A stretch of 64,000 nucleotides of DNA. It comes from Olleya marilimosa CAM030 (GTDB lineage Bacteria > Bacteroidota > Bacteroidia > Flavobacteriales > Flavobacteriaceae). The translations under genes were made by a program, and so were the position numbers. Under the pieces are notes generated by a model. It was not told where the DNA came from and searched no databases. It worked only from the letters and a program-made list of their open reading frames with translations. Positions 1 through 64,000 of this stretch are shown here, one piece after another. The stretch is taken from contig NZ_JADR01000010.1 of assembly GCF_000518485.1 (NCBI RefSeq), forward strand, positions 62,001 to 126,000, given 5' to 3'. Numbering within the stretch: position 1 is the first letter of the stretch; each line of letters opens with the position of its first letter.

Positions 1-1316
1 GAGCAGATTATGATTTAGATAATCTTCCGACAGACTTTAATATTAACTTATTAACCTCTGGAGATTTAGAAAGTGCATTTTTTACTTTAACCAACTTAGA
101 TACAGGTGAGGTGTTTACTAAAACTGAAAATGCAATACCATACACTTATCCAGGTGCAACTAATTCAGTTTGGTCACATGGATGCGGAACGTTTAAAATT
201 TGTGCAAGTATTTTTCAAGAAAACTATGCTAGTGGAACAGCATGTGATAACACATGTGTAACGTTTACAATTAATTGCGAAGAGCCATGTGGCGCTATTG
301 ATGCGTTTGCTTTCTCAAATGGATCTGATGATTTAACAATTACTGAAGGTGAAACATATAATGTTGCAGATTTACCAACAGGATTTGCAATAGCAACTTT
401 AATTACAGGAGCTTCTCAAAGTGTTTCTACAACAGTTACTAATGTGACAACTGGTACTTCTGTTGTAGTAACAGACAACACATTGCCTTACTCTTATCCA
501 ACAGCAGCAGCTTGGGATTTAGAAGCAGGTTCTTACCAAATTGTATCTCAATTATTTTCAGAGGATAATGCATCAGGAACACAGTGTGATACACAATCTA
601 TTAGCTTTACTTTAGTTGATGTATTAGTATGTGAAGCAACTTTTGCAGGAACTTCAACTTTATCAAGCGGATTAGCTATTGTTATTCCAGGGGTTACTTC
701 AACTGTAACAGTTAACTTAAATAACGATGCTATTTTGCCTGATGGCTATAGCTTAGCAACAGTAATCACTAAAGGTGATGATTTGACAATTGAAGGATAT
801 AGCGAAAACCTTGTTTTAGACGTGCCAGAAGCAGGTGGTTTTTATAAAGTACATACATTGGCTTATAATCCAACGACTTTTGATTTAGACGATTTAACTT
901 TAGGAACATCAACTGCAAATGATATTTTAGATTTAATAGCTAACAACCAAATATGTGCAGATCTTGATGCTGTTGGTAGTCAATTAATGGTAATTGTAAC
1001 AGGATCTACTGACAGAAATAGTGATTTAGCTATAGATCAGGTTAAAGGTAATCAAGCTATTGAAGCACACTTGTCTGCAGACATTAGATTATTCCCTAAT
1101 CCTGTAGTTACACAATTAAATGTAAATGTGGATTTACTTAAAAATGAAATCCTTAATTACGCTATGATTGATGTTAATGGTAAACAAATACTATCAGGTC
1201 AATTGTCAAATAATAGCAATGTTATTAATACATCAAATTTAGCATCAGGTTTTTATATCCTTAAGTTAAACTCGGAAGTAAGACAACTTACTAAAAAGAT
1301 TATGGTTAGAAAATAA
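1..1316 (+). CDS. T9SS-sorted secreted protein, C-terminal part (5' end outside window)
   Basis: The reading frame is open from base 3, so the gene begins upstream and the GTG at 111 is only an internal codon. The visible part carries at least two similar modules: one ends near base 275 (PYTYPG...ASGTACD...TFTI) and the next near base 615 (PYSYPT...ASGTQCD...SFTL), each with paired Cys. The last ~75 residues (RLFPNP...VNGKQ...LASGFYILKL...KKIMVRK) are a type A C-terminal sorting domain, recognised by the type IX secretion system and removed on export. The protein is therefore probably surface-attached or released. The function of the modules is unknown to me; an adhesin or structural surface protein is plausible. 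It is followed by a bidirectional terminator. Confidence 0.85.
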   Translation, partial: ADYDLDNLPTDFNINLLTSGDLESAFFTLTNLDTGEVFTKTENAIPYTYPGATNSVWSHGCGTFKICASIFQENYASGTACDNTCVTFTINCEEPCGAIDAFAFSNGSDDLTITEGETYNVADLPTGFAIATLITGASQSVSTTVTNVTTGTSVVVTDNTLPYSYPTAAAWDLEAGSYQIVSQLFSEDNASGTQCDTQSISFTLVDVLVCEATFAGTSTLSSGLAIVIPGVTSTVTVNLNNDAILPDGYSLATVITKGDDLTIEGYSENLVLDVPEAGGFYKVHTLAYNPTTFDLDDLTLGTSTANDILDLIANNQICADLDAVGSQLMVIVTGSTDRNSDLAIDQVKGNQAIEAHLSADIRLFPNPVVTQLNVNVDLLKNEILNYAMIDVNGKQILSGQLSNNSNVINTSNLASGFYILKLNSEVRQLTKKIMVRK

Positions 1317-1334
1317 TCCAAAACTTTTCATATA

Positions 1335-1366
1335 AAAAACCGTTACAATTAGTAACGGTTTTTTTA
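1335..1366. terminator. Bidirectional intrinsic terminator
   Basis: A 7-bp stem (CCGTTAC 1340-1346, GTAACGG 1352-1358) with a 5-base loop is flanked by A-run and T-run, so it can stop transcription from both convergent genes. Confidence 0.85.
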
Positions 1367-2044
1367 TGCTTTTAACTTAACAATACTATGCTTTAAAACT
1401 TGTTTTAGCTTCTTAGGCATTATGTCGTTGATGGAATAGGATTGATTAATCTCTATTTCAATTCCTATATAGTTTTTTTTAAATTGTTGCCTTAAAGCAG
1501 TTGTAAAACCATCTGCTTTTCCTAAATACGGATAATTATATCTGACACGATAGCCAGGGTTTAAAGCAATAATATTTCTTTTTAACTTAGTAGCGTACTG
1601 TTTTTCTTGTTCAAGTCTGGAATCATATAAAATACCAATGTCGCATTGTCTTACCTCTAAGTTTAAGACAGGAGTAAAAGAGTGAATGGATAAGTGTAGG
1701 ACGCTTATATTTTGTTTTAATTGTAAAGCTATATAATCTGTAACAGCTTGTCTGTAGGTGTTGTAGTAGTTGTCAATTAATGTTTGTTTTTGTTCAACTA
1801 AAAGTGGTTTAGTAAATTCTGAAAACAAGTTTTTATTATTTATAGACCTATTTAATTCAATTAAAAGTCGGCTTATAGTACTAAAATTTGAATAATCAGC
1901 AATAGGTTTTAAACACTTAAATACATCTAAAGCACCTAAGTCATAGCCTTTATGTGTATTTAATACTGAAGTATCCGTAAAATACGGTTGATACTCTAAT
2001 GGAATTTGATTACCACCATGTTCGCAGGTTATAACTAGTTTCAT
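1364..2044 (-). CDS. N-formylglutamate amidohydrolase-like hydrolase
   Basis: A 226-residue protein of the N-formylglutamate amidohydrolase family (zinc-dependent amide hydrolases). Visible family motifs are CEHGGNQIP (7-15), HKGYDLGA (31-38), LIELNRS (61-67), the His-bearing LHLSIHSFTP (116-125), YLGKADG (173-179) and GIEIEINQ (194-201). It is the last gene of a minus-strand run and starts one base after the GCS2-like ligase stop codon, so the two are surely cotranscribed. No histidine-degradation genes are nearby, so deformylation of N-formylglutamate is not the obvious job. In this setting it more likely cleaves an amide on the product of the neighbouring ligases; the substrate is inferred, not shown. 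Confidence 0.8.
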   Translation of the reverse strand: MKLVITCEHGGNQIPLEYQPYFTDTSVLNTHKGYDLGALDVFKCLKPIADYSNFSTISRLLIELNRSINNKNLFSEFTKPLLVEQKQTLIDNYYNTYRQAVTDYIALQLKQNISVLHLSIHSFTPVLNLEVRQCDIGILYDSRLEQEKQYATKLKRNIIALNPGYRVRYNYPYLGKADGFTTALRQQFKKNYIGIEIEINQSYSINDIMPKKLKQVLKHSIVKLKA

Positions 2045-2045
2045 T

Positions 2046-3278
2046 TTAATTAATAGGAATAAACAACTTGTTTTCCTCTAAACATTTAGCTAATTGATTA
2101 TATACCAATTCAATGTTTTTAACCGAAACATCTTGGTTTAAAGCCTTGACAATTCTAGTTGATAATGTCCCATGATTAAAGATGATTTCTAGAGCCTTTT
2201 GGTAGTCTTCAGTAATGTTTTCTTTAACCAGCATGTATAGATGATGCCACACGTTTTTAACATTAGAGACCTGCTTTATTCCAAATAACTCGAGATAGTC
2301 TAGGTTTGAGATTTTATATACTTCACCATCTTTGATTACTGCGTTTAAAATAGAATACAAATCCTGTTTCAACCATTTTTTTTGCTTTTTAAGACTTGTT
2401 GTATCTTCATTAACTAAAAGCTTTAAGACTTCAATTATTAAAACACAAATAGCAATGTCGGCTTTTGGACACTCTTGTATATCTACTAGTCTAATTTCAA
2501 TAGCATTTCGGTCAAACCTTGCAATAGCACCACGACTATTTAAAAAATGATGATCTAAAATATTGTTTGTATCATACTTTTTAATGACTTGTTTTATGGG
2601 TTCAAAAATGGTAGCATAGTAATCCGCTTTTGTAAAAACACGCTCTGGTATAACCAATCCAGTCATTTCCGGAATTTCTTTTTGATTGGTTTTATAATAT
2701 TCTAATCTAGTGTCTTTATATCCTGTAATTTTACCATCTAAAATTGGCGAACTTGCACATAAACCAGGGATTAATGGTAAAATGATCCTGATGGCTGCAT
2801 GTAGTTTTTCAAACTCTCTATCGTCATAAAAAGGTAAATTAATGTGTGTACTTTGTACATTACTCCATCCATGACCTTTGCAATCAAAAATCCTGTTATA
2901 TAACTCGTAAACCTCGCTATAACTGTGTTTCCATAGTTGAGTGTCTTTTAACGGGTTCATCGTTGGATGAGATGCTGTAGGTAATAACTTGGCGTTTAAT
3001 GGTTTTAATAAGGCATTAATTTCTGTTATATTTTTATGAAATGCTTCTGCTAGATTATTTATATTATTTGTTGGTCCATTAGTTTTTATTTCAATGACAT
3101 GTGCAACCAATTCGTTACTCCAAGCAACGGTTCCGTTATCTACATCTGAAGTTAATTCACCATTTTTTTTTGTAAGTAATACATCCACAATTGGAGCAAC
3201 TTTAAAACTATTAGAGTTAACTAACATGTATTCAAGTTCTATTCCGTAAACCTCAAATAAGTGATATTTTTTAGCCAT
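2046..3278 (-). CDS. GCS2-family carboxylate-amine ligase
   Basis: A 410-residue member of the GCS2 (glutamate-cysteine ligase type 2) family, whose glutamine-synthetase-like fold joins a carboxylate to an amine using ATP. Motifs seen: GIELEYMLVN near the N-terminus (metal-binding acidic residues), STHINLPF in the middle, and IEIRLVDIQECP in the C-terminal half. It begins 2 bases after the ATP-grasp gene and ends one base before the amidohydrolase gene. True gamma-glutamylcysteine synthesis cannot be excluded, but there is no glutathione synthetase beside it other than the RimK-like ligase. I infer a different amino-acid or peptide substrate. Confidence 0.8.
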   Translation of the reverse strand: MAKKYHLFEVYGIELEYMLVNSNSFKVAPIVDVLLTKKNGELTSDVDNGTVAWSNELVAHVIEIKTNGPTNNINNLAEAFHKNITEINALLKPLNAKLLPTASHPTMNPLKDTQLWKHSYSEVYELYNRIFDCKGHGWSNVQSTHINLPFYDDREFEKLHAAIRIILPLIPGLCASSPILDGKITGYKDTRLEYYKTNQKEIPEMTGLVIPERVFTKADYYATIFEPIKQVIKKYDTNNILDHHFLNSRGAIARFDRNAIEIRLVDIQECPKADIAICVLIIEVLKLLVNEDTTSLKKQKKWLKQDLYSILNAVIKDGEVYKISNLDYLELFGIKQVSNVKNVWHHLYMLVKENITEDYQKALEIIFNHGTLSTRIVKALNQDVSVKNIELVYNQLAKCLEENKLFIPIN

Positions 3279-3280
3279 AA

Positions 3281-4726
3281 TTATTCTAACCTAGTTTTTA
3301 AAGCCTGTAGTATTTTAGTGTAAACTAAATCGCCATAATAAGCATCCTCTACACCAAAGTCTATATTTGGATTGTCGTTAATTTCAATAACCATTGGTTT
3401 GTTATTGACCACTTTTATATCAATACCATACAAGCCTTTACCCATTAGTTTTGCAGATTTAATGGCCATAGTTATAACATCTTTTGGCACATCCTCTATA
3501 GGTAAGCAATCAGCGTCACCATCTTGATCATTTTTTTTATCTGCATTCCAATTATAAATTTGCCAATGTCCTTTAGCCATATAATACTTACAAGCGTAAA
3601 ATGGGACATCGTCTATAATGCCTATACGCCAATCATAATCCGAAGGACAAAACTCTTGTGCTATAATTAAATCAGACTCTTTTAGCATGTCTGTTACCAA
3701 GGTGTCATATTCTTTAGTTGTTTTAGCTTTTTTTACTCCAAATGAAAACGTGCTATCTGGTGCTTTTAATACACAAGGTAAACCAACTTGTTCTAAGACT
3801 AAAGCTCTGTTTTCTTTGTGCACAATTACTGTTTTTGGAGTCGCAATATGAGCATTGTTTAACGCTTCTGCCATGTACACTTTGTTGCAGCATTTTAAAA
3901 TTGCTTCTGGGTAATCAATAATTGCAATGCCTTCTTGCTGTGCTTTACGTGCAAATGCATAGGCTTCATTATTAACTTCTGTACTTTGTCTAATAAATAA
4001 AGCATCAAAAGAGGATAAGCGACTTAAATCTTTAGGCTCAATTATTTCAGCGTAAATATTCATCTTTTCAGCAATATCAATAAACTTTTTTAAGGCTTTG
4101 CTATTACTAGGAGGAGCAGGATCGTTTGGGTTTACCAAAATTGCTAAGTCAAAATCTGAGGTAGTCAATTTTGGAGTATCATAACGTTTTTTTGCAAAAT
4201 ATTGATTAGCAAATAGGTTAACACTTTCTAGATGGTCTAAAGGAATTTCTGATTCTGAAATAGCTTTAATACTTTGTATGTTCCATTTATTATTATGATG
4301 AAACTTTACGCGTAAAAATGGAACTTGAAAATGTTTGTAAAACAAACTACTAAGCTCTTTGTATTTTTGGGCCACGTTTTGTCCAAAGTATACGCTAAGT
4401 GTAAACTCTCTTGATTTAATGTTTTTTAAGCTTTGTTGGATAACATCGTCAAACTCGTCTGATACAATTTTAACCAGTTTTAAAGTTTTTAAATCTACAA
4501 TGTTTCTTACTGTTGGGATAGCTAAATGACCTCTAGCTTCGGCTAAAAGCGAGACGTAGTAACCTTTAGACTGGTAACTATAATCTTTGCAAAGATTAAA
4601 TATTCTTGCTTTTTTTAAAAGCGAAAATTTAGGATTGGTAAGATAATCTTGCGATGAAATTACCGTAATATTCTCAATCGAAAAATGCCATTTTTCTGGT
4701 TGATTGACAACAATGTATTTGTTCAT
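3281..4726 (-). CDS. RimK-like ATP-grasp ligase with RLAN-type N-terminal domain
   Basis: A 481-residue protein. Residues about 1-200 match what I recall of the RimK-like ATP-grasp N-terminal (RLAN) domain. Residues ~205-480 form an ATP-grasp ligase: LCVLKAPDS-type nucleotide-binding strand (here LPCVLKAPDS), the flexible loop FSFGVKKAK, and the metal-binding VIEINDNPNID close to the C-terminus. Enzymes of this group ligate amino acids to a carboxylate (glutamylation of S6, peptides or small molecules) through an acyl-phosphate. Gene order with a GNAT protein and a GCS2 ligase fits published comparative-genomic predictions of peptide or amide biosynthesis; substrate unknown. The 108 bases upstream hold a perfect 13-bp inverted repeat. 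Confidence 0.85.
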   Translation of the reverse strand: MNKYIVVNQPEKWHFSIENITVISSQDYLTNPKFSLLKKARIFNLCKDYSYQSKGYYVSLLAEARGHLAIPTVRNIVDLKTLKLVKIVSDEFDDVIQQSLKNIKSREFTLSVYFGQNVAQKYKELSSLFYKHFQVPFLRVKFHHNNKWNIQSIKAISESEIPLDHLESVNLFANQYFAKKRYDTPKLTTSDFDLAILVNPNDPAPPSNSKALKKFIDIAEKMNIYAEIIEPKDLSRLSSFDALFIRQSTEVNNEAYAFARKAQQEGIAIIDYPEAILKCCNKVYMAEALNNAHIATPKTVIVHKENRALVLEQVGLPCVLKAPDSTFSFGVKKAKTTKEYDTLVTDMLKESDLIIAQEFCPSDYDWRIGIIDDVPFYACKYYMAKGHWQIYNWNADKKNDQDGDADCLPIEDVPKDVITMAIKSAKLMGKGLYGIDIKVVNNKPMVIEINDNPNIDFGVEDAYYGDLVYTKILQALKTRLE

Positions 4727-4775
4727 TTTATGCGAAAATCGCGATATAAATTTCTAGTAAAGTTATATTATTTTT

Positions 4776-4806
4776 AAACTGGTTTTACATTTTGTAAAAC
4801 CAGTTT
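4776..4806. repeat. Perfect 13-bp inverted repeat between two cluster genes
   Basis: AAACTGGTTTTAC (4776-4788) and its exact reverse complement (4794-4806) are separated by 5 bases. Neither strand has a T-run after the stem, so it is not a standard terminator. It lies between the GNAT-nitrilase stop and the ATP-grasp start and could be an operator, an RNA-processing site or a transcript-stabilising hairpin. Confidence 0.7.
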
Positions 4807-4834
4807 AGTTAAATTTTCAATAAATATTTTAGGC

Positions 4835-6361
4835 TTAGTTTTTAGTTAAGCTAAAAATGTCTTTGCGTCTGTCTCTTAGGTTTCTAACGCTACCAAATTG
4901 ATTAAGCTCACGTAGTAAATCTATGTCAACATCTGCAATTAATATCATCTCAGTATTGGTTGTTGCTTCAGCTTTTATTCCATTAGCTGGAAAAGCAAAA
5001 TCACAAGGTGTAAATACCATAGATTGTGCATATTGGATGTCCATATTATGTACTTTTGGTAAGTTACCTACGCTACCTGCAATAGCAACGTAGCATTCGT
5101 TTTCTATCGCTCTTGCTTGTGCACAATTGCGGACTCTAGAATACCCATTTTGTGTGTCTGTTAAAAACGGAACAAATAGGATGTCCATACCTTCGTCTGC
5201 TAATAATCTACTTAATTCTGGAAACTCAGAATCATAACAAATTAAAATCCCAATTTTACCACAATCTGTGTCAAAAGCTTGCAATTTATTACCACCTTGC
5301 ATTCCCCAAACTTTAGCTTCGTCTGGAGTAACATGTAGTTTTTCGTAACGCTCTAAAGTACCATCACGTCTGCATAAATAACCAACGTTATATAATAAGT
5401 CGTCTTTCATTTCTGGAAAACTTCCAGTAATGATGTTTATGTTGTAGGATATTGCTAATTCAGAAAACTTCTGAACGATTTCTTCCGTGTGTTTTGCTAG
5501 TTCTCTAATGGCTTCAGACTCTGGTAAATGGTTGTTGTCAGCCATTAAAGGCGCATTAAAAAACTCTGGAAATAAAGCAAAGTCAGATCGATATCCTGAC
5601 ACAGCATCAACAAAATATTCGGCTTGCTGCATTAATTCTTCTAAATCTTTATACAAGCGCATTTGCCACTGTATAAGACCTAATCGTACCACTTTTTTCT
5701 TGGTAGCTGCTTTTTTAGATGGTTTTTGATAATAAATATTATCCCATTCTAAAAGTACAGCAAACTCGCCAGAATCTTTATCACCTTCTAAATAGCCTTT
5801 TAAAACTCTAAGAGGGTGAAAGTCGTTTGAGATTTGAAAATTTAAAACCGAGTCATGAATTTCTTTTCTTTTTACCTTATCCATGTACTCTTTAGGTGTC
5901 ATTTCGTTTTGGTAATTATGAAAATTAGGAATACGACCACCAAATACAATACCTCTTAAGTTAAGTTTTTCGCATAACTCTTTTCTGTAATCATATAAAC
6001 GTCTACCTAAACGTAAACCTCTAAATTTTGGTTTTATAAATACGTCAATACCATATAATACATCACCAGATTTTGTGTGTGTATTAAAAGTATAATTACC
6101 TGTAATATCCTCGTAGGTATGCTCTGCTTCAATCCTGTCATAATCTACTATTATAGACAAAGCGCAACCAGCAATTTGGTTATTAATTTTAATTACAACT
6201 TGTCCTTCCGGAAACTTGTCAATTAAAGTTTTAATTTGATTTTCTCTCCAATATAGATTAGGCATAGACTTGTATGCTTCTTGCATAGCTTCTTTTAACT
6301 CTTGATAATCATCTAGAGTTAGGTATGCTAATTCTATATTTTCAATGTCTTGTGGATTCAT
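4835..6361 (-). CDS. GNAT acetyltransferase fused to carbon-nitrogen hydrolase
   Basis: A 508-residue two-domain fusion. Residues ~10-145 are a GNAT acetyltransferase, with the acetyl-CoA loop in RGLRLGRRLY (114-123). Residues ~225-505 are a nitrilase-superfamily hydrolase with the complete catalytic triad: Glu266 (LFPEFF), Lys341 (EKLHVTP) and Cys375 (ILICYDSEFPE). A lysine-rich linker (about 213-223) joins them. Such hydrolases cleave amides of small molecules; GNATs acylate amines. One protein could therefore both add and remove an acyl or amide group on the same metabolite. It sits 108 bases before the ATP-grasp gene on the same strand. The substrate is not evident from sequence. Confidence 0.88.
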   Translation of the reverse strand: MNPQDIENIELAYLTLDDYQELKEAMQEAYKSMPNLYWRENQIKTLIDKFPEGQVVIKINNQIAGCALSIIVDYDRIEAEHTYEDITGNYTFNTHTKSGDVLYGIDVFIKPKFRGLRLGRRLYDYRKELCEKLNLRGIVFGGRIPNFHNYQNEMTPKEYMDKVKRKEIHDSVLNFQISNDFHPLRVLKGYLEGDKDSGEFAVLLEWDNIYYQKPSKKAATKKKVVRLGLIQWQMRLYKDLEELMQQAEYFVDAVSGYRSDFALFPEFFNAPLMADNNHLPESEAIRELAKHTEEIVQKFSELAISYNINIITGSFPEMKDDLLYNVGYLCRRDGTLERYEKLHVTPDEAKVWGMQGGNKLQAFDTDCGKIGILICYDSEFPELSRLLADEGMDILFVPFLTDTQNGYSRVRNCAQARAIENECYVAIAGSVGNLPKVHNMDIQYAQSMVFTPCDFAFPANGIKAEATTNTEMILIADVDIDLLRELNQFGSVRNLRDRRKDIFSLTKN

Positions 6362-6440
6362 TTTTATTTACTTGAAATTTTAAGTAAATGTAATATAAAA
6401 ACATATCCAAAATTCAACATTAAAAATTATTTTTCAGACA

Positions 6441-8171
6441 TTATTTTAATCTATAAACCGGATATTGTAAGTGTGATTTTTCGTAATTAACACTCTGTTT
6501 ATGAAGCCAGTCAAGTTGTGCGTACCAGTTAGAAGCAAAGTCTTTGTCGTAAGATTTTTTAAGGTTAAAATTGATTCTTAATTTAGGGTCTTGTCTTAAA
6601 ATTAATTCGGCTTTATCTTCCCAAACATAAGGCGAAAATCCTTCTTTTTGTTGCAGTATTGTATCGAAAAAATTCCAATTAAAAAATGAATCAGGAGCTT
6701 GCGGTTCTAAAGTTTCGATTAGGTATCTAAAGGCCTCTTGATTAGTTTTAATAATGAAATCACCTTTATTGAATGTTATGGTTTCTTCCGAAACTTTTAT
6801 AGTTGTATTATAATGCTGATAGTGTCCTTCATACGCTTGGGATCTTGTTTGGTAGTTGTCAATTTTATAGGATTGTACCGTTATTGTAGAATCTTTACTT
6901 AAAGGTGTCATGTCAACATCATTCAATTTTAAAAGTTCAATTACATTCCACCAACCTTGAGGAATGATATAGGCTTTAGGTATTTCGATTTCTAAACTAG
7001 GCTTAAAATAATTTTGGTAGGTAATTTGCTTTGTAAAAGGCTTGTTTCTGTCAAATTTTAAACGGTCTGCATCTGTAATGTTGCTAGGTATCATGTTACC
7101 TTCAAAACCTTTAAAGTTTAATGATGTGGTTTTTGTGGTGTCAATTTCCCATTGTAATGGGTAAGTCTTTTTAGCAATAAGTTGTTGGTTGTAGTCTTGA
7201 CGTAAGGATTTAATTTGTTCATGGTCTTCTTCTATAATTTCAATCATAGACTTCATTAACTCAAAGGTGCCTTCTACACGTTGTTTGTATGGTTTAAGCA
7301 TATGTGTCTCAACCATCATACCTAAGGTGTTAAATAAAGTTGTGTAGCCAGTGGAGTACCTTGGACTATCCATAAATTGACTAAATCCAGCTTCTGGCAC
7401 TTTATTAAAGACATTAACATATGGCGTAATATCCCATTGTTTGTTTGCTAATTTAGCTTCTAAGTTTGGTTGCATTTTAGTGTGTAAATAATTACCTAAA
7501 GTACCACCAAGCTTATTGTGTTGCGTAAATAAATGCGTTAAAGTATATTGATAATCTGCTCCATTACTAACATGATTGTCTATAAAAACATCAGGCTTAA
7601 CCAAGTGAAAAATTTGAGCAAAGGTTTTGGCGTTTTTTGTATCGCTTTTTATAAAATCTCTATTTAAATCAAAATTTCTTGCGTTACCTCTAAATCCATA
7701 GGCTTTAGGACCATTTTGGTTTGTTCTTGTAGAGGTATTTCGGTTTAAACTACCACCAACGTTATAAATTGGTATAGTTGCTAATACTGTATGTTTAGGC
7801 GCTTCAATTTTACCAGAAGCCATATCTCTAAATAACATCATGGTGGCATCTATACCATCAGATTCTCCTGGATGTATTCCGTTATTGATTAATAAAATTC
7901 GCTTATCATTTCTAATACTTTCAAAATTGAAGTTTCCGTCTGGATTTAAAGTCACTAAGTGTAGTGGCTTTCCAGAATCTGTACTACCAATAGAGTCGAT
8001 AGATATTGACGTATAAGCTGTTGCTAAATCTTTGTAATACTGAATCGTTTGTTGGTAAGTGGCAGTTTCTAATCCTTGAGATTTTTCAAAAACAGTTTCA
8101 AAATCAAAATCCTTTTTAGTAGTAGATTTACAAGAAACCACTAATATTAATATGACTAATATTTTTTTCAT
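6441..8171 (-). CDS. M14-family zinc metallopeptidase, predicted lipoprotein
   Basis: The start at 8171 is preferred (an upstream in-frame ATG at 8201 would bury the signal sequence). It gives 576 residues beginning with a lipoprotein signal (MKKILVILILVVSC, Cys14). The zinc ligands of carboxypeptidase-like M14 enzymes are visible in GIHPGESDG (His and Glu) and in DNHVSNGADY (His); ARNFDLNRDF is the substrate-binding region, and MMVETHML supplies the probable catalytic Glu. It should trim peptides or amides in the periplasm or at the surface. It is 79 bases upstream of the GNAT-nitrilase gene on the same strand and may belong to that cluster, although the envelope location argues for a separate role. 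Confidence 0.8.
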   Translation of the reverse strand: MKKILVILILVVSCKSTTKKDFDFETVFEKSQGLETATYQQTIQYYKDLATAYTSISIDSIGSTDSGKPLHLVTLNPDGNFNFESIRNDKRILLINNGIHPGESDGIDATMMLFRDMASGKIEAPKHTVLATIPIYNVGGSLNRNTSTRTNQNGPKAYGFRGNARNFDLNRDFIKSDTKNAKTFAQIFHLVKPDVFIDNHVSNGADYQYTLTHLFTQHNKLGGTLGNYLHTKMQPNLEAKLANKQWDITPYVNVFNKVPEAGFSQFMDSPRYSTGYTTLFNTLGMMVETHMLKPYKQRVEGTFELMKSMIEIIEEDHEQIKSLRQDYNQQLIAKKTYPLQWEIDTTKTTSLNFKGFEGNMIPSNITDADRLKFDRNKPFTKQITYQNYFKPSLEIEIPKAYIIPQGWWNVIELLKLNDVDMTPLSKDSTITVQSYKIDNYQTRSQAYEGHYQHYNTTIKVSEETITFNKGDFIIKTNQEAFRYLIETLEPQAPDSFFNWNFFDTILQQKEGFSPYVWEDKAELILRQDPKLRINFNLKKSYDKDFASNWYAQLDWLHKQSVNYEKSHLQYPVYRLK

Positions 8172-8216
8172 TGATTGTATTTTTAAATAATGGTTACACA
8201 AATATAATACTATAGA

Positions 8217-8247
8217 CTTGTGATTGTTCTAATTAAACGTACTTTTG
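8217..8247 (+). promoter_or_regulatory. Bacteroidota-type promoter for the SulP gene
   Basis: CTTG at 8217-8220, 19 bases, then TACTTTTG at 8240-8247 fits the flavobacterial consensus. The ATG follows at 8268, giving a leader of about 15 bases. Confidence 0.6.
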
Positions 8248-8267
8248 CAGCTTGAAAAATTGAAGAA

Positions 8268-9929
8268 ATGACAGAGTTTATTAGAAAAATAGTTCCAAAT
8301 GCAAAAGATGATGTATTAGCAGGAATAACCGTGTCTTTAGCGATGATTCCAGAGGTAGTAGCATTTGCTTTTGTTGCGCAAATAGATCCTTTAATGGCAT
8401 TATCAGGTGCTTTTATTATAGGTTTAATTACAGCTATATTTGGAGGTAGACCAGGATTAATATCTGGAGCAGCAGGTGCTGTTGCAGTTATTTTTGTAAG
8501 CATGATTGCAGATGGACATACTAAAGGTATGCTAATGGATACACCTATTGAAAACATGGGGTTTTTCTATCTGATGGCTTGTGTGGTCTTAATGGGAATT
8601 ATACAAATTTTTGCAGGTGTTTTTAAATTGGGACGTTTTGTTAGGTTAATTCCGCATCCTGTAATGATGGGATTTGTAAACGGTTTGTCTATCGTTATTT
8701 TTATGGCTCAGGTAAAAATGTTTTCTCATAAATCCTTAAAAGTGTCTGATGCAGGAGTAAACGAATATGTAAGTACATACATGCAAGGCTCTGAGTTGTA
8801 TACCATGATTGGGTTGGTATTGTTAACTATGGGAATTATTTGGGGATTACCTAAAATCACTAAAAAATTACCTGCAGCTTTAACCGCTATTTTAGTAACC
8901 AGTTTAATTGTTATTGGTTTTAATATGGATGTGTCTACAGTGGGATCTTATATCGTCGAAGGAGGAGGAACAGGGTTGAAAGGAGAGTTTCCAACACCAA
9001 ACATGGAGCTTTGGGAGAAATTACCATTTAATTTAGATACTTTAAAGTTTATTGCTTTACCTGCTTTTTTAGCAGCATCTGTTGGATTAATTGAGTCTTT
9101 AATGACTATGAATTTAGTTGACGAATTAACAGAAACTAGAGGAAACGGAAACAGAGAATGTGTTGCGCAAGGTGCAGGAAATATTGTGTCTGGTCTATTT
9201 GGCGGTACAGGAGGTTGTGGTATGATTGGTCAAACAGTTATTAATATTAACGCTGGTGGACGTGGTAGATTATCTGGTATTATGATGGCTGTAACCTTAT
9301 TGTCTTTTATTTTATTTGCAGATAAGTTAATAGAAATGGTGCCAATTGCAGCTTTAGTTGGTGTAATGTTTATGATGGTTGTTGAAACCTTTGCTTGGTC
9401 TAGTTTTAGAATATTAAAAAAAATACCAATGTCTGATGCTGTTGTATTAATTACAGTGTCATTAGTAACAGTATTTGTGGATTTAGCGGTTGCTGTTTTT
9501 ATTGGAGTTATAATTTCGGCTTTAGTATTTGCATGGGAAAATGCTAAAAAGATTAGAGCTAGAAAACGTTTTAAAGAAGATGGTACTAAAGTTTATGAAA
9601 TTTGGGGACCATTGTTTTTTGGAAGTATTCAAGCATTTAATGAAAAATTTGATGTTAAAAATGATCCAGAAAAAGTAGAAATTGATTTTGTTGAATCTAG
9701 AATAAGTGATCATTCTGCTTTAGAAGCAATTTTTAATCTCGTTGAAAAATATGAATCAGAAGGTAAGCAAATACGTTTAAAGCATTTAAGCGACGATTGT
9801 AAAGTCTTGCTTTATAAATCTAGTCCTAAATTTAGAGAGGTTGTTGTAGAGGCTATTGATGATCCAAGATATCATTTAGCTGCAAATCCAGAAGATTTTC
9901 CAAAACCGTTATCAGAATATAAATTTTAA
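8268..9929 (+). CDS. SulP-family inorganic anion transporter
   Basis: A 553-residue inner-membrane protein. The first ~425 residues form about a dozen hydrophobic segments typical of SulP permeases, starting with the family-typical DDVLAGITVSLAMIPEVVAF; the segment SGLFGGTGGCGMIGQT is the conserved region near the substrate site. The last ~110 residues form a cytoplasmic STAS-like domain beginning around YEIWGPLFFGS. Members carry sulfate, bicarbonate or other anions, in some cases with sodium. The anion cannot be told from sequence. It is transcribed divergently from the metallopeptidase gene, has its own promoter, and is closed by a strong terminator, so it is a single-gene unit. Confidence 0.9.
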   Translation: MTEFIRKIVPNAKDDVLAGITVSLAMIPEVVAFAFVAQIDPLMALSGAFIIGLITAIFGGRPGLISGAAGAVAVIFVSMIADGHTKGMLMDTPIENMGFFYLMACVVLMGIIQIFAGVFKLGRFVRLIPHPVMMGFVNGLSIVIFMAQVKMFSHKSLKVSDAGVNEYVSTYMQGSELYTMIGLVLLTMGIIWGLPKITKKLPAALTAILVTSLIVIGFNMDVSTVGSYIVEGGGTGLKGEFPTPNMELWEKLPFNLDTLKFIALPAFLAASVGLIESLMTMNLVDELTETRGNGNRECVAQGAGNIVSGLFGGTGGCGMIGQTVININAGGRGRLSGIMMAVTLLSFILFADKLIEMVPIAALVGVMFMMVVETFAWSSFRILKKIPMSDAVVLITVSLVTVFVDLAVAVFIGVIISALVFAWENAKKIRARKRFKEDGTKVYEIWGPLFFGSIQAFNEKFDVKNDPEKVEIDFVESRISDHSALEAIFNLVEKYESEGKQIRLKHLSDDCKVLLYKSSPKFREVVVEAIDDPRYHLAANPEDFPKPLSEYKF

Positions 9930-9933
9930 TCAC

Positions 9934-9966
9934 AAAAAAGGCGAGCATTTTATGCTCGCCTTTTTT
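9934..9966. terminator. Bidirectional intrinsic terminator
   Basis: A 9-bp GC-rich stem (GGCGAGCAT 9940-9948 with ATGCTCGCC 9952-9960) is flanked by six A and six T, lying between the convergent SulP and coaD genes. Confidence 0.92.
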
Positions 9967-9977
9967 GCAATGTATGG

Positions 9978-10433
9978 TTATTTAACCCTAACACTATCTG
10001 GTACTAAGACAGTGTAGTCTCCATTGTTTCTTATTACTTCTCTAACTATACTAGAGCTTATGTAAGATGTTCTGGCAGCAGTTAATAAAAATACAGTTTC
10101 TATTTTTGAAAGTTTTCTGTTTGTATGCGCTATTGCTTTTTCAAACTCAAAATCAGCAGGATTACGTAAACCACGTAAAATAAATTGAGCATTAATCTCT
10201 TTGCAAAAGTCAATAGTTAGACCTTTGTAAGTCATAATTTTTACTTTTGGTTCGTCTTTAAAGGTCTCTTCTAAAAAACGTTTTCTGTCTTCTAAAGAAA
10301 ACATATATTTTTTCTCTGAGTTTACACCTATGGCAACTATAACTTCGTCAAAAAGTTTGACACCTCGTTTAATTATGTCTAAATGGCCAAGTGTAATAGG
10401 ATCAAAAGATCCAGGAAAAAGTGCTCGTCTCAT
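9978..10433 (-). CDS. coaD: Phosphopantetheine adenylyltransferase
   Basis: A 151-residue enzyme of coenzyme A synthesis: it transfers AMP from ATP to 4'-phosphopantetheine, giving dephospho-CoA. The nucleotidyltransferase signature is intact: PGSFDP (7-12), TLGH (14-17, the HxGH position) and ISSSIVRE (about 126-133). Length is typical. It lies 11 bases downstream of the zinc-ribbon membrane protein gene, on the same strand, and may be read from a transcript shared with ddl; no functional link with those neighbours is obvious. Confidence 0.97.
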   Translation of the reverse strand: MRRALFPGSFDPITLGHLDIIKRGVKLFDEVIVAIGVNSEKKYMFSLEDRKRFLEETFKDEPKVKIMTYKGLTIDFCKEINAQFILRGLRNPADFEFEKAIAHTNRKLSKIETVFLLTAARTSYISSSIVREVIRNNGDYTVLVPDSVRVK

Positions 10434-10444
10434 GTTATATGTAT

Positions 10445-11053
10445 TTAATCTCTATCCACTTCATAAATAAACTCTTGTTCAAAAAGGGTTTGTATTTCTT
10501 CCTTAGAGTAGCCATCTATTTCTGTGGTATAATTTTCAGTCTTATTTATTTTATAGATTTTGGATTTTCTGTCTATTTCGTAATCATTAAAAACAACATA
10601 AACACTATCCGTAGTGACTTTAGTAATCTTCATTGAAGTGTAGTAGCCTGTTTGTGATGCTTTAACAGAATAAACATCTCCAATCATAGGTTGTTGGATA
10701 TATAATTTATCGTTTTCTGCATCCTTTTTACTTAAATACGTAGCTAAAGTTATTGCAATAGCTATAAGTATTAAGCCACTAAAATACCATAACGGAAACC
10801 TTACGCCTGCTTTTTCTAATTCAAATTTTTGCTTGATTTGTTCAGGTAATTCTTTTAGGTTATAAGTGCGTTTACAATGGTTGCATTCTAAAACATAAGT
10901 TTTACCAATAGGAAATAAAGGTATCCAATACACGTAGGCATACTTACCATAAATACCATAGTGCATGGTCTGTCCTTCTGTACAATTAGGACATTTAACA
11001 TTAATAAGTTGACCTTCTTTAAGTTTACTAGCTTTACTTCCGTAAAAAACCAT
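10445..11053 (-). CDS. Zinc-ribbon membrane protein of unknown function
   Basis: A 202-residue protein. Two Cys pairs (CPNC near residue 20 and CNHC near residue 57) form a probable zinc ribbon in the N-terminal ~65 residues. A single membrane helix follows at roughly 87-108 (WYFSGLILIAIAITLATYL). The remaining ~90 residues are soluble, rich in charged and beta-prone sequence, and contain a short region of charged DYEIDRKSKIYKI. I do not recognise a function; a membrane-tethered zinc-binding protein is all that can be said. It sits between coaD and ddl on one strand with short spacers, suggesting cotranscription. Confidence 0.7.
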   Translation of the reverse strand: MVFYGSKASKLKEGQLINVKCPNCTEGQTMHYGIYGKYAYVYWIPLFPIGKTYVLECNHCKRTYNLKELPEQIKQKFELEKAGVRFPLWYFSGLILIAIAITLATYLSKKDAENDKLYIQQPMIGDVYSVKASQTGYYTSMKITKVTTDSVYVVFNDYEIDRKSKIYKINKTENYTTEIDGYSKEEIQTLFEQEFIYEVDRD

Positions 11054-11092
11054 GTTGTTTGGGGATTTGGTTAGTTAATAAATATAAACTAT

Positions 11093-12067
11093 TTATTTTA
11101 AAGCTTCTTCTATAGCATTACTAAACAAATCTGCCATACTTATTCCAGCAACTTGTGCTTGTTGTGGCAATATACTAGCATTAGTAAGACCAGGAATAGT
11201 ATTCATTTCTAATAAATGTGGTTCGTTATTTTTAAAAATGTATTCACTTCTTGAAAAACCAGTCATTTTTAAAATTTCATATACCTTTTTTGCAACCGTA
11301 TTTACTTTGTCTTCTTGTACTTTAGTTAATCTTGCAGGTGTTATTTCTTGAGATTTACCTAAGTATTTAGCTTCGTAATCAAAAAAATCATTTTCGCTAA
11401 CAATCTCTGTAATTGGTAATACTTTAGTTTCGCCTTTATAAGTAATAACACCTACAGATACCTCAGTACCATCTAAAAAAGATTCTATAATTATCTCGTC
11501 ATCTTCTTTAAAAGCGTGGTCAATTGCCTGTTGAAGGTCTTCTTTTTTATGCACTTTAGTAATACCAAAACTACTTCCGGCTTTATTAGCTTTTACAAAA
11601 CAAGGTAATCCAACTTTGGCGATAATGTCCTCTTCATTTACGGAATCACCTAAATTTAGGTAATAGCTTTCAGCAGTTAAAATTCCGTAAGGTTTTAAAA
11701 TACTTAAACAGTCTCTCTTATTAAAAGTAACAGCAGCCTGATACATGCCACAACTAGTATGAGGTAAGTTTAATAATTTAAAATAGCCTTGCATATAACC
11801 ATCCTCTCCTGGACTACCATGGATAGCATTAAAAACACAATCAAAAGTAATTTTATTATTGTCTATAGTTACAGAAAAATCGTTTTTATCAATAGCAAAT
11901 TCTTGATCTGCATCGTCCACATACACCCATTTGTCTTTAAAGATATGTATGCGATAGGCATTATATTTAGTCTTATCTAAATTTTGATATACCACGTTTC
12001 CGCTGGTAAGAGAGATTTTATATTCACTAGAATAACCTCCCATTATTATGGCAATGTTTTTTTTCAT
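11093..12067 (-). CDS. ddl: D-alanine--D-alanine ligase
   Basis: A 324-residue ATP-grasp ligase making D-Ala-D-Ala for peptidoglycan in the cytoplasm. Landmarks are IIMGGYSSEYKISL at the N-terminus, the substrate-site AIHGSPGEDG, the ATP loop KANKAGSSFGI and the C-terminal EMNTIPGLTN. Length is close to the family norm. It is transcribed divergently from the PASTA-protein gene with 126 bases between them. That neighbour is also a likely peptidoglycan-binding protein, so a shared cell-wall theme is plausible. Confidence 0.97.
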   Translation of the reverse strand: MKKNIAIIMGGYSSEYKISLTSGNVVYQNLDKTKYNAYRIHIFKDKWVYVDDADQEFAIDKNDFSVTIDNNKITFDCVFNAIHGSPGEDGYMQGYFKLLNLPHTSCGMYQAAVTFNKRDCLSILKPYGILTAESYYLNLGDSVNEEDIIAKVGLPCFVKANKAGSSFGITKVHKKEDLQQAIDHAFKEDDEIIIESFLDGTEVSVGVITYKGETKVLPITEIVSENDFFDYEAKYLGKSQEITPARLTKVQEDKVNTVAKKVYEILKMTGFSRSEYIFKNNEPHLLEMNTIPGLTNASILPQQAQVAGISMADLFSNAIEEALK

Positions 12068-12167
12068 TTAAATCTAAATTATTTCAGATATTCAATAAAC
12101 CATTAAAATATTCGTTTTGTAAAAATATCATTTATTTTATTCCGAAGATAAAACCTTTTAGTTTTTA

Positions 12168-12175
12168 TATATTTG
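12168..12175 (+). promoter_or_regulatory. Probable -7 element upstream of the PASTA gene
   Basis: TATATTTG matches the TAnnTTTG element and ends 18 bases before the ATG. No convincing TTTG lies 19 bases upstream, so the call rests on one element. Confidence 0.4.
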
Positions 12176-12193
12176 CCTACAAAAATTAGTTAA

Positions 12194-12757
12194 ATGAGTG
12201 TCATCAATTTTCTTAAAAGTAAAGTGTTTTTTAAGCAATTAGCAATAGCAGTAGTTGCTGTGGTTGTTTTAGTGTTTTTAATGCTTAAGTGGTTAAATAT
12301 AACTACAAATAATAACGAGTTTGAAACGGTTCCGGATTTGACAGGAAAATCGATCGAAGTTGCAAATATCGAGTTGGAAAAAAACAACTTGGTTATGCAA
12401 ATTCAAGATTCGGCTAATTTTAATCCTAATTATCCTAAATTTTCAGTGATAGAGCAAGATCCAAAAGCAAATGCTAAAGTCAAAGAAAATCGTAAAATAT
12501 ACATTACATTAAACCCATCAGGATACCGTAAAATAGCAGTGCCTGATTTAAGTCATAAAAGTTATAGACAAGCAAAACCAACTATTGAGGCTTTAGGTTT
12601 TAAAATAGGAAAAACAATATATGTTGACCATATTGGAAAAGATATGGTTAGAGAGTTACGCCATAAAGGAGAAACATTAAAACCTAACACAAAACTGCCT
12701 AAAACAGCAGTGATAGATGTCGTGTTGGGTAACGGTAACCGTCCAGGAGGCAATTAA
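12194..12757 (+). CDS. Membrane-anchored PASTA-domain protein
   Basis: A 187-residue protein with a short cytoplasmic N-terminus, one membrane helix (about 18-36, IAVVAVVVLVFLML), then two extracytoplasmic PASTA repeats: one from about residue 45 (TVPDLTGKSIEVANIEL) and one from about 117 (AVPDLSHKSYRQAKPTI). PASTA domains bind peptidoglycan or its precursors and are usually attached to Ser/Thr kinases or penicillin-binding proteins. Here there is no enzymatic domain. It lies 3 bases before the pseudouridine synthase gene, so they form an operon, and is divergent from ddl. A role as a cell-wall sensor or scaffold is inferred. Confidence 0.85.
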   Translation: MSVINFLKSKVFFKQLAIAVVAVVVLVFLMLKWLNITTNNNEFETVPDLTGKSIEVANIELEKNNLVMQIQDSANFNPNYPKFSVIEQDPKANAKVKENRKIYITLNPSGYRKIAVPDLSHKSYRQAKPTIEALGFKIGKTIYVDHIGKDMVRELRHKGETLKPNTKLPKTAVIDVVLGNGNRPGGN

Positions 12758-12760
12758 ATT

Positions 12761-13798
12761 ATGGAGGACTACACACCAGAATTACAAGAAGAAGATGCAG
12801 ATGGACTATTTGAACATCATTCTTTTATAGCAGACAAAGGTCAAAAACCATTACGTATTGATAAATGGTTAATGAACAAAATAGAAAACGCAACACGTAA
12901 CAAAATACAAGATGCAGCCAAAAACGGTAGTATATTTGTAAACGACGTACCAGTTAAATCTAATTATAAGGTTAAACCGGAAGACGTTATTGCAGTACGT
13001 TTTGAGCATCCACCACATGAAAACCTATTGGTAGGAGAAGATTTACCATTAGACATAGTCTATGAGGACGACCAATTATTAGTCGTTAATAAACCAGCAG
13101 GTATGGTTGTACATCCAGGACATGGTAATTATTCTGGGACGTTAATTAATGCATTAATATTTCATTTTGACAATCTACCAAACAACTCAAGCGATCGTCC
13201 AGGACTAGTCCATAGGATTGATAAAGACACTTCAGGGTTATTAGTTATAGCAAAAACAGAAGTCGCTATGGCACATTTGTCAGCACAGTTTAAAGCTAAA
13301 ACTAGCGAGCGTGAATATGTAGCAATAGTTTGGGGTAATATGGATGAGGAAGAAGGTACCATAGAAGGTAACATTGGACGTCATCCAAAAAACAGACTGC
13401 AAAACACAGTTTACTTAGACGACGATGCAGACAAAGGTAAACCAGCAGTAACACACTATAAAGTAATAGAACGTTTAGGCTACGTTACTTTAGTAAGCTG
13501 TAAGCTAGAAACAGGACGTACACATCAAATACGTGTCCACATGAAGCATATAGGACACACCTTGTTTAACGACGAGCGTTATGGCGGAAACCTGATACTA
13601 AAAGGAACCACGTTTACCAAGTACAAACAATTTGTAGACAACTGTTTTAAAGTATTACCACGTCAAGCCCTACATGCAAAAACACTAGGCTTTGTGCATC
13701 CTACAACAAATAAATTTATGAGTTTTGAGTCTGACATTCCAGACGATATTCAAGAATGTATAGAAAAGTGGAGAGGCTATTCCAAACACATGGAATAA
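12761..13798 (+). CDS. RluA-family 23S rRNA pseudouridine synthase (RluD-like)
   Basis: A 345-residue RNA-modifying enzyme. An S4 RNA-binding domain occupies about residues 31-76 (LRIDKWLMN...), followed by the catalytic RluA domain with the signature HRIDKDTSG; Asp154 is the nucleophile. RGRTHQIRVH-like sequence (GRTHQIRVHMKHIG) is the second conserved block. Enzymes with this layout (RluD, and RluC) isomerise uridines of 23S rRNA; RluD is the best fit by architecture and length but the site cannot be proven. An acidic extension of ~25 residues precedes the S4 domain. It is cotranscribed with the PASTA gene and followed by a structured intergenic repeat. Confidence 0.88.
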   Translation: MEDYTPELQEEDADGLFEHHSFIADKGQKPLRIDKWLMNKIENATRNKIQDAAKNGSIFVNDVPVKSNYKVKPEDVIAVRFEHPPHENLLVGEDLPLDIVYEDDQLLVVNKPAGMVVHPGHGNYSGTLINALIFHFDNLPNNSSDRPGLVHRIDKDTSGLLVIAKTEVAMAHLSAQFKAKTSEREYVAIVWGNMDEEEGTIEGNIGRHPKNRLQNTVYLDDDADKGKPAVTHYKVIERLGYVTLVSCKLETGRTHQIRVHMKHIGHTLFNDERYGGNLILKGTTFTKYKQFVDNCFKVLPRQALHAKTLGFVHPTTNKFMSFESDIPDDIQECIEKWRGYSKHME

Positions 13799-13813
13799 GA
13801 TGTACCACATAAT

Positions 13814-13927
13814 TTGGGCGTTACCACAAGGGTCGCGCTATCCATTATATCTTTTTTTGCCATATATGGCAGCAAAAAAAGGATGTCATTACTATCGCTA
13901 ACGCAAAACTTAGCGATAGTAAACGCA
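13814..13927. repeat. Structured intergenic element, copy A
   Basis: This noncoding stretch begins GGGCGTTAC (13816-13824) and contains two adjacent stem-loops. The first is a 10-bp stem, CTTTTTTTGC (13851-13860) with GCAAAAAAAG (13872-13881), around an inner ATATAT palindrome. The second is a perfect 11-bp stem, ACTATCGCTAA (13891-13901) with TTAGCGATAGT (13910-13920). A diverged relative lies at 21893-22050. It resembles interspersed elements I believe occur between genes in other flavobacteria; no open reading frame is present. Confidence 0.6.
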
Positions 13928-14010
13928 CATTTTAATATATAAAATTACTATAGTTTCAGCTTTTATAAAGGTCATATAATTTGTATTTTTATATCAGAAA
14001 TAAAAACATA

Positions 14011-14769
14011 ATGAAACTAGTTATATCTCCAGCAAAATCTCTTGATTTTGAAAGCAAATTACCTACAGTAAAAGCAACACAACCTCTATTTTTAGAGCAA
14101 TCCACAAAATTAAATAAGGTATTAAAAAAGCAGAAGCCTAAAGATTTATCTCAATTAATGAGTATTAGCGATAATTTAGCGCAATTAAATTACAATCGTA
14201 ATCAAGATTGGATACTACCTTTTACTAAAGATAATGCACGTCCAGCAATGTATGCTTTTAATGGAGATGTTTATAAAGGCTTAGATGCCTATAATATTGC
14301 AGAAGATAGGCTAGACCTTGCCCAAGATACTATCAGGATTTTATCAGGATTATATGGTGTTTTAAAACCATTAGACTTAATACAACCCTACAGATTAGAA
14401 ATGGGAACAAAACTAGCAGTAGGAAGCAATAAAAATCTATACGAATTTTGGAAAAAAGATATAGTTAAGTCCTTAAATGAAGAACTTGAAGACAACGAAG
14501 TATTTCTTAATTTAGCCAGTAACGAGTATTTTAAAGCTATAGATACAAAAGCACTTAAAGTACCAGTCGTAACAGCAAATTTTAAAGAATTTAAAAACGG
14601 TAAACTTAAAATAATATCGTTTTATGCCAAAGAGGCTAGAGGTTTAATGGCTAAATACGTTATCGATACTAACGCACAAACCATAGAGGACTTAAAACAA
14701 TTTAATTACGATAATTACCAATTTGATGGAAACCTCTCAACCGAAAAAGACTTGGTCTTTACAAGATAA
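14011..14769 (+). CDS. yaaA: YaaA family (DUF328) peroxide-stress protein
   Basis: The ATG at 14011 is chosen over an upstream TTG (13981) because family members begin directly with a sequence like MKLVISPAKSLDF; this gives 252 residues. Conserved blocks include SPAKSLDFE, MYAFNGDVYKGLDA, LSGLYGVLKPLDLIQPYRLEMGT, NLASNEYFKAI and AKEARGLMAKY. In E. coli the homologue lowers free iron and limits oxidative DNA damage, and it binds DNA; the same role is inferred here. The last 44 bases overlap the next reading frame, so translation of the two is probably coupled. Confidence 0.93.
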   Translation: MKLVISPAKSLDFESKLPTVKATQPLFLEQSTKLNKVLKKQKPKDLSQLMSISDNLAQLNYNRNQDWILPFTKDNARPAMYAFNGDVYKGLDAYNIAEDRLDLAQDTIRILSGLYGVLKPLDLIQPYRLEMGTKLAVGSNKNLYEFWKKDIVKSLNEELEDNEVFLNLASNEYFKAIDTKALKVPVVTANFKEFKNGKLKIISFYAKEARGLMAKYVIDTNAQTIEDLKQFNYDNYQFDGNLSTEKDLVFTR

Positions 14770-15064
14770 TAAACGTACCCAAGCAGAACGCGACTTGTTT
14801 AAAGCAACAGGTAAGCCTAAAAAAAACAAGAATGTAACCTATCTACTATCAGTAATTGGTGCCTTATTATTAGTTAGTTTTATACTGCCTAAATTATACG
14901 ATGAGGTGATAACGATTTGTATAACAGATACCATATGTTTAAATTCTGAGCATAACTACATATTATATCCACTGTATATTTTTTGTACTATAGTGGTGCT
15001 TATTTTGGCTATTTATGGTGCTTACGTAGTTGGTAAAAAAATAGGAGAAAAGTTTAAGGTCTAA
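14726..15064 (+). CDS. Small two-helix membrane protein of unknown function
   Basis: A 112-residue protein starting at ATG 14726, inside the end of yaaA in another frame (a TTG one codon earlier is also possible). The N-terminal third is polar and Lys-rich; two hydrophobic helices follow (about 38-55, VTYLLSVIGALLLVSFIL, and about 82-101). I do not recognise the family. Overlap with yaaA implies coupling. Its last 11 bases overlap the end of the convergent THX gene. Confidence 0.6.
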   Translation: METSQPKKTWSLQDNKRTQAERDLFKATGKPKKNKNVTYLLSVIGALLLVSFILPKLYDEVITICITDTICLNSEHNYILYPLYIFCTIVVLILAIYGAYVVGKKIGEKFKV

Positions 15065-15191
15065 CTGTATCTTTTTTGTCTACATTAATTTTGGTTTCTG
15101 GTTTTACACGTTTTTTAATTCGTGGACGTCTAGCACCAAATGTACCTCTGTTAATTTTTCCTCGTTTAGATTTTTTGTCTCCTTTACCCAT
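15054..15191 (-). CDS. 30S ribosomal protein THX
   Basis: A 45-codon gene on the minus strand: it starts MGKGDKKSKRGKINRGTFG, continues ARRPRIKKRVKPETK and ends KKDTVRP. The strongly basic composition and the GKGDKKS/RGKI.RGT.G pattern match the small THX protein family of the 30S subunit found across Bacteroidota, where it fills a cavity near the head of the subunit. The spacing from the flanking genes leaves room for its own promoter upstream of 15191. The 3' end overlaps the convergent membrane-protein gene by 11 bases. Confidence 0.85.
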   Translation of the reverse strand: MGKGDKKSKRGKINRGTFGARRPRIKKRVKPETKINVDKKDTVRP

Positions 15192-15308
15192 AGTTTCTAT
15201 ATTTTAAATTATAGTATAAGGTAGTAAATACACAATTTTTAAACAAAGTTATAATATTAAAGTTGTTATAAAGTTTGCCTTCAGTCTGTATTATCATTAA
15301 ATTATAAG

Positions 15309-16016
15309 ATGTTTAAACACACGCATCCCTATCCACCATTTATTAAAAAAGATACTACAAAACTTATAGTCGGTACTTTACCACCACCACGTTTTTCAAC
15401 AGGACAATTATTAGATAAAGATGTAGACTTTTGTTATGGAAGTTATTATAATAGCTTGTGGTTATATATTGATAAAATTCATAATTTAGGTTTGCGTTAT
15501 GATAATTCTCAAGAAGCCATACAACAACGAAAGCATTTTTTAATACAAAATAAAATAGGTGTTTGTGACATTGTAGCTAGTGCAGAGCGACAAAAAATAG
15601 ATGCTTCAGACATAGGTATGACTAATATTAAGTTACGCGATCTTATAGGTTATCTACTTAAGTATCCAAATATTGACACCCTACTATTTACAGGAGGTAA
15701 CAGTAAAAATGGACCTGAATATTTTTTCAGAAAACATATTAAAGACTATAATATTTCTTTAAAGTTAGTATCCAAAATCACGCCTAAAATTCATCAGTTT
15801 AAATTACCTAATACGGTAAATACAGTTGAAAATAGCAAAGAGGATTTAACAAACTTTAAAAATGAGCGATTAATTAAAACTGTATCGCTAACCTCTGGGT
15901 CAGGAGCAGCAAATATCGCAATTGGCAGTAATCCCTTATATAAGCAGTTAAAGGCTAAAGACCCAAGTTTTAATACTTTTGATTTTAGGGTTATGCAGTA
16001 TAGTGAGTATTTTTAA
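15309..16016 (+). CDS. Uracil-DNA glycosylase superfamily-like protein
   Basis: A 235-residue protein I assign to the uracil-DNA glycosylase fold from two spaced segments: LIVGTLPPPRF (about 19-29), resembling the motif 1 strand and loop that binds the extrahelical base, and TSGSGAANIAIG (about 197-208), resembling the leucine/intercalating loop of motif 2. CYGSYYNSLW between them fits the conserved aromatic region. It may excise damaged or deaminated bases, but the catalytic residue is not certain, so activity is inferred. It is a single gene, and its stop overlaps the stop of the next, convergent gene by 3 bases. Confidence 0.6.
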   Translation: MFKHTHPYPPFIKKDTTKLIVGTLPPPRFSTGQLLDKDVDFCYGSYYNSLWLYIDKIHNLGLRYDNSQEAIQQRKHFLIQNKIGVCDIVASAERQKIDASDIGMTNIKLRDLIGYLLKYPNIDTLLFTGGNSKNGPEYFFRKHIKDYNISLKLVSKITPKIHQFKLPNTVNTVENSKEDLTNFKNERLIKTVSLTSGSGAANIAIGSNPLYKQLKAKDPSFNTFDFRVMQYSEYF

Positions 16017-16381
16017 AGGGTCCCTAACAGCGTTAAAACTATACCTATTATAGCTGGAAGAGCTTGTATGAAAAATATTTTTTTAGATACGCTTAAAGCG
16101 CCATAAACACCAGCAATAGCTACACAACTTAAAAAAAACAATCTAATATTTGATTGCCATTCAGGGTTACTAATAAAAAAAGTCCATAATAATCCTGCTG
16201 CTAAAAACCCATTGTACAAGCCTTGGTTGGCAGCCATACTTTTTGTAGGTTTAAATAAATCTTTAGGAAAAGTTTTAAAAACTTTACGTCCAGTAGTTTC
16301 CCAAGCAAACATTTCAAAGTATAAAAAGTAGAAGTGTAAAACAGTTACAAAACCTACAATAAATTTAAGTAATATCTCCAT
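16013..16381 (-). CDS. DUF1304 family integral membrane protein
   Basis: A 122-residue, four-helix membrane protein with the DUF1304 hallmarks: an N-terminal helix with HFYFLYFEMFAWET and then AANQGLYNGFLAAGLLW. Function is unknown in the family. It is 9 bases downstream of the FMN-binding regulator gene on the same strand, so it is probably cotranscribed with it. Confidence 0.85.
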   Translation of the reverse strand: MEILLKFIVGFVTVLHFYFLYFEMFAWETTGRKVFKTFPKDLFKPTKSMAANQGLYNGFLAAGLLWTFFISNPEWQSNIRLFFLSCVAIAGVYGALSVSKKIFFIQALPAIIGIVLTLLGTL

Positions 16382-16390
16382 AGTTTTATT

Positions 16391-16984
16391 TTAAAAAATT
16401 GAATCTAAAAATTGTTTAATACTTTCTTGGTTAGCTTTTATCAAAGCTTGACGAGCATTTTCCTTATCCTTTGGTTTTTTATCCTGAGACAATTTAAACT
16501 TACCTTCCCAAGTATCTATGGTAATTTCAAACATTTTAATATACTTTAAATTTTTATCTAATCTAGGATTGTCAGGCTCTAAAACATATTGGTGTTCTGG
16601 AGCTTCTAAAAACTCAGTCATAGTAATTAACGACTGTTTTAAAGCTGCTGTACTTTCAATTTTAGTCACTTTTCCAGTTAAATGTACTCTTACATAATTC
16701 CAAGTTGGTAATTGTGTGGTCGTATAAATGTTAGGTGATATATAGCATTGTGGACCATAAAAAATTACGGTAACTTCGTTTTCATCCTTTAAAAGACTGG
16801 TTTGCGGATTGTATATATCAATATGGCCTATTAATTTACCATCAGTTTCACGATATATTAATGGTAAATGTGTAATTAAAGGCGTATTGTCTTTAACAGA
16901 AATGACTGTCGCTAAAGTATAAGTTTTTATCACTTCTAGTAAGTGTACTTTATCGTTTTCTTGATGTTTTGGTGGTGGATACAA
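16391..16984 (-). CDS. FMN-binding negative transcriptional regulator (PaiB family)
   Basis: A 197-residue protein of the PaiB family, which has the split-barrel flavin-binding fold. Typical pieces are MYPPPKHQ at the start, THLPLIY, GHIDIYNPQ, VIFYGPQCYISPNIY and LPTWNYVRVHLTGKV, then KLSQDK in the C-terminal part. PaiB homologues repress sporulation or degradative genes in Bacillus; in Bacteroidota the role is unknown and may be flavin-dependent redox chemistry. It is divergent from radC with 74 bases between the starts. Confidence 0.88.
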   Translation of the reverse strand: MYPPPKHQENDKVHLLEVIKTYTLATVISVKDNTPLITHLPLIYRETDGKLIGHIDIYNPQTSLLKDENEVTVIFYGPQCYISPNIYTTTQLPTWNYVRVHLTGKVTKIESTAALKQSLITMTEFLEAPEHQYVLEPDNPRLDKNLKYIKMFEITIDTWEGKFKLSQDKKPKDKENARQALIKANQESIKQFLDSIF

Positions 16985-17058
16985 TAGATTTATAAGGTTA
17001 TAAGTTCAAAGTATTTTATTTCATTTAAAATTTACCAAATATTATGTAGATTTATAAA

Positions 17059-17757
17059 ATGTCTGATAAAAGTACTTCATTTTCAATAAAAAACTGGTCT
17101 CAGGATGATCAACCTAGAGAAAAACTGCTTTATAAAGGTAAAGTAGCCTTAAGTGATGCAGAGTTGGTGGCCATTTTAATAGGTTCTGGTAATAGGCAAG
17201 AAAGTGCAGTGGCTTTATGTAAGCGTATTTTAGCGTCTACTGATAATAATTTAAGTGAACTAGGGAAGTTATCCATAAAACAATTAATGGAATTTAAGGG
17301 AATTGGAGAAGCCAAAGCTATAACCATTATTGCTGCTTTGGAATTAGGACGAAGACGTAGAGGAGGAGAAGCACTGGATAAAATGAAGATAACATCCAGT
17401 AAATCTGTATTTGAGTTGATGCAACCTGTTATTGGCGAGTTACCACATGAAGAATTTTGGATAATTTATTTAAATAACTCTAACAAAGTTATTCATAAAA
17501 ACCAATTAAGCAAAGGAGGTATTACAGGTACATTAGTAGATACCAGACTAGTTTTAAAAACAGCTTTAGAGGTTGGCGCAGTAGGTTTAATATTAACACA
17601 CAATCATCCTTCAGGAACTTTAAAACCTAGTCAAGCGGATAAAGATGTGACTTCAAAATTAAAAATAGCAGCACAAAGTTTAGATATAAAAGTTTTAGAT
17701 CATTTAATCATTACAGAGCAAAGTTATTTTAGCTTTGCAGATCAATCTATACTGTAA
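17059..17757 (+). CDS. radC: RadC family JAB-domain protein
   Basis: A 232-residue protein with an N-terminal helix-hairpin-helix-like region (FKGIGEAKAITI, about 77-88) and a C-terminal JAB/MPN metalloprotease-like domain carrying the JAMM ligands in HNHPSGTLKPSQADKD. Despite the name, a direct DNA-repair role is not established. The next gene starts 1 base after its stop, so the two are cotranscribed. Confidence 0.95.
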   Translation: MSDKSTSFSIKNWSQDDQPREKLLYKGKVALSDAELVAILIGSGNRQESAVALCKRILASTDNNLSELGKLSIKQLMEFKGIGEAKAITIIAALELGRRRRGGEALDKMKITSSKSVFELMQPVIGELPHEEFWIIYLNNSNKVIHKNQLSKGGITGTLVDTRLVLKTALEVGAVGLILTHNHPSGTLKPSQADKDVTSKLKIAAQSLDIKVLDHLIITEQSYFSFADQSIL

Positions 17758-17758
17758 T

Positions 17759-19057
17759 ATGCTATTAGTTTATACACATAAAATAACACCTAGGATCAAG
17801 TATGTATTTAAACAAGTTTGTACTAGAATTTTAGGAATACCTGTTAGTTTTACTACTGTTATAGAAGAGTTTATTGCGCATGATAGCTTAAAAATGTCTT
17901 ATACCAGACAACCTTTAAGTGGTGAGATTTTTGTACGTAGCAATGAGTTACTATTTGAGCAAGGTCTTTCAGATATTGATATAACTGTTTTACCTTGGGA
18001 AGACACAAAATGCTTTTTTCCAACTGGTGACAAAAGTGCTATACCTTTTGATATTTTTGCTGCTTCATTTTATTTAATTAGTAGATACGAAGAGTATCTA
18101 CCACATGTAAAGGACGAGTTTGGACGCTATACAGCAGAAGAAAGTTTAGCCTATAAAAACAACTTTTTAGACCAACCAGTAGTAGATATTTGGGCTTATA
18201 AGTTTAAGGCAATTTTAAAGGATAATTATCCTGATTTTATATTTCCGGAACAAAAATATACTGTAATTCCAGTTATTGATGTTCCTGTGGCTTACGAGTA
18301 TAAATTAAAGGGAATTATGCGTACAGTAGGAGGCACATTTAAAGATTTTTTTACCTTTAAATTTAGAAGAATTTATGAGAGGTATTCTGTGTTAACAGGA
18401 TTTAAACGTGACCCTTTTGATAATTACAAGTACATAATTAATAAGCAAAAAGCTTCAAAATATAAATTTGTTTTTTTCTTTTTATTGGGCGATTTTTCTC
18501 CTTATGACAGGAATATAAATCCTCAAAAACAAAAATTTATTTCGTTAATTAAACATATAGCAGATTATTGTAAAATAGGGATTAAAACATCCTTTTTTGC
18601 TTTAAATAATTTAGAATTACTTAAGGAAGAAAAAACTAGAATGGAAGGCATAATAAATAATGCTATTGTAGGTTCTAGACAATCATTTTCAAAAGTTAAT
18701 TTACCAGAATCTTATCGTAATTTAGTCGAGTTAGAAATCCCAGAAGATTATACAATGGGTTATGTTAATCATTTAGGGTTTAGAGCAGGAACGTGTACAC
18801 CATTTTTATTTTACGATGTGGATTTTGAAGTGCAAACACCTTTAAAAGTAGTGCCTTATCAAGCATTAGATTTTGCATTTTTAAAATATCACTCATTACT
18901 TGATAAAGAGCAATCTTTAAATAGATTAATTAAAAGTATAAAAAATGTAAATGGTACTTTTGTACCAGTGTTTCATAACTACACCTTTAATAAACAAGAG
19001 CGTTGGAAACATTTTAAAACCTTATTTAATATTATTTTAGATGTTAAAAAAAAATAA
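17759..19057 (+). CDS. Polysaccharide deacetylase-like protein
   Basis: The ATG at 17759 gives 432 residues starting MLLVYTHKITPRIKYVF; an ATG at 17735 lies inside radC and is less likely. The N-terminal ~180 residues are an uncharacterised domain often preceding NodB-like deacetylases in Bacteroidota. The second half looks like a NodB/polysaccharide deacetylase barrel, with PVIDVPVAYEYK (metal Asp position) and HLGFRAGTCTPF (the RAG motif). The substrate, probably a cell-envelope or exopolysaccharide N-acetyl sugar, is not known. It overlaps the following nucleotidase gene by 17 bases. Confidence 0.75.
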   Translation: MLLVYTHKITPRIKYVFKQVCTRILGIPVSFTTVIEEFIAHDSLKMSYTRQPLSGEIFVRSNELLFEQGLSDIDITVLPWEDTKCFFPTGDKSAIPFDIFAASFYLISRYEEYLPHVKDEFGRYTAEESLAYKNNFLDQPVVDIWAYKFKAILKDNYPDFIFPEQKYTVIPVIDVPVAYEYKLKGIMRTVGGTFKDFFTFKFRRIYERYSVLTGFKRDPFDNYKYIINKQKASKYKFVFFFLLGDFSPYDRNINPQKQKFISLIKHIADYCKIGIKTSFFALNNLELLKEEKTRMEGIINNAIVGSRQSFSKVNLPESYRNLVELEIPEDYTMGYVNHLGFRAGTCTPFLFYDVDFEVQTPLKVVPYQALDFAFLKYHSLLDKEQSLNRLIKSIKNVNGTFVPVFHNYTFNKQERWKHFKTLFNIILDVKKK

Positions 19058-19733
19058 AGTAGAACACATATTTTTTGATTTAGATCATACCCTTTGGGAT
19101 TTTGATAAAAACTCTGCTTTGACCTTTGATTTTCTTTTTAAAAAACATGCGGTTAATACTAAGCTAGAAGATTTTTTGCAATTTTACGAACCCATTAATC
19201 TTAAATATTGGAAATTATATAGAGACGAAAAAGTAACCAAAGATAATTTACGTTACAATAGGTTAAAAGAAACTTTTGATGCTTTACAATTTAGTATTGA
19301 TGATGATTTGATTAACATCCTATCTGAAGATTATATAACTCACTTAAGTAGTTTTAATCATGTTTTTGATGGTACAGTAGAGTTGCTAGATTACCTAAAA
19401 ACTAAATATAATTTACATATAATCACTAACGGTTTTAAAGAGGCTCAAAACAATAAATTAAAAGGTTCTAAGTTGGATCATTACTTTGCTACCGTTACAA
19501 GTGCAGAGGTTGTAGGTGTTAAAAAACCAAATCCAGAAATTTTTAATTTCGCATTAAATTTGGCTAATGCTAATTCAGCTAATAGTATCATGATTGGAGA
19601 TAACTATGAAGCTGACATTTTGGGTGCTTTGGATATTGGTTTAGATGCTATTTGTTTTAATTATCATAAAGCAACAATTAGTCCAGAAATTAAAGTCGTT
19701 AATCATTTATTAGACATTAAAAAATATTTATAA
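19041..19733 (+). CDS. YjjG-type HAD pyrimidine nucleotidase
   Basis: A 230-residue HAD hydrolase with all four motifs: FFDLDHTLWDFD (nucleophile and acid/base Asp), ITNGFKEAQ, KKPNPEIF (Lys) and IGDNYEADILGA. The FDLDHTLWDF form and the alpha-helical cap match the YjjG family, which dephosphorylates non-canonical pyrimidine nucleotides to keep them out of DNA. The precise substrate is inferred. It overlaps the deacetylase gene by 17 bases and is 2 bases from the next gene, so all three form one operon. Confidence 0.87.
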   Translation: MLKKNKVEHIFFDLDHTLWDFDKNSALTFDFLFKKHAVNTKLEDFLQFYEPINLKYWKLYRDEKVTKDNLRYNRLKETFDALQFSIDDDLINILSEDYITHLSSFNHVFDGTVELLDYLKTKYNLHIITNGFKEAQNNKLKGSKLDHYFATVTSAEVVGVKKPNPEIFNFALNLANANSANSIMIGDNYEADILGALDIGLDAICFNYHKATISPEIKVVNHLLDIKKYL

Positions 19734-19735
19734 TT

Positions 19736-20593
19736 ATGAAATTTTCAAATAAAATACAGTTAGTTTTAATCTTGTTATTTAGTTTGGTAACAAGTTTACA
19801 AGCACAAGACAAATTAAATAATTACAAGTATGTTGTAGTTGCAAATCAATTTGATTTTCAGTCAGAACCTGATCAATATAGGTTAAATGGTTTAACCAAA
19901 TTTTTACTAGAAAAACAAAATTTCACTGTATTTAGTAACACAGATGTTTTACCAGACGATGCTATAAATAATGGATGTTTAGTATTATATGCTACTTTAA
20001 AAAACTCTTCATCATTATTTAAAACAAAAATAAATGTTCAGTTTGAAAACTGTAAAAAAGAGATTGTTTTTACTTCAGATATTGGAGAATCTAGAGACAA
20101 AAAATATATTGTAGCCTATAATGAAGCAACACGTAATGCATTTAATACCTTTTCAAGTTTTATACATACTTACAAACCTACTGCAGCAGACAATCAGACC
20201 ACAGAGGTAACAGCATTAAAACAAGAAATTGAAACTTTAAAAGCCGAACAATCAAATAAAGATAACATTAAGGCTGAAGCAACAATTAAAAATGAGGTCG
20301 TTAAAGTTACTGATACACCTGTAAAAGAAACAACAAAAACAGAAACTAAAACAGAAACGATTAAACCTGCAGATAATGCCCTACACGCAAAATTAATCTC
20401 TGGATCGGTATTTAGTTATAATTTATTAGACGCTAATGGTAAAGTAGTATATACCATTCTATTTTCTGGAAAAGAAGATTATTACATAGTAAAAGGGCAA
20501 GATGCATTAATTTACAAAATGAATAATCAATGGGTTTTAGCGCATTATGTTGACAATGACTTACAGATAAAAGCCATGACTATTAATTTTTAA
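19736..20593 (+). CDS. Secreted protein of unknown function
   Basis: A 285-residue protein with a signal peptide (MKFSNKIQLVLILLFSLVTSLQAQ). A folded region to about residue 145 is followed by a predicted coiled-coil and low-complexity Lys/Glu/Thr stretch (about 155-215; TKTETKTETI), then a C-terminal ~65-residue domain. No family is recognised. It is the last gene of the radC operon, and its stop overlaps the stop of convergent rarA by 3 bases. Confidence 0.6.
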   Translation: MKFSNKIQLVLILLFSLVTSLQAQDKLNNYKYVVVANQFDFQSEPDQYRLNGLTKFLLEKQNFTVFSNTDVLPDDAINNGCLVLYATLKNSSSLFKTKINVQFENCKKEIVFTSDIGESRDKKYIVAYNEATRNAFNTFSSFIHTYKPTAADNQTTEVTALKQEIETLKAEQSNKDNIKAEATIKNEVVKVTDTPVKETTKTETKTETIKPADNALHAKLISGSVFSYNLLDANGKVVYTILFSGKEDYYIVKGQDALIYKMNNQWVLAHYVDNDLQIKAMTINF

Positions 20594-21867
20594 TAACCAT
20601 ATTTTTCTTTCCAACGTGACCTTAAAAAGTCGCGTTGGGCTTTTTCTCTAGCATTATTACCAGGTTCGTAAAGCTTTGTGTTACTAACCTCTTTTGGTAA
20701 AAACTCTTGATTGGCAAAATTATTTTCATAATTATGGCTGTACTTGTAGTCTTCACCATAACCAATCTCTTTCATTAATTTTGTTGGTGCATTTCTAATA
20801 TTTAAAGGCACACTTAAATCGCCAGTTTGTTTTACTAATTGTTGCGCATGGTTAATAGCCATATAGGCAGCATTACTTTTAGGAGAACAGGCTAAGTATG
20901 TCGCACATTGACTTAAAATAATTCTAGACTCAGGGTAGCCAATAGTACTAACAGCCTGAAACGTAGTATTAGCCATAACCAATGCAGTAGGATTAGCATT
21001 ACCAATATCTTCGCTAGCTAAAATAAGCATACGTCTAGCAATAAATTTTACATCCTCACCACCTTCAACCATTCTAGCCAAATAATACACAGCAGCATTA
21101 GGGTCGCTACCTCTAATGGATTTTATAAAAGCAGACACAATATCGTAGTGCTGTTCGCCAGTTTTATCATAACGCACAGTGTTATTTTGGACCTTATCTA
21201 AAACCAAGGCGTCTGTAATTGTAATAATAGGTTTATCCTCACTATTTACAACCAACTCAAAAATGTTTAATAATTTTCTAGCATCACCACCAGATAATCG
21301 TAATAATGCGCTAGTTTCTTTAAGTTTTATGTTTTTTTTAGATATGTATTCATCTTTATCTATTGCACGCTTTAAAAGGTCCTCTAAATCGCTTTTTTCA
21401 AACGCTTTTAAAATATATACCTGACAGCGTGACAATAATGCAGAAATCACTTCAAAACTTGGGTTCTCAGTCGTTGCACCAATTAAAGTGACCCAACCCT
21501 TTTCTACAGCTTGCAATAAACTATCCTGTTGCGATTTGCTAAATCGATGAATCTCATCAATAAACAAAATAGGGTTTTTAGCAGTAAACAACCCACCACT
21601 ATTTTTTGCCTTTTCAATAACCTCTCGCACATCCTTTACACCAGAGCTTATTGCACTTAAAGTATAAAATGGACGTTTAGAGGTTTGTGCAATAATATTA
21701 GCCAACGTTGTTTTTCCAATGCCAGGAGGTCCCCAAAGTATCATACTTGGTATAATTCCTTGATTAATATGACTAGTTAAAGTCCCGTTTGGACCCACTA
21801 AATGTGACTGACTAATATAGTCGTCTAAAGTTTGTGGACGTAATCGTTCAGCTAAAGGCGTGTTCAT
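20590..21867 (-). CDS. rarA: Replication-associated recombination ATPase RarA (MgsA)
   Basis: A 425-residue AAA+ ATPase related to clamp loaders that acts at stalled replication forks. The Walker A GPPGIGKT (46-53), Walker B LFIDEIHRF (Asp104-Glu105), sensor 1 GATTENPSFEV and the RarA-typical C-terminal part (YLARMVEGGEDVKFIARRML, IGNANPTAL) are all present. Length is normal. It is transcribed away from the rhomboid gene, with the second copy of the structured repeat in the gap. Confidence 0.96.
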   Translation of the reverse strand: MNTPLAERLRPQTLDDYISQSHLVGPNGTLTSHINQGIIPSMILWGPPGIGKTTLANIIAQTSKRPFYTLSAISSGVKDVREVIEKAKNSGGLFTAKNPILFIDEIHRFSKSQQDSLLQAVEKGWVTLIGATTENPSFEVISALLSRCQVYILKAFEKSDLEDLLKRAIDKDEYISKKNIKLKETSALLRLSGGDARKLLNIFELVVNSEDKPIITITDALVLDKVQNNTVRYDKTGEQHYDIVSAFIKSIRGSDPNAAVYYLARMVEGGEDVKFIARRMLILASEDIGNANPTALVMANTTFQAVSTIGYPESRIILSQCATYLACSPKSNAAYMAINHAQQLVKQTGDLSVPLNIRNAPTKLMKEIGYGEDYKYSHNYENNFANQEFLPKEVSNTKLYEPGNNAREKAQRDFLRSRWKEKYGY

Positions 21868-21892
21868 AAATGTAAAATTAAATTAAATTTTG

Positions 21893-22050
21893 TTTAGGCG
21901 TGTCTTTTTTGCGCATTCTTAACATAAAAGTCAGGCTTTCACTACTCAATCTTTTTGCTAAGGCAAAAAGGATTTCAAACAGACCGTTCAATTATGAAGT
22001 CATCACGATTTTTTTCAAAATAGTATTCATGAGTAATCCTTCACGCAACA
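21893..22050. repeat. Structured intergenic element, diverged copy B
   Basis: The order of blocks matches copy A at 13814-13927: TTTAGGCGT at the start, a TCAGGCTTTC block (compare TCGCGCTATC), a hairpin CTTTTTGC (21951-21958) with GCAAAAAG (21963-21970), and an ending CCTTCACGCA (compare GCTAACGCA). The interval between hairpin and end is longer than in copy A. No reading frame. Confidence 0.45.
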
Positions 22051-22110
22051 ACTGACTGACATTATTGCAATACATTAAATTTGGATAACTATTTGCTATA
22101 TTTATTGCAA

Positions 22111-22863
22111 ATGAAACAACAAGAACCTTTTACATTCACCTTAGATGTTTTAGTCTATCCAATAGCATTTGTAATCCTATTGTGGTTAATTTTTGCTATC
22201 GAGATTAGATTTGGGTTTTCGCTTAACTTTTTAGGCATCTATCCTCAAAAAATTACTGGATTAGTAGGTGTAATATGTAGTCCGTTTATACATTCTGGTA
22301 TTTCCCATTTATGGCATAATACCATACCTTTATTTGTATTAAGCACTGCGTTGTTCTATTTTTATAGACCAATCGCTTTTAAAGTGCTTTTGTACGGTAT
22401 TTTACTATCTGGATTTTTAACTTGGTGTATTGGTAGACCATCTTATCATATAGGAGCAAGTGGATTAATATATGTATTGGCAAGTTTTATCTTTTTTAAA
22501 GGTGTTTTTGCTAAACATTATAGACTAATAGCATTATCCCTTTTAGTAGCTTTTTTATATGGAAGTATGATCTGGAATACCATACCATTAGAAGAAGGTA
22601 TCTCCTGGGAAGGTCATTTAAGTGGTTTAATTGTGGGATTAGTTTTTGCTTTATTATTTAGAAAACAAATAGCAAAACCTAAAAAATATGTATGGGAAGA
22701 ACCTGATTACAACGAAGAGGACGATGAGTTTTTAAAACATTTTGATGAAAACGGTAATTTTATAGAAAACATAGTAGAGGAGGAGTTACCTGAAAATAAT
22801 CTTCCAGAAGTAACGCTTCCTGTTACTATTAGTTATACTTATAAAAAAAATAAAGAGTTATAG
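22111..22863 (+). CDS. Rhomboid-family intramembrane serine protease
   Basis: Starting at ATG 22111 (a TTG at 22081 is also in frame) this is 250 residues. Six membrane helices occupy the first ~200 residues. The catalytic dyad is visible: Ser in GASGLIYVL and His in EGHLSGLIVG. HSGISHLWHNTIPLF is the conserved L1/helix-2 region. The C-terminal ~60 residues are acidic and cytoplasmic. Substrates are unknown. The stop is adjacent to that of convergent rlmB. Confidence 0.9.
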   Translation: MKQQEPFTFTLDVLVYPIAFVILLWLIFAIEIRFGFSLNFLGIYPQKITGLVGVICSPFIHSGISHLWHNTIPLFVLSTALFYFYRPIAFKVLLYGILLSGFLTWCIGRPSYHIGASGLIYVLASFIFFKGVFAKHYRLIALSLLVAFLYGSMIWNTIPLEEGISWEGHLSGLIVGLVFALLFRKQIAKPKKYVWEEPDYNEEDDEFLKHFDENGNFIENIVEEELPENNLPEVTLPVTISYTYKKNKEL

Positions 22864-23592
22864 ACGTTGTCTTACCGCTTCATATAAAAAAGCGCCACAA
22901 GCTACACTAACATTTAAAGACTCTATTTCACCTAGTAAAGGTAGTTTAGCTTTCTCATTAGCTATTTTTATTATAGATGGATTTATACCACGACCTTCAG
23001 ATCCCATTATAATAGCACATGGCTCTTTAAACGAAACATCAAATAATGTATTATCCGTTTTCTCTGTCGCAGCAATAACTTTAATATCTGATGCCTGCAG
23101 AAAAAATACAGCATCTTTAATGTGGTCTACTCTACAAATAGGAACTTTAAATACAGCACCAGCACTTGTTTTAATGGTGTCGCCATTTACAGGTGCAGCA
23201 CCTTTACTTTGTATAATTATCCCGTCTACTCCAGTACATTCTGCAGTACGTATTATAGCACCAAAGTTTCTAACATCACTTAGTTGATCTAACAATAGAA
23301 AAAGTGGAGTTGTATTTTTTTTAGACACCATGTCAAACAATTCCTCAATGTCATAAAACTTAACAGGAGCAATTTGTGCAACAGCACCTTGGTGATTATT
23401 TTTTGTTAATCTATTTAGTTTTTCTACCGGAACGTAAGACGAGTTAACTCTTTTGTCTTTTAGTACCGTTTCTAGTTCTTGAAACAAGTCGCCTTTAAGT
23501 CCTTTTTGCAAAAAGACTTTATCTACATGTTCTCCAGCATTTAAAGCTTCAATAATAGCTCTAAGTCCAAATATCTGAGTTGTTTTATCCAT
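22858..23592 (-). CDS. rlmB: 23S rRNA Gm2251 methyltransferase (SpoU/TrmH family)
   Basis: The start at 23592 (MDKTTQIFGLRAIIEAL) is preferred; an upstream in-frame start would run into the terminator hairpin. The 244-residue protein has an N-terminal substrate-binding domain (about 1-80) and a SPOUT knot with the motifs LLLDQLSDVRNFGAIIRTAE, IIMGSEGRGI and ESLNVSVACG. It fits RlmB, which methylates G2251 ribose in the peptidyl-transferase region; a tRNA-modifying paralogue cannot be ruled out. Confidence 0.88.
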   Translation of the reverse strand: MDKTTQIFGLRAIIEALNAGEHVDKVFLQKGLKGDLFQELETVLKDKRVNSSYVPVEKLNRLTKNNHQGAVAQIAPVKFYDIEELFDMVSKKNTTPLFLLLDQLSDVRNFGAIIRTAECTGVDGIIIQSKGAAPVNGDTIKTSAGAVFKVPICRVDHIKDAVFFLQASDIKVIAATEKTDNTLFDVSFKEPCAIIMGSEGRGINPSIIKIANEKAKLPLLGEIESLNVSVACGAFLYEAVRQRL

Positions 23593-23605
23593 GACACAAA
23601 GGTAT

Positions 23606-23636
23606 AAAAAAAGAGCCTGCAAATTGCAGGCTCTTT
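23606..23636 (-). terminator. Intrinsic terminator of the SusC/SusD operon
   Basis: GAGCCTGC pairs with GCAGGCTC (23613-23633) and on the minus strand is followed by seven T. It separates the lipoprotein gene ending at 23665 from rlmB. Confidence 0.9.
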
Positions 23637-23664
23637 AATATGTTTATTAATAGAAATTAATGTA

Positions 23665-24675
23665 TTACTCAGCAGCAACTAGTTCGCCTAAGCTGTCATA
23701 AACTTTATATTTTCCACCAACTACTTCAATTGTAGCAACTAATCTCTCTCCTGATCCTCCAGCTGATGCGCTAGTAGATGAAGATGATAAGTATAAAGCA
23801 GGGAAGCTAATGCTAGTATTAAAAGTACCTATATGAGATATTTCAACATTGAAAGGGAAAGCAAAATCTGCAGCTAATATTTCATTAACAGAAGCACTTA
23901 AAGCTAAGTCGTAATCCCATAAGTCAACTATTAGGTCATAAGTACCATCAGCTAAAATACCGTTTCCGATAGTACCACTATTTACTGTGTTTTGATCAAC
24001 AACTTCTGGACAATCACCTGTAAATGCGTAAGCATCATAAGACGATAAATAAAAGTCAAAATCTACAAGTCCACATAAGCTCTCAGTATGAACAACTTCT
24101 TCATCATCTAAAACTGTTTCTATAATGTTTCGCTCGATAGTTGTGTAAGTTACAGGGATATCCCAATCAACAACAATTGATGGAAAATCACTAACAAAGT
24201 TAGTAACTTCTAAATCAATATAGATAGCTCCACCTGCAGCTAATCCGTTTTTATTGTCTGCACTAGTTAATTTAAATCTTAAATTTTCAGTACCTTCTTT
24301 TAAAACGTCTTGTACAGCTGTAATGTTAAAAGTATGTGTTTCTGCATATGCAGGAAATTCTACTTTATAACCAAAGTCTCCAAAACCATCGTCGACAGTA
24401 GTTGCACCTACTGGCAATCCGTCTGCATCACTTACAAAATAGTCAGAGTTAGAACCACCAGAAACAAGTTCCAATTTAAAGTCCATTTCTTCCTTGTAGG
24501 CCTTGTTTGTTGCTAAAGAAACCGTAATTGTTTCTCCTTCCATTACGCTATTAGCAGTTTGTCCTGTCATAGATACAACAGGCTTGTCTGTTACAGTGTA
24601 ATTTACATCATCGTTAACACAAGATGTAAGGGCTACAACAGTGCATGATAACAGTATATTTTTAATGTATTTCAT
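23665..24675 (-). CDS. Surface lipoprotein of the SusC/SusD locus, Calx-beta-like
   Basis: A 336-residue lipoprotein: signal peptide with Cys19 (LTSC) followed by VNDD, an acidic pattern that in Bacteroidota favours export to the outer surface. Residues ~30-165 (SVMEGETITVSLATNKA ... LKEGTENLRFKLT) resemble Calx-beta-type immunoglobulin-like repeats. The C-terminal half is unrecognised. It is the last gene of the SusC-SusD operon, so it probably helps bind the imported ligand at the surface. Confidence 0.65.
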   Translation of the reverse strand: MKYIKNILLSCTVVALTSCVNDDVNYTVTDKPVVSMTGQTANSVMEGETITVSLATNKAYKEEMDFKLELVSGGSNSDYFVSDADGLPVGATTVDDGFGDFGYKVEFPAYAETHTFNITAVQDVLKEGTENLRFKLTSADNKNGLAAGGAIYIDLEVTNFVSDFPSIVVDWDIPVTYTTIERNIIETVLDDEEVVHTESLCGLVDFDFYLSSYDAYAFTGDCPEVVDQNTVNSGTIGNGILADGTYDLIVDLWDYDLALSASVNEILAADFAFPFNVEISHIGTFNTSISFPALYLSSSSTSASAGGSGERLVATIEVVGGKYKVYDSLGELVAAE

Positions 24676-24688
24676 CGTTTTCTATTTT

Positions 24689-25591
24689 TTATTGTAAAGT
24701 TAATACCCAAGTAGATCCTGAGTAGATTGGAGGTCCACTCGCTCTTCCTATTCCAAATTCTGGGAATACTATTTGTCCCGTAGCTTGATCAACATAACCT
24801 GGTCTTCCTTGAATAATTTCGTTAGAAAATCTCCATTCAGTAAAGATTAAGTTACCAGCACAAGCATAGAAGTAAGATGTATATCCAGCTCCTGGCCATC
24901 CAAACATAGAGTCTAACTGATAGTTACCAGCACCTAAATGTGTAATGGTGTGATTAGCAGGTGTAGCATAGTTTACACTATATGTTCCAGCTAAATCAGT
25001 ACGACATAATTGTAATCTTACTAAAGCTGATTCGTATTGCTCTGCAATTACTACATCTTCAACTGATACTAATGTTTTTAGATTAATAACAAAAACAGTT
25101 GTTTTTGCATTGTCTAAAGCATCGTTATTAACTTTAATTGGAATTAAATCAAACGTTGCGTTTGCAGGTATAGTTGTTTCTAAATTTGTGTCAACCCAGT
25201 CAAAATGAGTTCCAGGAACAGCTATTGGATATTTTCTAACATCATCACTTGGATCAAGTGGAGTATTATTAATATCTAACATCGTTTCTAGTTCAGCTAA
25301 CTCTCCTTCAGAGAGTTTTAAATCTGCAAATGTACCAATTTCATAAGTCATTGTAATAGTAGATCCAGCTGGTTGTCCAGAGGCACCTCCAATTACATGT
25401 ACTGGAATATCAAAATCAAACTGAGCACCTGTCTCTTCAACAAAGTTTCCTAAGTTGTCGTCTGTTTTAAATCCAACCACTAAAGGTCCATTAAAATATT
25501 CATCGTTTACATCTATCTCGTCATCAACGATACATGATGCTAAAAGCGAGCAGCTTAAAACTGCTAACAAATAAGTTCTTAAATTTTTCAT
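24689..25591 (-). CDS. Surface lipoprotein of the SusC/SusD locus
   Basis: A 300-residue lipoprotein with Cys20 (LLASC) followed by IVDDE, again suggesting surface display. The N-terminal ~170 residues are beta-rich (GFKTDDN...GAQFDFDIPVHVIGG); the C-terminal part begins with a Cys (LCRTDLAGTYSVNY) and holds aromatic residues (FGWPGAGYTSYFYACAG) that could contact a ligand. No known family is recognised. Spacing to SusD is 19 bases and to the next gene 13 bases, so all four are one operon. Confidence 0.65.
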   Translation of the reverse strand: MKNLRTYLLAVLSCSLLASCIVDDEIDVNDEYFNGPLVVGFKTDDNLGNFVEETGAQFDFDIPVHVIGGASGQPAGSTITMTYEIGTFADLKLSEGELAELETMLDINNTPLDPSDDVRKYPIAVPGTHFDWVDTNLETTIPANATFDLIPIKVNNDALDNAKTTVFVINLKTLVSVEDVVIAEQYESALVRLQLCRTDLAGTYSVNYATPANHTITHLGAGNYQLDSMFGWPGAGYTSYFYACAGNLIFTEWRFSNEIIQGRPGYVDQATGQIVFPEFGIGRASGPPIYSGSTWVLTLQ

Positions 25592-25610
25592 TTTTTTTCT
25601 TTTTTATAGT

Positions 25611-27098
25611 TTATTGAGCCCAAAATGGTCCAGTTGCAAAAGCTTGAGCACTACTTACAGATGGCACATTAGAAGCGTTTGATATTAACTCAGACGAAGG
25701 ATATAATAATCTTTTTGGTCTTGTTGATGACTGAGCAGTTGTAGCTAAAGGTATTCCTGCTGGATATCCAGTTCTTGTAAACTCGATATAAGATTCAATA
25801 CCATTAATTCCATTTAAGGCTACCCATTTTTGTCTCATAATAGCAGCAGTTTTTTCAGCATCAGTACCAGCCCATCCAATTGTTGGAGTTGTTGGATTAT
25901 AAGTTGATGAATCTTCACCAAATAAGTTGAAAGAAGCATCGATACCAGCTTGGAAAGATGTTTGAGCATCACCACTTATTTTACCTAATAATTGCGCTTC
26001 AGCTTGTAGGAAATAAGATTCAGCTGCGGTCATTAAATAACCATCTTGAGCAGAGTTTATAACTAAACCTGGTCCGATTGGAGAAAGACTTGCAGGAGAT
26101 TGCGTTCCATCAAATCCTTGTGTATGACCAACATATTGGTTATCATCGTTTAATCCGTATAGTTGACCTAATCTTGCATCTGGTACAGCTCCTGGGAAGT
26201 TTCCTTTTAAGAATTCAATTGCGTAATCAGAACCTCTGTAGAAGTTATAGCTTACAGATGTAGACTCATCATTTGAGAACATTAAAGCATAAAATGGATT
26301 TTGTTGTGCAACTTGACCATTTGAATATCCTGGGTTAATTGTTGCATCAAGATTGATGAAAGAACTTCCGTCTAAAGCTGCAAATTGTGTATCTAAATAC
26401 GTCGCTAATTCAGCATCATTTGCTAATGTGTAAGCCTTAGTTGATTGTCTTAATAATAATCTTAATTTAAGCGTGTTTCCAAATAACACCCAGTTTGACA
26501 TTGTTCCACCATAAACGATATCTTCTGATCCTACTGCTGCAGAAGATCCTGAAGATGCAATTAAAGCAATAGCATCATCTACTTCTGATACTAATGATCT
26601 GTAAATTGTTGCATCATCATCGTAAGTAGGTGTTAAGTTTGCAATTCCTTTATGAGCTTCAGTGTAAGGGATATCTCCATATAAATCTACTAAATATTGA
26701 AAGTAATACGCTTTCATGATTTTAGCAATAGCTTTATGGTTGTTATAGTCATCTCCTTGGTAGTCTAAGATAGCTTGAAAGTTTGCAGTTGTTAGATATA
26801 ATCCATCATAGATATCATCATAAAAACCATTATCTATCGCTAATGAGAACTCTTCAGAGAAACCTCCTGTAAAAGCATTTACGTTTGCTCCCCAACGGTT
26901 CATCATTACGTTTCCTAGAATGTTCATTCTTCTAGCTTGTTGTCTATAAGTTGATGCTAATGCACCTGCTAATACTAAATCAGGCGTTACAACATCTGCA
27001 GATGGACTATTTGGATTGTCGTTGATATCCAAATAATTACTACATGACATAGTAATCGTAAGAATTACTAATAGTATAATATTAAATTTTGTTTTCAT
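25611..27098 (-). CDS. SusD/RagB-family nutrient-binding outer-membrane lipoprotein
   Basis: A 495-residue lipoprotein (Cys19 after a hydrophobic signal, then SNYLDINDNPNSP). The early text LDINDNPNSPS and the long alpha-helical body with tetratricopeptide-like pairs fit the SusD-like family of surface ligand-binding lids. Conserved pieces include YLVDLYGDIPYTEA and YFLQAEAQLLGK. It caps the SusC barrel encoded 12 bases upstream and hands ligand to it. Substrate unknown, as no hydrolase, sulfatase or peptidase is encoded beside it. Confidence 0.9.
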   Translation of the reverse strand: MKTKFNIILLVILTITMSCSNYLDINDNPNSPSADVVTPDLVLAGALASTYRQQARRMNILGNVMMNRWGANVNAFTGGFSEEFSLAIDNGFYDDIYDGLYLTTANFQAILDYQGDDYNNHKAIAKIMKAYYFQYLVDLYGDIPYTEAHKGIANLTPTYDDDATIYRSLVSEVDDAIALIASSGSSAAVGSEDIVYGGTMSNWVLFGNTLKLRLLLRQSTKAYTLANDAELATYLDTQFAALDGSSFINLDATINPGYSNGQVAQQNPFYALMFSNDESTSVSYNFYRGSDYAIEFLKGNFPGAVPDARLGQLYGLNDDNQYVGHTQGFDGTQSPASLSPIGPGLVINSAQDGYLMTAAESYFLQAEAQLLGKISGDAQTSFQAGIDASFNLFGEDSSTYNPTTPTIGWAGTDAEKTAAIMRQKWVALNGINGIESYIEFTRTGYPAGIPLATTAQSSTRPKRLLYPSSELISNASNVPSVSSAQAFATGPFWAQ

Positions 27099-27110
27099 CT
27101 TTTGTATTTA

Positions 27111-30100
27111 TTAAAAAGTTAAATTAACTGTTAGTCCGTAACTTCTAGTTGCTGGATATTGTCCAGATACACTTAAACCTTGAGCATTTCCTGTAGTGTT
27201 AGAGAATTCTGGATCTGCATATCCTCTGTTTTCTTTAGGTAATACGACAAAAGGATTTCTTGCATTTACACCAACTCTTACAGAGCTAAATCCAATAGCA
27301 TCTAAAGCCTTTTGGTTTAAACTGTAGCTTAATGAAAGCTCTCTTACTTTAAAAGCAGTTGCATCTAAAACAAAGTTTTCTGATACATCTCTGTATTCAT
27401 TAGAGAAATAATCTAAGTAATTTGCGTAAGTAGTACCTCCTGTAATAACGTTTGTATTAGCAGCATATACTCCAGGAGAAGTTTCGATAGCAGAGTTAGG
27501 GAAAATAAATCCTCTTCTTCCGTTCTCAGCAGATTCTACTAAGTGTCCACTCCAAGATAACCAGTCTTTAGTACCAGCCCAGAATTGACCTCCAGTTCTG
27601 TAATCAAATACACCTGCTAATCTAAATCCTTTGTATGTTAATGAAGTACTTAAACCTAAAACATAGTCAGGGTTAGCAACACCTAAGTTAATAAATTCAG
27701 CTGTTTTTAATGGGTTTCCTGTAGAAGGGTCAATTAAGACACGTCCATTAGGATCTCTTTGGTAACCTGTACCTTTAATTAAAGGGAAAGCTTCACCTAC
27801 TGTAGCGAAGATACCTACATCTGCATTTCCGTTTCCTAAAGAAACTTCATCTGTGTTATCAGATACTTTCTTAACGATTGTTTCATCAGAAGCAATGTTG
27901 AAGTTTATGTCCCATCTTAAATCATCTGTTCTGAATGGAGTAAGACCTAAGTCAATTTCAAAACCTTTAGTTTCTGTTTCTCCAATGTTAATAGTAGATT
28001 GAGTTAATCCTGAAGCAGTTGACGAAGTTACGTTAGTAACTAAGTCCGTGTTATTTGTTACATAGTAAGATGCGTTAAGTGTTACACGGTCTCCTTTAAA
28101 GAATGCTAAGTTTAAACCTATTTCTTTGTTTGTAATAAACTCATTAACTAAGTTAGGGTCAGCTACACTTGCGTCTACTCCAAAAGAGTTAAGACCTCCA
28201 AATGGGAATCCACCTACTTGGTTGTAAGTACTGTTAATTTCGTAAGTTCCTACACGGTCGTTACCAACTCTTGCGTAGTTAGCAGAAATTTTAGCATAGT
28301 TTAAAACATCTCCTTTTAATTCTGGGAATGCTTTAGTTGGGATGAAAGATAAACCTGCACTTGGGTAGAAGAAAGAGTTGTTATCACTATTTAATCTTGA
28401 AGTCCAGTCATTTCTACCTGTTAAAGTAGCAAATAAGAAATCTTTATATCCTAAATCCACACTTGCAAATACAGCATAACTTCTACTTCTAAATGAGCTG
28501 TTAGATACTGTTGGTGTTCCTGTAATGTTATCAATGTTGTAGAAACCAGGAATTGTTAAGTTACTACCTGCTACACTTGTTAATGTAGATAAGTTATCTT
28601 GAATGTTGTTACCTAATGTTGCTTTTAAAGAAACATCGTCACTTAACATATAATCAAAGTTTAAGAAAATATCGTTATAGATGTTCTTAGACTCTTGGTT
28701 ATTTGTACTAAAGTTAGATACAGTAGAGTGATCTCCACCACCAACACCTAAAAGGTCAGTATATCCATTAGTGTAACCTAAGAAGTTGCTGCTGAAAGTT
28801 CTTAAACTTGAAAGAGAACTTACGTTAATGTTATCATTAATTTGGTATTTTAAATTGATGATTCCGTTAAAACGATCAGACTCATTGTTGTTTCTGATGT
28901 TGTCTCTCATCCAATATGGACTTCTATAGTATGATGTCCAGTGGTATTGGTTTAAAGGTTGAGAAAATAATCCAACAGGAATGTTTGTTGCAGTTTGTAA
29001 TAACTCTGTAAATAAACCAGAAGTAGTAGTACTTGTTTTTGAGTTTACGTAGTTAACGTTACCACCTAATTCCCATTTACCGATTGTTTTTCCAGCTTTA
29101 AATAAGATGTTTGTTCTTCCTAATTCATCTCCATCTACAACGAAATCAGTGTTTTGTCTGTTTACAGATAATAAAGCGTAAGAAGATGCATCTCCACCTG
29201 AGATAGAAACTCCTGTTTGCTTAATTGTACCAGTTTTAAAGAAATCTTTGATATTGTCTTCAATAGCAGAATATGGTGCCATAATATATGATCCGTCAGC
29301 TTGAGCTAAACCTACAGGCATAATTGATCCATCAAATTCTGGACCCCATCCTCCGTTTTCATAAGCTACGTGACCACCATTCCAACCTTGACCGTATTTA
29401 GTCTGTCTTTTAGGTAAGAAAGAAACTGACTCAAATTGAATTGAGCTGTTGAAATCAATTTTGATTTTTTCATCACTAGTTCCTCTTTTTGTAGTAACGA
29501 TGATTACACCATTTGCTCCTTGAGAACCATATAGTGCACTACCTCCAGCTCCTTTAATAACGTTAGTTGAAGCAATAATCTCTGGTGATAAATTAGCTAA
29601 AGTGTTAGCTGATGAAATCGCTCCATCAATTACAATTAAAGCTTCGTTACTACCTGTTAACGATCTGTTACCTCTTAATACAATACGAGTTGATTGATTA
29701 ACACCATTATTTGTTGTGTTAATTTTTAATCCTGATACTTTACCAGCTAAACTCTGTATTACGTTAGGGTTAGAAGCCTGTGTCAACACTTCTGCATCTA
29801 CAGTTTCAGTAGCTGCAGTAAGCTCATCTGCTTTTCTTTCAATACCTAAAACGGTAATTACTACTTCATCAAGAGCATTATCTGGCTCAAGGCTTACATT
29901 AATACTGTTACTAGCACCAACTTTCACTTCTTTAGTACCGTAACCAACATAACTAAATGTTAATACACCACCAGTTGTTACACTAATAGAGTAATTACCA
30001 TCAAAATCTGTTGTTGTTCCTTGAGAAGTTCCTTTAACTACAATAGTTGCCGAAGGTAAAGGCAACCCATTTTCGTCAGAAACAACTCCTGAAACTGTTT

Positions 30101-30173
30101 TGTCTTGTGCGAACGATAGTTGCACAACAAACGCTAGAAATAGCGTTAAAATTCCACTAAACTTTGTTTTCAT
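27111..30173 (-). CDS. SusC/RagA-family TonB-linked outer-membrane transporter
   Basis: A 1020-residue protein. A signal peptide (to about residue 22) precedes a carboxypeptidase-regulatory-like beta domain (about 25-105; VSGVVSDENGLPLPSATIVVKG), then the plug (about 115-225; VIQSLAGKVSGLKIN, LRGNRSLTGSNEALIVIDG, GSALYGSQGANGVIIVTTK) and a long 22-strand barrel ending in aromatic NLTF. It imports oligosaccharide, peptide or similar ligands using TonB energy, together with the SusD protein. It is the first gene of a four-gene operon. Confidence 0.95.
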   Translation of the reverse strand: MKTKFSGILTLFLAFVVQLSFAQDKTVSGVVSDENGLPLPSATIVVKGTSQGTTTDFDGNYSISVTTGGVLTFSYVGYGTKEVKVGASNSINVSLEPDNALDEVVITVLGIERKADELTAATETVDAEVLTQASNPNVIQSLAGKVSGLKINTTNNGVNQSTRIVLRGNRSLTGSNEALIVIDGAISSANTLANLSPEIIASTNVIKGAGGSALYGSQGANGVIIVTTKRGTSDEKIKIDFNSSIQFESVSFLPKRQTKYGQGWNGGHVAYENGGWGPEFDGSIMPVGLAQADGSYIMAPYSAIEDNIKDFFKTGTIKQTGVSISGGDASSYALLSVNRQNTDFVVDGDELGRTNILFKAGKTIGKWELGGNVNYVNSKTSTTTSGLFTELLQTATNIPVGLFSQPLNQYHWTSYYRSPYWMRDNIRNNNESDRFNGIINLKYQINDNINVSSLSSLRTFSSNFLGYTNGYTDLLGVGGGDHSTVSNFSTNNQESKNIYNDIFLNFDYMLSDDVSLKATLGNNIQDNLSTLTSVAGSNLTIPGFYNIDNITGTPTVSNSSFRSRSYAVFASVDLGYKDFLFATLTGRNDWTSRLNSDNNSFFYPSAGLSFIPTKAFPELKGDVLNYAKISANYARVGNDRVGTYEINSTYNQVGGFPFGGLNSFGVDASVADPNLVNEFITNKEIGLNLAFFKGDRVTLNASYYVTNNTDLVTNVTSSTASGLTQSTINIGETETKGFEIDLGLTPFRTDDLRWDINFNIASDETIVKKVSDNTDEVSLGNGNADVGIFATVGEAFPLIKGTGYQRDPNGRVLIDPSTGNPLKTAEFINLGVANPDYVLGLSTSLTYKGFRLAGVFDYRTGGQFWAGTKDWLSWSGHLVESAENGRRGFIFPNSAIETSPGVYAANTNVITGGTTYANYLDYFSNEYRDVSENFVLDATAFKVRELSLSYSLNQKALDAIGFSSVRVGVNARNPFVVLPKENRGYADPEFSNTTGNAQGLSVSGQYPATRSYGLTVNLTF

Positions 30174-30201
30174 TTTATAATTTATTTGAATTAGTCTATG
30201 C

Positions 30202-30233
30202 CAAAAATCATAATAAAAAGTTAATTAAACAAT
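30202..30233 (-). promoter_or_regulatory. Probable promoter of the SusC operon
   Basis: On the minus strand ATTG (30233-30230) is followed after 20 bases by GATTTTTG (30209-30202), one mismatch from TAnnTTTG, about 29 bases before the SusC start codon. Confidence 0.4.
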
Positions 30234-30292
30234 ATTTATTGGTTAAAATTTCAATTTTTTTTTGAAATATTCATTAATACTATAAGTTTTAC

Positions 30293-31987
30293 CTAAAAAT
30301 TAGCAGTTAAACTCAAGTGTATCTTAGAATTTGAGAATTTGACCTTTTCATTTTCAGTCTTTCCATTGGCATATATAAATCGTAATAATCCGCTATTAGT
30401 TAGTACTCCAAAACCAAACCCAAAACCAAATAGATTTTCGTTTTGATTTAATAGTTTGTTTTCAAAGTTAGCGTAGTCTAAAACTGAGTTTACAAATAGA
30501 CCTTCACTTAGTCTATATCTATATTCTGATATTAATATGTTAACACTATTTGCTGTTAAACTGTTTTCTGTAAATCCTCTTATAGTATTTATACCTCCAA
30601 ACCTATATAATTCGTTTTCAAAATAGTTGTCAGATTCAAGTCTTTGAATTATTGTTTTTAAATAAATGCTATTAGTTTGGTTTAAATTAAAAATGTGATT
30701 TCCAGTTAAATTTAAGATGCTTTGTTTTGTTTTTTTTACTGATGTATTCCGTGATCCAACACCAATTTCTAAGTTTAGGTTTGTTTTTGTTTTAAAAATT
30801 TTGTCTTCGTTTTGCAACGTTTGATATTGATATTTTAATGTGTAAATATTACTATTAAAGTCTGTAATGTTGGTTATGTTATCATTATTTGATAGGTTAC
30901 TGGATTCTGTTGCTGTAATTCCTGCATAAACACGATTAGCATCATTTATTTGATAATATAGATTGGCTTTTTGTTTTGTGTTTATAAAGGTGGAGTCTCT
31001 TTTTAAAATTTGTAAGCTTGCCTCAAGTCCAATGGGAGAAGAAAATATATATGGAAGACTTGTTGTAAGGTTAAAGTTTTTTTGATCACTTTCATCACTT
31101 TTATAATTTAAGTGTAATGTTTCCCCGTAATTTAAATTGTTGTTTAGCATCAAATCCAAATACCCGTTAAACTCTAATTTGTCAGTTTTTTCGTTAGTTG
31201 TAAATCCAATATATCCATCAAAATTATTGCTAGACATTTTTTCTAGATATAAATAAAGGTGTGTTGAATCTTTTGAAAATAATATTTCAGGACTTTTTGA
31301 TTGTCTTGCAAAATTTAAGTTTTTTAATGCTTTAGTTTTCCTATTAATAGCGTCTATGTTAAAAGTGCTATTTGTGTTTATTTTTAAAAAGCGCTTTAAA
31401 AATGATTTAGGAAATTTTTCATAGCCTTTAATTATTATTTTATCTAATCCTCTTTTTATGTCATCAACGCTTACAATTAATTTGGCTGTCAGAGTATTTT
31501 GGTTTGTTTTAATTATGTCAGTTAGTTTTAATGAAGAAAAAGGGTAGCCTGATGATGCAATAATTTTATTGTATCTCAAAAGTTCGGTTTCAATTTTTGA
31601 ATAAGGAATTATAATGGTGTTGTCCTTATTTTTTTTTAGATTTAGTTTCGAAAAATAATATTGCTTAATAATATTACTGTCTAATTTTACGATTAAATTT
31701 TCTATTTTGTTTTTCAGTTCAATTTTAGCCAAGTAAATTGAGTCGCTGTCTTTAATTAAGTTTTTTAAGTTGTTATTTATATATCCACTTGTTTTAAGCT
31801 TTTGCTGAAACTTAGAAACTTCTTCCATTAATTGTTTTAATGTTTCGTGCTTACTTTCATATTTATATTTAGAGATAATTGTTTCGTCTTCAATGTTCGT
31901 TCCAGAGATATTTAAGATTTTTTCTTGACTCAAACTAAAGTTAAATAAAAGAAGAAAAAGTACTAGAGCTGGTGATTTATAATTCAA
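30293..31987 (-). CDS. Omp85-superfamily (TamA/BamA-like) outer-membrane protein
   Basis: A 564-residue protein with a signal peptide (MNYKSPALVLFLLLFNFSLSQ). A helical, possibly coiled-coil stretch spans ~35-110; POTRA-like segments follow (about 130-250, with GYPFSSLKL and LDKIIIKGYEKFP), then a beta-barrel. The barrel contains FGGINTIRGF, matching the Omp85 lid-loop (R-G-F) motif, and the protein ends in a Phe after alternating residues. The size is close to TamA or two-partner-secretion pores and much shorter than BamA. It probably inserts or secretes outer-membrane or surface proteins. It is divergent from rpsL. Confidence 0.7.
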   Translation of the reverse strand: MNYKSPALVLFLLLFNFSLSQEKILNISGTNIEDETIISKYKYESKHETLKQLMEEVSKFQQKLKTSGYINNNLKNLIKDSDSIYLAKIELKNKIENLIVKLDSNIIKQYYFSKLNLKKNKDNTIIIPYSKIETELLRYNKIIASSGYPFSSLKLTDIIKTNQNTLTAKLIVSVDDIKRGLDKIIIKGYEKFPKSFLKRFLKINTNSTFNIDAINRKTKALKNLNFARQSKSPEILFSKDSTHLYLYLEKMSSNNFDGYIGFTTNEKTDKLEFNGYLDLMLNNNLNYGETLHLNYKSDESDQKNFNLTTSLPYIFSSPIGLEASLQILKRDSTFINTKQKANLYYQINDANRVYAGITATESSNLSNNDNITNITDFNSNIYTLKYQYQTLQNEDKIFKTKTNLNLEIGVGSRNTSVKKTKQSILNLTGNHIFNLNQTNSIYLKTIIQRLESDNYFENELYRFGGINTIRGFTENSLTANSVNILISEYRYRLSEGLFVNSVLDYANFENKLLNQNENLFGFGFGFGVLTNSGLLRFIYANGKTENEKVKFSNSKIHLSLTANF

Positions 31988-32092
31988 GTTGCGATAGTTA
32001 TAGGTTAAATTATAAATTAACGTAAAAATCTTCCCTTTTAATGTATTGTTGTCTTTTATTTTTAAATTCTGTTGAAAATTAATGAATTAACG

Positions 32093-32123
32093 TTTGATTA
32101 ATCAAATTTAATTTCTACCTTTG
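32093..32123 (+). promoter_or_regulatory. Main promoter of the ribosomal superoperon, with palindrome
   Basis: TTTG (32093-32096), exactly 19 bases, then TACCTTTG (32116-32123) is a near-perfect Bacteroidota promoter; initiation is expected near 32130. The perfect palindrome TTTGATTAATCAAA (32093-32106) covers the upstream element and may be an operator. Confidence 0.75.
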
Positions 32124-32167
32124 CAGCCCTCTTAGAGAGAGGTAACATAAAATTATATTAAAGTTAT

Positions 32168-32542
32168 ATGCCAACAATTTCACAATTAGTACGAAAAGGA
32201 AGAGCCAAAATAACCAAGAAGAGTAAATCGGCTGCTTTAGATTCGTGTCCTCAAAGACGTGGTGTGTGTACTCGTGTTTATACAACGACACCTAAAAAAC
32301 CTAACTCAGCAATGCGTAAGGTAGCAAGGGTTCGTTTGACAAACGGAAACGAAGTAAATGCATACATCGGTGGAGAAGGTCACAATTTACAAGAGCACTC
32401 GATAGTATTGGTTAGAGGTGGAAGGGTAAAAGATTTACCAGGAGTTAGATATCACATCGTTCGTGGTGCTTTAGACACAGCAGGTGTTGCAGGTAGAACA
32501 CAACGTAGATCTAAGTATGGTGCAAAACGCCCTAAAAGTTAA
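32168..32542 (+). CDS. rpsL: 30S ribosomal protein S12
   Basis: A 124-residue protein of the decoding centre. The PKKPNSA and [14 protein letters not shown] loops are intact; Lys43 and Lys88, the usual sites of streptomycin-resistance substitutions, are both wild type, and Asp89 (a methylthiolation site in other bacteria) is kept. First gene of the superoperon, 22 bases before rpsG. Confidence 0.99.
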
Positions 32543-32564
32543 TTAAAAAACTTAAGAAGAAGAC

Positions 32565-33041
32565 ATGAGAAAAAGAGCAGCGAAAAAAAGACCGCTTTTA
32601 CCAGATCCTCGCTTTAACGATCAGTTAGTAACTAGATTTGTTAATATGATGATGTGGGACGGAAAGAAGTCTGTAGCCTTTAAGGTGTTTTATGATGCAA
32701 TTGACATCGTAGATACTAAAAAGACAGACGAAGAAAAAACAGCTTTAGAAATTTGGAAAGACGCATTGTCTAACGTTATGCCTCACGTAGAAGTGCGTAG
32801 TCGTAGAGTTGGTGGAGCAACGTTTCAAATACCTAACCCAATACGTGCAGATCGTAAGGTTTCAACTGCAATGAAATGGTTGATTAGTTATTCTCGTAAG
32901 AGAAACGAAAAATCTATGGCATTACGTTTAGCTTCAGAAATTTTAGCAGCAGCTAAAGAAGAAGGAGCAGCAGTTAAGAAACGTGTAGATACTCACAAAA
33001 TGGCAGAGGCAAACAAAGCATTCTCTCACTTTAGATTTTAA
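32565..33041 (+). CDS. rpsG: 30S ribosomal protein S7
   Basis: A 158-residue protein that nucleates folding of the 16S 3' domain and contacts the E-site tRNA. It starts [17 protein letters not shown] and contains the conserved VGGATFQIP and [19 protein letters not shown] ends. It lies in the str group between rpsL and fusA, 6 bases before the latter. Confidence 0.99.
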
Positions 33042-33047
33042 TAAGAC

Positions 33048-35174
33048 ATGGCTAGAGATTTAAAATTCACAAGAAATATTGGAATTGCTGCTCATATTGA
33101 TGCAGGTAAAACTACAACAACTGAGCGAGTTCTTTATTATACAGGTGTTTCACATAAAATTGGAGAAGTACATGATGGTGCTGCAACAATGGACTGGATG
33201 GAGCAAGAGCAAGAACGTGGTATTACTATTACATCTGCTGCAACAACTTGTACATGGAAGTTTCCTTTAGAAAACGCAGAACCTACTCCTGATACTAAAG
33301 ATTATCATTTTAATATTATTGATACTCCTGGTCACGTAGATTTTACTGTAGAGGTAAATAGATCTTTACGTGTATTAGATGGTTTAGTATTCTTGTTTAG
33401 TGCTGTTGATGGTGTTGAGCCTCAGTCAGAGACTAACTGGAGATTAGCTGATAACTATAAAGTGCCTAGAATTGGTTTCGTTAACAAAATGGACCGTCAA
33501 GGATCAGACTTTTTAGGGGTTTGTCAACAAGTAAAAGATATGTTAAAATCAAATGCGGTGCCAATCGTTTTAAATATTGGTGACGAAGAGGATTTTAAAG
33601 GTATCATTGATTTAGTGAAAAACCGTGCGATTGTATGGCACGATGAAACTCAAGGAGCAACATTCGATGTTATCGAAATTCCTGAGGATATGAAGGAAGA
33701 AGCTCGTAAATATCGTGCACTTTTAATTGAAGAAGTAGCAAGTTATGATGAGAATCTTTTAGAGAAATTTATGGAAGATGAAAACTCTATTACAGAAGAA
33801 GAAGTGCATGCTGCACTTAGAGCTGCTGTAATGGATATGGCAATCATTCCAATGATTTGTGGTTCAGCATTTAAAAACAAAGGTGTTCAGTTCTTATTAG
33901 ACGCTGTATGTCGTTACTTGCCTTCTCCAATGGATAAGGAAGGAATTAAAGGTGTGAATCCAGAGACAGAAAAAGAAGAATTACGTAAGCCAAGTGTTGA
34001 TGAGCCTTTTGCTGCTTTAGCATTCAAGATTGCTACAGATCCTTTCGTAGGACGTTTAGCATTCTTTAGAGCTTATTCAGGTCGTTTAGATGCAGGTTCG
34101 TACGTGTTAAATAATCGTTCTGGTAAAAAAGAACGTATCTCACGTATCTATCAAATGCACGCTAACAAGCAAAATGCAATTGATTTTATTGAGGCTGGAG
34201 ATATTGGAGCTGCTGTAGGATTTAAATCTATCAAAACTGGAGATACACTTTCAGACGAGAAGCATCCTATAGTATTAGAATCTATGGACTTTCCTGATCC
34301 AGTAATTGGTATTGCAGTAGAGCCTAAAACTAAGGCTGATGTTGATAAATTAGGTATTGGATTAGCTAAACTAGCAGAAGAAGATCCTACTTTTACAGTA
34401 CGTTCAGACGAGGCTTCTGGTCAGACTATTATTTCTGGTATGGGTGAGCTTCACTTAGATGTAATTGTAGATCGTTTAAGACGTGAATTTAAAGTAGAGG
34501 TTAATCAAGGTCAACCTCAAGTAGAGTACAAAGAAGCTATTACAGCATCTGCAGATCACAGAGAAGTTTATAAGAAACAATCTGGTGGACGTGGTAAATT
34601 TGCTGATATTGTATTTACTGTTGAGCCAGCAGACGAAGGTGTTGTTGGACTTCAATTTGAGTCTATAATTAAAGGTGGTAACGTTCCTAAAGAATTTATT
34701 CCTTCAATTGAAAAAGGATTTAAGATGGCTATGGTTAATGGACCATTAGCAGGTTATGAAATTGATGCTATGAAAGTAACTCTTAAAGATGGATCTTACC
34801 ACGACGTGGATTCTGATCAATTATCTTTCGAGTTAGCTGCTAAGTTAGGTTTCAAAAACTGTGCTAAAGCTGCAAAAGCTGTAATTATGGAGCCTATTAT
34901 GAAACTTGAGGTAATTACTCCTGAAGAAAACATGGGTGATATCGTTGGAGATTTAAATAGAAGAAGAGGTCAAGTGAGTGACATGGGAGATAGAGCTGGT
35001 GCAAAAACTGTAAAAGCAACCGTGCCATTATCAGAAATGTTTGGATATGTAACTACATTAAGAACGTTATCTTCTGGTAGAGCTACTTCTACAATGGAAT
35101 TTTCACATTATGCTGAAACTCCTTCTAATATTTCAGAAGAAGTAATAAAAGCTGCTAAAGGCGTTGAATCGTAA
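33048..35174 (+). CDS. fusA: Elongation factor G
   Basis: A 708-residue translocase GTPase. G1 is AHIDAGKTT (15-23), switch II holds DTPGHVDFT and G4 is NKMDR; the five-domain layout and the domain IV tip region ([10 protein letters not shown]) are complete. It drives tRNA-mRNA movement on the ribosome. tuf, which follows fusA in E. coli, is absent here; rpsJ comes next after 12 bases, so the str and S10 groups are joined. Confidence 0.99.
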
Positions 35175-35186
35175 ATCTTAAAGAAA

Positions 35187-35492
35187 ATGAGTCAAAAAAT
35201 CAGAATAAAATTAAAATCTTACGATCACAATTTAGTAGATAAATCTGCTGAGAAGATTGTAAAGACAGTAAAAAGTACAGGAGCTGTTGTAACTGGGCCA
35301 ATTCCATTACCAACTCATAAAAAAATATTTACTGTATTACGTTCACCACACGTAAATAAGAAGTCTAGAGAACAATTTCAATTAAGCTCTTACAAGAGAT
35401 TATTGGATATTTACTCTTCATCTTCTAAGACTATTGATGCTTTAATGAAGCTTGAATTACCAAGTGGAGTAGAAGTAGAAATCAAAGTTTAA
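35187..35492 (+). CDS. rpsJ: 30S ribosomal protein S10
   Basis: A 101-residue protein of the 30S head that also partners NusB in antitermination. Landmarks: [14 protein letters not shown] at the start, GPIPLPT(H/R)K and [11 protein letters not shown] at the end. Unusually, a 145-base gap with two hairpins separates it from rplC. Confidence 0.99.
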
Positions 35493-35501
35493 GTAATTAA
35501 T

Positions 35502-35606
35502 TCGTTTAAAGGTTTTAAACGAAACATGTCCTAAGCTTCGAGCGAAGGAAAAACGGTAAAAATACAATTCAAGGCTGAAACGTATTTTCGGCCTTGAATA
35601 TTTTTT
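35502..35606 (+). promoter_or_regulatory. Two-hairpin attenuator-like region before rplC
   Basis: Hairpin 1 is a 9-bp stem (TCGTTTAAA 35502-35510 with TTTAAACGA 35514-35522). Hairpin 2 is a 14-bp stem (35567-35580 with 35586-35599; one G-U pair) followed by TTTTTT (35601-35606), the form of an intrinsic terminator. It may set how much transcription continues from rpsJ into rplC. Confidence 0.6.
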
Positions 35607-35637
35607 AATAAATAGTAATAACAAATAAATAATAATT

Positions 35638-36255
35638 ATGTCTGGGTTAATTGGAAAAAAAATCGGTATGACCAGCATTTTCGATGAAAATGGTAAGAAT
35701 GTACCATGTACAGTAATCGAAGCTGGACCATGTATCGTTACCCAAGTCAGAACTGAAGAAGTTGACGGTTATAATGCTGTTCAACTTGGTTTCGATGACG
35801 CGACAGAAAAAAGTGCTACTAAAGCTGACTTAGGTCATGCTAAAAAAGCAGGGACTTCTGTAAAACGCAAAATCGTTGAATTCAAAGGTTTTGATGCGGA
35901 GTACAAGTTAGGTGATGCAATCACTGTTGAGCACTTTGTAGAAGGTGAATTTGTTGATGTATCAGGTACATCTAAAGGAAAAGGATTTCAAGGGGTTGTA
36001 AAACGTCATGGGTTTGGTGGTGTAGGTCAAGCTACTCACGGACAGCATAACCGTTTAAGAGCACCAGGATCTATTGGAGCAGCTTCTTATCCAGCAAGAG
36101 TATTCAAAGGAATGCGTATGGCAGGAAGAATGGGAACAGATTCAGTTAAAGTTGAAAATTTAAGAGTTTTAAAAGTAGTTCCTGAAAAGAATTTACTAGT
36201 TGTTAAAGGTTGTGTACCTGGACATAAAAACGCTTATGTAATTATCAGAAAATAA
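35638..36255 (+). CDS. rplC: 50S ribosomal protein L3
   Basis: A 205-residue protein that helps start 50S assembly. It begins [16 protein letters not shown] and has the extension reaching the peptidyl-transferase centre ([21 protein letters not shown]), containing the Gln usually methylated in E. coli. Its stop codon shares one base with the rplD start. Confidence 0.99.
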
Positions 36256-36884
36256 TGAAAGTAGCAGTTTTAGATATAAACGGAAAAGAAACAGGTAGAA
36301 AGGCAGACCTTTCTGACGGTGTTTTTGCTATTGAACCTAATAATCACGCTGTATATTTGGACGTTAAGCAATATTTAGCAAACCAAAGACAGGGAACTCA
36401 CAAAGCTAAAGAGCGTGCTGAGATTATTGGTAGTACACGTAAGATTAAAAAACAAAAGGGTACTGGTACAGCCAGAGCAGGTAGTATTAAGTCAGGAGTT
36501 TTTAGAGGTGGAGGACGTATGTTCGGACCAAGACCAAGAAACTATTCATTTAAACTTAACAAAAGCTTAAAACGTTTAGCGCGTAAATCAGCTTTAAGTA
36601 TCAAGGCAAATGAAAAGTCTATTATTGTCCTTGAGGACTTTAATTTTGATGCTCCAAAGACTAAAAACTTTACAGCGGTATTGAATGCGTTAGACTTACA
36701 GAATAAAAAATCTCTGTTTGTGTTGGGTACGTCGAATAATAATGTATATTTGTCGTCACGTAATTTGAAAGGCTCAGAAGTTATAATTGCCTCAGAATTA
36801 AGTACTTATAAAATATTAAATGCAAATCAAGTTGTCCTTTTAGAGAGCTCTTTAGAAGGAATTGAGTCGAATTTAAGTAAATAG
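36255..36884 (+). CDS. rplD: 50S ribosomal protein L4
   Basis: A 209-residue protein with a globular body and a long basic loop lining the exit tunnel ([23 protein letters not shown] region). In E. coli L4 represses the S10 operon; the hairpins before rplC are a candidate target here. It starts on the last base of the rplC stop. Confidence 0.98.
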
Positions 36885-36891
36885 AAACAAA

Positions 36892-37182
36892 ATGAATATC
36901 TTAATTAAACCTATAATCACGGAAAAAGCAACTGCTAATAGCGAGTTAAACAACTGCTATAGTTTCTTTGTGAACACTAAGGCGAACAAGGTAGAAATCA
37001 AAAAAGCAGTTGAAGCTGCTTATGGAGTTTCTGTTGAAAAAGTTCGTACTATAAATGTCCGTCCAGATAGAAGTACCAAGTTTACTAAAACTGGTATTCA
37101 ACATGGTAAAACAAATGCTAAGAAAAAAGCAATTGTACAACTGGCGGAAGGTGAAATGATTGATTTATACACTAACATGTAA
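36892..37182 (+). CDS. rplW: 50S ribosomal protein L23
   Basis: A 96-residue protein at the tunnel exit, where trigger factor and the signal recognition particle dock. IIKPIITEKAT-type start (LIKPIITEKAT) and FFVNTKANKVEIKKAVE are typical. Seven bases follow rplD and 10 precede rplB. Confidence 0.98.
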   Translation: MNILIKPIITEKATANSELNNCYSFFVNTKANKVEIKKAVEAAYGVSVEKVRTINVRPDRSTKFTKTGIQHGKTNAKKKAIVQLAEGEMIDLYTNM

Positions 37183-37192
37183 TTAAAGACAA

Positions 37193-38017
37193 ATGTCAGT
37201 AAGAAAATTAAAACCAATCACACCAGGTCAGCGATTTAGAGTAGTTAATGGATTTGACGCCATTACTACTGACAAGCCGGAAAAAAGCTTATTAGCTCCG
37301 AAAAAACGATCAGGTGGTAGAAACAGTCAAGGACGTATGACTATGCGCTATAAAGGTGGTGGTCATAAACGTAGATATCGTTTAATTGATTTCAAAAGAA
37401 CTAAAGTAGGTGTTCCTGCTGAAGTAGCATCAATTCAATACGATCCAAACAGAACCGCTTTTATTGCATTATTAAATTACCAAGACGGAGAGAAAGCTTA
37501 TATTATTGCTCAAAATGGTTTACAAGTTGGTCAAACTGTCGTTTCAGGTGAAGGTTCTTCTCCAGAAATTGGAAACGCAATGCCATTAGCTAATATTCCT
37601 CTAGGAACAATTATCTCATGTGTTGAGTTAAGACCAGGACAAGGTGCTGTTATGGCAAGAAGTGCTGGAGCATTTGCTCAATTAATGGCAAGAGATGGTA
37701 AGTTTGCAACAATTAAATTGCCGTCAGGTGAAACTAGATTAATTTTAGTTACATGTATGGCAACAATTGGAGCAGTGTCTAATTCAGATCACCAATTATT
37801 GGTCTCAGGTAAGGCTGGACGTAGTAGATGGTTAGGTAGAAGACCAAGAACAAGACCAGTTGTAATGAATCCAGTTGATCACCCAATGGGAGGTGGAGAA
37901 GGTAAGTCATCAGGTGGACATCCACGTTCTAGAAACGGTATACCAGCTAAAGGATATAGAACACGTTCTAAAACTAAAGCGAGTAATAAATATATTGTAG
38001 AACGTAGAAAGAAATAA
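37193..38017 (+). CDS. rplB: 50S ribosomal protein L2
   Basis: A 274-residue protein needed for subunit joining and peptidyl transfer. The conserved end [13 protein letters not shown], including the functionally important His, is intact. [20 protein letters not shown] lies in the basic N-terminal part. Confidence 0.99.
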
Positions 38018-38023
38018 GAAATC

Positions 38024-38302
38024 ATGGCAAGATCATTAAAAAAAGGACCTTACGTTCACTATAAATTAGAGAAAAAAGTAGCTGACAATGTTGAAGCTAA
38101 CAAAAAAACTGTTATTAAAACTTGGTCAAGAGCAAGTATGATAACACCTGATTTTGTTGGGCAAACAATTGCAGTGCATAACGGTCGTCAGTTTGTTCCA
38201 GTTTACGTTACAGAAAACATGGTTGGACATAAGTTAGGAGAATTTTCACCAACAAGATCTTTTAGAGGTCACGCTGGTGCTAAAAATAAAGGTAAAAAGT
38301 AA
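38024..38302 (+). CDS. rpsS: 30S ribosomal protein S19
   Basis: A 92-residue 30S head protein contacting S13 and the A-site finger. [35 protein letters not shown] and [16 protein letters not shown] are typical. It is 3 bases before rplV. Confidence 0.99.
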
Positions 38303-38305
38303 GCT

Positions 38306-38713
38306 ATGGGAAGTCGTAAAAAACAAATGGCAGACGCTATTAAGGAAGGTAAAAAGCAAATCGCTTTTGCTAAACTTAATAACTGTCCTACGTCACCAAG
38401 AAAAATGCGTTTAGTAGCCGATTTAGTAAGAGGTGAACGCGTAGAAAAGGCACTTAATATTTTAAAGTTTAGTCAAAAAGAAGCTTCAAATCGTTTAGAA
38501 AAATTATTACTTTCGGCGATAGCTAATTGGCAAGCTAAGAATGAAGATGCAAGTATCGAAGATGCTGAATTATTTGTTCAAGAAATAAGAGTAGATGGTG
38601 GGTCTATGTTAAAAAGATTACGTCCAGCACCACAAGGACGTGCTCACAGAATAAGAAAACGCTCAAACCACGTGACAATCGTGGTTGGAGCTAACAATAA
38701 CACACAAAGCTAA
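38306..38713 (+). CDS. rplV: 50S ribosomal protein L22
   Basis: A 135-residue protein whose long beta hairpin lines the exit tunnel at the macrolide site ([19 protein letters not shown]). The N-terminal ~12 residues ([15 protein letters not shown]) are an extension relative to E. coli, common in Bacteroidota. It is 7 bases before rpsC. Confidence 0.98.
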
Positions 38714-38720
38714 GATAGAT

Positions 38721-39440
38721 ATGGGACAAAAGACAAATCCAATCGGAAATCGCTTAGGAATTATCAGAGGATGGGAGTCTAACTGGTACGGAGGAAACGA
38801 TTATGGTGATAAACTTGCCGAAGACGATAAGATCAGAAAATACGTTCACGCGCGTTTATCTAAAGCTAGTGTATCTCGTGTAATAATTGAGAGAACTTTA
38901 AAACTTGTAACCGTTACTATCACTACTGCTAGACCTGGTATCATTATCGGAAAAGGTGGTCAAGAGGTAGACAAGTTAAAAGAAGAACTTAAGAAAATTA
39001 CAGGTAAAGAAGTTCAGATTAATATTTTTGAAATTAAAAGACCTGAACTTGATGCGTTTTTAGTAGCAACTAGTATTGCTCGTCAAATTGAAAATAGAAT
39101 TTCATACAGACGTGCTATTAAAATGGCTATAGCTGCAACAATGCGTATGAATGCTGAAGGAATAAAAGTACAGATTAGTGGTCGTTTAAATGGAGCTGAA
39201 ATGGCGCGTTCAGAACACTACAAAGAAGGTCGTATTCCTTTATCAACTTTTAGAGCCGATATTGACTATGCTTTAGTTGAATCTCATACTACATATGGTA
39301 GATTAGGGGTTAAAGTATGGATCATGAAAGGTGAAGTATATGGTAAAAGAGAGCTTTCTCCTCTTGTTGGCTTAGCTAAGAAGCAAGGAAAAGGTGGACG
39401 TCAAGGAGGTGGTAAACCACAACAACGTCGTAGAAAGTAA
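38721..39440 (+). CDS. rpsC: 30S ribosomal protein S3
   Basis: The ATG at 38721 ([13 protein letters not shown]) is chosen because S3 always starts with this sequence; an upstream TTG overlaps rplV. The 239-residue protein has the KH domain ([17 protein letters not shown]) and the C-terminal domain ([15 protein letters not shown]) at the mRNA entry, where it assists helicase action. Confidence 0.98.
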
Positions 39441-39460
39441 TTTTTTAAAGAACAGAAAAA

Positions 39461-39880
39461 ATGTTACAGCCTAAAAGAACAAAATTTAGAAAAATGCAAA
39501 AGGGACGTATGAAAGGGAACTCTGGTAGAGGTCACTTACTTTCAAACGGAACTTTTGGAATAAAATCATTGGATTCTAATTTTTTAACATCACGTCAAAT
39601 TGAAGCAGCTCGTATTGCCGCTACACGTTACATGAAAAGAGAAGGTCAACTTTGGATTAAAATATTTCCAGATAAGCCTATTACAAAAAAGCCTCTTGAA
39701 GTACGTATGGGTAAAGGTAAAGGTGCAGTAGAATATTGGGCAGCAGTTGTTAAACCAGGAAGAATCCTTTTTGAAGTTGGAGGAGTGCCTTTAGAAGTTG
39801 CTAAAGAAGCATTAAGACTTGCAGCTCAAAAATTACCAGTAAAAACTAAGTTTGTAATCGCTAGAGATTACGAAGCATAA
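39461..39880 (+). CDS. rplP: 50S ribosomal protein L16
   Basis: A 139-residue protein near the A-site tRNA elbow. [44 protein letters not shown] and [23 protein letters not shown] are conserved. The PPR-like hydroxylated Arg region is retained as VRMGKGKG. Confidence 0.99.
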
Positions 39881-39893
39881 TTTATTTGATATT

Positions 39894-40085
39894 ATGAAAC
39901 AATCAGAAATTAAAGAATTATCTGTAGCTGAGTTACAAGAGAAACTTAGTGAAACAAAGAAGAGCTATTCAGATTTAAAAATGGCTCATGCAGTTTCTCC
40001 TTTAGAGAATCCAATTCAATTACGTCAAGTAAGACGTACGGTTGCAAAAATTGCAACAGAATTAACTAAAAGAGATTTAAAATAA
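39894..40085 (+). CDS. rpmC: 50S ribosomal protein L29
   Basis: A 63-residue two-helix protein near the tunnel exit. It shows the standard pattern [15 protein letters not shown] ... [15 protein letters not shown]. It is 13 bases from both neighbours. Confidence 0.97.
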
Positions 40086-40098
40086 TTCTGCTTACAAG

Positions 40099-40356
40099 AT
40101 GGAAAAAAGAAACTTAAGAAAAGAGCGTATCGGGATCGTTACTAGTAACAAGATGCAAAAATCAATAGTGGTTGCTGAAGTTAAAAAAGTAAAACACCCT
40201 ATGTACGGAAAGTTCGTGTTGAAAACTAAAAAATACGTTGCACACGATGAAACAAACGATTGTAATATTGGAGATACTGTAAAGATCATGGAAACAAGAC
40301 CTTTAAGTAAATCTAAATGTTGGAGATTAGTTGAAATAATTGAAAGAGCGAAGTAA
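40099..40356 (+). CDS. rpsQ: 30S ribosomal protein S17
   Basis: An 85-residue OB-fold protein binding the 16S 5' domain. [27 protein letters not shown] and [13 protein letters not shown](S/T)K(C/R)WR are conserved. It lies 2 bases before rplN. Confidence 0.98.
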
Positions 40357-40358
40357 TT

Positions 40359-40727
40359 ATGGTACAACAAGAATCAAGACTAAGAGTAGCAGATAACACT
40401 GGAGCAAAGGAAGTTTTAACTATCCGTGTTCTAGGTGGTACTAAAAGAAGATACGCTTCTGTAGGTGACAAAATTGTTGTCACTGTAAAAGATGCGACTC
40501 CTAATGGAAACATTAAAAAAGGAGCTGTGTCTACAGCAGTAGTTGTACGTACTAAAAAAGAAGTTAGACGTCCAGACGGATCTTATATCAGATTTGATGA
40601 TAACGCTTGTGTCCTTTTAAATCCTACTGGAGAAATGAGAGGTACACGTGTTTTTGGACCTGTAGCTAGAGAACTTCGTGATAAACAATTCATGAAAATT
40701 GTATCATTAGCACCAGAGGTGCTTTAA
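40359..40727 (+). CDS. rplN: 50S ribosomal protein L14
   Basis: A 122-residue protein at the subunit interface and the GTPase factor side. [20 protein letters not shown] and the C-terminal [15 protein letters not shown] are diagnostic. Normal length. Confidence 0.99.
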
Positions 40728-40738
40728 TTGATAAAAAA

Positions 40739-41050
40739 ATGACAAAGCTAAAAATAAAAACAGGAGATATCGTCAAGGTTATAGCTGGTGATCATAAAGG
40801 ATCTGAAGGTAAAGTACAAAAAGTATTTACTGAGAAGAACAAAGCTATAGTTGAAGGAGTAAACATGGTTAAGAAACATACTAAACCAAGTGCACAAAAC
40901 CCTCAAGGTGGTATTGTAGAAAAAGAGGCATCTATCAACATTTCAAACTTATCTTTATTAACTTCAAAAGGTGAAGAAACTAGAGTAGGTTATAGAATGG
41001 AAGGTGATAAGAAAGTCAGATTTTCTAAAAAATCTAATGAAGTAATATAG
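40739..41050 (+). CDS. rplX: 50S ribosomal protein L24
   Basis: A 103-residue assembly-starting protein with the KOW motif ([22 protein letters not shown]) and [19 protein letters not shown]. It is 2 bases before rplE. Confidence 0.98.
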
Positions 41051-41052
41051 TT

Positions 41053-41604
41053 ATGGGATATTCACCGAGACTAAAAGAAGAGTATAAAAGCAAAGTAATT
41101 GCTGCTCTTACAGAAGAATTTGGATACAGTAATGTAATGCAAGTACCAAAACTAGAAAAGATAGTTTTATCTAGAGGTGTTGGAGCAGCTGTTGCTGATA
41201 AAAAGCTTGTTGACTATGCAGTTGACGAACTTACGGCTATTACTGGTCAAAAAGCTGTATCTACTTTATCTAAAAAAGATGTTGCAACTTTCAAATTACG
41301 TAAAGGAATGCCAATTGGTGCTAAAGTTACGTTAAGAGGAGAAAGAATGTATGAGTTTTTAGATCGTTTAATCACTTCTGCACTTCCACGTGTTAGAGAT
41401 TTTAACGGAATAAAAGCTACAGGTTTTGACGGAAGAGGTAACTACAATTTAGGTGTTACCGAACAAATTATCTTTCCAGAAATAAATATTGACAAAGTTA
41501 ATAAAATTGACGGAATGGATATTACATTTGTAACTTCTGCCGAAACAGATAAAGAAGCAAAATCATTATTAACAGAATTAGGGTTACCTTTTCAAAAAAA
41601 CTAA
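41053..41604 (+). CDS. rplE: 50S ribosomal protein L5
   Basis: A 183-residue protein of the central protuberance that binds 5S r[33 protein letters not shown] and [19 protein letters not shown] are typical. It is 3 bases before rpsN. Confidence 0.99.
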
Positions 41605-41607
41605 GTT

Positions 41608-41877
41608 ATGGCTAAAGAATCAATGAAAGCCCGCGAGGTTAAAAGATCAAAGACAGTAGCTAAATATGCTGAAAAACGTAAGGCTCTTAAAGAAGCTGGA
41701 GATTATCAAGCGTTACAAAAGTTACCTAAAAATGCATCACCTATCCGCCAACATAATAGATGTAAATTAACTGGTAGACCAAAGGGATATATGCGTACCT
41801 TTGGACTTTCTCGTGTTATGTTTAGAGAAATGGCTAACCAAGGTTTAATTCCAGGTGTTAAAAAAGCAAGTTGGTAA
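41608..41877 (+). CDS. rpsN: 30S ribosomal protein S14 (zinc-independent form)
   Basis: An 89-residue S14 of the longer form: it has a single Cys ([17 protein letters not shown]) instead of two CxxC zinc pairs. It fits the 30S head beside S3 and S10. A 59-base gap with a hairpin separates it from rpsH. Confidence 0.98.
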
Positions 41878-41887
41878 AATTTTAATT

Positions 41888-41922
41888 GGTCTTAGGTTCG
41901 GAATAGTCCGAAAACCAAGTCC
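41888..41922 (+). promoter_or_regulatory. Hairpin directly before rpsH
   Basis: GGTCTTAGGTTCGGA (41888-41902) can pair with TCCGAAAACCAAGTCC (41907-41922) with small bulges; the core TTCGGA/TCCGAA is perfect. It ends 14 bases before the S8 start codon and has no T-run, so it looks like a protein-binding or translation-control element. Confidence 0.5.
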
Positions 41923-41936
41923 GCAAATAAATACAT

Positions 41937-42335
41937 ATGTATACAGATCCAATAGCAGATTACTTGACTAGAATTAGAAACGCAGTGCGTGCTAATCACA
42001 GAGTTGTAGAAATTCCTGCTTCAAATTTAAAAAAGGACATTACTAAAATATTATTCGATCAAGGATATATTTTAAGTTATAAGTTCGATGATTCTACCGT
42101 ACAAGGTACAATCAAAATTGCCTTAAAATACAATAAGGAAACAAAAGAACCTGTAATTAGAAAATTACAAAGAATCAGTAAGCCTGGTTTACGTAAGTAC
42201 TCTAGTTCAACTGAATTACCACGTATACTTAATGGTTTAGGTATTGCAATCGTTTCTACATCCCATGGTGTTATGACTGGAAAGCAAGCACAAAGAGAAA
42301 ACGTTGGTGGTGAAGTTTTATGTTACGTTTACTAA
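41937..42335 (+). CDS. rpsH: 30S ribosomal protein S8
   Basis: A 132-residue protein that binds helix 21 of 16S rRNA. It starts [19 protein letters not shown] and ends with the conserved [26 protein letters not shown]. In E. coli S8 represses the spc operon by binding its mRNA near rplE; here the only structured spacer of this part of the operon lies just before its own gene. Confidence 0.99.
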
Positions 42336-42353
42336 TTTTAAATCCAGAAGAAA

Positions 42354-42896
42354 ATGTCAAGAATAGGAAATAATCCAGTTGCCATTCCAGAAGGAGTAAC
42401 TGTAACAGTTGATAATAATACAATAACAGTAAAAGGAAAATTAGGTGAGTTAACTCAAGAATTTGATACTGTTGAAGTAAAAGTTGAAGAAGGAAATGTA
42501 TTAGTAACACGTTCTACAGATACTAAAGATCAAAAAGCTAAGCATGGTTTATATCGTTCATTAGTTTTTAATATGATTGAAGGTGTTTCTAAAGGATGGA
42601 CTAAAGAATTAGAATTAGTTGGTGTAGGTTATAGAGCTTCAAACCAAGGTAACGTCCTTGAGCTAGCTTTAGGTTTTTCACACAACATCATTTTAGATTT
42701 AGCTCCAGAAATTAAAGTAGAAACTGTTTCTGATAAAGGAAAAAATCCAATAATAAAATTAACATCTCATGATAAACAATTAGTAGGACAAGTTGCTGCT
42801 AAAATCAGAGGATTTAGAAGACCAGAACCATACAAAGGAAAAGGTATTAAGTTTGTTGGAGAAGTATTAAGAAGAAAAGCAGGTAAATCAGCATAA
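42354..42896 (+). CDS. rplF: 50S ribosomal protein L6
   Basis: A 180-residue protein of two similar domains near the factor-binding site. MSRIGNNPVAIPEGV and the C-terminal RRPEPYKGKGIKF(V)GE are characteristic. It is 18 bases after rpsH. Confidence 0.99.
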   Translation: MSRIGNNPVAIPEGVTVTVDNNTITVKGKLGELTQEFDTVEVKVEEGNVLVTRSTDTKDQKAKHGLYRSLVFNMIEGVSKGWTKELELVGVGYRASNQGNVLELALGFSHNIILDLAPEIKVETVSDKGKNPIIKLTSHDKQLVGQVAAKIRGFRRPEPYKGKGIKFVGEVLRRKAGKSA

Positions 42897-42905
42897 TAAT
42901 TAGTT

Positions 42906-43259
42906 ATGGCGTTAACAAAAAACGAAAGACGAATAAGAATTAAAAACAGAATCCGTAAGGTTGTTTCTGGTACAGAAGCAAGACCTAGATTAGCTGTTTT
43001 TAGAAGTAATAAAGAAATTTATGCTCAATTAGTAGATGACGTTACTGGTAAAACATTAGCTGCTTCATCTTCTAGAGATAAAGATATTGCTGCAAAAGGA
43101 AACAAAGTAGAACTAGCTGCATTAGTAGGTAAGTCTATCGCGGAAAAAGCCTTAAAGGCTGGTGTTGAGACAATCGCTTTTGATAGAGGTGGTTATTTAT
43201 ATCATGGTAGAATCAAATCATTAGCTGAAGGAGCTAGAGAAGGAGGACTTAAATTCTAA
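42906..43259 (+). CDS. rplR: 50S ribosomal protein L18
   Basis: A 117-residue 5S rRNA-binding protein. [20 protein letters not shown] (here with ARPRLAV) and [27 protein letters not shown] are conserved. Six bases separate it from rpsE. Confidence 0.99.
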
Positions 43260-43265
43260 GAAATT

Positions 43266-43790
43266 ATGTATCAAAAATACAAAAGCGCAGAGTTAGTAAA
43301 ACCAAGTGGATTAGATCTTAAAGATCGTTTAGTTGGTGTGCAAAGAGTTACTAAGGTAACTAAAGGAGGTAGAGCATTCGGTTTTTCTGCAATCGTAGTG
43401 GTTGGAGATGAAGCTGGTGTTGTAGGTCAAGGTTTAGGAAAATCAAAAGATGTTGCTAGTGCAATTGCAAAAGCAATAGAAGATGCTAAGAAAAACTTAG
43501 TTCGTATTCCTATCATGAAAGGAACTTTACCTCATGAACAAAAAGGAAAATTTGGTGGTGCAAGAGTAAATATTATACCTGCAGCTCCTGGTACAGGAGT
43601 TATTGCTGGTGGAGCTGTAAGAACAGTTTTAGAAGCAGTAGGTGTACACGATGTTTTATCTAAATCTCAAGGTTCATCAAATCCTCATAATGTTGTTAAG
43701 GCTACTTTTGATGCTTTATTACAATTAAGAGACCCTAGAACGATTGCTCGTGAAAGAGGTGTTTCTTTAGAAAAAGTTTTTAACGGATAA
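43266..43790 (+). CDS. rpsE: 30S ribosomal protein S5
   Basis: A 174-residue protein at the mRNA entry channel involved in decoding accuracy. [21 protein letters not shown] covers the loop altered in spectinomycin resistance elsewhere, here the usual form; [20 protein letters not shown] is the C-terminal signature. Confidence 0.99.
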
Positions 43791-43801
43791 TCACAACAGC
43801 A

Positions 43802-43984
43802 ATGTCGAAGATAAAAGTAACAAAAGTTAAAAGTGCAATCAACAGAACTCAAAGACAAAAAAGAACTTTATTGGCTCTTGGTCTTAAGAAGATTGGACAA
43901 ACTATAGAACACGAGGCTACTCCTAACATATTAGGTATGGTAGCAAAAGTAAACCACTTAGTTTCTGTAGAGGAAACTAAATAA
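43802..43984 (+). CDS. rpmD: 50S ribosomal protein L30
   Basis: A 60-residue protein. IKVTKVKSAINRTQRQKRTLLALGLKKIG is the standard L30 core. Gaps of 11 bases on either side. Confidence 0.97.
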   Translation: MSKIKVTKVKSAINRTQRQKRTLLALGLKKIGQTIEHEATPNILGMVAKVNHLVSVEETK

Positions 43985-43995
43985 TAATACTGAAA

Positions 43996-44448
43996 ATGGA
44001 TTTAAGTAATTTAAAACCTGCAGAAGGTTCAGTTAAAAGTCAAGGTAAAAGAATAGGTAGAGGACAAGGTTCTGGTAAAGGTGGTACTGCAACACGTGGT
44101 CACAAAGGAGCAAAGTCTAGATCTGGTTATTCTAAGAAGGTCGGTTTTGAAGGAGGGCAAATGCCACTTCAACGTAGAGTACCTAAGTTTGGCTTTACTA
44201 ACATAAATCGTAAAGAATATCAAGGTGTAAATCTTGATGTTATTCAACAATTAGTTGACGATAAGATAATAAAAGATACATTAGATTTTGATACTCTAGT
44301 AGGTTTAGGATTAGTTGGTAAAAACGAACTAGTTAAAATTCTTGGAAGAGGTGAATTAAAATCAAAATTAAGTGTAACAGCTCATAAATTTACTGCTACT
44401 GCAAAAGCTGCTATTGAAGCTGCAGGAGGAGAAGCTGTAACTTTATAA
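43996..44448 (+). CDS. rplO: 50S ribosomal protein L15
   Basis: A 150-residue late-assembly protein with a basic, Gly-rich N-terminal arm (RIGRGQGSGKGGTATRGHKG) and a globular C-terminus. It is 14 bases before secY. Confidence 0.99.
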   Translation: MDLSNLKPAEGSVKSQGKRIGRGQGSGKGGTATRGHKGAKSRSGYSKKVGFEGGQMPLQRRVPKFGFTNINRKEYQGVNLDVIQQLVDDKIIKDTLDFDTLVGLGLVGKNELVKILGRGELKSKLSVTAHKFTATAKAAIEAAGGEAVTL

Positions 44449-44462
44449 GAACAATCGAACGC

Positions 44463-45803
44463 ATGAAATTTATAGAGACATTAAAAAATGTTTGGAAAAT
44501 TGAGGAACTAAGAAATAGAATTCTAGTAACACTAGGTCTACTATTAGTTTATCGTTTCGGAGCACAAGTAGTATTACCAGGTATTGACGCAACCCAATTA
44601 GAAAGCCTACAAACTGGAACATCAGAAGGTATTTTTGGGATATTAAATGCCTTCACAGGAGGTGCATTTGCTAATGCTTCTGTATTTGCACTTGGAATTA
44701 TGCCATATATTTCTGCTTCTATTGTAGTTCAATTAATGGGAATAGCTATTCCTTATTTGCAAAAGCTACAAAAAGAAGGTGCTAGTGGTCAGAAAAAAAT
44801 AACACAAATAACGCGTTGGTTAACTATAGCAATATGTTTAGTGCAAGCACCAGGTTATTTGGCTAGTTTACAACCTATGTTTGGTATACCAAATTCAGCC
44901 TTTTTATTAGGTCAAGGTGGTGTTTTCTATTTCTCATCAATAGTTATACTTGTAACAGGTTGTATATTCGCAATGTGGTTAGGAGAGAAAATAACTGATA
45001 AAGGTATTGGGAATGGTATTTCATTATTAATAATGGTAGGTATTATTGCAACTCTTCCAAAATCTTTCTTACAGAATGCTGCTTCTCGAGGTAATAATGT
45101 TATGATGATTTTATTTGAAATCGTTATATGGTTTGTTATTATTTTACTTTCAATCTTGTTAGTAATGGCAGTTCGTAAGATAGCAGTACAGTATGCCAGA
45201 CGTTCAGCTACTGGAGGTTATGAGAAAAATGTATTCGGATCAAGACAATATATTCCATTAAAGCTTAATGCATCTGGAGTAATGCCAATCATATTTGCTC
45301 AGGCTATTATGTTTGTTCCTGGTCTAATTGGTGGATCGTCTTTACTAAAAGATACAGCCTCAGGATTATGGCTACAATCAAATTTTTCTGATATTTTTGG
45401 ATTTTGGTATAACTTAGTATTTGCTCTATTAATAATTATATTTACATATTTTTATACAGCAATTACTGTTCCGACTAATAAAATGGCTGACGATCTAAAA
45501 CGAAGCGGTGGATTCATTCCAGGTATTCGTCCAGGATCAGAAACTTCTGAATATCTAGACAAAATTATGTCTCAAATAACTTTACCAGGTTCTATTTTTC
45601 TTGCATTAATAGCTGTGTTCCCAGCGTTTATTGTTAAGTTGCTTAATGTTCAATCTGGTTGGGCTTTATTTTTCGGAGGTACATCTTTATTAATTATGGT
45701 TGGAGTTGCAATTGACACTATGCAACAAGTAAACAGTTACTTGTTAAATAGACATTATGATGGCTTGATGAAGACTGGTAAAAACAGAAAAGCAGTAGCT
45801 TAA
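44463..45803 (+). CDS. secY: Protein translocase channel subunit SecY
   Basis: A 446-residue inner-membrane protein with ten predicted helices forming the Sec channel with SecE and Sec[16 protein letters not shown] (helix 2 region, plug area), [11 protein letters not shown] and [20 protein letters not shown] (cytoplasmic loop contacting SecA and ribosome) are intact. Placement between rplO and infA is the classic spc arrangement. Confidence 0.99.
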
Positions 45804-45813
45804 TATTTTCACT

Positions 45814-46029
45814 ATGGCAAAACAAGCAGCAATAGAACAAGATGGAACTATCATTGAAGCATTATCAAATGCTATGTTTCGTGTTGAATTAGAAAATGGT
45901 CATATTGTGACCGCACATATTTCGGGTAAGATGCGTATGCATTATATTAAGTTGTTACCAGGAGATAAAGTTAAATTAGAAATGAGTCCTTACGATTTAA
46001 CTAAGGCTCGTATAACCTATAGATACTAA
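45814..46029 (+). CDS. infA: Translation initiation factor IF-1
   Basis: A 71-residue OB-fold factor binding the 30S A site: [22 protein letters not shown] ... [34 protein letters not shown], cut here to key parts. It is 10 bases after secY and 4 before rpmJ. Confidence 0.99.
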
Positions 46030-46033
46030 TACG

Positions 46034-46150
46034 ATGAAAGTAAGAGCATCAATTAAAAAAAGAAGTGCGGATTGTAAAATCGTACGCAGAAAAGGTAGAC
46101 TTTACGTCATTAACAAAAAGAATCCTAGATTCAAACAAAGACAAGGGTAA
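46034..46150 (+). CDS. rpmJ: 50S ribosomal protein L36 (zinc-free form)
   Basis: A 38-codon gene starting [17 protein letters not shown] and ending NPRFKQRQG. Of the four zinc ligands of the classic protein only Cys14 remains; the others are Ser11, Asn27 and Phe in place of His, so it is the C-minus form that folds without zinc. It fits the 2- and 4-base gaps to rpsM and infA exactly. Confidence 0.95.
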
Positions 46151-46152
46151 TT

Positions 46153-46527
46153 ATGGCAAGAATCGCAGGTGTAGACATACCAAAACAAAAAAGAGGAGTG
46201 ATCTCGTTAACTTATATCTATGGAGTAGGTAGAAGTAGAGCTCAAGAAATTTTAGCAGAAGCTAAAGTTGACGAAAACATCAAAGTACAAGACTGGACAG
46301 ATGATCAAATTGGAGCAATCCGTGAAACTGTAGGTACTTATACTATTGAAGGTGAATTACGTTCTGAAACACAATTAAACATTAAACGTTTGATGGATAT
46401 AGGGTGTTACAGAGGTATTCGTCATAGAGTTGGTTTACCTTTAAGAGGTCAACGTACTAAGAATAACTCTAGAACAAGAAAAGGAAGAAGAAAAACAGTT
46501 GCTAACAAGAAAAAAGCAACTAAATAA
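46153..46527 (+). CDS. rpsM: 30S ribosomal protein S13
   Basis: A 124-residue 30S head protein forming bridges to L5 and L31. [26 protein letters not shown] and [25 protein letters not shown] are characteristic, with the basic tail reaching the P-site tRNA. Confidence 0.99.
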
Positions 46528-46535
46528 TAAGTAGT

Positions 46536-46928
46536 ATGGCAAAGACAAACGCTAAAAGCACAAAAAAACGTAAAGTTATTATTGACGCTGTTGGAGAAGC
46601 TCACATTACTGCTTCTTTCAACAATATCATTATTTCACTTACTAACAAAAAAGGAGATGTCATTTCATGGTCTTCTGCAGGTAAGATGGGATTTAGAGGG
46701 TCTAAAAAAAACACACCTTATGCAGCACAATTAGCAGCGGAAGATGCTTCTGAAGTAGCTAAAGAAGCTGGATTAAAAAAGGTTAAAGTTTATGTTAAAG
46801 GACCTGGAAATGGTAGAGAATCTGCTATAAGATCTATCCATAATGCAGGAATTGAAGTAACAGAAATTATTGATGTTACACCTTTACCTCACAATGGTTG
46901 TCGTCCTCCAAAAAGAAGAAGAGTATAA
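46536..46928 (+). CDS. rpsK: 30S ribosomal protein S11
   Basis: A 130-residue platform protein. [34 protein letters not shown] and [18 protein letters not shown] are conserved. It is the last gene before a terminator-like hairpin; rpsD follows only after 183 bases. Confidence 0.99.
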
Positions 46929-46963
46929 GTATTTAAAATATACTTAACTTAAGCAATAATTAA

Positions 46964-47001
46964 ATTAATATCATCTGTTTATCAGATGGTATTAATTTTT
47001 T
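46964..47001 (+). terminator. Terminator-like hairpin between rpsK and rpsD
   Basis: ATTAATATCATCTG pairs with CAGATGGTATTAAT (one G-U pair) around a 5-base loop and is followed by a T-run ending near 47001. Confidence 0.8.
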
Positions 47002-47004
47002 GTA

Positions 47005-47012
47005 TAAATTTG
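47005..47012 (+). promoter_or_regulatory. -7 promoter element for rpsD-rpoA-rplQ
   Basis: TAAATTTG directly after the terminator matches TAnnTTTG. No clear upstream TTTG at 19 bases, since that position lies in the hairpin. A transcript starting near 47019 would have a ~93-base leader. Confidence 0.5.
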
Positions 47013-47041
47013 CAAACTGAAATTTAAAACAAGTATCAACA

Positions 47042-47097
47042 AAGAGATTAACGATTATCGAAGGATAAGATTTAGACCTTAATTCATAATCACTCTT
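47042..47097 (+). promoter_or_regulatory. Nested stem-loop leader of rpsD
   Basis: Three stacked helices nest: AAGAG/CTCTT (47042-47046 with 47093-47097), GATTAT/ATAATC (47053-47058 with 47086-47091) and AAGG/CCTT (47061-47064 with 47077-47080). This lies just before the S4 gene and is a candidate S4-responsive leader. Confidence 0.5.
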
Positions 47098-47111
47098 AAA
47101 ACAATTAGAAA

Positions 47112-47717
47112 ATGGCAAGATATACTGGTCCTAAAACTAAAATAGCTCGTAAATTTGGTGAAGCTATATTCGGAGACGATAAGTCTTTTGAAAAAAGAAA
47201 TTACCCACCAGGTCAACATGGAAACAACAGAAGACGTGGTAAAAAATCTGAATATGCTATCCAATTAATGGAGAAGCAAAAAGCTAAATATACTTATGGT
47301 ATTTTAGAACGTCAATTCAGAAACATGTTTAAAAGAGCTACAGCTGCTCAAGGAATTACAGGTGAAGTTTTACTTCAATTATGTGAATCAAGATTAGATA
47401 ATGTAGTGTACAGAATGGGAATTTCTCCTTCTAGAAGTGGAGCAAGACAACTTGTATCACACAGACATATTACCGTTAATGGTGAGTTAGTAAACATTCC
47501 ATCTTACCAACTTAATGCTGGTGATGTTGTTGCTGTTAGAGAAAAATCTAAGTCATTAGAAACTATTGATAGATCTTTATCTAATTCTAGCAATGTCTAT
47601 GAATGGATAACTTGGAATAGTGAGAAAAAAGAAGGTACTTATGTATCTGTTCCTGCTAGAATCCAAATTCCAGAAAATATAAATGAGCAATTCATCGTAG
47701 AATTATACTCTAAATAA
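47112..47717 (+). CDS. rpsD: 30S ribosomal protein S4
   Basis: A 201-residue primary assembly protein. It starts [17 protein letters not shown] and has the S4 RNA-binding domain ([30 protein letters not shown]). The short N-terminal domain lacks the zinc Cys pairs. In other bacteria S4 represses its own operon; the folded leader fits that idea. Confidence 0.99.
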
Positions 47718-47744
47718 TAAATTACTAACATTGGTATTTAGCCA

Positions 47745-47774
47745 AAGGGTTTGTCAGTATTTCTTCAAACTTTT
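47745..47774 (+). promoter_or_regulatory. Hairpin in the rpsD-rpoA gap
   Basis: AAGGGTTTG (47745-47753) pairs with CAAACTTTT (47766-47774) with two G-U pairs. The 97-base gap holds nothing else I can name. Possibly a processing or regulatory site. Confidence 0.35.
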
Positions 47775-47814
47775 AAACCGCGCAACTAAATAACAATTCA
47801 AACGAAGAAAAATT

Positions 47815-48807
47815 ATGGCAGTATTTAATTTCCAAAAGCCTGACAAGGTAATCATGATTGATTCAACTGATTTCGAAGGTAAATTCGAATTCAGACCTCT
47901 AGAGCCAGGTTATGGACTAACAGTAGGAAATGCTTTAAGAAGAGTTTTATTATCTTCATTAGAAGGATTTGCTATAACATCTGTTAGAATAGAAAGTGTA
48001 GATCATGAATTTTCAACAATAGCAGGTGTTGTTGAAGACGTTACAGAAATTATTTTAAACTTAAAGCAAGTACGCTTTAAGCGTCAGATTGAAGATGTAG
48101 ATAACGAATCTATTTCAATTTCAATTTCTGGTCAAGATAAAATTGTAGCAGGAGATTTCCAAAAGTTTATTTCTGGATTCCAAGTATTAAATACAGATCA
48201 AGTGATTTGTAACTTAGATTCTAAAGTAAACATCAATATGGAAATTACTGTTGAAAAAGGTAGAGGATATGTTCCAGCAGAAGAAAACAAAAAAGCTTCA
48301 GCACCAATTGGAACAATTTTTACTGATTCAATCTATACACCAATTAAAAATGTTAAGTACAGTATCGAGAATTATCGTGTAGAACAAAAAACGGATTACG
48401 AAAAATTAGTTTTCGAAATTCAAACTGATGGTTCTATAACACCTCAAGATGCTTTAACAGAAGCTGCAAAAACTCTTATTCACCACTTCATGTTATTCTC
48501 TGATGAGCGTATCACATTAGAAGCGGATGAGATTGCTCAAACTGAAACTTATGATGAAGAATCACTTCATATGAGACAGTTGTTAAAAACTAAATTAGTA
48601 GATATGGACCTTTCGGTTCGTGCTTTAAATTGTTTAAAAGCAGCAGAGGTAGATACTTTAGGAGACCTAGTGTCTTTTAATAAAAATGATTTAATGAAGT
48701 TCCGTAATTTTGGAAAGAAATCTTTAACAGAGCTAGAAGAGCTTGTAAATGTTAAAGGATTAAATTTCGGAATGGATCTTTCAAAATACAAACTAGATAA
48801 AGACTAA
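47815..48807 (+). CDS. rpoA: DNA-directed RNA polymerase subunit alpha
   Basis: A 330-residue subunit. The N-terminal domain that dimerises and holds beta and beta' ([22 protein letters not shown]) spans about 1-230. After a linker, the C-terminal domain ([20 protein letters not shown] ... [12 protein letters not shown]) binds upstream DNA and activators. Location among ribosomal genes couples polymerase and ribosome supply. Confidence 0.99.
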
Positions 48808-48809
48808 TA

Positions 48810-48851
48810 CATCATATTTTGCTCCTCATAAAGAGTTTGAGCAAGATGATG
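48810..48851 (+). promoter_or_regulatory. Nested hairpin before rplQ
   Basis: CATCAT/ATGATG (48810-48815 with 48846-48851), TTGCTC/GAGCAA (48819-48824 with 48839-48844) and CTC/GAG inside form a three-layer stem-loop 16 bases before the L17 start. No T-run follows, so termination is unlikely. Confidence 0.5.
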
Positions 48852-48867
48852 ATTAAAAACAAATGTC

Positions 48868-49332
48868 ATGAGACACGGAAAAAAAGTAAACCATTTAGGT
48901 AGAAAAACTGCTCACAGAAAATCAATGTTAGCAAATATGGGTTGTTCTTTAATAGAGCACAAACGTATTAATACAACTGTAGCTAAAGCGAAAGCTTTAA
49001 AAGGGTTTATTGAGCCATTAATCACTAAGGCTAAAGACGATACAACACATAATAGACGTATTGTATTTTCTAGATTACGTCAAAAAGAAGCTGTAACAGA
49101 ACTTTTTAGAGATGTTGCTGCTAAAATTGGTGATCGTCCAGGTGGATATACTAGAATTATCAAGTTAGGAAACCGTTTAGGTGATAACGCAGATATGGCA
49201 ATGATTGAATTAGTAGATTACAACGAAATCTACAATGCAGATAAAAAAGCTAAGAAAACTACACGTAGAAGTCGTAGAGGTGGTAGTAGCACTACTGTTA
49301 CTCCTCCAGTTGCTTCAAATGAAGAAGAATAG
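48868..49332 (+). CDS. rplQ: 50S ribosomal protein L17
   Basis: A 154-residue protein: [21 protein letters not shown] start and [23 protein letters not shown]-type end of the core. An extra ~30-residue tail (basic RRSRRGG then Ser/Thr/Pro and acidic NEEE) goes beyond the E. coli length. It is the last gene of the superoperon. Confidence 0.99.
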
Positions 49333-49360
49333 TTTCTTAATTTGCTGTTAAATTATTATT

Positions 49361-49400
49361 AAAAAAGAGATAAGCTTTATAAGTTTATCTCTTTTTTTTT
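49361..49400 (+). terminator. Terminator of the ribosomal superoperon
   Basis: An 11-bp stem (GAGATAAGCTT with AAGTTTATCTC, one G-U pair; 49367-49391) around three bases is followed by nine T. Confidence 0.92.
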
Positions 49401-49421
49401 ACATTTAAGCAAACTTTTTAT

Positions 49422-50162
49422 ATGAAACCTATCTTGCTATTTCTTGCTTTTTTTGTCATGACTTCTATGTCTGGACAAGTTATTAAAAACGAGGTTTCTA
49501 CAGGTCAAGCTAAGCATTCAAATCTTCCTTTGGTAGATTTAAATTCAAGTTTACAAGACAACTCTAATGCTGTTAATTATCAAGGTTATTATCTGTCTAA
49601 TGCAAGTTTACCTGATGTGTCTGGTTCTCCTTTTCCATTTGAAGATGCTGTAATTATAATTAGCACTATTGATGGTAAAGCATATAAAGTACCAAACGGT
49701 AATTATAATGCAAGTACAGATGAAGTTGTATCTAATTTTGCAAAAGACTCTTCTTTTGTATTTCAATCCAAAACTATTAAAAGTGTAAAGTTTGAGAAAT
49801 ATACAGCTACACGATATAAAGATATAAACGATAAAGACCATTTTTATTTTGAATTAACGCCACATGCGTCTATTAAACTATTAAAAAAATATTCAGCTAA
49901 AATCATTGATGGTCAAATTAATGTTTTAACAAAACAAAAAACATCCCCTGATATGTTTAGTTTATCAGATAGCTATGGCATAACTATTGATGGTAAAACA
50001 GTAACAGATTTTAAACTAAATAAAAAGTCAGTTTTAAAACTTCTAGCAAGTCATAAAAAGTTGATTCAAGATTTCGTTAAAAAAGAAAATTTATCATACA
50101 AAGAAGAATATGACATTATAAGAATCCTAAATTATTACAGTGTTATTTCAAAATTAAATTAA
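49422..50162 (+). CDS. Secreted protein of unknown function, paralogue 1
   Basis: A 246-residue protein with a signal peptide (MKPILLFLAFFVMTSMSGQ). It is clearly a paralogue of the next gene: shared blocks include FEDA, YKVPNGNYNA, VSNFAKDSSFVF, FELTPH, KLLK and INV.TKQKTSP. The pattern of short beta strands suggests one compact domain after residue ~55. No family is recognised and no catalytic motif is visible. It is preceded by the superoperon terminator, so it needs its own promoter. Confidence 0.65.
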   Translation: MKPILLFLAFFVMTSMSGQVIKNEVSTGQAKHSNLPLVDLNSSLQDNSNAVNYQGYYLSNASLPDVSGSPFPFEDAVIIISTIDGKAYKVPNGNYNASTDEVVSNFAKDSSFVFQSKTIKSVKFEKYTATRYKDINDKDHFYFELTPHASIKLLKKYSAKIIDGQINVLTKQKTSPDMFSLSDSYGITIDGKTVTDFKLNKKSVLKLLASHKKLIQDFVKKENLSYKEEYDIIRILNYYSVISKLN

Positions 50163-50171
50163 ATATAATAT

Positions 50172-50190
50172 ACACACACACACACACACA
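50172..50190. repeat. CA dinucleotide repeat
   Basis: Nineteen bases of uninterrupted alternating A and C lie 21 bases before the start codon of the second paralogue. The stretch is absent before the first. Such tracts can change length by slippage. Confidence 0.9.
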
Positions 50191-50211
50191 AATTCATTCA
50201 AAAACACACAC

Positions 50212-50919
50212 ATGAAAAACTACTTATTTATTTTTACCTTATTATTGTCAACTTTTTCCATTGCACAAGGAAGTAACAATTTTAGCTCTAACTTATCAGC
50301 TGCAACAAATGATAATACCCAGCAAAATATGTTTAATGCAGTTAATTATCAAGGCGCTTACTTGGCTAATGGAAAATCAAGTGCTGTAATAGGGACGCCA
50401 TTTGCTTTTGAGGATGCTACAATTGAAATCACTTCAAAAGAAGGTAAAGTATATAAAGTGCCAAATGGTAATTATAATGCTAAATCAAACCAAATCGTTT
50501 CAAATTTCGCTAAAGATTCTTCTTTTGTTTTCGATGCAAAAGCAATAGAGTCTGTTAAATTTGATAAATATGTTGCTAAAATTTATAGAGATGAAGATAG
50601 CAAAGCCAAATTCTTTTTTGAATTAACACCACATACAACAGTTAAGCTATTAAAAAGATATGAAGCGATAATTAAAGATGGACAGATTAATGTTATGACC
50701 AAGCAAAAAACTTCTCCAGATAAATATGTTGTTAATGATAGTTATGCGATTTCTAAAGATGGAGTAACAACTGAAGAGTTTAAATTAAAAAAGAAATCAA
50801 TATTAAAATTACTTGAAGATAAGAAAAAGTTAATTGAAAAATTTGTTGACGATAATGATCTATCCTACAAAGAGGAAGCAGATGTTGTCAAGATTTTTAA
50901 TTATTATAGCATTAATTAA
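50212..50919 (+). CDS. Secreted protein of unknown function, paralogue 2
   Basis: A 235-residue protein with a signal peptide (MKNYLFIFTLLLSTFSIAQ). It matches the preceding gene over almost the full mature length (FAFEDATIEI, YKVPNGNYNAKSNQIVSNF, KAIESVKFDKY, ELTPHTTVKLLKRYEA, DGQINVMTKQKTSPDKY), so the pair arose by tandem duplication. It is more Lys-rich near the C-terminus. The start has an ACACACAC-rich leader. Function unknown; envelope or extracellular. Confidence 0.65.
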   Translation: MKNYLFIFTLLLSTFSIAQGSNNFSSNLSAATNDNTQQNMFNAVNYQGAYLANGKSSAVIGTPFAFEDATIEITSKEGKVYKVPNGNYNAKSNQIVSNFAKDSSFVFDAKAIESVKFDKYVAKIYRDEDSKAKFFFELTPHTTVKLLKRYEAIIKDGQINVMTKQKTSPDKYVVNDSYAISKDGVTTEEFKLKKKSILKLLEDKKKLIEKFVDDNDLSYKEEADVVKIFNYYSIN

Positions 50920-50937
50920 GATGCAAGACATTAAAAA

Positions 50938-50970
50938 AGGGTAATCTATTTTAGATTATCCTTTTTTTTA
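50938..50970 (+). terminator. Intrinsic terminator after the paralogue pair
   Basis: GGGTAATCTA pairs with TAGATTATCC (one G-U pair) and is followed by eight T. An ATG at 50970 lies at its edge and is not the carA start. Confidence 0.88.
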
Positions 50971-50996
50971 TGCAATTTTGTGAAACTTTTAGAATT

Positions 50997-52100
50997 ATGA
51001 AATATCAAAGATTAAAAAAAGCTCTGATCTTATTAGAGGATGGCACCATTTTTCATGGAAAAGCTGTAGGAAAAGAAGGAACAGCATTTGGAGAAATTTG
51101 CTTCAACACAGGAATGACTGGATATCAAGAAATTTTCACCGATCCTTCATATTTTGGTCAACTTATGGTAACTACCAATGCACATATTGGTAACTATGGT
51201 GTTAACGATAACGAAAACGAATCGGACTCGATTAAAATTTCGGGATTAATCTGTAAAAATTTTAGTTATGATTTTTCAAGAGTTGATTCAAACGGTTCAT
51301 TAGAAGACTTTCTTAACAAGCATAACCTTTTAGCTATATCTGATGTGGATACAAGAGCATTAGTTAGTTACATTAGAGACAATGGTGTGATGAATGCTAT
51401 CATTTCGACAGACGTAGATAACATTGACAGCTTAAAGCAACAATTAGAAGAAGTGCCTTCTATGAGTGGTTTAGAGTTAGCATCCAAAGTATCTACTAAA
51501 GAGCCATATTTTATTGGAGATGAAAACGCACCAATAAAAATAGCAGCTTTAGACATAGGAATTAAAAAGAATATTTTACGTAATCTAGTTAAAAGAGATG
51601 CGTACGTTAAAGTATATCCTTATAATTCAACATTCGAAGATTTAAATTCATGGAATCCAGATGGATATTTCTTATCTAATGGACCTGGTGATCCAGAACC
51701 ATTAGTGGAAGCGCAAGCATTAGCTAAAGAAATAATAAAAAGAGATTTACCTTTATTTGGTATTTGTTTAGGACATCAAGTTATAGCTTTAGCTAACGGA
51801 ATCTCAACCTACAAAATGCATAATGGACACAGAGGTATAAATCACCCAGTAAAAAACCTAATTACAGGTAAAGGTGAAATAACATCTCAAAACCATGGAT
51901 TTGCAGTAAATAGAGAAGAAGCAGAAGCACATCCAGATATTGAGATTACTCATGTACATCTTAATGATAACACTGTTGCAGGATTAAAAATGAAATCAAA
52001 AAACGTGTTCTCTGTACAATATCACCCAGAAGCAAGTCCAGGACCACATGACTCTTCCTATTTATTTGACCAATTTATAAGTAATATAAAAAATAAATAA
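50997..52100 (+). CDS. carA: Carbamoyl-phosphate synthase small subunit
   Basis: The start at 50997 (MKYQRLKKALILLEDGT) is chosen since the ATG at 50970 is in the preceding terminator; it gives 367 residues. The N-terminal domain is followed by a class I glutamine amidotransferase domain with the nucleophile Cys in GICLGHQV and the His/Glu pair in QYHPEASPGPHDS. It supplies ammonia for carbamoyl phosphate, used in arginine and pyrimidine synthesis. carB is not adjacent, so the two subunits are made from separate loci or carB lies outside the window. Confidence 0.98.
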   Translation: MKYQRLKKALILLEDGTIFHGKAVGKEGTAFGEICFNTGMTGYQEIFTDPSYFGQLMVTTNAHIGNYGVNDNENESDSIKISGLICKNFSYDFSRVDSNGSLEDFLNKHNLLAISDVDTRALVSYIRDNGVMNAIISTDVDNIDSLKQQLEEVPSMSGLELASKVSTKEPYFIGDENAPIKIAALDIGIKKNILRNLVKRDAYVKVYPYNSTFEDLNSWNPDGYFLSNGPGDPEPLVEAQALAKEIIKRDLPLFGICLGHQVIALANGISTYKMHNGHRGINHPVKNLITGKGEITSQNHGFAVNREEAEAHPDIEITHVHLNDNTVAGLKMKSKNVFSVQYHPEASPGPHDSSYLFDQFISNIKNK

Positions 52101-52103
52101 TAT

Positions 52104-52144
52104 TAAAAAGACAACGATTTTAAAGTTTCGTTGTCTTTTTTATT
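52104..52144 (+). terminator. Intrinsic terminator of carA
   Basis: AAAGACAACGA pairs with TCGTTGTCTTT across about ten bases and ends in a T-run. Confidence 0.9.
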
Positions 52145-52216
52145 TTACTAAAACGTTATAGATAGAATTTTATGTATTTCTGTTATAAAACCTATATATA
52201 GCTGAAAATTAAACAT

Positions 52217-52224
52217 TAAATTTG
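52217..52224 (+). promoter_or_regulatory. Probable -7 element of eno
   Basis: TAAATTTG matches TAnnTTTG, about 27 bases before the eno ATG. The upstream element is not recognisable. Confidence 0.4.
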
Positions 52225-52239
52225 AAATTAATAAACTAA

Positions 52240-53544
<1,305 letters not shown>

Positions 53545-53565
53545 GTGTTTTACTATCACAAATAC

Positions 53566-53599
53566 AAAGCCTTTCAGCGTTAGTTGAAAGGCTTTTTTT
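53566..53599 (+). terminator. Intrinsic terminator of eno
   Basis: AAAGCCTTTCA (53566-53576) pairs with TGAAAGGCTTT (53585-53595) and is followed by a T-run. Confidence 0.92.
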
Positions 53600-53725
53600 A
53601 TTTAAATCATCTATATAAATTAAACCTATATTAAAATTGTTAAAACCATTATAAATACCCTTTCTAAATCGTTATAGTTTTTGTAAATTTACAATTCTAA
53701 ATAAACATACAATAAATCAATATAC

Positions 53726-55012
53726 ATGTCAAATAAAGCAACGCTTGAAATTAATGGAGAAAAACATGAATTTCCCTTAATTGTAGGTACTGAAAATGAA
53801 ATAGGAATAGATATTAAAAATCTTAGAGCTGTTACAGGTGGTGTGACAACTATTGATCCAGGATACAAAAATACAGGATCATGTGAGAGTGCTATTACTT
53901 TTTTAGATGGAGAAAAAGGAATTTTAAGATACAGAGGTTATTCTATTGAAGAATTAGCTGAAAAAGCGGATTTCCTTGAAGTAGCGTTTTTATTAATTTT
54001 TGGTGAATTACCAACTAAAGAGCAACTTAATAAATTTGAAAATGATATTAAGGAGCAGTCTGTTGTTGATGACGATGTAAAGAAAATTTTAGATGCATTC
54101 CCTAAGTCAGCACATCCAATGGGTGTTCTTTCTTCTTTAACAAGTGCATTAACAGCGTTTAACCCATCATCAGTAAACGTAGACTCAGAGGAGGATATGT
54201 ACAAAACTGTATGTAAAATAATGGGTAAATTTCCGGTGTTAGTAGCATGGACAATGCGTAAGCAAAAAGGTTTACCATTAGATTATGGAGATGACAATTT
54301 AGGATATGTTGAAAACATCCTAAAAATGATGTTTAAAAAACCTAATCAAGAGTATACTCAAAACCCAATCTTAGTTAATGCTTTAGATAAGTTATTAATT
54401 TTACATGCAGATCATGAGCAAAACTGTTCTACATCTACAGTTAGAATAGTAGGATCATCTCACGCAGGTTTATTTGCTTCTTTATCTTCAGGTATTTCAG
54501 CACTTTGGGGACCATTACATGGTGGAGCAAACCAAGCAGTATTAGAAATGCTAGAAGCTATTAAAGAAGATGGTGGAGATACTAAAAAGTATATGGCTAA
54601 AGCTAAGGACAAAGAAGATCCTTTCCGTTTAATGGGCTTTGGACACAGAGTTTACAAAAACTTTGATCCAAGAGCAAAAATTATTAAAAAAGCTGCTGAT
54701 GAAGTATTAGGAGATTTAGGAATTGAAGATCCTGTATTAGACATTGCTAAAGGATTAGCTGAAGAAGCTTTAAGTGATCCATATTTTGTAGATCGTAAGT
54801 TATATCCAAACGTAGATTTCTATTCTGGTATTATTTATAGAGGTATGGGAATCCCAACAGAGATGTTTACAGTAATGTTTGCTTTAGGACGTTTACCAGG
54901 TTGGATTGCACAATGGAAAGAAATGCGTAACCGTAAGGAGCCAATTGGACGTCCAAGACAAATATATATTGGAGAAAATTTAAGATCTTTCAAATCAATT
55001 TCTGAAAGATAG
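53726..55012 (+). CDS. gltA: Citrate synthase
   Basis: A 428-residue enzyme that condenses acetyl-CoA with oxaloacetate to start the TCA cycle. The catalytic His are in SSHAGLF... and GPLHGGANQAV, with the signature GFGHRVYKNFDPRAK and the Asp in NVDFYSG. The N-terminal ~60 residues (EINGEKHEFPLI) correspond to the hexameric, NADH-sensitive type found in Gram-negatives; allostery is inferred. Confidence 0.98.
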   Translation: MSNKATLEINGEKHEFPLIVGTENEIGIDIKNLRAVTGGVTTIDPGYKNTGSCESAITFLDGEKGILRYRGYSIEELAEKADFLEVAFLLIFGELPTKEQLNKFENDIKEQSVVDDDVKKILDAFPKSAHPMGVLSSLTSALTAFNPSSVNVDSEEDMYKTVCKIMGKFPVLVAWTMRKQKGLPLDYGDDNLGYVENILKMMFKKPNQEYTQNPILVNALDKLLILHADHEQNCSTSTVRIVGSSHAGLFASLSSGISALWGPLHGGANQAVLEMLEAIKEDGGDTKKYMAKAKDKEDPFRLMGFGHRVYKNFDPRAKIIKKAADEVLGDLGIEDPVLDIAKGLAEEALSDPYFVDRKLYPNVDFYSGIIYRGMGIPTEMFTVMFALGRLPGWIAQWKEMRNRKEPIGRPRQIYIGENLRSFKSISER

Positions 55013-55030
55013 ATTTCAATTATTAATATA

Positions 55031-55065
55031 AAAAAAGCTTCATAAATTATTATGGAGCTTTTTTA
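55031..55065 (+). terminator. Intrinsic terminator of gltA
   Basis: AAAAGCTTCATA (55033-55044) pairs with TATGGAGCTTTT (55051-55062, one G-U pair) and T bases follow. The next gene starts 13 bases later. Confidence 0.85.
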
Positions 55066-55077
55066 TATCTTTACTTT

Positions 55078-55992
55078 ATGTTAAAACTAAACGTAAAAAA
55101 CGAAACCTCTAGATTAAGAGCAGTCGTTTTAGGAACAGCAGTTAGTAATGGTCCAACACCAAAACTAGAAGAAGCATACGACCCAAAATCTTATTTACAT
55201 ATCAAAGCAGGTACTTACCCAATTGAAGCAGATATGGTCAATGAAATGGAGTCGGTTGCTAAAATTTTTGAAAAATACGATGTTAAAGTTTACAGACCAG
55301 AATTAATAAAGGATTGTAATCAGATTTTTGCTAGAGATATTGCTTTTGTAATTGATGATGTGTTTGTAAAAGCTAACATCCTTCCTGAAAGAGAAAACGA
55401 ACTTGATGCTATTCAATATTTAATTGATACAATAGATCCTAAAAAAGTGATACGTCCACCAGAGGAAGTGCACATTGAAGGAGGAGACGTAATGCTATGC
55501 AACGACTATATCTTCATTGGGACTTATAGAGGTGATGATTATTCAGACTACATCGTAGCCAGAACAAATCAAGCAGGTGTTGATTATATAACACAACAAT
55601 TTCCGCATAAAAAAATTAAAAGTTTTGATTTAAATAAATCACAAACAAATCCATATGACAATGCCTTGCATTTAGACTGTTGTTTCCAGCCTATAGGAAC
55701 TAATAAAGCGATTTTACATAAAGAGGGATTTAGAGATGAAACTGAGTATGAATGGTTGTTAAATTACTTCGGAAAAGAGAATTGTTTTATAATTACTAAA
55801 GAAGAAATGTTTAACATGAATAGTAACATATTTAGTATCTCTGAAGACGTTATAATTTCAGAAAAAAACTTTACTAGACTTAATACTTGGTTGCGAGAAA
55901 AAGGGTTTACAGTTGAAGAAGTACCTTATGCTGAAATAGCAAAACAAGAAGGTTTACTAAGATGCAGCACAATGCCTTTAATTAGGGATTAA
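55078..55992 (+). CDS. Dimethylarginine dimethylaminohydrolase-like amidinohydrolase
   Basis: A 304-residue member of the amidinotransferase/dimethylargininase superfamily, cytoplasmic. The catalytic Cys is Cys296 in RCSTMPL; the His is in DNALHLDCCF, and IFARDIAF and IEGGDV contribute the guanidine-binding acids. These enzymes hydrolyse arginine-type guanidines through a Cys-thiouronium intermediate, releasing citrulline and an amine or ammonia. Whether the substrate is dimethylarginine, arginine or another guanidine cannot be decided. It is directly downstream of gltA but separated by a terminator. Confidence 0.82.
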   Translation: MLKLNVKNETSRLRAVVLGTAVSNGPTPKLEEAYDPKSYLHIKAGTYPIEADMVNEMESVAKIFEKYDVKVYRPELIKDCNQIFARDIAFVIDDVFVKANILPERENELDAIQYLIDTIDPKKVIRPPEEVHIEGGDVMLCNDYIFIGTYRGDDYSDYIVARTNQAGVDYITQQFPHKKIKSFDLNKSQTNPYDNALHLDCCFQPIGTNKAILHKEGFRDETEYEWLLNYFGKENCFIITKEEMFNMNSNIFSISEDVIISEKNFTRLNTWLREKGFTVEEVPYAEIAKQEGLLRCSTMPLIRD

Positions 55993-56010
55993 AAGACGAT
56001 ATTTATAAAC

Positions 56011-56046
56011 AAAAAGCCTCTTTAATTAAAAGAGGCTTTTTTTATT
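56011..56046. terminator. Bidirectional intrinsic terminator
   Basis: AGCCTCTT pairs with AAGAGGCT within an A-run and T-run, between the convergent amidinohydrolase and dehydrogenase genes. Confidence 0.9.
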
Positions 56047-56062
56047 TTTAATAAAATAGATA

Positions 56063-56782
56063 TTATGGATTTGTAGACCATAACGCAGCACTTTTAAGCA
56101 TTGCTCTTCTAGGTAATTTTAATCCAGCTACAATTAATTCGGCAAAATCATCAGGTTGTAATACACTATCTTCAGAGTTTTTATCTGCAATGCCTAAGTT
56201 AATAGACATGTCTGAAGCTATAGTACTTGGTGTCAAAGTACAAACTCTAATGTTATTTTTTCTAACCTCTTTCATTAAGGACTCAGACATACCAATCACA
56301 GCAAATTTTGATGCAGAATAGGCAGACGTGTTAGCGTTACCATTTAATCCAGCAGTTGATGATATATTAATAATATCTCCTTCGTTTTGATTTATTAAAT
56401 ATGGTAAAACCTCTTTAGTGACGTAATACATTCCCATAACGTTGGTTTGAATAATTTTACTCCATTGGTCAACCTCCATGTCATTTAAAGATCCAAAAGC
56501 AGCTATTCCTGCATTGTTAACTAAAATGTCTACTTTTCCTAATTGGTCTATAATAGTTTTGATTCCGGTTTTAACAGCCTCGTAATTACCTACGTCAAAA
56601 ACAGCGTAAATTGCATTAACACCTAAAGCTTTTAATTGGGTTACGGTTTCTTGTAAGTCAGCTTCATTTCTTCCAGTAATAGCAACATCAATACCTTCCT
56701 TAGCAAAGGCAATTGCTGTAGCTTTACCTAAACCTTTACTTCCTCCTGTAATTATTGCTTTTCTATTTTTTAAATGTTCCAT
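56063..56782 (-). CDS. Short-chain dehydrogenase/reductase (FabG-like)
   Basis: A 239-residue classical SDR: nucleotide loop TGGSKGLG (12-19), NNAG (89-92), catalytic Ser141/142, Tyr155 and Lys159 (YSASK). The best overall match is to 3-ketoacyl-ACP reductases, and it could use NADPH, but substrate prediction inside SDRs is weak. It is not near other fatty-acid genes, and follows the TonB-receptor gene with a 106-base gap. Confidence 0.88.
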   Translation of the reverse strand: MEHLKNRKAIITGGSKGLGKATAIAFAKEGIDVAITGRNEADLQETVTQLKALGVNAIYAVFDVGNYEAVKTGIKTIIDQLGKVDILVNNAGIAAFGSLNDMEVDQWSKIIQTNVMGMYYVTKEVLPYLINQNEGDIINISSTAGLNGNANTSAYSASKFAVIGMSESLMKEVRKNNIRVCTLTPSTIASDMSINLGIADKNSEDSVLQPDDFAELIVAGLKLPRRAMLKSAALWSTNP

Positions 56783-56888
56783 AATTGATTTAATATCTGT
56801 ATGTTTTTATAATATGTTTAGCCTCAGGATAATATGGAGACTATTATAAGAGTTAACGAAATTATAGGATTTTTATCAGAAAGTCAAA

Positions 56889-59165
56889 CTAAAATGTAAC
56901 TCTAAAACTAACATTTGGTGTTAATCCTAATGAAGTGTTTTCAATTGTATTGACTTGATTACTATCAATAGTATAATAGGTGTTAAGTATATTTTCTCTG
57001 TTAAGAATATTCCAAACTGAAGCTCCAACAACTGCATTATTTTCGCCTAATTTAAATTGATAAGTTGCAGATAAGTCTGCTCTAATATAGGAGCTTAACC
57101 TACTACTGTTTGGAGCATTATAATTAATAGTGTTATTAATAATTGGCGTATTGTCATTGACTTGAGTGTAGGGTTTACCAGAATGCCAATTGACACCAAA
57201 AGCTAATTTTAGTTGTTGCCAACTATAAGTGCTACCATAATTAATTTGATGTTTTATATCAAAATTACTAGGGAAAGCGTTGCTGTTGTTTAAGTCTTTA
57301 AACGTATAATTATTATTACTATAACTATAACCTATCCATGTACTAAATTGGTTAATTTGTTTATTAATTAATACATCAATACCCTTAACATCATAACCTC
57401 CATTAACATTTATAAATTGGTATTGGTTTTGTAAGCCCTGACTTCGGGTAGTTACTCCATTAACCGTTTTGTAATAGCCTTCAATACTTAATAATAATTT
57501 GTTTTTATTATAAGTTATGCCTAAACCTAACTGCTTGCTTTTTTGAATTGGAATGGTATTATTGTTAGCTAAAACCCATCGACGATTTTCTACACCTAAA
57601 AAGTCGTTTTGTAAATCTATTAACTGTGATGTGGTTTGACTTTTGTATTCCCCAGAAAGTTCGGCTCTAAAATTTTTTAAAAAGCGTTGACTAATATGTA
57701 ACCTTGGTTCTAAAACACCTATTTTAAAGTTTTTGAAGTAATTATGACGAAACCCTAGTTTGATTAAAGAATTTTTATTTTTGGATTGTAATACCGTTTC
57801 AGCGTATACACTATGTGCTGTTAAGATTCGCTTTAAGTTTATATTTAAAAATGGGTCATTTGTTTCTTCTAAATTGCTTACCGAAACTTCATTAAATTGA
57901 TAACCTCCATTAATTGTAAAGGCGTTATTAAAATTATAATTAGCATCAATATTAAACCCATTGTCAACAACTTTATTTTCTTGTATTAATCGTTGGTTAT
58001 TTGCCATATTATAATCCGAGGATCTTAAATCGTAATTAGAGTAATACCCTTTAATTGTGGTATTAAATTTATTATTCCAAAAGCGCTCATACTGTATAGC
58101 AGATGCTCTGTTTTGTTGCTTAAGTTGATTGCTATTGTTTTGTGAAGCATCAGTATTAGAGGACTCTTCAAAATCTAATTGATTAAATACATTTAGTAAT
58201 GTAAAACGTAATTTATCTTTTTCAGTAATATCGTGTAATAGTTTTAATGAAATGTCACTAAACCTAAAAGTTTGATTATCTGTAAAAGAATTTTCTGTGT
58301 CTGACACTTCAGAGTCTTGAAAGACGCGTTTAAAATATTGGTTGTAAGTTGGTGTGTTTAATACGTCTGTAATAGCACGACGTGTTGCTAATTGTAATTG
58401 TGTTTTTGATGTTAAGGGTATAATAGCAAAACCATCTGCAGTAATCATATTTATGCCTATTCCAGCGCTAAAATCGGCATCTATATTATCCGATAATTTC
58501 ATGTCAATCATGCTGCTAATTCCGTCACCAAAACGTGCGCTTGTTCCGTTTTTTATAACAGCTACATGTTTGGTTAAATATGGGTTAAAGGCAGATATTA
58601 GACCAAAAAAGTGTCCGGATTGATACATTTTTATTCCATCATATAAAATAAGGTTTTGATCATGCGTTCCTCCTCTAACATTAATGTTAGATACCGTTTC
58701 ATCTACACTTAAAACACCAGGTATGGCTTGAATGGTTTGTAATATATCAGGTTCAATTAAACCAGGTAAAATTTCAAAGGATTTTGGTGATATGGTTATA
58801 TGACCAGATTTGTTTTTGTCAATACCAGTGGTTAAGTAATTAGAGATAGTAATTTCGTCTAATTTTTGAAAAGAAAAACCATTTATATTGCCTGTAACGG
58901 TAATAAAATGGTCGTCTAATTTGTTGAATTTTATGTCAGTTTCGATTTCTATTTTTGATAACATATCATCCAGAGAATCTTTACTGTCAAACGTCACAAA
59001 AACACCCTTAATTACTTTGTCTGCATAAGAAAAACTAACTTTATACTGATACTCTATTGTAGATAGGACATCTAATAAAGGAAATTTTTTATTTTGGGCA
59101 TAAAAAGAAAAGCTAAAGGCTAATGCAATAATTAATAATAGGGTCTTTTTTAACGATTTATTCAC
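56889..59165 (-). CDS. TonB-dependent receptor with STN signalling domain
   Basis: A 758-residue outer-membrane protein. After a signal peptide (to about residue 23) comes an STN-type domain (about 28-95; LLDVLSTIEYQYKVSFSY), which contacts the anti-sigma protein; then the plug (DILQTIQAIPGVLSV, NVRGGTHDQNLILYDGIKMY) and a beta-barrel ending VSFRVTF. It probably imports a ligand and signals its presence to FecR. It overlaps the FecR gene by 8 bases. Ligand unknown; iron chelates are one option. Confidence 0.9.
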   Translation of the reverse strand: MNKSLKKTLLLIIALAFSFSFYAQNKKFPLLDVLSTIEYQYKVSFSYADKVIKGVFVTFDSKDSLDDMLSKIEIETDIKFNKLDDHFITVTGNINGFSFQKLDEITISNYLTTGIDKNKSGHITISPKSFEILPGLIEPDILQTIQAIPGVLSVDETVSNINVRGGTHDQNLILYDGIKMYQSGHFFGLISAFNPYLTKHVAVIKNGTSARFGDGISSMIDMKLSDNIDADFSAGIGINMITADGFAIIPLTSKTQLQLATRRAITDVLNTPTYNQYFKRVFQDSEVSDTENSFTDNQTFRFSDISLKLLHDITEKDKLRFTLLNVFNQLDFEESSNTDASQNNSNQLKQQNRASAIQYERFWNNKFNTTIKGYYSNYDLRSSDYNMANNQRLIQENKVVDNGFNIDANYNFNNAFTINGGYQFNEVSVSNLEETNDPFLNINLKRILTAHSVYAETVLQSKNKNSLIKLGFRHNYFKNFKIGVLEPRLHISQRFLKNFRAELSGEYKSQTTSQLIDLQNDFLGVENRRWVLANNNTIPIQKSKQLGLGITYNKNKLLLSIEGYYKTVNGVTTRSQGLQNQYQFINVNGGYDVKGIDVLINKQINQFSTWIGYSYSNNNYTFKDLNNSNAFPSNFDIKHQINYGSTYSWQQLKLAFGVNWHSGKPYTQVNDNTPIINNTINYNAPNSSRLSSYIRADLSATYQFKLGENNAVVGASVWNILNRENILNTYYTIDSNQVNTIENTSLGLTPNVSFRVTF

Positions 59166-60057
59166 GCGTTAAAATAATGGTTTTGTTAACTTTTTTATAG
59201 CGTAATTGTAGTGGTTGTGTTATGGACTGTAATGCAATATTAATGTCATTGTGTGTAAACTTACCCGAAAACAATTCGTCTTGTTTAATCGTTTTAGCAT
59301 CAATCTTTACATTATACTGTCTTTCAAACTCATCTAAAACTTCGCTTAAAGGTACGCTAATAAAACTACTTACATTGTTTAACCAATCTGGTTTTTTTGC
59401 ACTTAAAGTTAACCGCTCAATAGGCTTATTATTAATTATTAAAAAGGAGTCTCCTGCTTTTAATTTGGTTTCAGCACTGTTAAAAGTCACATTAACCATG
59501 CCTTCATAGCAGGTAACTTCAAAATAATTTTGACGTTGCTTAACATTAAATTCTGTTCCAACAACGGTTACTATTCCTGATGTTGTAACAACATTAAAGG
59601 TGCTTCCTTTTTTAACTTTAAAAAAGGCTTCGCCTTCCAATTTAAGACTGCGTGTATTGTCTGTCCATTGTTTTGGATTATAGGTGATTTTAGATAACGC
59701 ATTTAAATTAACTTCAGAGTGGTCAGGAAGTTGGATTAATGACTTTTCTGCGTAATGTGTATTGATAGTAGTGTCTAAAGTTGTGGTATAATAATAGGCT
59801 CCAAAACAAATAGCTAAAATAGCTGCTATTTTAAGTAATGGAGATAACCAATTAGTTTGTCTATTGGGTTGTTTTTTAATGTTAGTAAGGACGGTTTGTA
59901 AAGCCTCGTCCGTATTAAACTCTGGTGCTTTAAAACCCTTACTGTAGTTAGATAACTTAATTATAGCCTCATAGTCCTCAAGCGCTTTAAAAGCTTCAAG
60001 TTCTTCAGGTGATAGGTCGTTGTCCAACCATTTTAATATTAGTACTTCTTTATTCAT
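59158..60057 (-). CDS. FecR-family anti-sigma factor
   Basis: A 299-residue single-pass protein. A short cytoplasmic N-terminal part (about 1-70) would hold the sigma factor; a membrane helix (about 72-90; LLKIAAILAICFGAYYY) leads to a periplasmic FecR domain (YAEKSLIQLPDHSEVNLNALS, VVTTSGIVTVVGTEFNVK) and a C-terminal STN-like part (SEVLDEFERQYNVKIDA). It relays receptor state to the sigma factor, encoded 67 bases upstream. Confidence 0.92.
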   Translation of the reverse strand: MNKEVLILKWLDNDLSPEELEAFKALEDYEAIIKLSNYSKGFKAPEFNTDEALQTVLTNIKKQPNRQTNWLSPLLKIAAILAICFGAYYYTTTLDTTINTHYAEKSLIQLPDHSEVNLNALSKITYNPKQWTDNTRSLKLEGEAFFKVKKGSTFNVVTTSGIVTVVGTEFNVKQRQNYFEVTCYEGMVNVTFNSAETKLKAGDSFLIINNKPIERLTLSAKKPDWLNNVSSFISVPLSEVLDEFERQYNVKIDAKTIKQDELFSGKFTHNDINIALQSITQPLQLRYKKVNKTIILTRE

Positions 60058-60124
60058 AACCTTTATTCAATTATATAACAAGACTATCCGGAAAATTCCT
60101 ACCCACATGTCCATAAAATAAAAT

Positions 60125-60640
60125 TTATAACTCATCAATGTCTTGTCTTAATTTTTTTAAAGCACCATAAATACGTTTTTCTACAGCTTTAGTGCTAATG
60201 TCCAAAAGTGTAGCTATTTCTTTAAAGCGTTTACCTTCCACACGATTCATTAAAAAGGCAACCCGTTGTGCTTCAGTTAAATTAGCAATTGCTTGTTCTA
60301 GTTTTTGACGGTATTCATCTTCCTCCATTAAAAATTCTGGAGATAAATTGGTCTGATGTGTCGTTTTTGTTTGTTGGTGTTTTAGGACTACTTTTTGGTG
60401 TGCAACCTCATTTAGCATTAAGTTATTTGCAATTGTAAATACATAACTTTTAGCTTTATCTGGACTTACTTTTTTACAATTTTCCCAGAGCTTTATAAAA
60501 GCTTCTTGGGTTTTATCTTCGGGATTTAAACGGTCTCCAAATTTGTAATATAAAAAGCTATGTAAGCTTTTAGCGTGCTTTTTAAAAAATGCCTCGAATC
60601 GGGATTTATCACAAATATTTTTATATAACTGTTTTGACAT
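60125..60640 (-). CDS. ECF sigma-70 factor
   Basis: A 171-residue extracytoplasmic-function sigma factor. Region 2 (DKTQEAFIKLWENC) binds the core polymerase and the -10 element; region 4 (RFKEIATLLDISTKAVEKRIYGALKKL) is the helix-turn-helix for the -35 element. With the FecR and receptor genes it forms a complete cell-surface signalling unit, first in the operon. Confidence 0.93.
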   Translation of the reverse strand: MSKQLYKNICDKSRFEAFFKKHAKSLHSFLYYKFGDRLNPEDKTQEAFIKLWENCKKVSPDKAKSYVFTIANNLMLNEVAHQKVVLKHQQTKTTHQTNLSPEFLMEEDEYRQKLEQAIANLTEAQRVAFLMNRVEGKRFKEIATLLDISTKAVEKRIYGALKKLRQDIDEL

Positions 60641-60715
60641 AATTTTTTTAAAGTACTACAAAATAGAACTATTTTTTTTGAAAATCAGGTAGGAATTTTA
60701 AATAAACAACTGTTT

Positions 60716-60723
60716 TATATTTG
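60716..60723 (+). promoter_or_regulatory. Probable -7 element before the lipoprotein gene
   Basis: TATATTTG fits TAnnTTTG about 51 bases before the ATG at 60775; no clear upstream element. Confidence 0.35.
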
Positions 60724-60774
60724 AAACCATGTTAAACATATGCTGACTACTAGTGTATTAAAAATGTAATATCA

Positions 60775-61788
60775 ATGAAAATTAAACAACCTCTTTTTGG
60801 ATTATTACTAGTGTTTGGCTTGTTTTTTAATTGTCAAAATGAAACTGTAAATAGCGTTGATCAACAAAGTGAAACACTAGAATATAATTCTACTTTGTTT
60901 AATTTAATTAGCGCAATTGCATTGGATGAAGACATCAATTGCTTGGATTTTGAATATCCATTGACTGTTTCTATTTATGATGCAGATTTTCAGTTAACAG
61001 ATGTCGTAACTATAAATAATGATGACGCATTATATTTATTTTTACAAACTTTAGACACCTCTATTGTAGCTAGTTTAAACTTTCCAATCACAATAGTTTT
61101 GCCTGATCAGCAACAAATAGAAGTAAATTCTAATCAAGCGTTACAAACTAGTATTACCCTAGAAGGTAATAGCTGTAATAATATAAGTAATTGTACCCAA
61201 ACAGATGTAGTTAATTATTTAATGGATTGTAACCAATTACCAACAATAAATGGATTTTCACCTTACTTAACTCATTTTAATTTTCTGGAAGACAATAACA
61301 TTACTATTTTATACGAAGGGGATTTGTTATTTAATGGTGTTTGGGATATTACGACTATAGATGGTAATGTTTATGTATTTATTACCATAAATGGATTGGA
61401 CAATTATAATGGACAATGGGAAGTTGTACAATGTGAATCAGAACAATTAGTTTTAGAACAAAATGATTCAGTGTTGATATTTATCCAAAGTTGTAATTCA
61501 AATCCATTTAGTTGTTTTGAAGATATGACTTACACAGTCTGTGATGATGATGACGATTTAATAGTAACTTTTAATTTAGACGGATTTTATCAAGACTGCA
61601 ATCAAAGTATTGTTGGTGTTAGTTATCATATATCTTATGAAGATGCTGCTAACAACGTCAATCCATTGGTGTCGACCTTTACAAATGTTACAAATCCACA
61701 AACCATTTATGTTAGGGTTGAGCAGTATAGTAATCCTGATATATATCAAATATTTACAAAAGATGTAACGGTTGAAGACTGTACATAA
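60775..61788 (+). CDS. Predicted lipoprotein of unknown function
   Basis: A 337-residue protein with a lipoprotein signal (FFNC, Cys20). The first ~235 residues are acidic and rich in Asn/Asp, with a repeated beta-like unit. The last ~90 (CFEDMTYTVCDDDD ... NPQTIYVRVEQYSNPDIYQIF) resemble a Cys-containing beta domain I associate with large flavobacterial surface proteins, although the fit is not certain. It is divergent from the sigma-factor gene, so regulation by that system is possible. Confidence 0.6.
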   Translation: MKIKQPLFGLLLVFGLFFNCQNETVNSVDQQSETLEYNSTLFNLISAIALDEDINCLDFEYPLTVSIYDADFQLTDVVTINNDDALYLFLQTLDTSIVASLNFPITIVLPDQQQIEVNSNQALQTSITLEGNSCNNISNCTQTDVVNYLMDCNQLPTINGFSPYLTHFNFLEDNNITILYEGDLLFNGVWDITTIDGNVYVFITINGLDNYNGQWEVVQCESEQLVLEQNDSVLIFIQSCNSNPFSCFEDMTYTVCDDDDDLIVTFNLDGFYQDCNQSIVGVSYHISYEDAANNVNPLVSTFTNVTNPQTIYVRVEQYSNPDIYQIFTKDVTVEDCT

Positions 61789-61875
61789 TTAAATAATCAA
61801 AAAAAATAAGATAGTCATTAAACAGTCGTACTATTAAAAATTTAGTTTTAGTTAAGTTAATTATTATCATGTTTA

Positions 61876-61907
61876 AAAGGTTGCTAATTTTGGTAGCCTT
61901 TTTTTAT
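61876..61907 (+). terminator. Intrinsic terminator before ffh
   Basis: AGGTTGCTA pairs with TGGTAGCCT (two G-U pairs) and is followed by seven T. Confidence 0.75.
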
Positions 61908-61951
61908 GGAATTATTTATATATGAAACTTCGTAAATACGCTTCAAATTGC

Positions 61952-61959
61952 TATTTTTG
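61952..61959 (+). promoter_or_regulatory. Probable -7 element of ffh
   Basis: TATTTTTG matches TAnnTTTG 24 bases before the ffh ATG at 61984, after the upstream terminator. Confidence 0.4.
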
Positions 61960-61983
61960 TGCTTCTTAAAAACAGAAAAAATT

Positions 61984-63312
61984 ATGTTTAATAATTTAAG
62001 CGAAAAGTTAGATAAAGCGTTACACGTACTAAAAGGACATGGTAGCATTACAGAAGTAAACGTTGCTGAAACCCTAAAAGAAGTACGTAGAGCACTTTTA
62101 GATGCCGATGTTAACTTTAAAATTGCTAAAGAATTTACTAATAAAGTAAAAGAAAAAGCACTAGGTCAAAACGTATTAACAACGTTACAACCAGGACAAT
62201 TAATGGTTAAAATCGTTAAAGACGAATTAACTGAGCTAATGGGAGGAGATGTAGAAGGCATTAACATGTCTGGTACGCCAACTATTATATTAATGTCTGG
62301 TTTACAAGGGTCTGGTAAAACTACTTTTTCAGGTAAATTAGCCAACTTTTTAAAAACCAAAAAAACTAAAAAACCTTTATTAGTAGCCTGTGACGTTTAT
62401 CGTCCAGCAGCTGTTGATCAATTACATGTTGTAGGAGATCAAATAAAAGTTGATGTTTATAGTGATAAAGGAAACACAGATCCAGTAGCTATTGCACAAG
62501 CAGGTATTGCACATGCAAAGCAAAATGGACATAACGTCGTTATAATTGATACAGCTGGTCGTTTAGCTGTGGATGAAGCGATGATGAAAGAAATTTCTAA
62601 CATTCACAAAGCCATTCAACCACAAGAAACATTATTTGTAGTAGACTCTATGACTGGTCAAGATGCTGTAAATACAGCAAAAGCCTTTAATGATGTCTTA
62701 AACTTTGATGGTGTTATTTTAACCAAATTAGATGGTGATACACGTGGTGGAGCAGCAATATCTATTAAATCTGTAGTAAATAAACCAATTAAGTTTATTG
62801 GTACAGGAGAGAAGATGGAAGCGATTGATGTATTCTATCCTTCTCGTATGGCAGATCGTATTCTTGGAATGGGAGATGTTGTATCTTTAGTAGAGCGTGC
62901 TCAGGAACAATTTGATGAGGTAGAAGCTAGAAAATTACAAAAGAAAATCGCTAAAAATCAATTTGGTTTTGACGACTTCTTAAAGCAAATTCAGCAAATC
63001 AAGAAAATGGGTAACATGAAAGACCTTATTGGAATGATTCCTGGTGCTGGAAAAATGATGAAAGATATAGATATAGACGACGATGCCTTTAAAGGTATTG
63101 AAGCCATTATCCATTCCATGACTGTAAAAGAAAGAACAAATCCTTCTATTATCGATGCAAGTCGTAAAAAACGAATTGGTAAAGGATCAGGTACTTCTGT
63201 ACAGGAAGTAAACCAATTACTTAAGCAATTTAATCAGATGAGCAAGATGATGAAAATGATGCAAGGAGGAAAAGGAAAAGCAATGATGCAAGCTATGAAA
63301 AACATGAGGTAA
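61984..63312 (+). CDS. ffh: Signal recognition particle GTPase Ffh
   Basis: The start at 61984 (MFNNLSEKLDKALHVLKG) is chosen because Ffh begins with this helical N domain; a longer in-frame ATG at 61948 overlaps the promoter element. The 442-residue protein has the NG domain with GLQGSGKTT (G1), CDVYRPAA, DTAGR (G3) and TKLDGDTRGG (G4), then the Met-rich M domain (MSKMMKMMQGGKGKAMMQAM) that binds 4.5S RNA and signal sequences. It delivers nascent membrane proteins to SecY through FtsY. Confidence 0.98.
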   Translation: MFNNLSEKLDKALHVLKGHGSITEVNVAETLKEVRRALLDADVNFKIAKEFTNKVKEKALGQNVLTTLQPGQLMVKIVKDELTELMGGDVEGINMSGTPTIILMSGLQGSGKTTFSGKLANFLKTKKTKKPLLVACDVYRPAAVDQLHVVGDQIKVDVYSDKGNTDPVAIAQAGIAHAKQNGHNVVIIDTAGRLAVDEAMMKEISNIHKAIQPQETLFVVDSMTGQDAVNTAKAFNDVLNFDGVILTKLDGDTRGGAAISIKSVVNKPIKFIGTGEKMEAIDVFYPSRMADRILGMGDVVSLVERAQEQFDEVEARKLQKKIAKNQFGFDDFLKQIQQIKKMGNMKDLIGMIPGAGKMMKDIDIDDDAFKGIEAIIHSMTVKERTNPSIIDASRKKRIGKGSGTSVQEVNQLLKQFNQMSKMMKMMQGGKGKAMMQAMKNMR

Positions 63313-63326
63313 CTCATGTTTTTTTA
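63301..63326 (+). terminator. Intrinsic terminator overlapping the ffh stop codon
   Basis: AACATGAG (63301-63308) pairs with CTCATGTT (63313-63320) and seven T follow; the stop codon lies in the loop, so the last codons of ffh form the left arm. Confidence 0.85.
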
Positions 63327-63360
63327 TTTACAATAAATTCAAAACACAAAGCAACCAACA

Positions 63361-64000
63361 ATGACAATTCTAGACGGAAAAAAAGTTAGTAACGACATTA
63401 AAAACGAAATCAAAGCTGAAGTCGATAAGATGAAAGCTAATGGCGAGAAAGTGCCACATCTTGCTGCTGTAATAGTAGGTAACGATGGTGCAAGTTTGAC
63501 TTACGTTGGTAGTAAAGTTAGAGCTTGCGAGCGTGTAGGGTTTGAGTCTACAATGGTTAGATTGTCTAATACAACCAGTGAAGTTGAATTGTTAGATAAA
63601 ATTGACGAGCTTAATAATAATCCTGATATTGATGGCTTTATTATTCAGTTGCCATTACCAGACCAAATAGATACACAAAAGGTATTAATGGCTGTGCATC
63701 CAGATAAGGATGTGGATGGGTTTCATCCAATGAATTTTGGTAAAATGGCATTAGACATGTCTACCTTTATTCCAGCAACACCATTTGGTATTTTAGAGCT
63801 ATTAGATAGATATAACGTAGACACTAAAGGTAAGCACACAGTGGTTATTGGTCGTTCTCATATTGTAGGAAGACCAATGAGTATTTTAATGGGTCGTAAA
63901 GGGTTTCCTGGTAACAGTACAGTAACCTTAACACATAGTCACACTAAAAATATTACACAAATTACAAGTCAAGCAGACATTATAATTTCTGCGTTAGGTG
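63361..64000 (+). CDS. folD: Bifunctional methylenetetrahydrofolate dehydrogenase/cyclohydrolase (truncated by window edge)
   Basis: The first 213 codons are visible; the 3' end lies outside. MTILDGKKVSNDIKNEIK is the usual start. The catalytic Tyr and Lys are in TYVGSKVRACE, and QLPLPDQ and GRSHIVGRPMSIL are the substrate and nucleotide sites. The enzyme interconverts 5,10-methylene- and 10-formyl-tetrahydrofolate for one-carbon metabolism. Confidence 0.97.
   Translation, partial: MTILDGKKVSNDIKNEIKAEVDKMKANGEKVPHLAAVIVGNDGASLTYVGSKVRACERVGFESTMVRLSNTTSEVELLDKIDELNNNPDIDGFIIQLPLPDQIDTQKVLMAVHPDKDVDGFHPMNFGKMALDMSTFIPATPFGILELLDRYNVDTKGKHTVVIGRSHIVGRPMSILMGRKGFPGNSTVTLTHSHTKNITQITSQADIIISALG

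Follow-up and report, generated by a model that had tools for sequence, protein, structure and literature searches.

Flavo-1, filed in Rfam as RF01705, has been known since 2010 (Weinberg et al., 2010; PMC2864571) and is also named in PMC3765529 and PMC7682815. It figures in a list of the bacterial sRNA families of highest abundance, where no function is stated for it (PMC9029176). The main-text passages on Flavo-1 in PMC2864571, PMC9029176 and PMC9723704 make no mention of a closing helix, a second arm or an exchange of arms; the 2010 description itself is in a supplement. REP sequences are described as palindromes of 20-40 bp with a GTAG head (PMC3733652), and in REP/RAYT systems the rayt gene is reported to be flanked by repeats (PMC2817692). 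The element described here is like REPs and REPINs, as presented in these two sources, in its many intergenic copies, often close behind stop codons, and in being a folded single strand. It is unlike them in its length (~75-160 nt) and several helices, in the conservation of its sites between species and in that no RAYT was found. Integron attC sites share with it a single-strand fold with conserved unpaired bases and a variable arm, whereas their AAC/GTT boxes stand in another order.

The locus lies in a 64,000-nucleotide stretch of Olleya marilimosa CAM030 (the window), in which an earlier note had marked an intergenic block, copy A, as either a REP-like element or a structured RNA. A scan of the window with 4227 Rfam families gave two matches at gathering scores, one of which is Flavo-1. 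Copy A matches this family at 13827-13909 on the minus strand, scoring 61 bits where the gathering score is 42 (E = 7.7e-11), far beyond chance. R1, a full-length model derived from 20 source-genome copies, gives 110.5 bits on the minus and 13.3 bits on the plus strand, copy A being itself among the sequences that built R1, so that this match holds by construction. The fold of copy A is on the minus strand. In its core arm, its helix P2, its taxonomic range and the score of copy A the element agrees with Flavo-1. It goes beyond the family as filed in that a closing helix and a side hairpin make it larger, a second arm type falls below the Rfam cut-off (0 of 20 loci), a second frame occurs mostly in other genera and different arms stand at the same site. 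Copy A is thus a member of a known family, with an apparently new variant and a new evolutionary behaviour, and the comparisons suggest that Flavo-1 as filed covers only part of a larger modular element.

Copy A (13817-13904, minus strand; RF01705 and R1) has a type-A arm, a short side hairpin and the full three-way junction. It lies 18 nt past the stop codon of a gene for an RNA pseudouridylate synthase (12761-13798, plus strand; profile match to PF00849 + S4), and the gene of the peroxide stress protein YaaA (yaaA, 14011-14769, plus strand; profile match to PF03883) lies downstream; YaaA is best matched, among named genomes, by those of Olleya species. The sequences TGCGTTA...TAACGCC, read on the folding strand, form the closing helix P1, and from the junction extend a main arm and a side hairpin (ACC/GGT), which is either short or long. 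P1 pairs 13818-13822 (GCGTT on the plus strand) with 13900-13904 (AACGC), and all five of its pairs change on both sides among the copies. The side hairpin, short here (13823-13833, minus strand), is long in some other species when the site is compared. The main arm passes from P2 (3 bp) through a mismatch and two more pairs to P3, an internal loop, a 3-bp stem, a bulged base and a variable tip stem. P2 (13835-13837 / 13896-13898, minus strand) exchanges GC, AU and CG pair types among the copies. The mismatch (13838 / 13895) is A.G or G.A on the minus strand in alignments of the copies, with 51 AG and 14 GA in one set of 65 copies and 58 AG, 29 GA and 5 others in the 92 readable copies of a second set. 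Covariation and sequence place the type-A arm, with P3, internal loop, stems and bulge, at 13844-13889 on the same strand; its 3-bp stem is 13849-13851 / 13882-13884, its single bulged base 13881 and the stem next to the bulge 13852-13858 / 13874-13880.

The components that the earlier note had listed for copy A are all present, with GGGCGTTAC at 13816-13824 and the 10-bp A/T-rich hairpin at 13851-13860 / 13872-13881. Its 11-bp hairpin is a perfect inverted repeat (13891-13901 / 13910-13920, assigned to no strand), but is made partly by the flank, the element ending near 13905. This repeat has 10 bp in the sister species G001, is a remnant in G002 and was not seen in the aligned rows of the remaining species at the site. 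A copy standing at an unrelated site shows identity across 99 bases. In Algibacter-type species (loci L117, L125, L131 and L162), other palindromes appear by eye to have been inserted in the arm tip of the element behind the pseudouridine synthase gene.

When the covariance modelling proposed in the earlier note was run, the full element emerged as a three-way junction with strong covariation in both type A and type B. In type A, 97.6% of 1530 cells are paired, two-sided changes occur at 20 of 25 pairs and the score is 0.469 against 0.143 in shuffled alignments; in type B, the values are 97.9% of 1675 cells, 18 of 20 pairs and 0.412 against 0.137. The base pairs of Flavo-1 itself are backed by covariation. 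The type-A loop is mostly G(G/A)CATCC / GATAT and that of type B mostly TGT(T/C)xGAGC / GCGAx, while the 3-bp stem, the bulged base and the tip form a layout common to both arm types. A type-A arm also stands, judged by eye, on a second frame (TAGCC ... AGCT, without a side hairpin) in 17 of 23 selected matches, mostly in other genera. The predicted minimum RNA fold of copy A differs from the consensus, and the RNA folding energies (z of -1.4 for the folding and -2.4 for the opposite strand) speak, taken alone, against a minus-strand fold. For minus-strand DNA, P1, P2, the side hairpin and the arm are the predicted minimum (z of -2.7, against -2.5 for the opposite strand).

The recurrence of the block order at 21893-22050, also remarked upon earlier, reflects a real relative, with a type-B arm: a model built without copy B matches it with 32.8 bits (E = 2.5e-5). 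R2, the model from nine type-B elements, places this match at 21916-21997 on the minus strand, and comparison of the site extends copy B to 21897-22047 (minus strand), with P1 at 21898-21902 / 22042-22046 and P2 at 21933-21935 / 22038-22040. A 45-bp insert (21990-22034, assigned to no strand) was recognized in the site alignment; P1 and P2 pair across it, and among the eight genomes with an element at this site it occurs in the source genome and G001 only. Seven of the ten Olleya genomes compared (G000 to G009), the source genome included, have a full-length type-B element there, G005 has a decayed one and G008 and G009 have none. Not one of 20 type-B loci, copy B included, reached the Flavo-1 gathering score, the only Rfam match among them being one 5S rRNA; copy B is a structural relative and not a filed member of Flavo-1. 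In G005, three type-B elements of ~150 nt (L425, L427 and L429, ~4001-4153 each) lie ~0.5 kb before 16S genes. Type-B matches of similar length occur near contig ends in G000 (contigs C3 and C4) and elsewhere, and may mark rRNA operons there too.

The source genome contains 36 RF01705 matches at E <= 1e-3, 34 of them over the gathering score. Such matches were found in 35 of 60 genomes, the source genome counted among the 60, under stricter filters and with 65 candidates scored per genome, which bears out the earlier surmise that similar sequences occur between genes in other flavobacteria; the element is neither single-copy nor without relatives. Each of the ten Olleya genomes has 14 to 37 RF01705 matches. 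R1 gives 41 matches in the source genome and 35-46 in five sister species, and 11 type-B matches above 45 bits lie at other places of the source genome, so that about 48 copies are estimated there (36 from Rfam, 11 of type B and copy B). The per-genome totals of R1 and R2 overlap because each model finds some copies with the other arm; their E-values are rough, and the sequences used in building them match by construction. A phage or plasmid origin was rejected, as 50,697 phage records gave no match and 72,556 plasmid records only one partial match of 32 bases.

Judging by the flanks, most of the copies examined have kept their gene borders from one Olleya species to the next. At 35 of the 36 source-genome sites, the same place in G001 is occupied, and copies fetched from G003 and G005 lie at source-genome sites in 25 of 29 and 22 of 26 cases, some by one flank only; these fetched type-A loci are partial samples (29 against 46 R1 matches in G003, 26 against 43 in G005). 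Sites common to Olleya species imply that most of the copies examined are old. Species without the element are known at three sites. The elements are 97.7, 95.9 and 94.1% identical to those of G001, G003 and G005, respectively, against 92.9-93.0, 87.4-90.1 and 84.8-87.4% for the 60-nt flanks, which are partly coding. The site of locus L028 (G000:C4:46672-46749) presents a series from intact to lost: it is complete in G000 and G002, decayed by eye in five sister species and missing in G008 and G009.

As read from orthologous sites, one defined strand is under in-place selection for the three-way junction, whatever the direction of the neighbouring genes. Among 1336 site-by-pair columns, 35 had a two-sided Watson-Crick change, and 43 G.U states stood against 6 A.C states. 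With the exclusion of pair P2.5, a pair coupled to the A.G/G.A switch, the ratio was 32:6 (p = 2.4e-5, columns taken as independent); where both neighbour genes run opposite to the folding strand it was 15:3 (p = 0.0075). The alignments were fitted to the structures of the models, so that these counts lean towards those structures. Two-sided changes together with an excess of G.U over A.C indicate that one strand folds under selection, and such selection at fixed sites implies that the copies do something where they stand. A double-stranded palindrome, in which both strands fold equally, was rejected on this count; the paralog comparison behind that idea had given 21 G.U and 9 A.C, 10 of the 21 G.U being at one pair. 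Whole-arm gene conversion as the sole cause of covariation was likewise rejected at two sites, where pairs have changed in both partners around a distinctive stem that is kept. Here the changes are compensatory and arose in place; a single conversion tract does not account for them. In Olleya, G.U fills 62 of 3179 cells overall, a share below what we would expect of RNA helices; tRNAs were dropped as a control for this rate, there being three in the loci. In 43 copies from other genera, where the alignment is poorer, G.U accounts for 13 and A.C for 11 of 951 cells.

At one and the same site, species differ in the arm (A or B) as well as in the form of the side hairpin (short or long). The orthology table assigns 231 loci of ten genomes to 64 sites, 54 of them in at least two genomes. 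It omits loci below 2 kb, and most genomes contribute only part of their copies; also omitted are nine long type-B loci, three shown before 16S genes and six near contig ends presumed alike, and two identifiers within one site denote the same place of G004. Among the 54 shared sites, 12 have arm A in some species and B in others, 28 have only A and 14 only B. The site of copy A shows all four combinations of the two arms and the two side-hairpin forms: arm A with the short hairpin in G000, G001, G002 and G007, arm A with the long hairpin in G003, G004 and G005, arm B with the long hairpin in G006 and arm B with the short hairpin in G008, while G009 has no element. At one further site, arm A occurs in three species and arm B in five, every one of these copies bearing the side hairpin CCCTTGGG, and another two species lack the element; at another site, one A copy and one B copy share the side hairpin CCTTTAGG. 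The A and B copies at each of these two sites also share the P2 triplet. Since CCCTTGGG and CCTTTAGG are minority hairpins that occur at other sites as well (e.g. L018 and L023), their sharing suggests exchange in place and is alone no proof of it. At locus L084 of G007, a second end piece, TAATCGCTAACGCAAAC, follows the element at a distance of ~35 nt, which would fit the deletion of a tandem copy.

With regard to gene context, 53 sites were counted with one copy each: 29 have both neighbouring genes opposite to the folding strand, so that neither neighbour would transcribe it, and 8 fall to each of the other three arrangements. Among the 37 sites with the upstream gene opposite, the element begins 6-10 nt past the stop codon of this gene at 21; for the other side, a stop codon at -12 to 30 nt was noted in 7 of 16 cases. 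The Bacteroidetes promoter box is TAnnTTTG. In up to 150 nt upstream at the 53 sites it was counted 8 times on the folding strand, against 8.7 in shuffles, and the two-box form 3 times against 0.9, numbers too few to decide; the flanks of 32 copies carry neither a conserved promoter box nor a U-rich end. Flanks and box counts thus gave no clear promoter of its own. In Flavobacterium psychrophilum, Flavo-1 matches are reported sense or antisense to newly defined transcribed regions in no order, many lying in none (PMC9723704), a picture that is equivocal as to expression. In the closed genome G005, the folding strand and the leading strand (the latter inferred from GC skew) are opposite at 20 of the 26 loci between skew minimum and maximum, and the remaining 14 loci divide 7:7; this bias was set aside, as it concerns one half of one genome and is not separable from gene direction. 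In the same genome, dnaA lies at base 415 and the GC-skew minimum of the sampled loci near 1.66 Mb, and dnaA, being away from the minimum, was not taken as a marker of the origin.

Tentatively, we favour an old, mostly vertically inherited, modular element, of which Rfam Flavo-1 is the known part; going beyond what sequence comparison gives, its arms would be gene-converted and its RNA form would be bound by a shared partner and act locally. Ectopic gene conversion over the frame sequences that resident copies share may carry arms from one of them to another. The shared frame comprises about a dozen bases on one side and roughly two dozen on the opposite one, and with a frame shared on both sides gene conversion is the simplest account of arm exchange. 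Type-A and type-B arms would be functionally equivalent versions of one binding site. Less certain steps are that RNA is the working form, arising in small amounts from transcription that reads through gene ends or runs antisense across them, that a common trans-acting partner recognizes the junction, and that each copy acts locally on the adjoining gene end. Such RNA is our first choice and single-stranded DNA its main rival. Of the two proposals in the earlier note, a structured RNA is upheld as to the folded single strand, by covariation and the G.U excess, while its RNA nature is itself a conjecture. Against the favoured account speak the lack of a clear promoter, the 29 of 53 sites at which neither neighbour transcribes the folding strand, the unordered transcription reported for F. 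psychrophilum (PMC9723704), the overall rarity of G.U in Olleya with about equal G.U and A.C in other genera, and a predicted minimum fold of copy A that is off the consensus as RNA and on it as DNA. That better match is a point for the unlikely, though serious, reading that the element works as single-stranded DNA, a hairpin substrate of a DNA-processing enzyme in the manner of REP or attC. The enzyme would also make the arm exchanges, and in-place selection would reflect a chromosomal role of the hairpin. The fold is selected whatever the direction of the neighbouring gene, no clear promoter is present, and dispersed copies, differing arms at shared sites and the 99-base identical copy elsewhere all agree with this reading; G.T is tolerated in DNA too. 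It is weakened in that we know of no candidate DNA-processing enzyme and PF01797 is missing in the source genome. IS200/IS605 elements use the lagging-strand template (PMC6006769), and the 20 of 26 loci opposite to the leading strand indicate, confounded with gene direction as they are, that the folding strand is not mainly that template.

Our favoured account, an RNA bound by a shared partner, was also weighed against a cis-acting role at the mRNA 3' end of the upstream gene, where a REP-like structure would stall ribosomes or protect the end. The start 6-10 nt past the stop codon at 21 of 37 sites of that gene direction recommends this, as does the reported effect on translation of REPs within 15 nt of the stop (PMC12306157), but the mRNA there is complementary to the strand in whose pairs G.U is tolerated, and we consider it rather improbable. 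Rfam (type 'Gene; sRNA') and the discoverers, whose Table 1 lists Flavo-1 as RNA 'y' and cis-reg 'n' (PMC2864571), file it as a small RNA family in its own right, with many paralogs, and this would accord with covariation and the G.U excess. Such a family is nevertheless quite improbable: neither promoter box nor U-rich end marks the flanks of 32 copies, the single-box count is at chance and the published transcriptome shows no ordered transcription (PMC9723704). There is a small chance that arms, not elements, are the mobile units. Nearly 50 resident scaffolds per genome would be fixed docking sites, and a structure-specific process other than ordinary recombination would cut the arm (at P2) and the side hairpin at their bases and swap in arms taken from other copies, each genome thereby homogenizing its arms while the sites stay. 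The other proposal of the earlier note, a REP-like element moved by a RAYT-type transposase, fared worst; a RAYT-mobilized REP or MITE without function is largely refuted and very improbable. The repeats are dispersed, some species lack the element at certain sites, and Flavo-1 and PF01797 counts correlate weakly over all 60 genomes (rho 0.35, p = 0.005); within 37 genomes of the same family the values are 0.17 and 0.32. However, the Y1 transposase profile PF01797 has no match in the source genome or in 10 of the 18 genomes with at least 10 Flavo-1 matches. No element stood beside any of the 20 PF01797 loci, taken one per genome with flanks of up to 1.5 kb and scanned with both models (E <= 1), 35 of 36 sites are shared with the sister species, and the elements are conserved above their flanks, with an excess of G.U. 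A GTAG head was not found by eye at the foot of the element (TGCGTTA/TAACGCC; 88 positions, 25 pairs). As to a MITE, the ends of the element are 5 bp long, GCGTT/AACGC; at the three sites where some species lack it, the flanks are too diverged for a target-site duplication to be read. One flavobacterial genome, G015, has 14 Y1_Tnp (PF01797) matches, three with equal best scores; the one locus examined had no element beside it.

The gene borders kept and the arms exchanged in related marine flavobacteria make the function of Flavo-1 testable. Nature has already made the arm swap at a dozen sites, which narrows the possible functions and pinpoints the sites at which to look. Open reading frames in the window were called mechanically (at least 80 aa), and an S4-Flavobacteria ribosomal protein leader (RF03141) lies at 47053-47091 on the plus strand with 51.5 bits.
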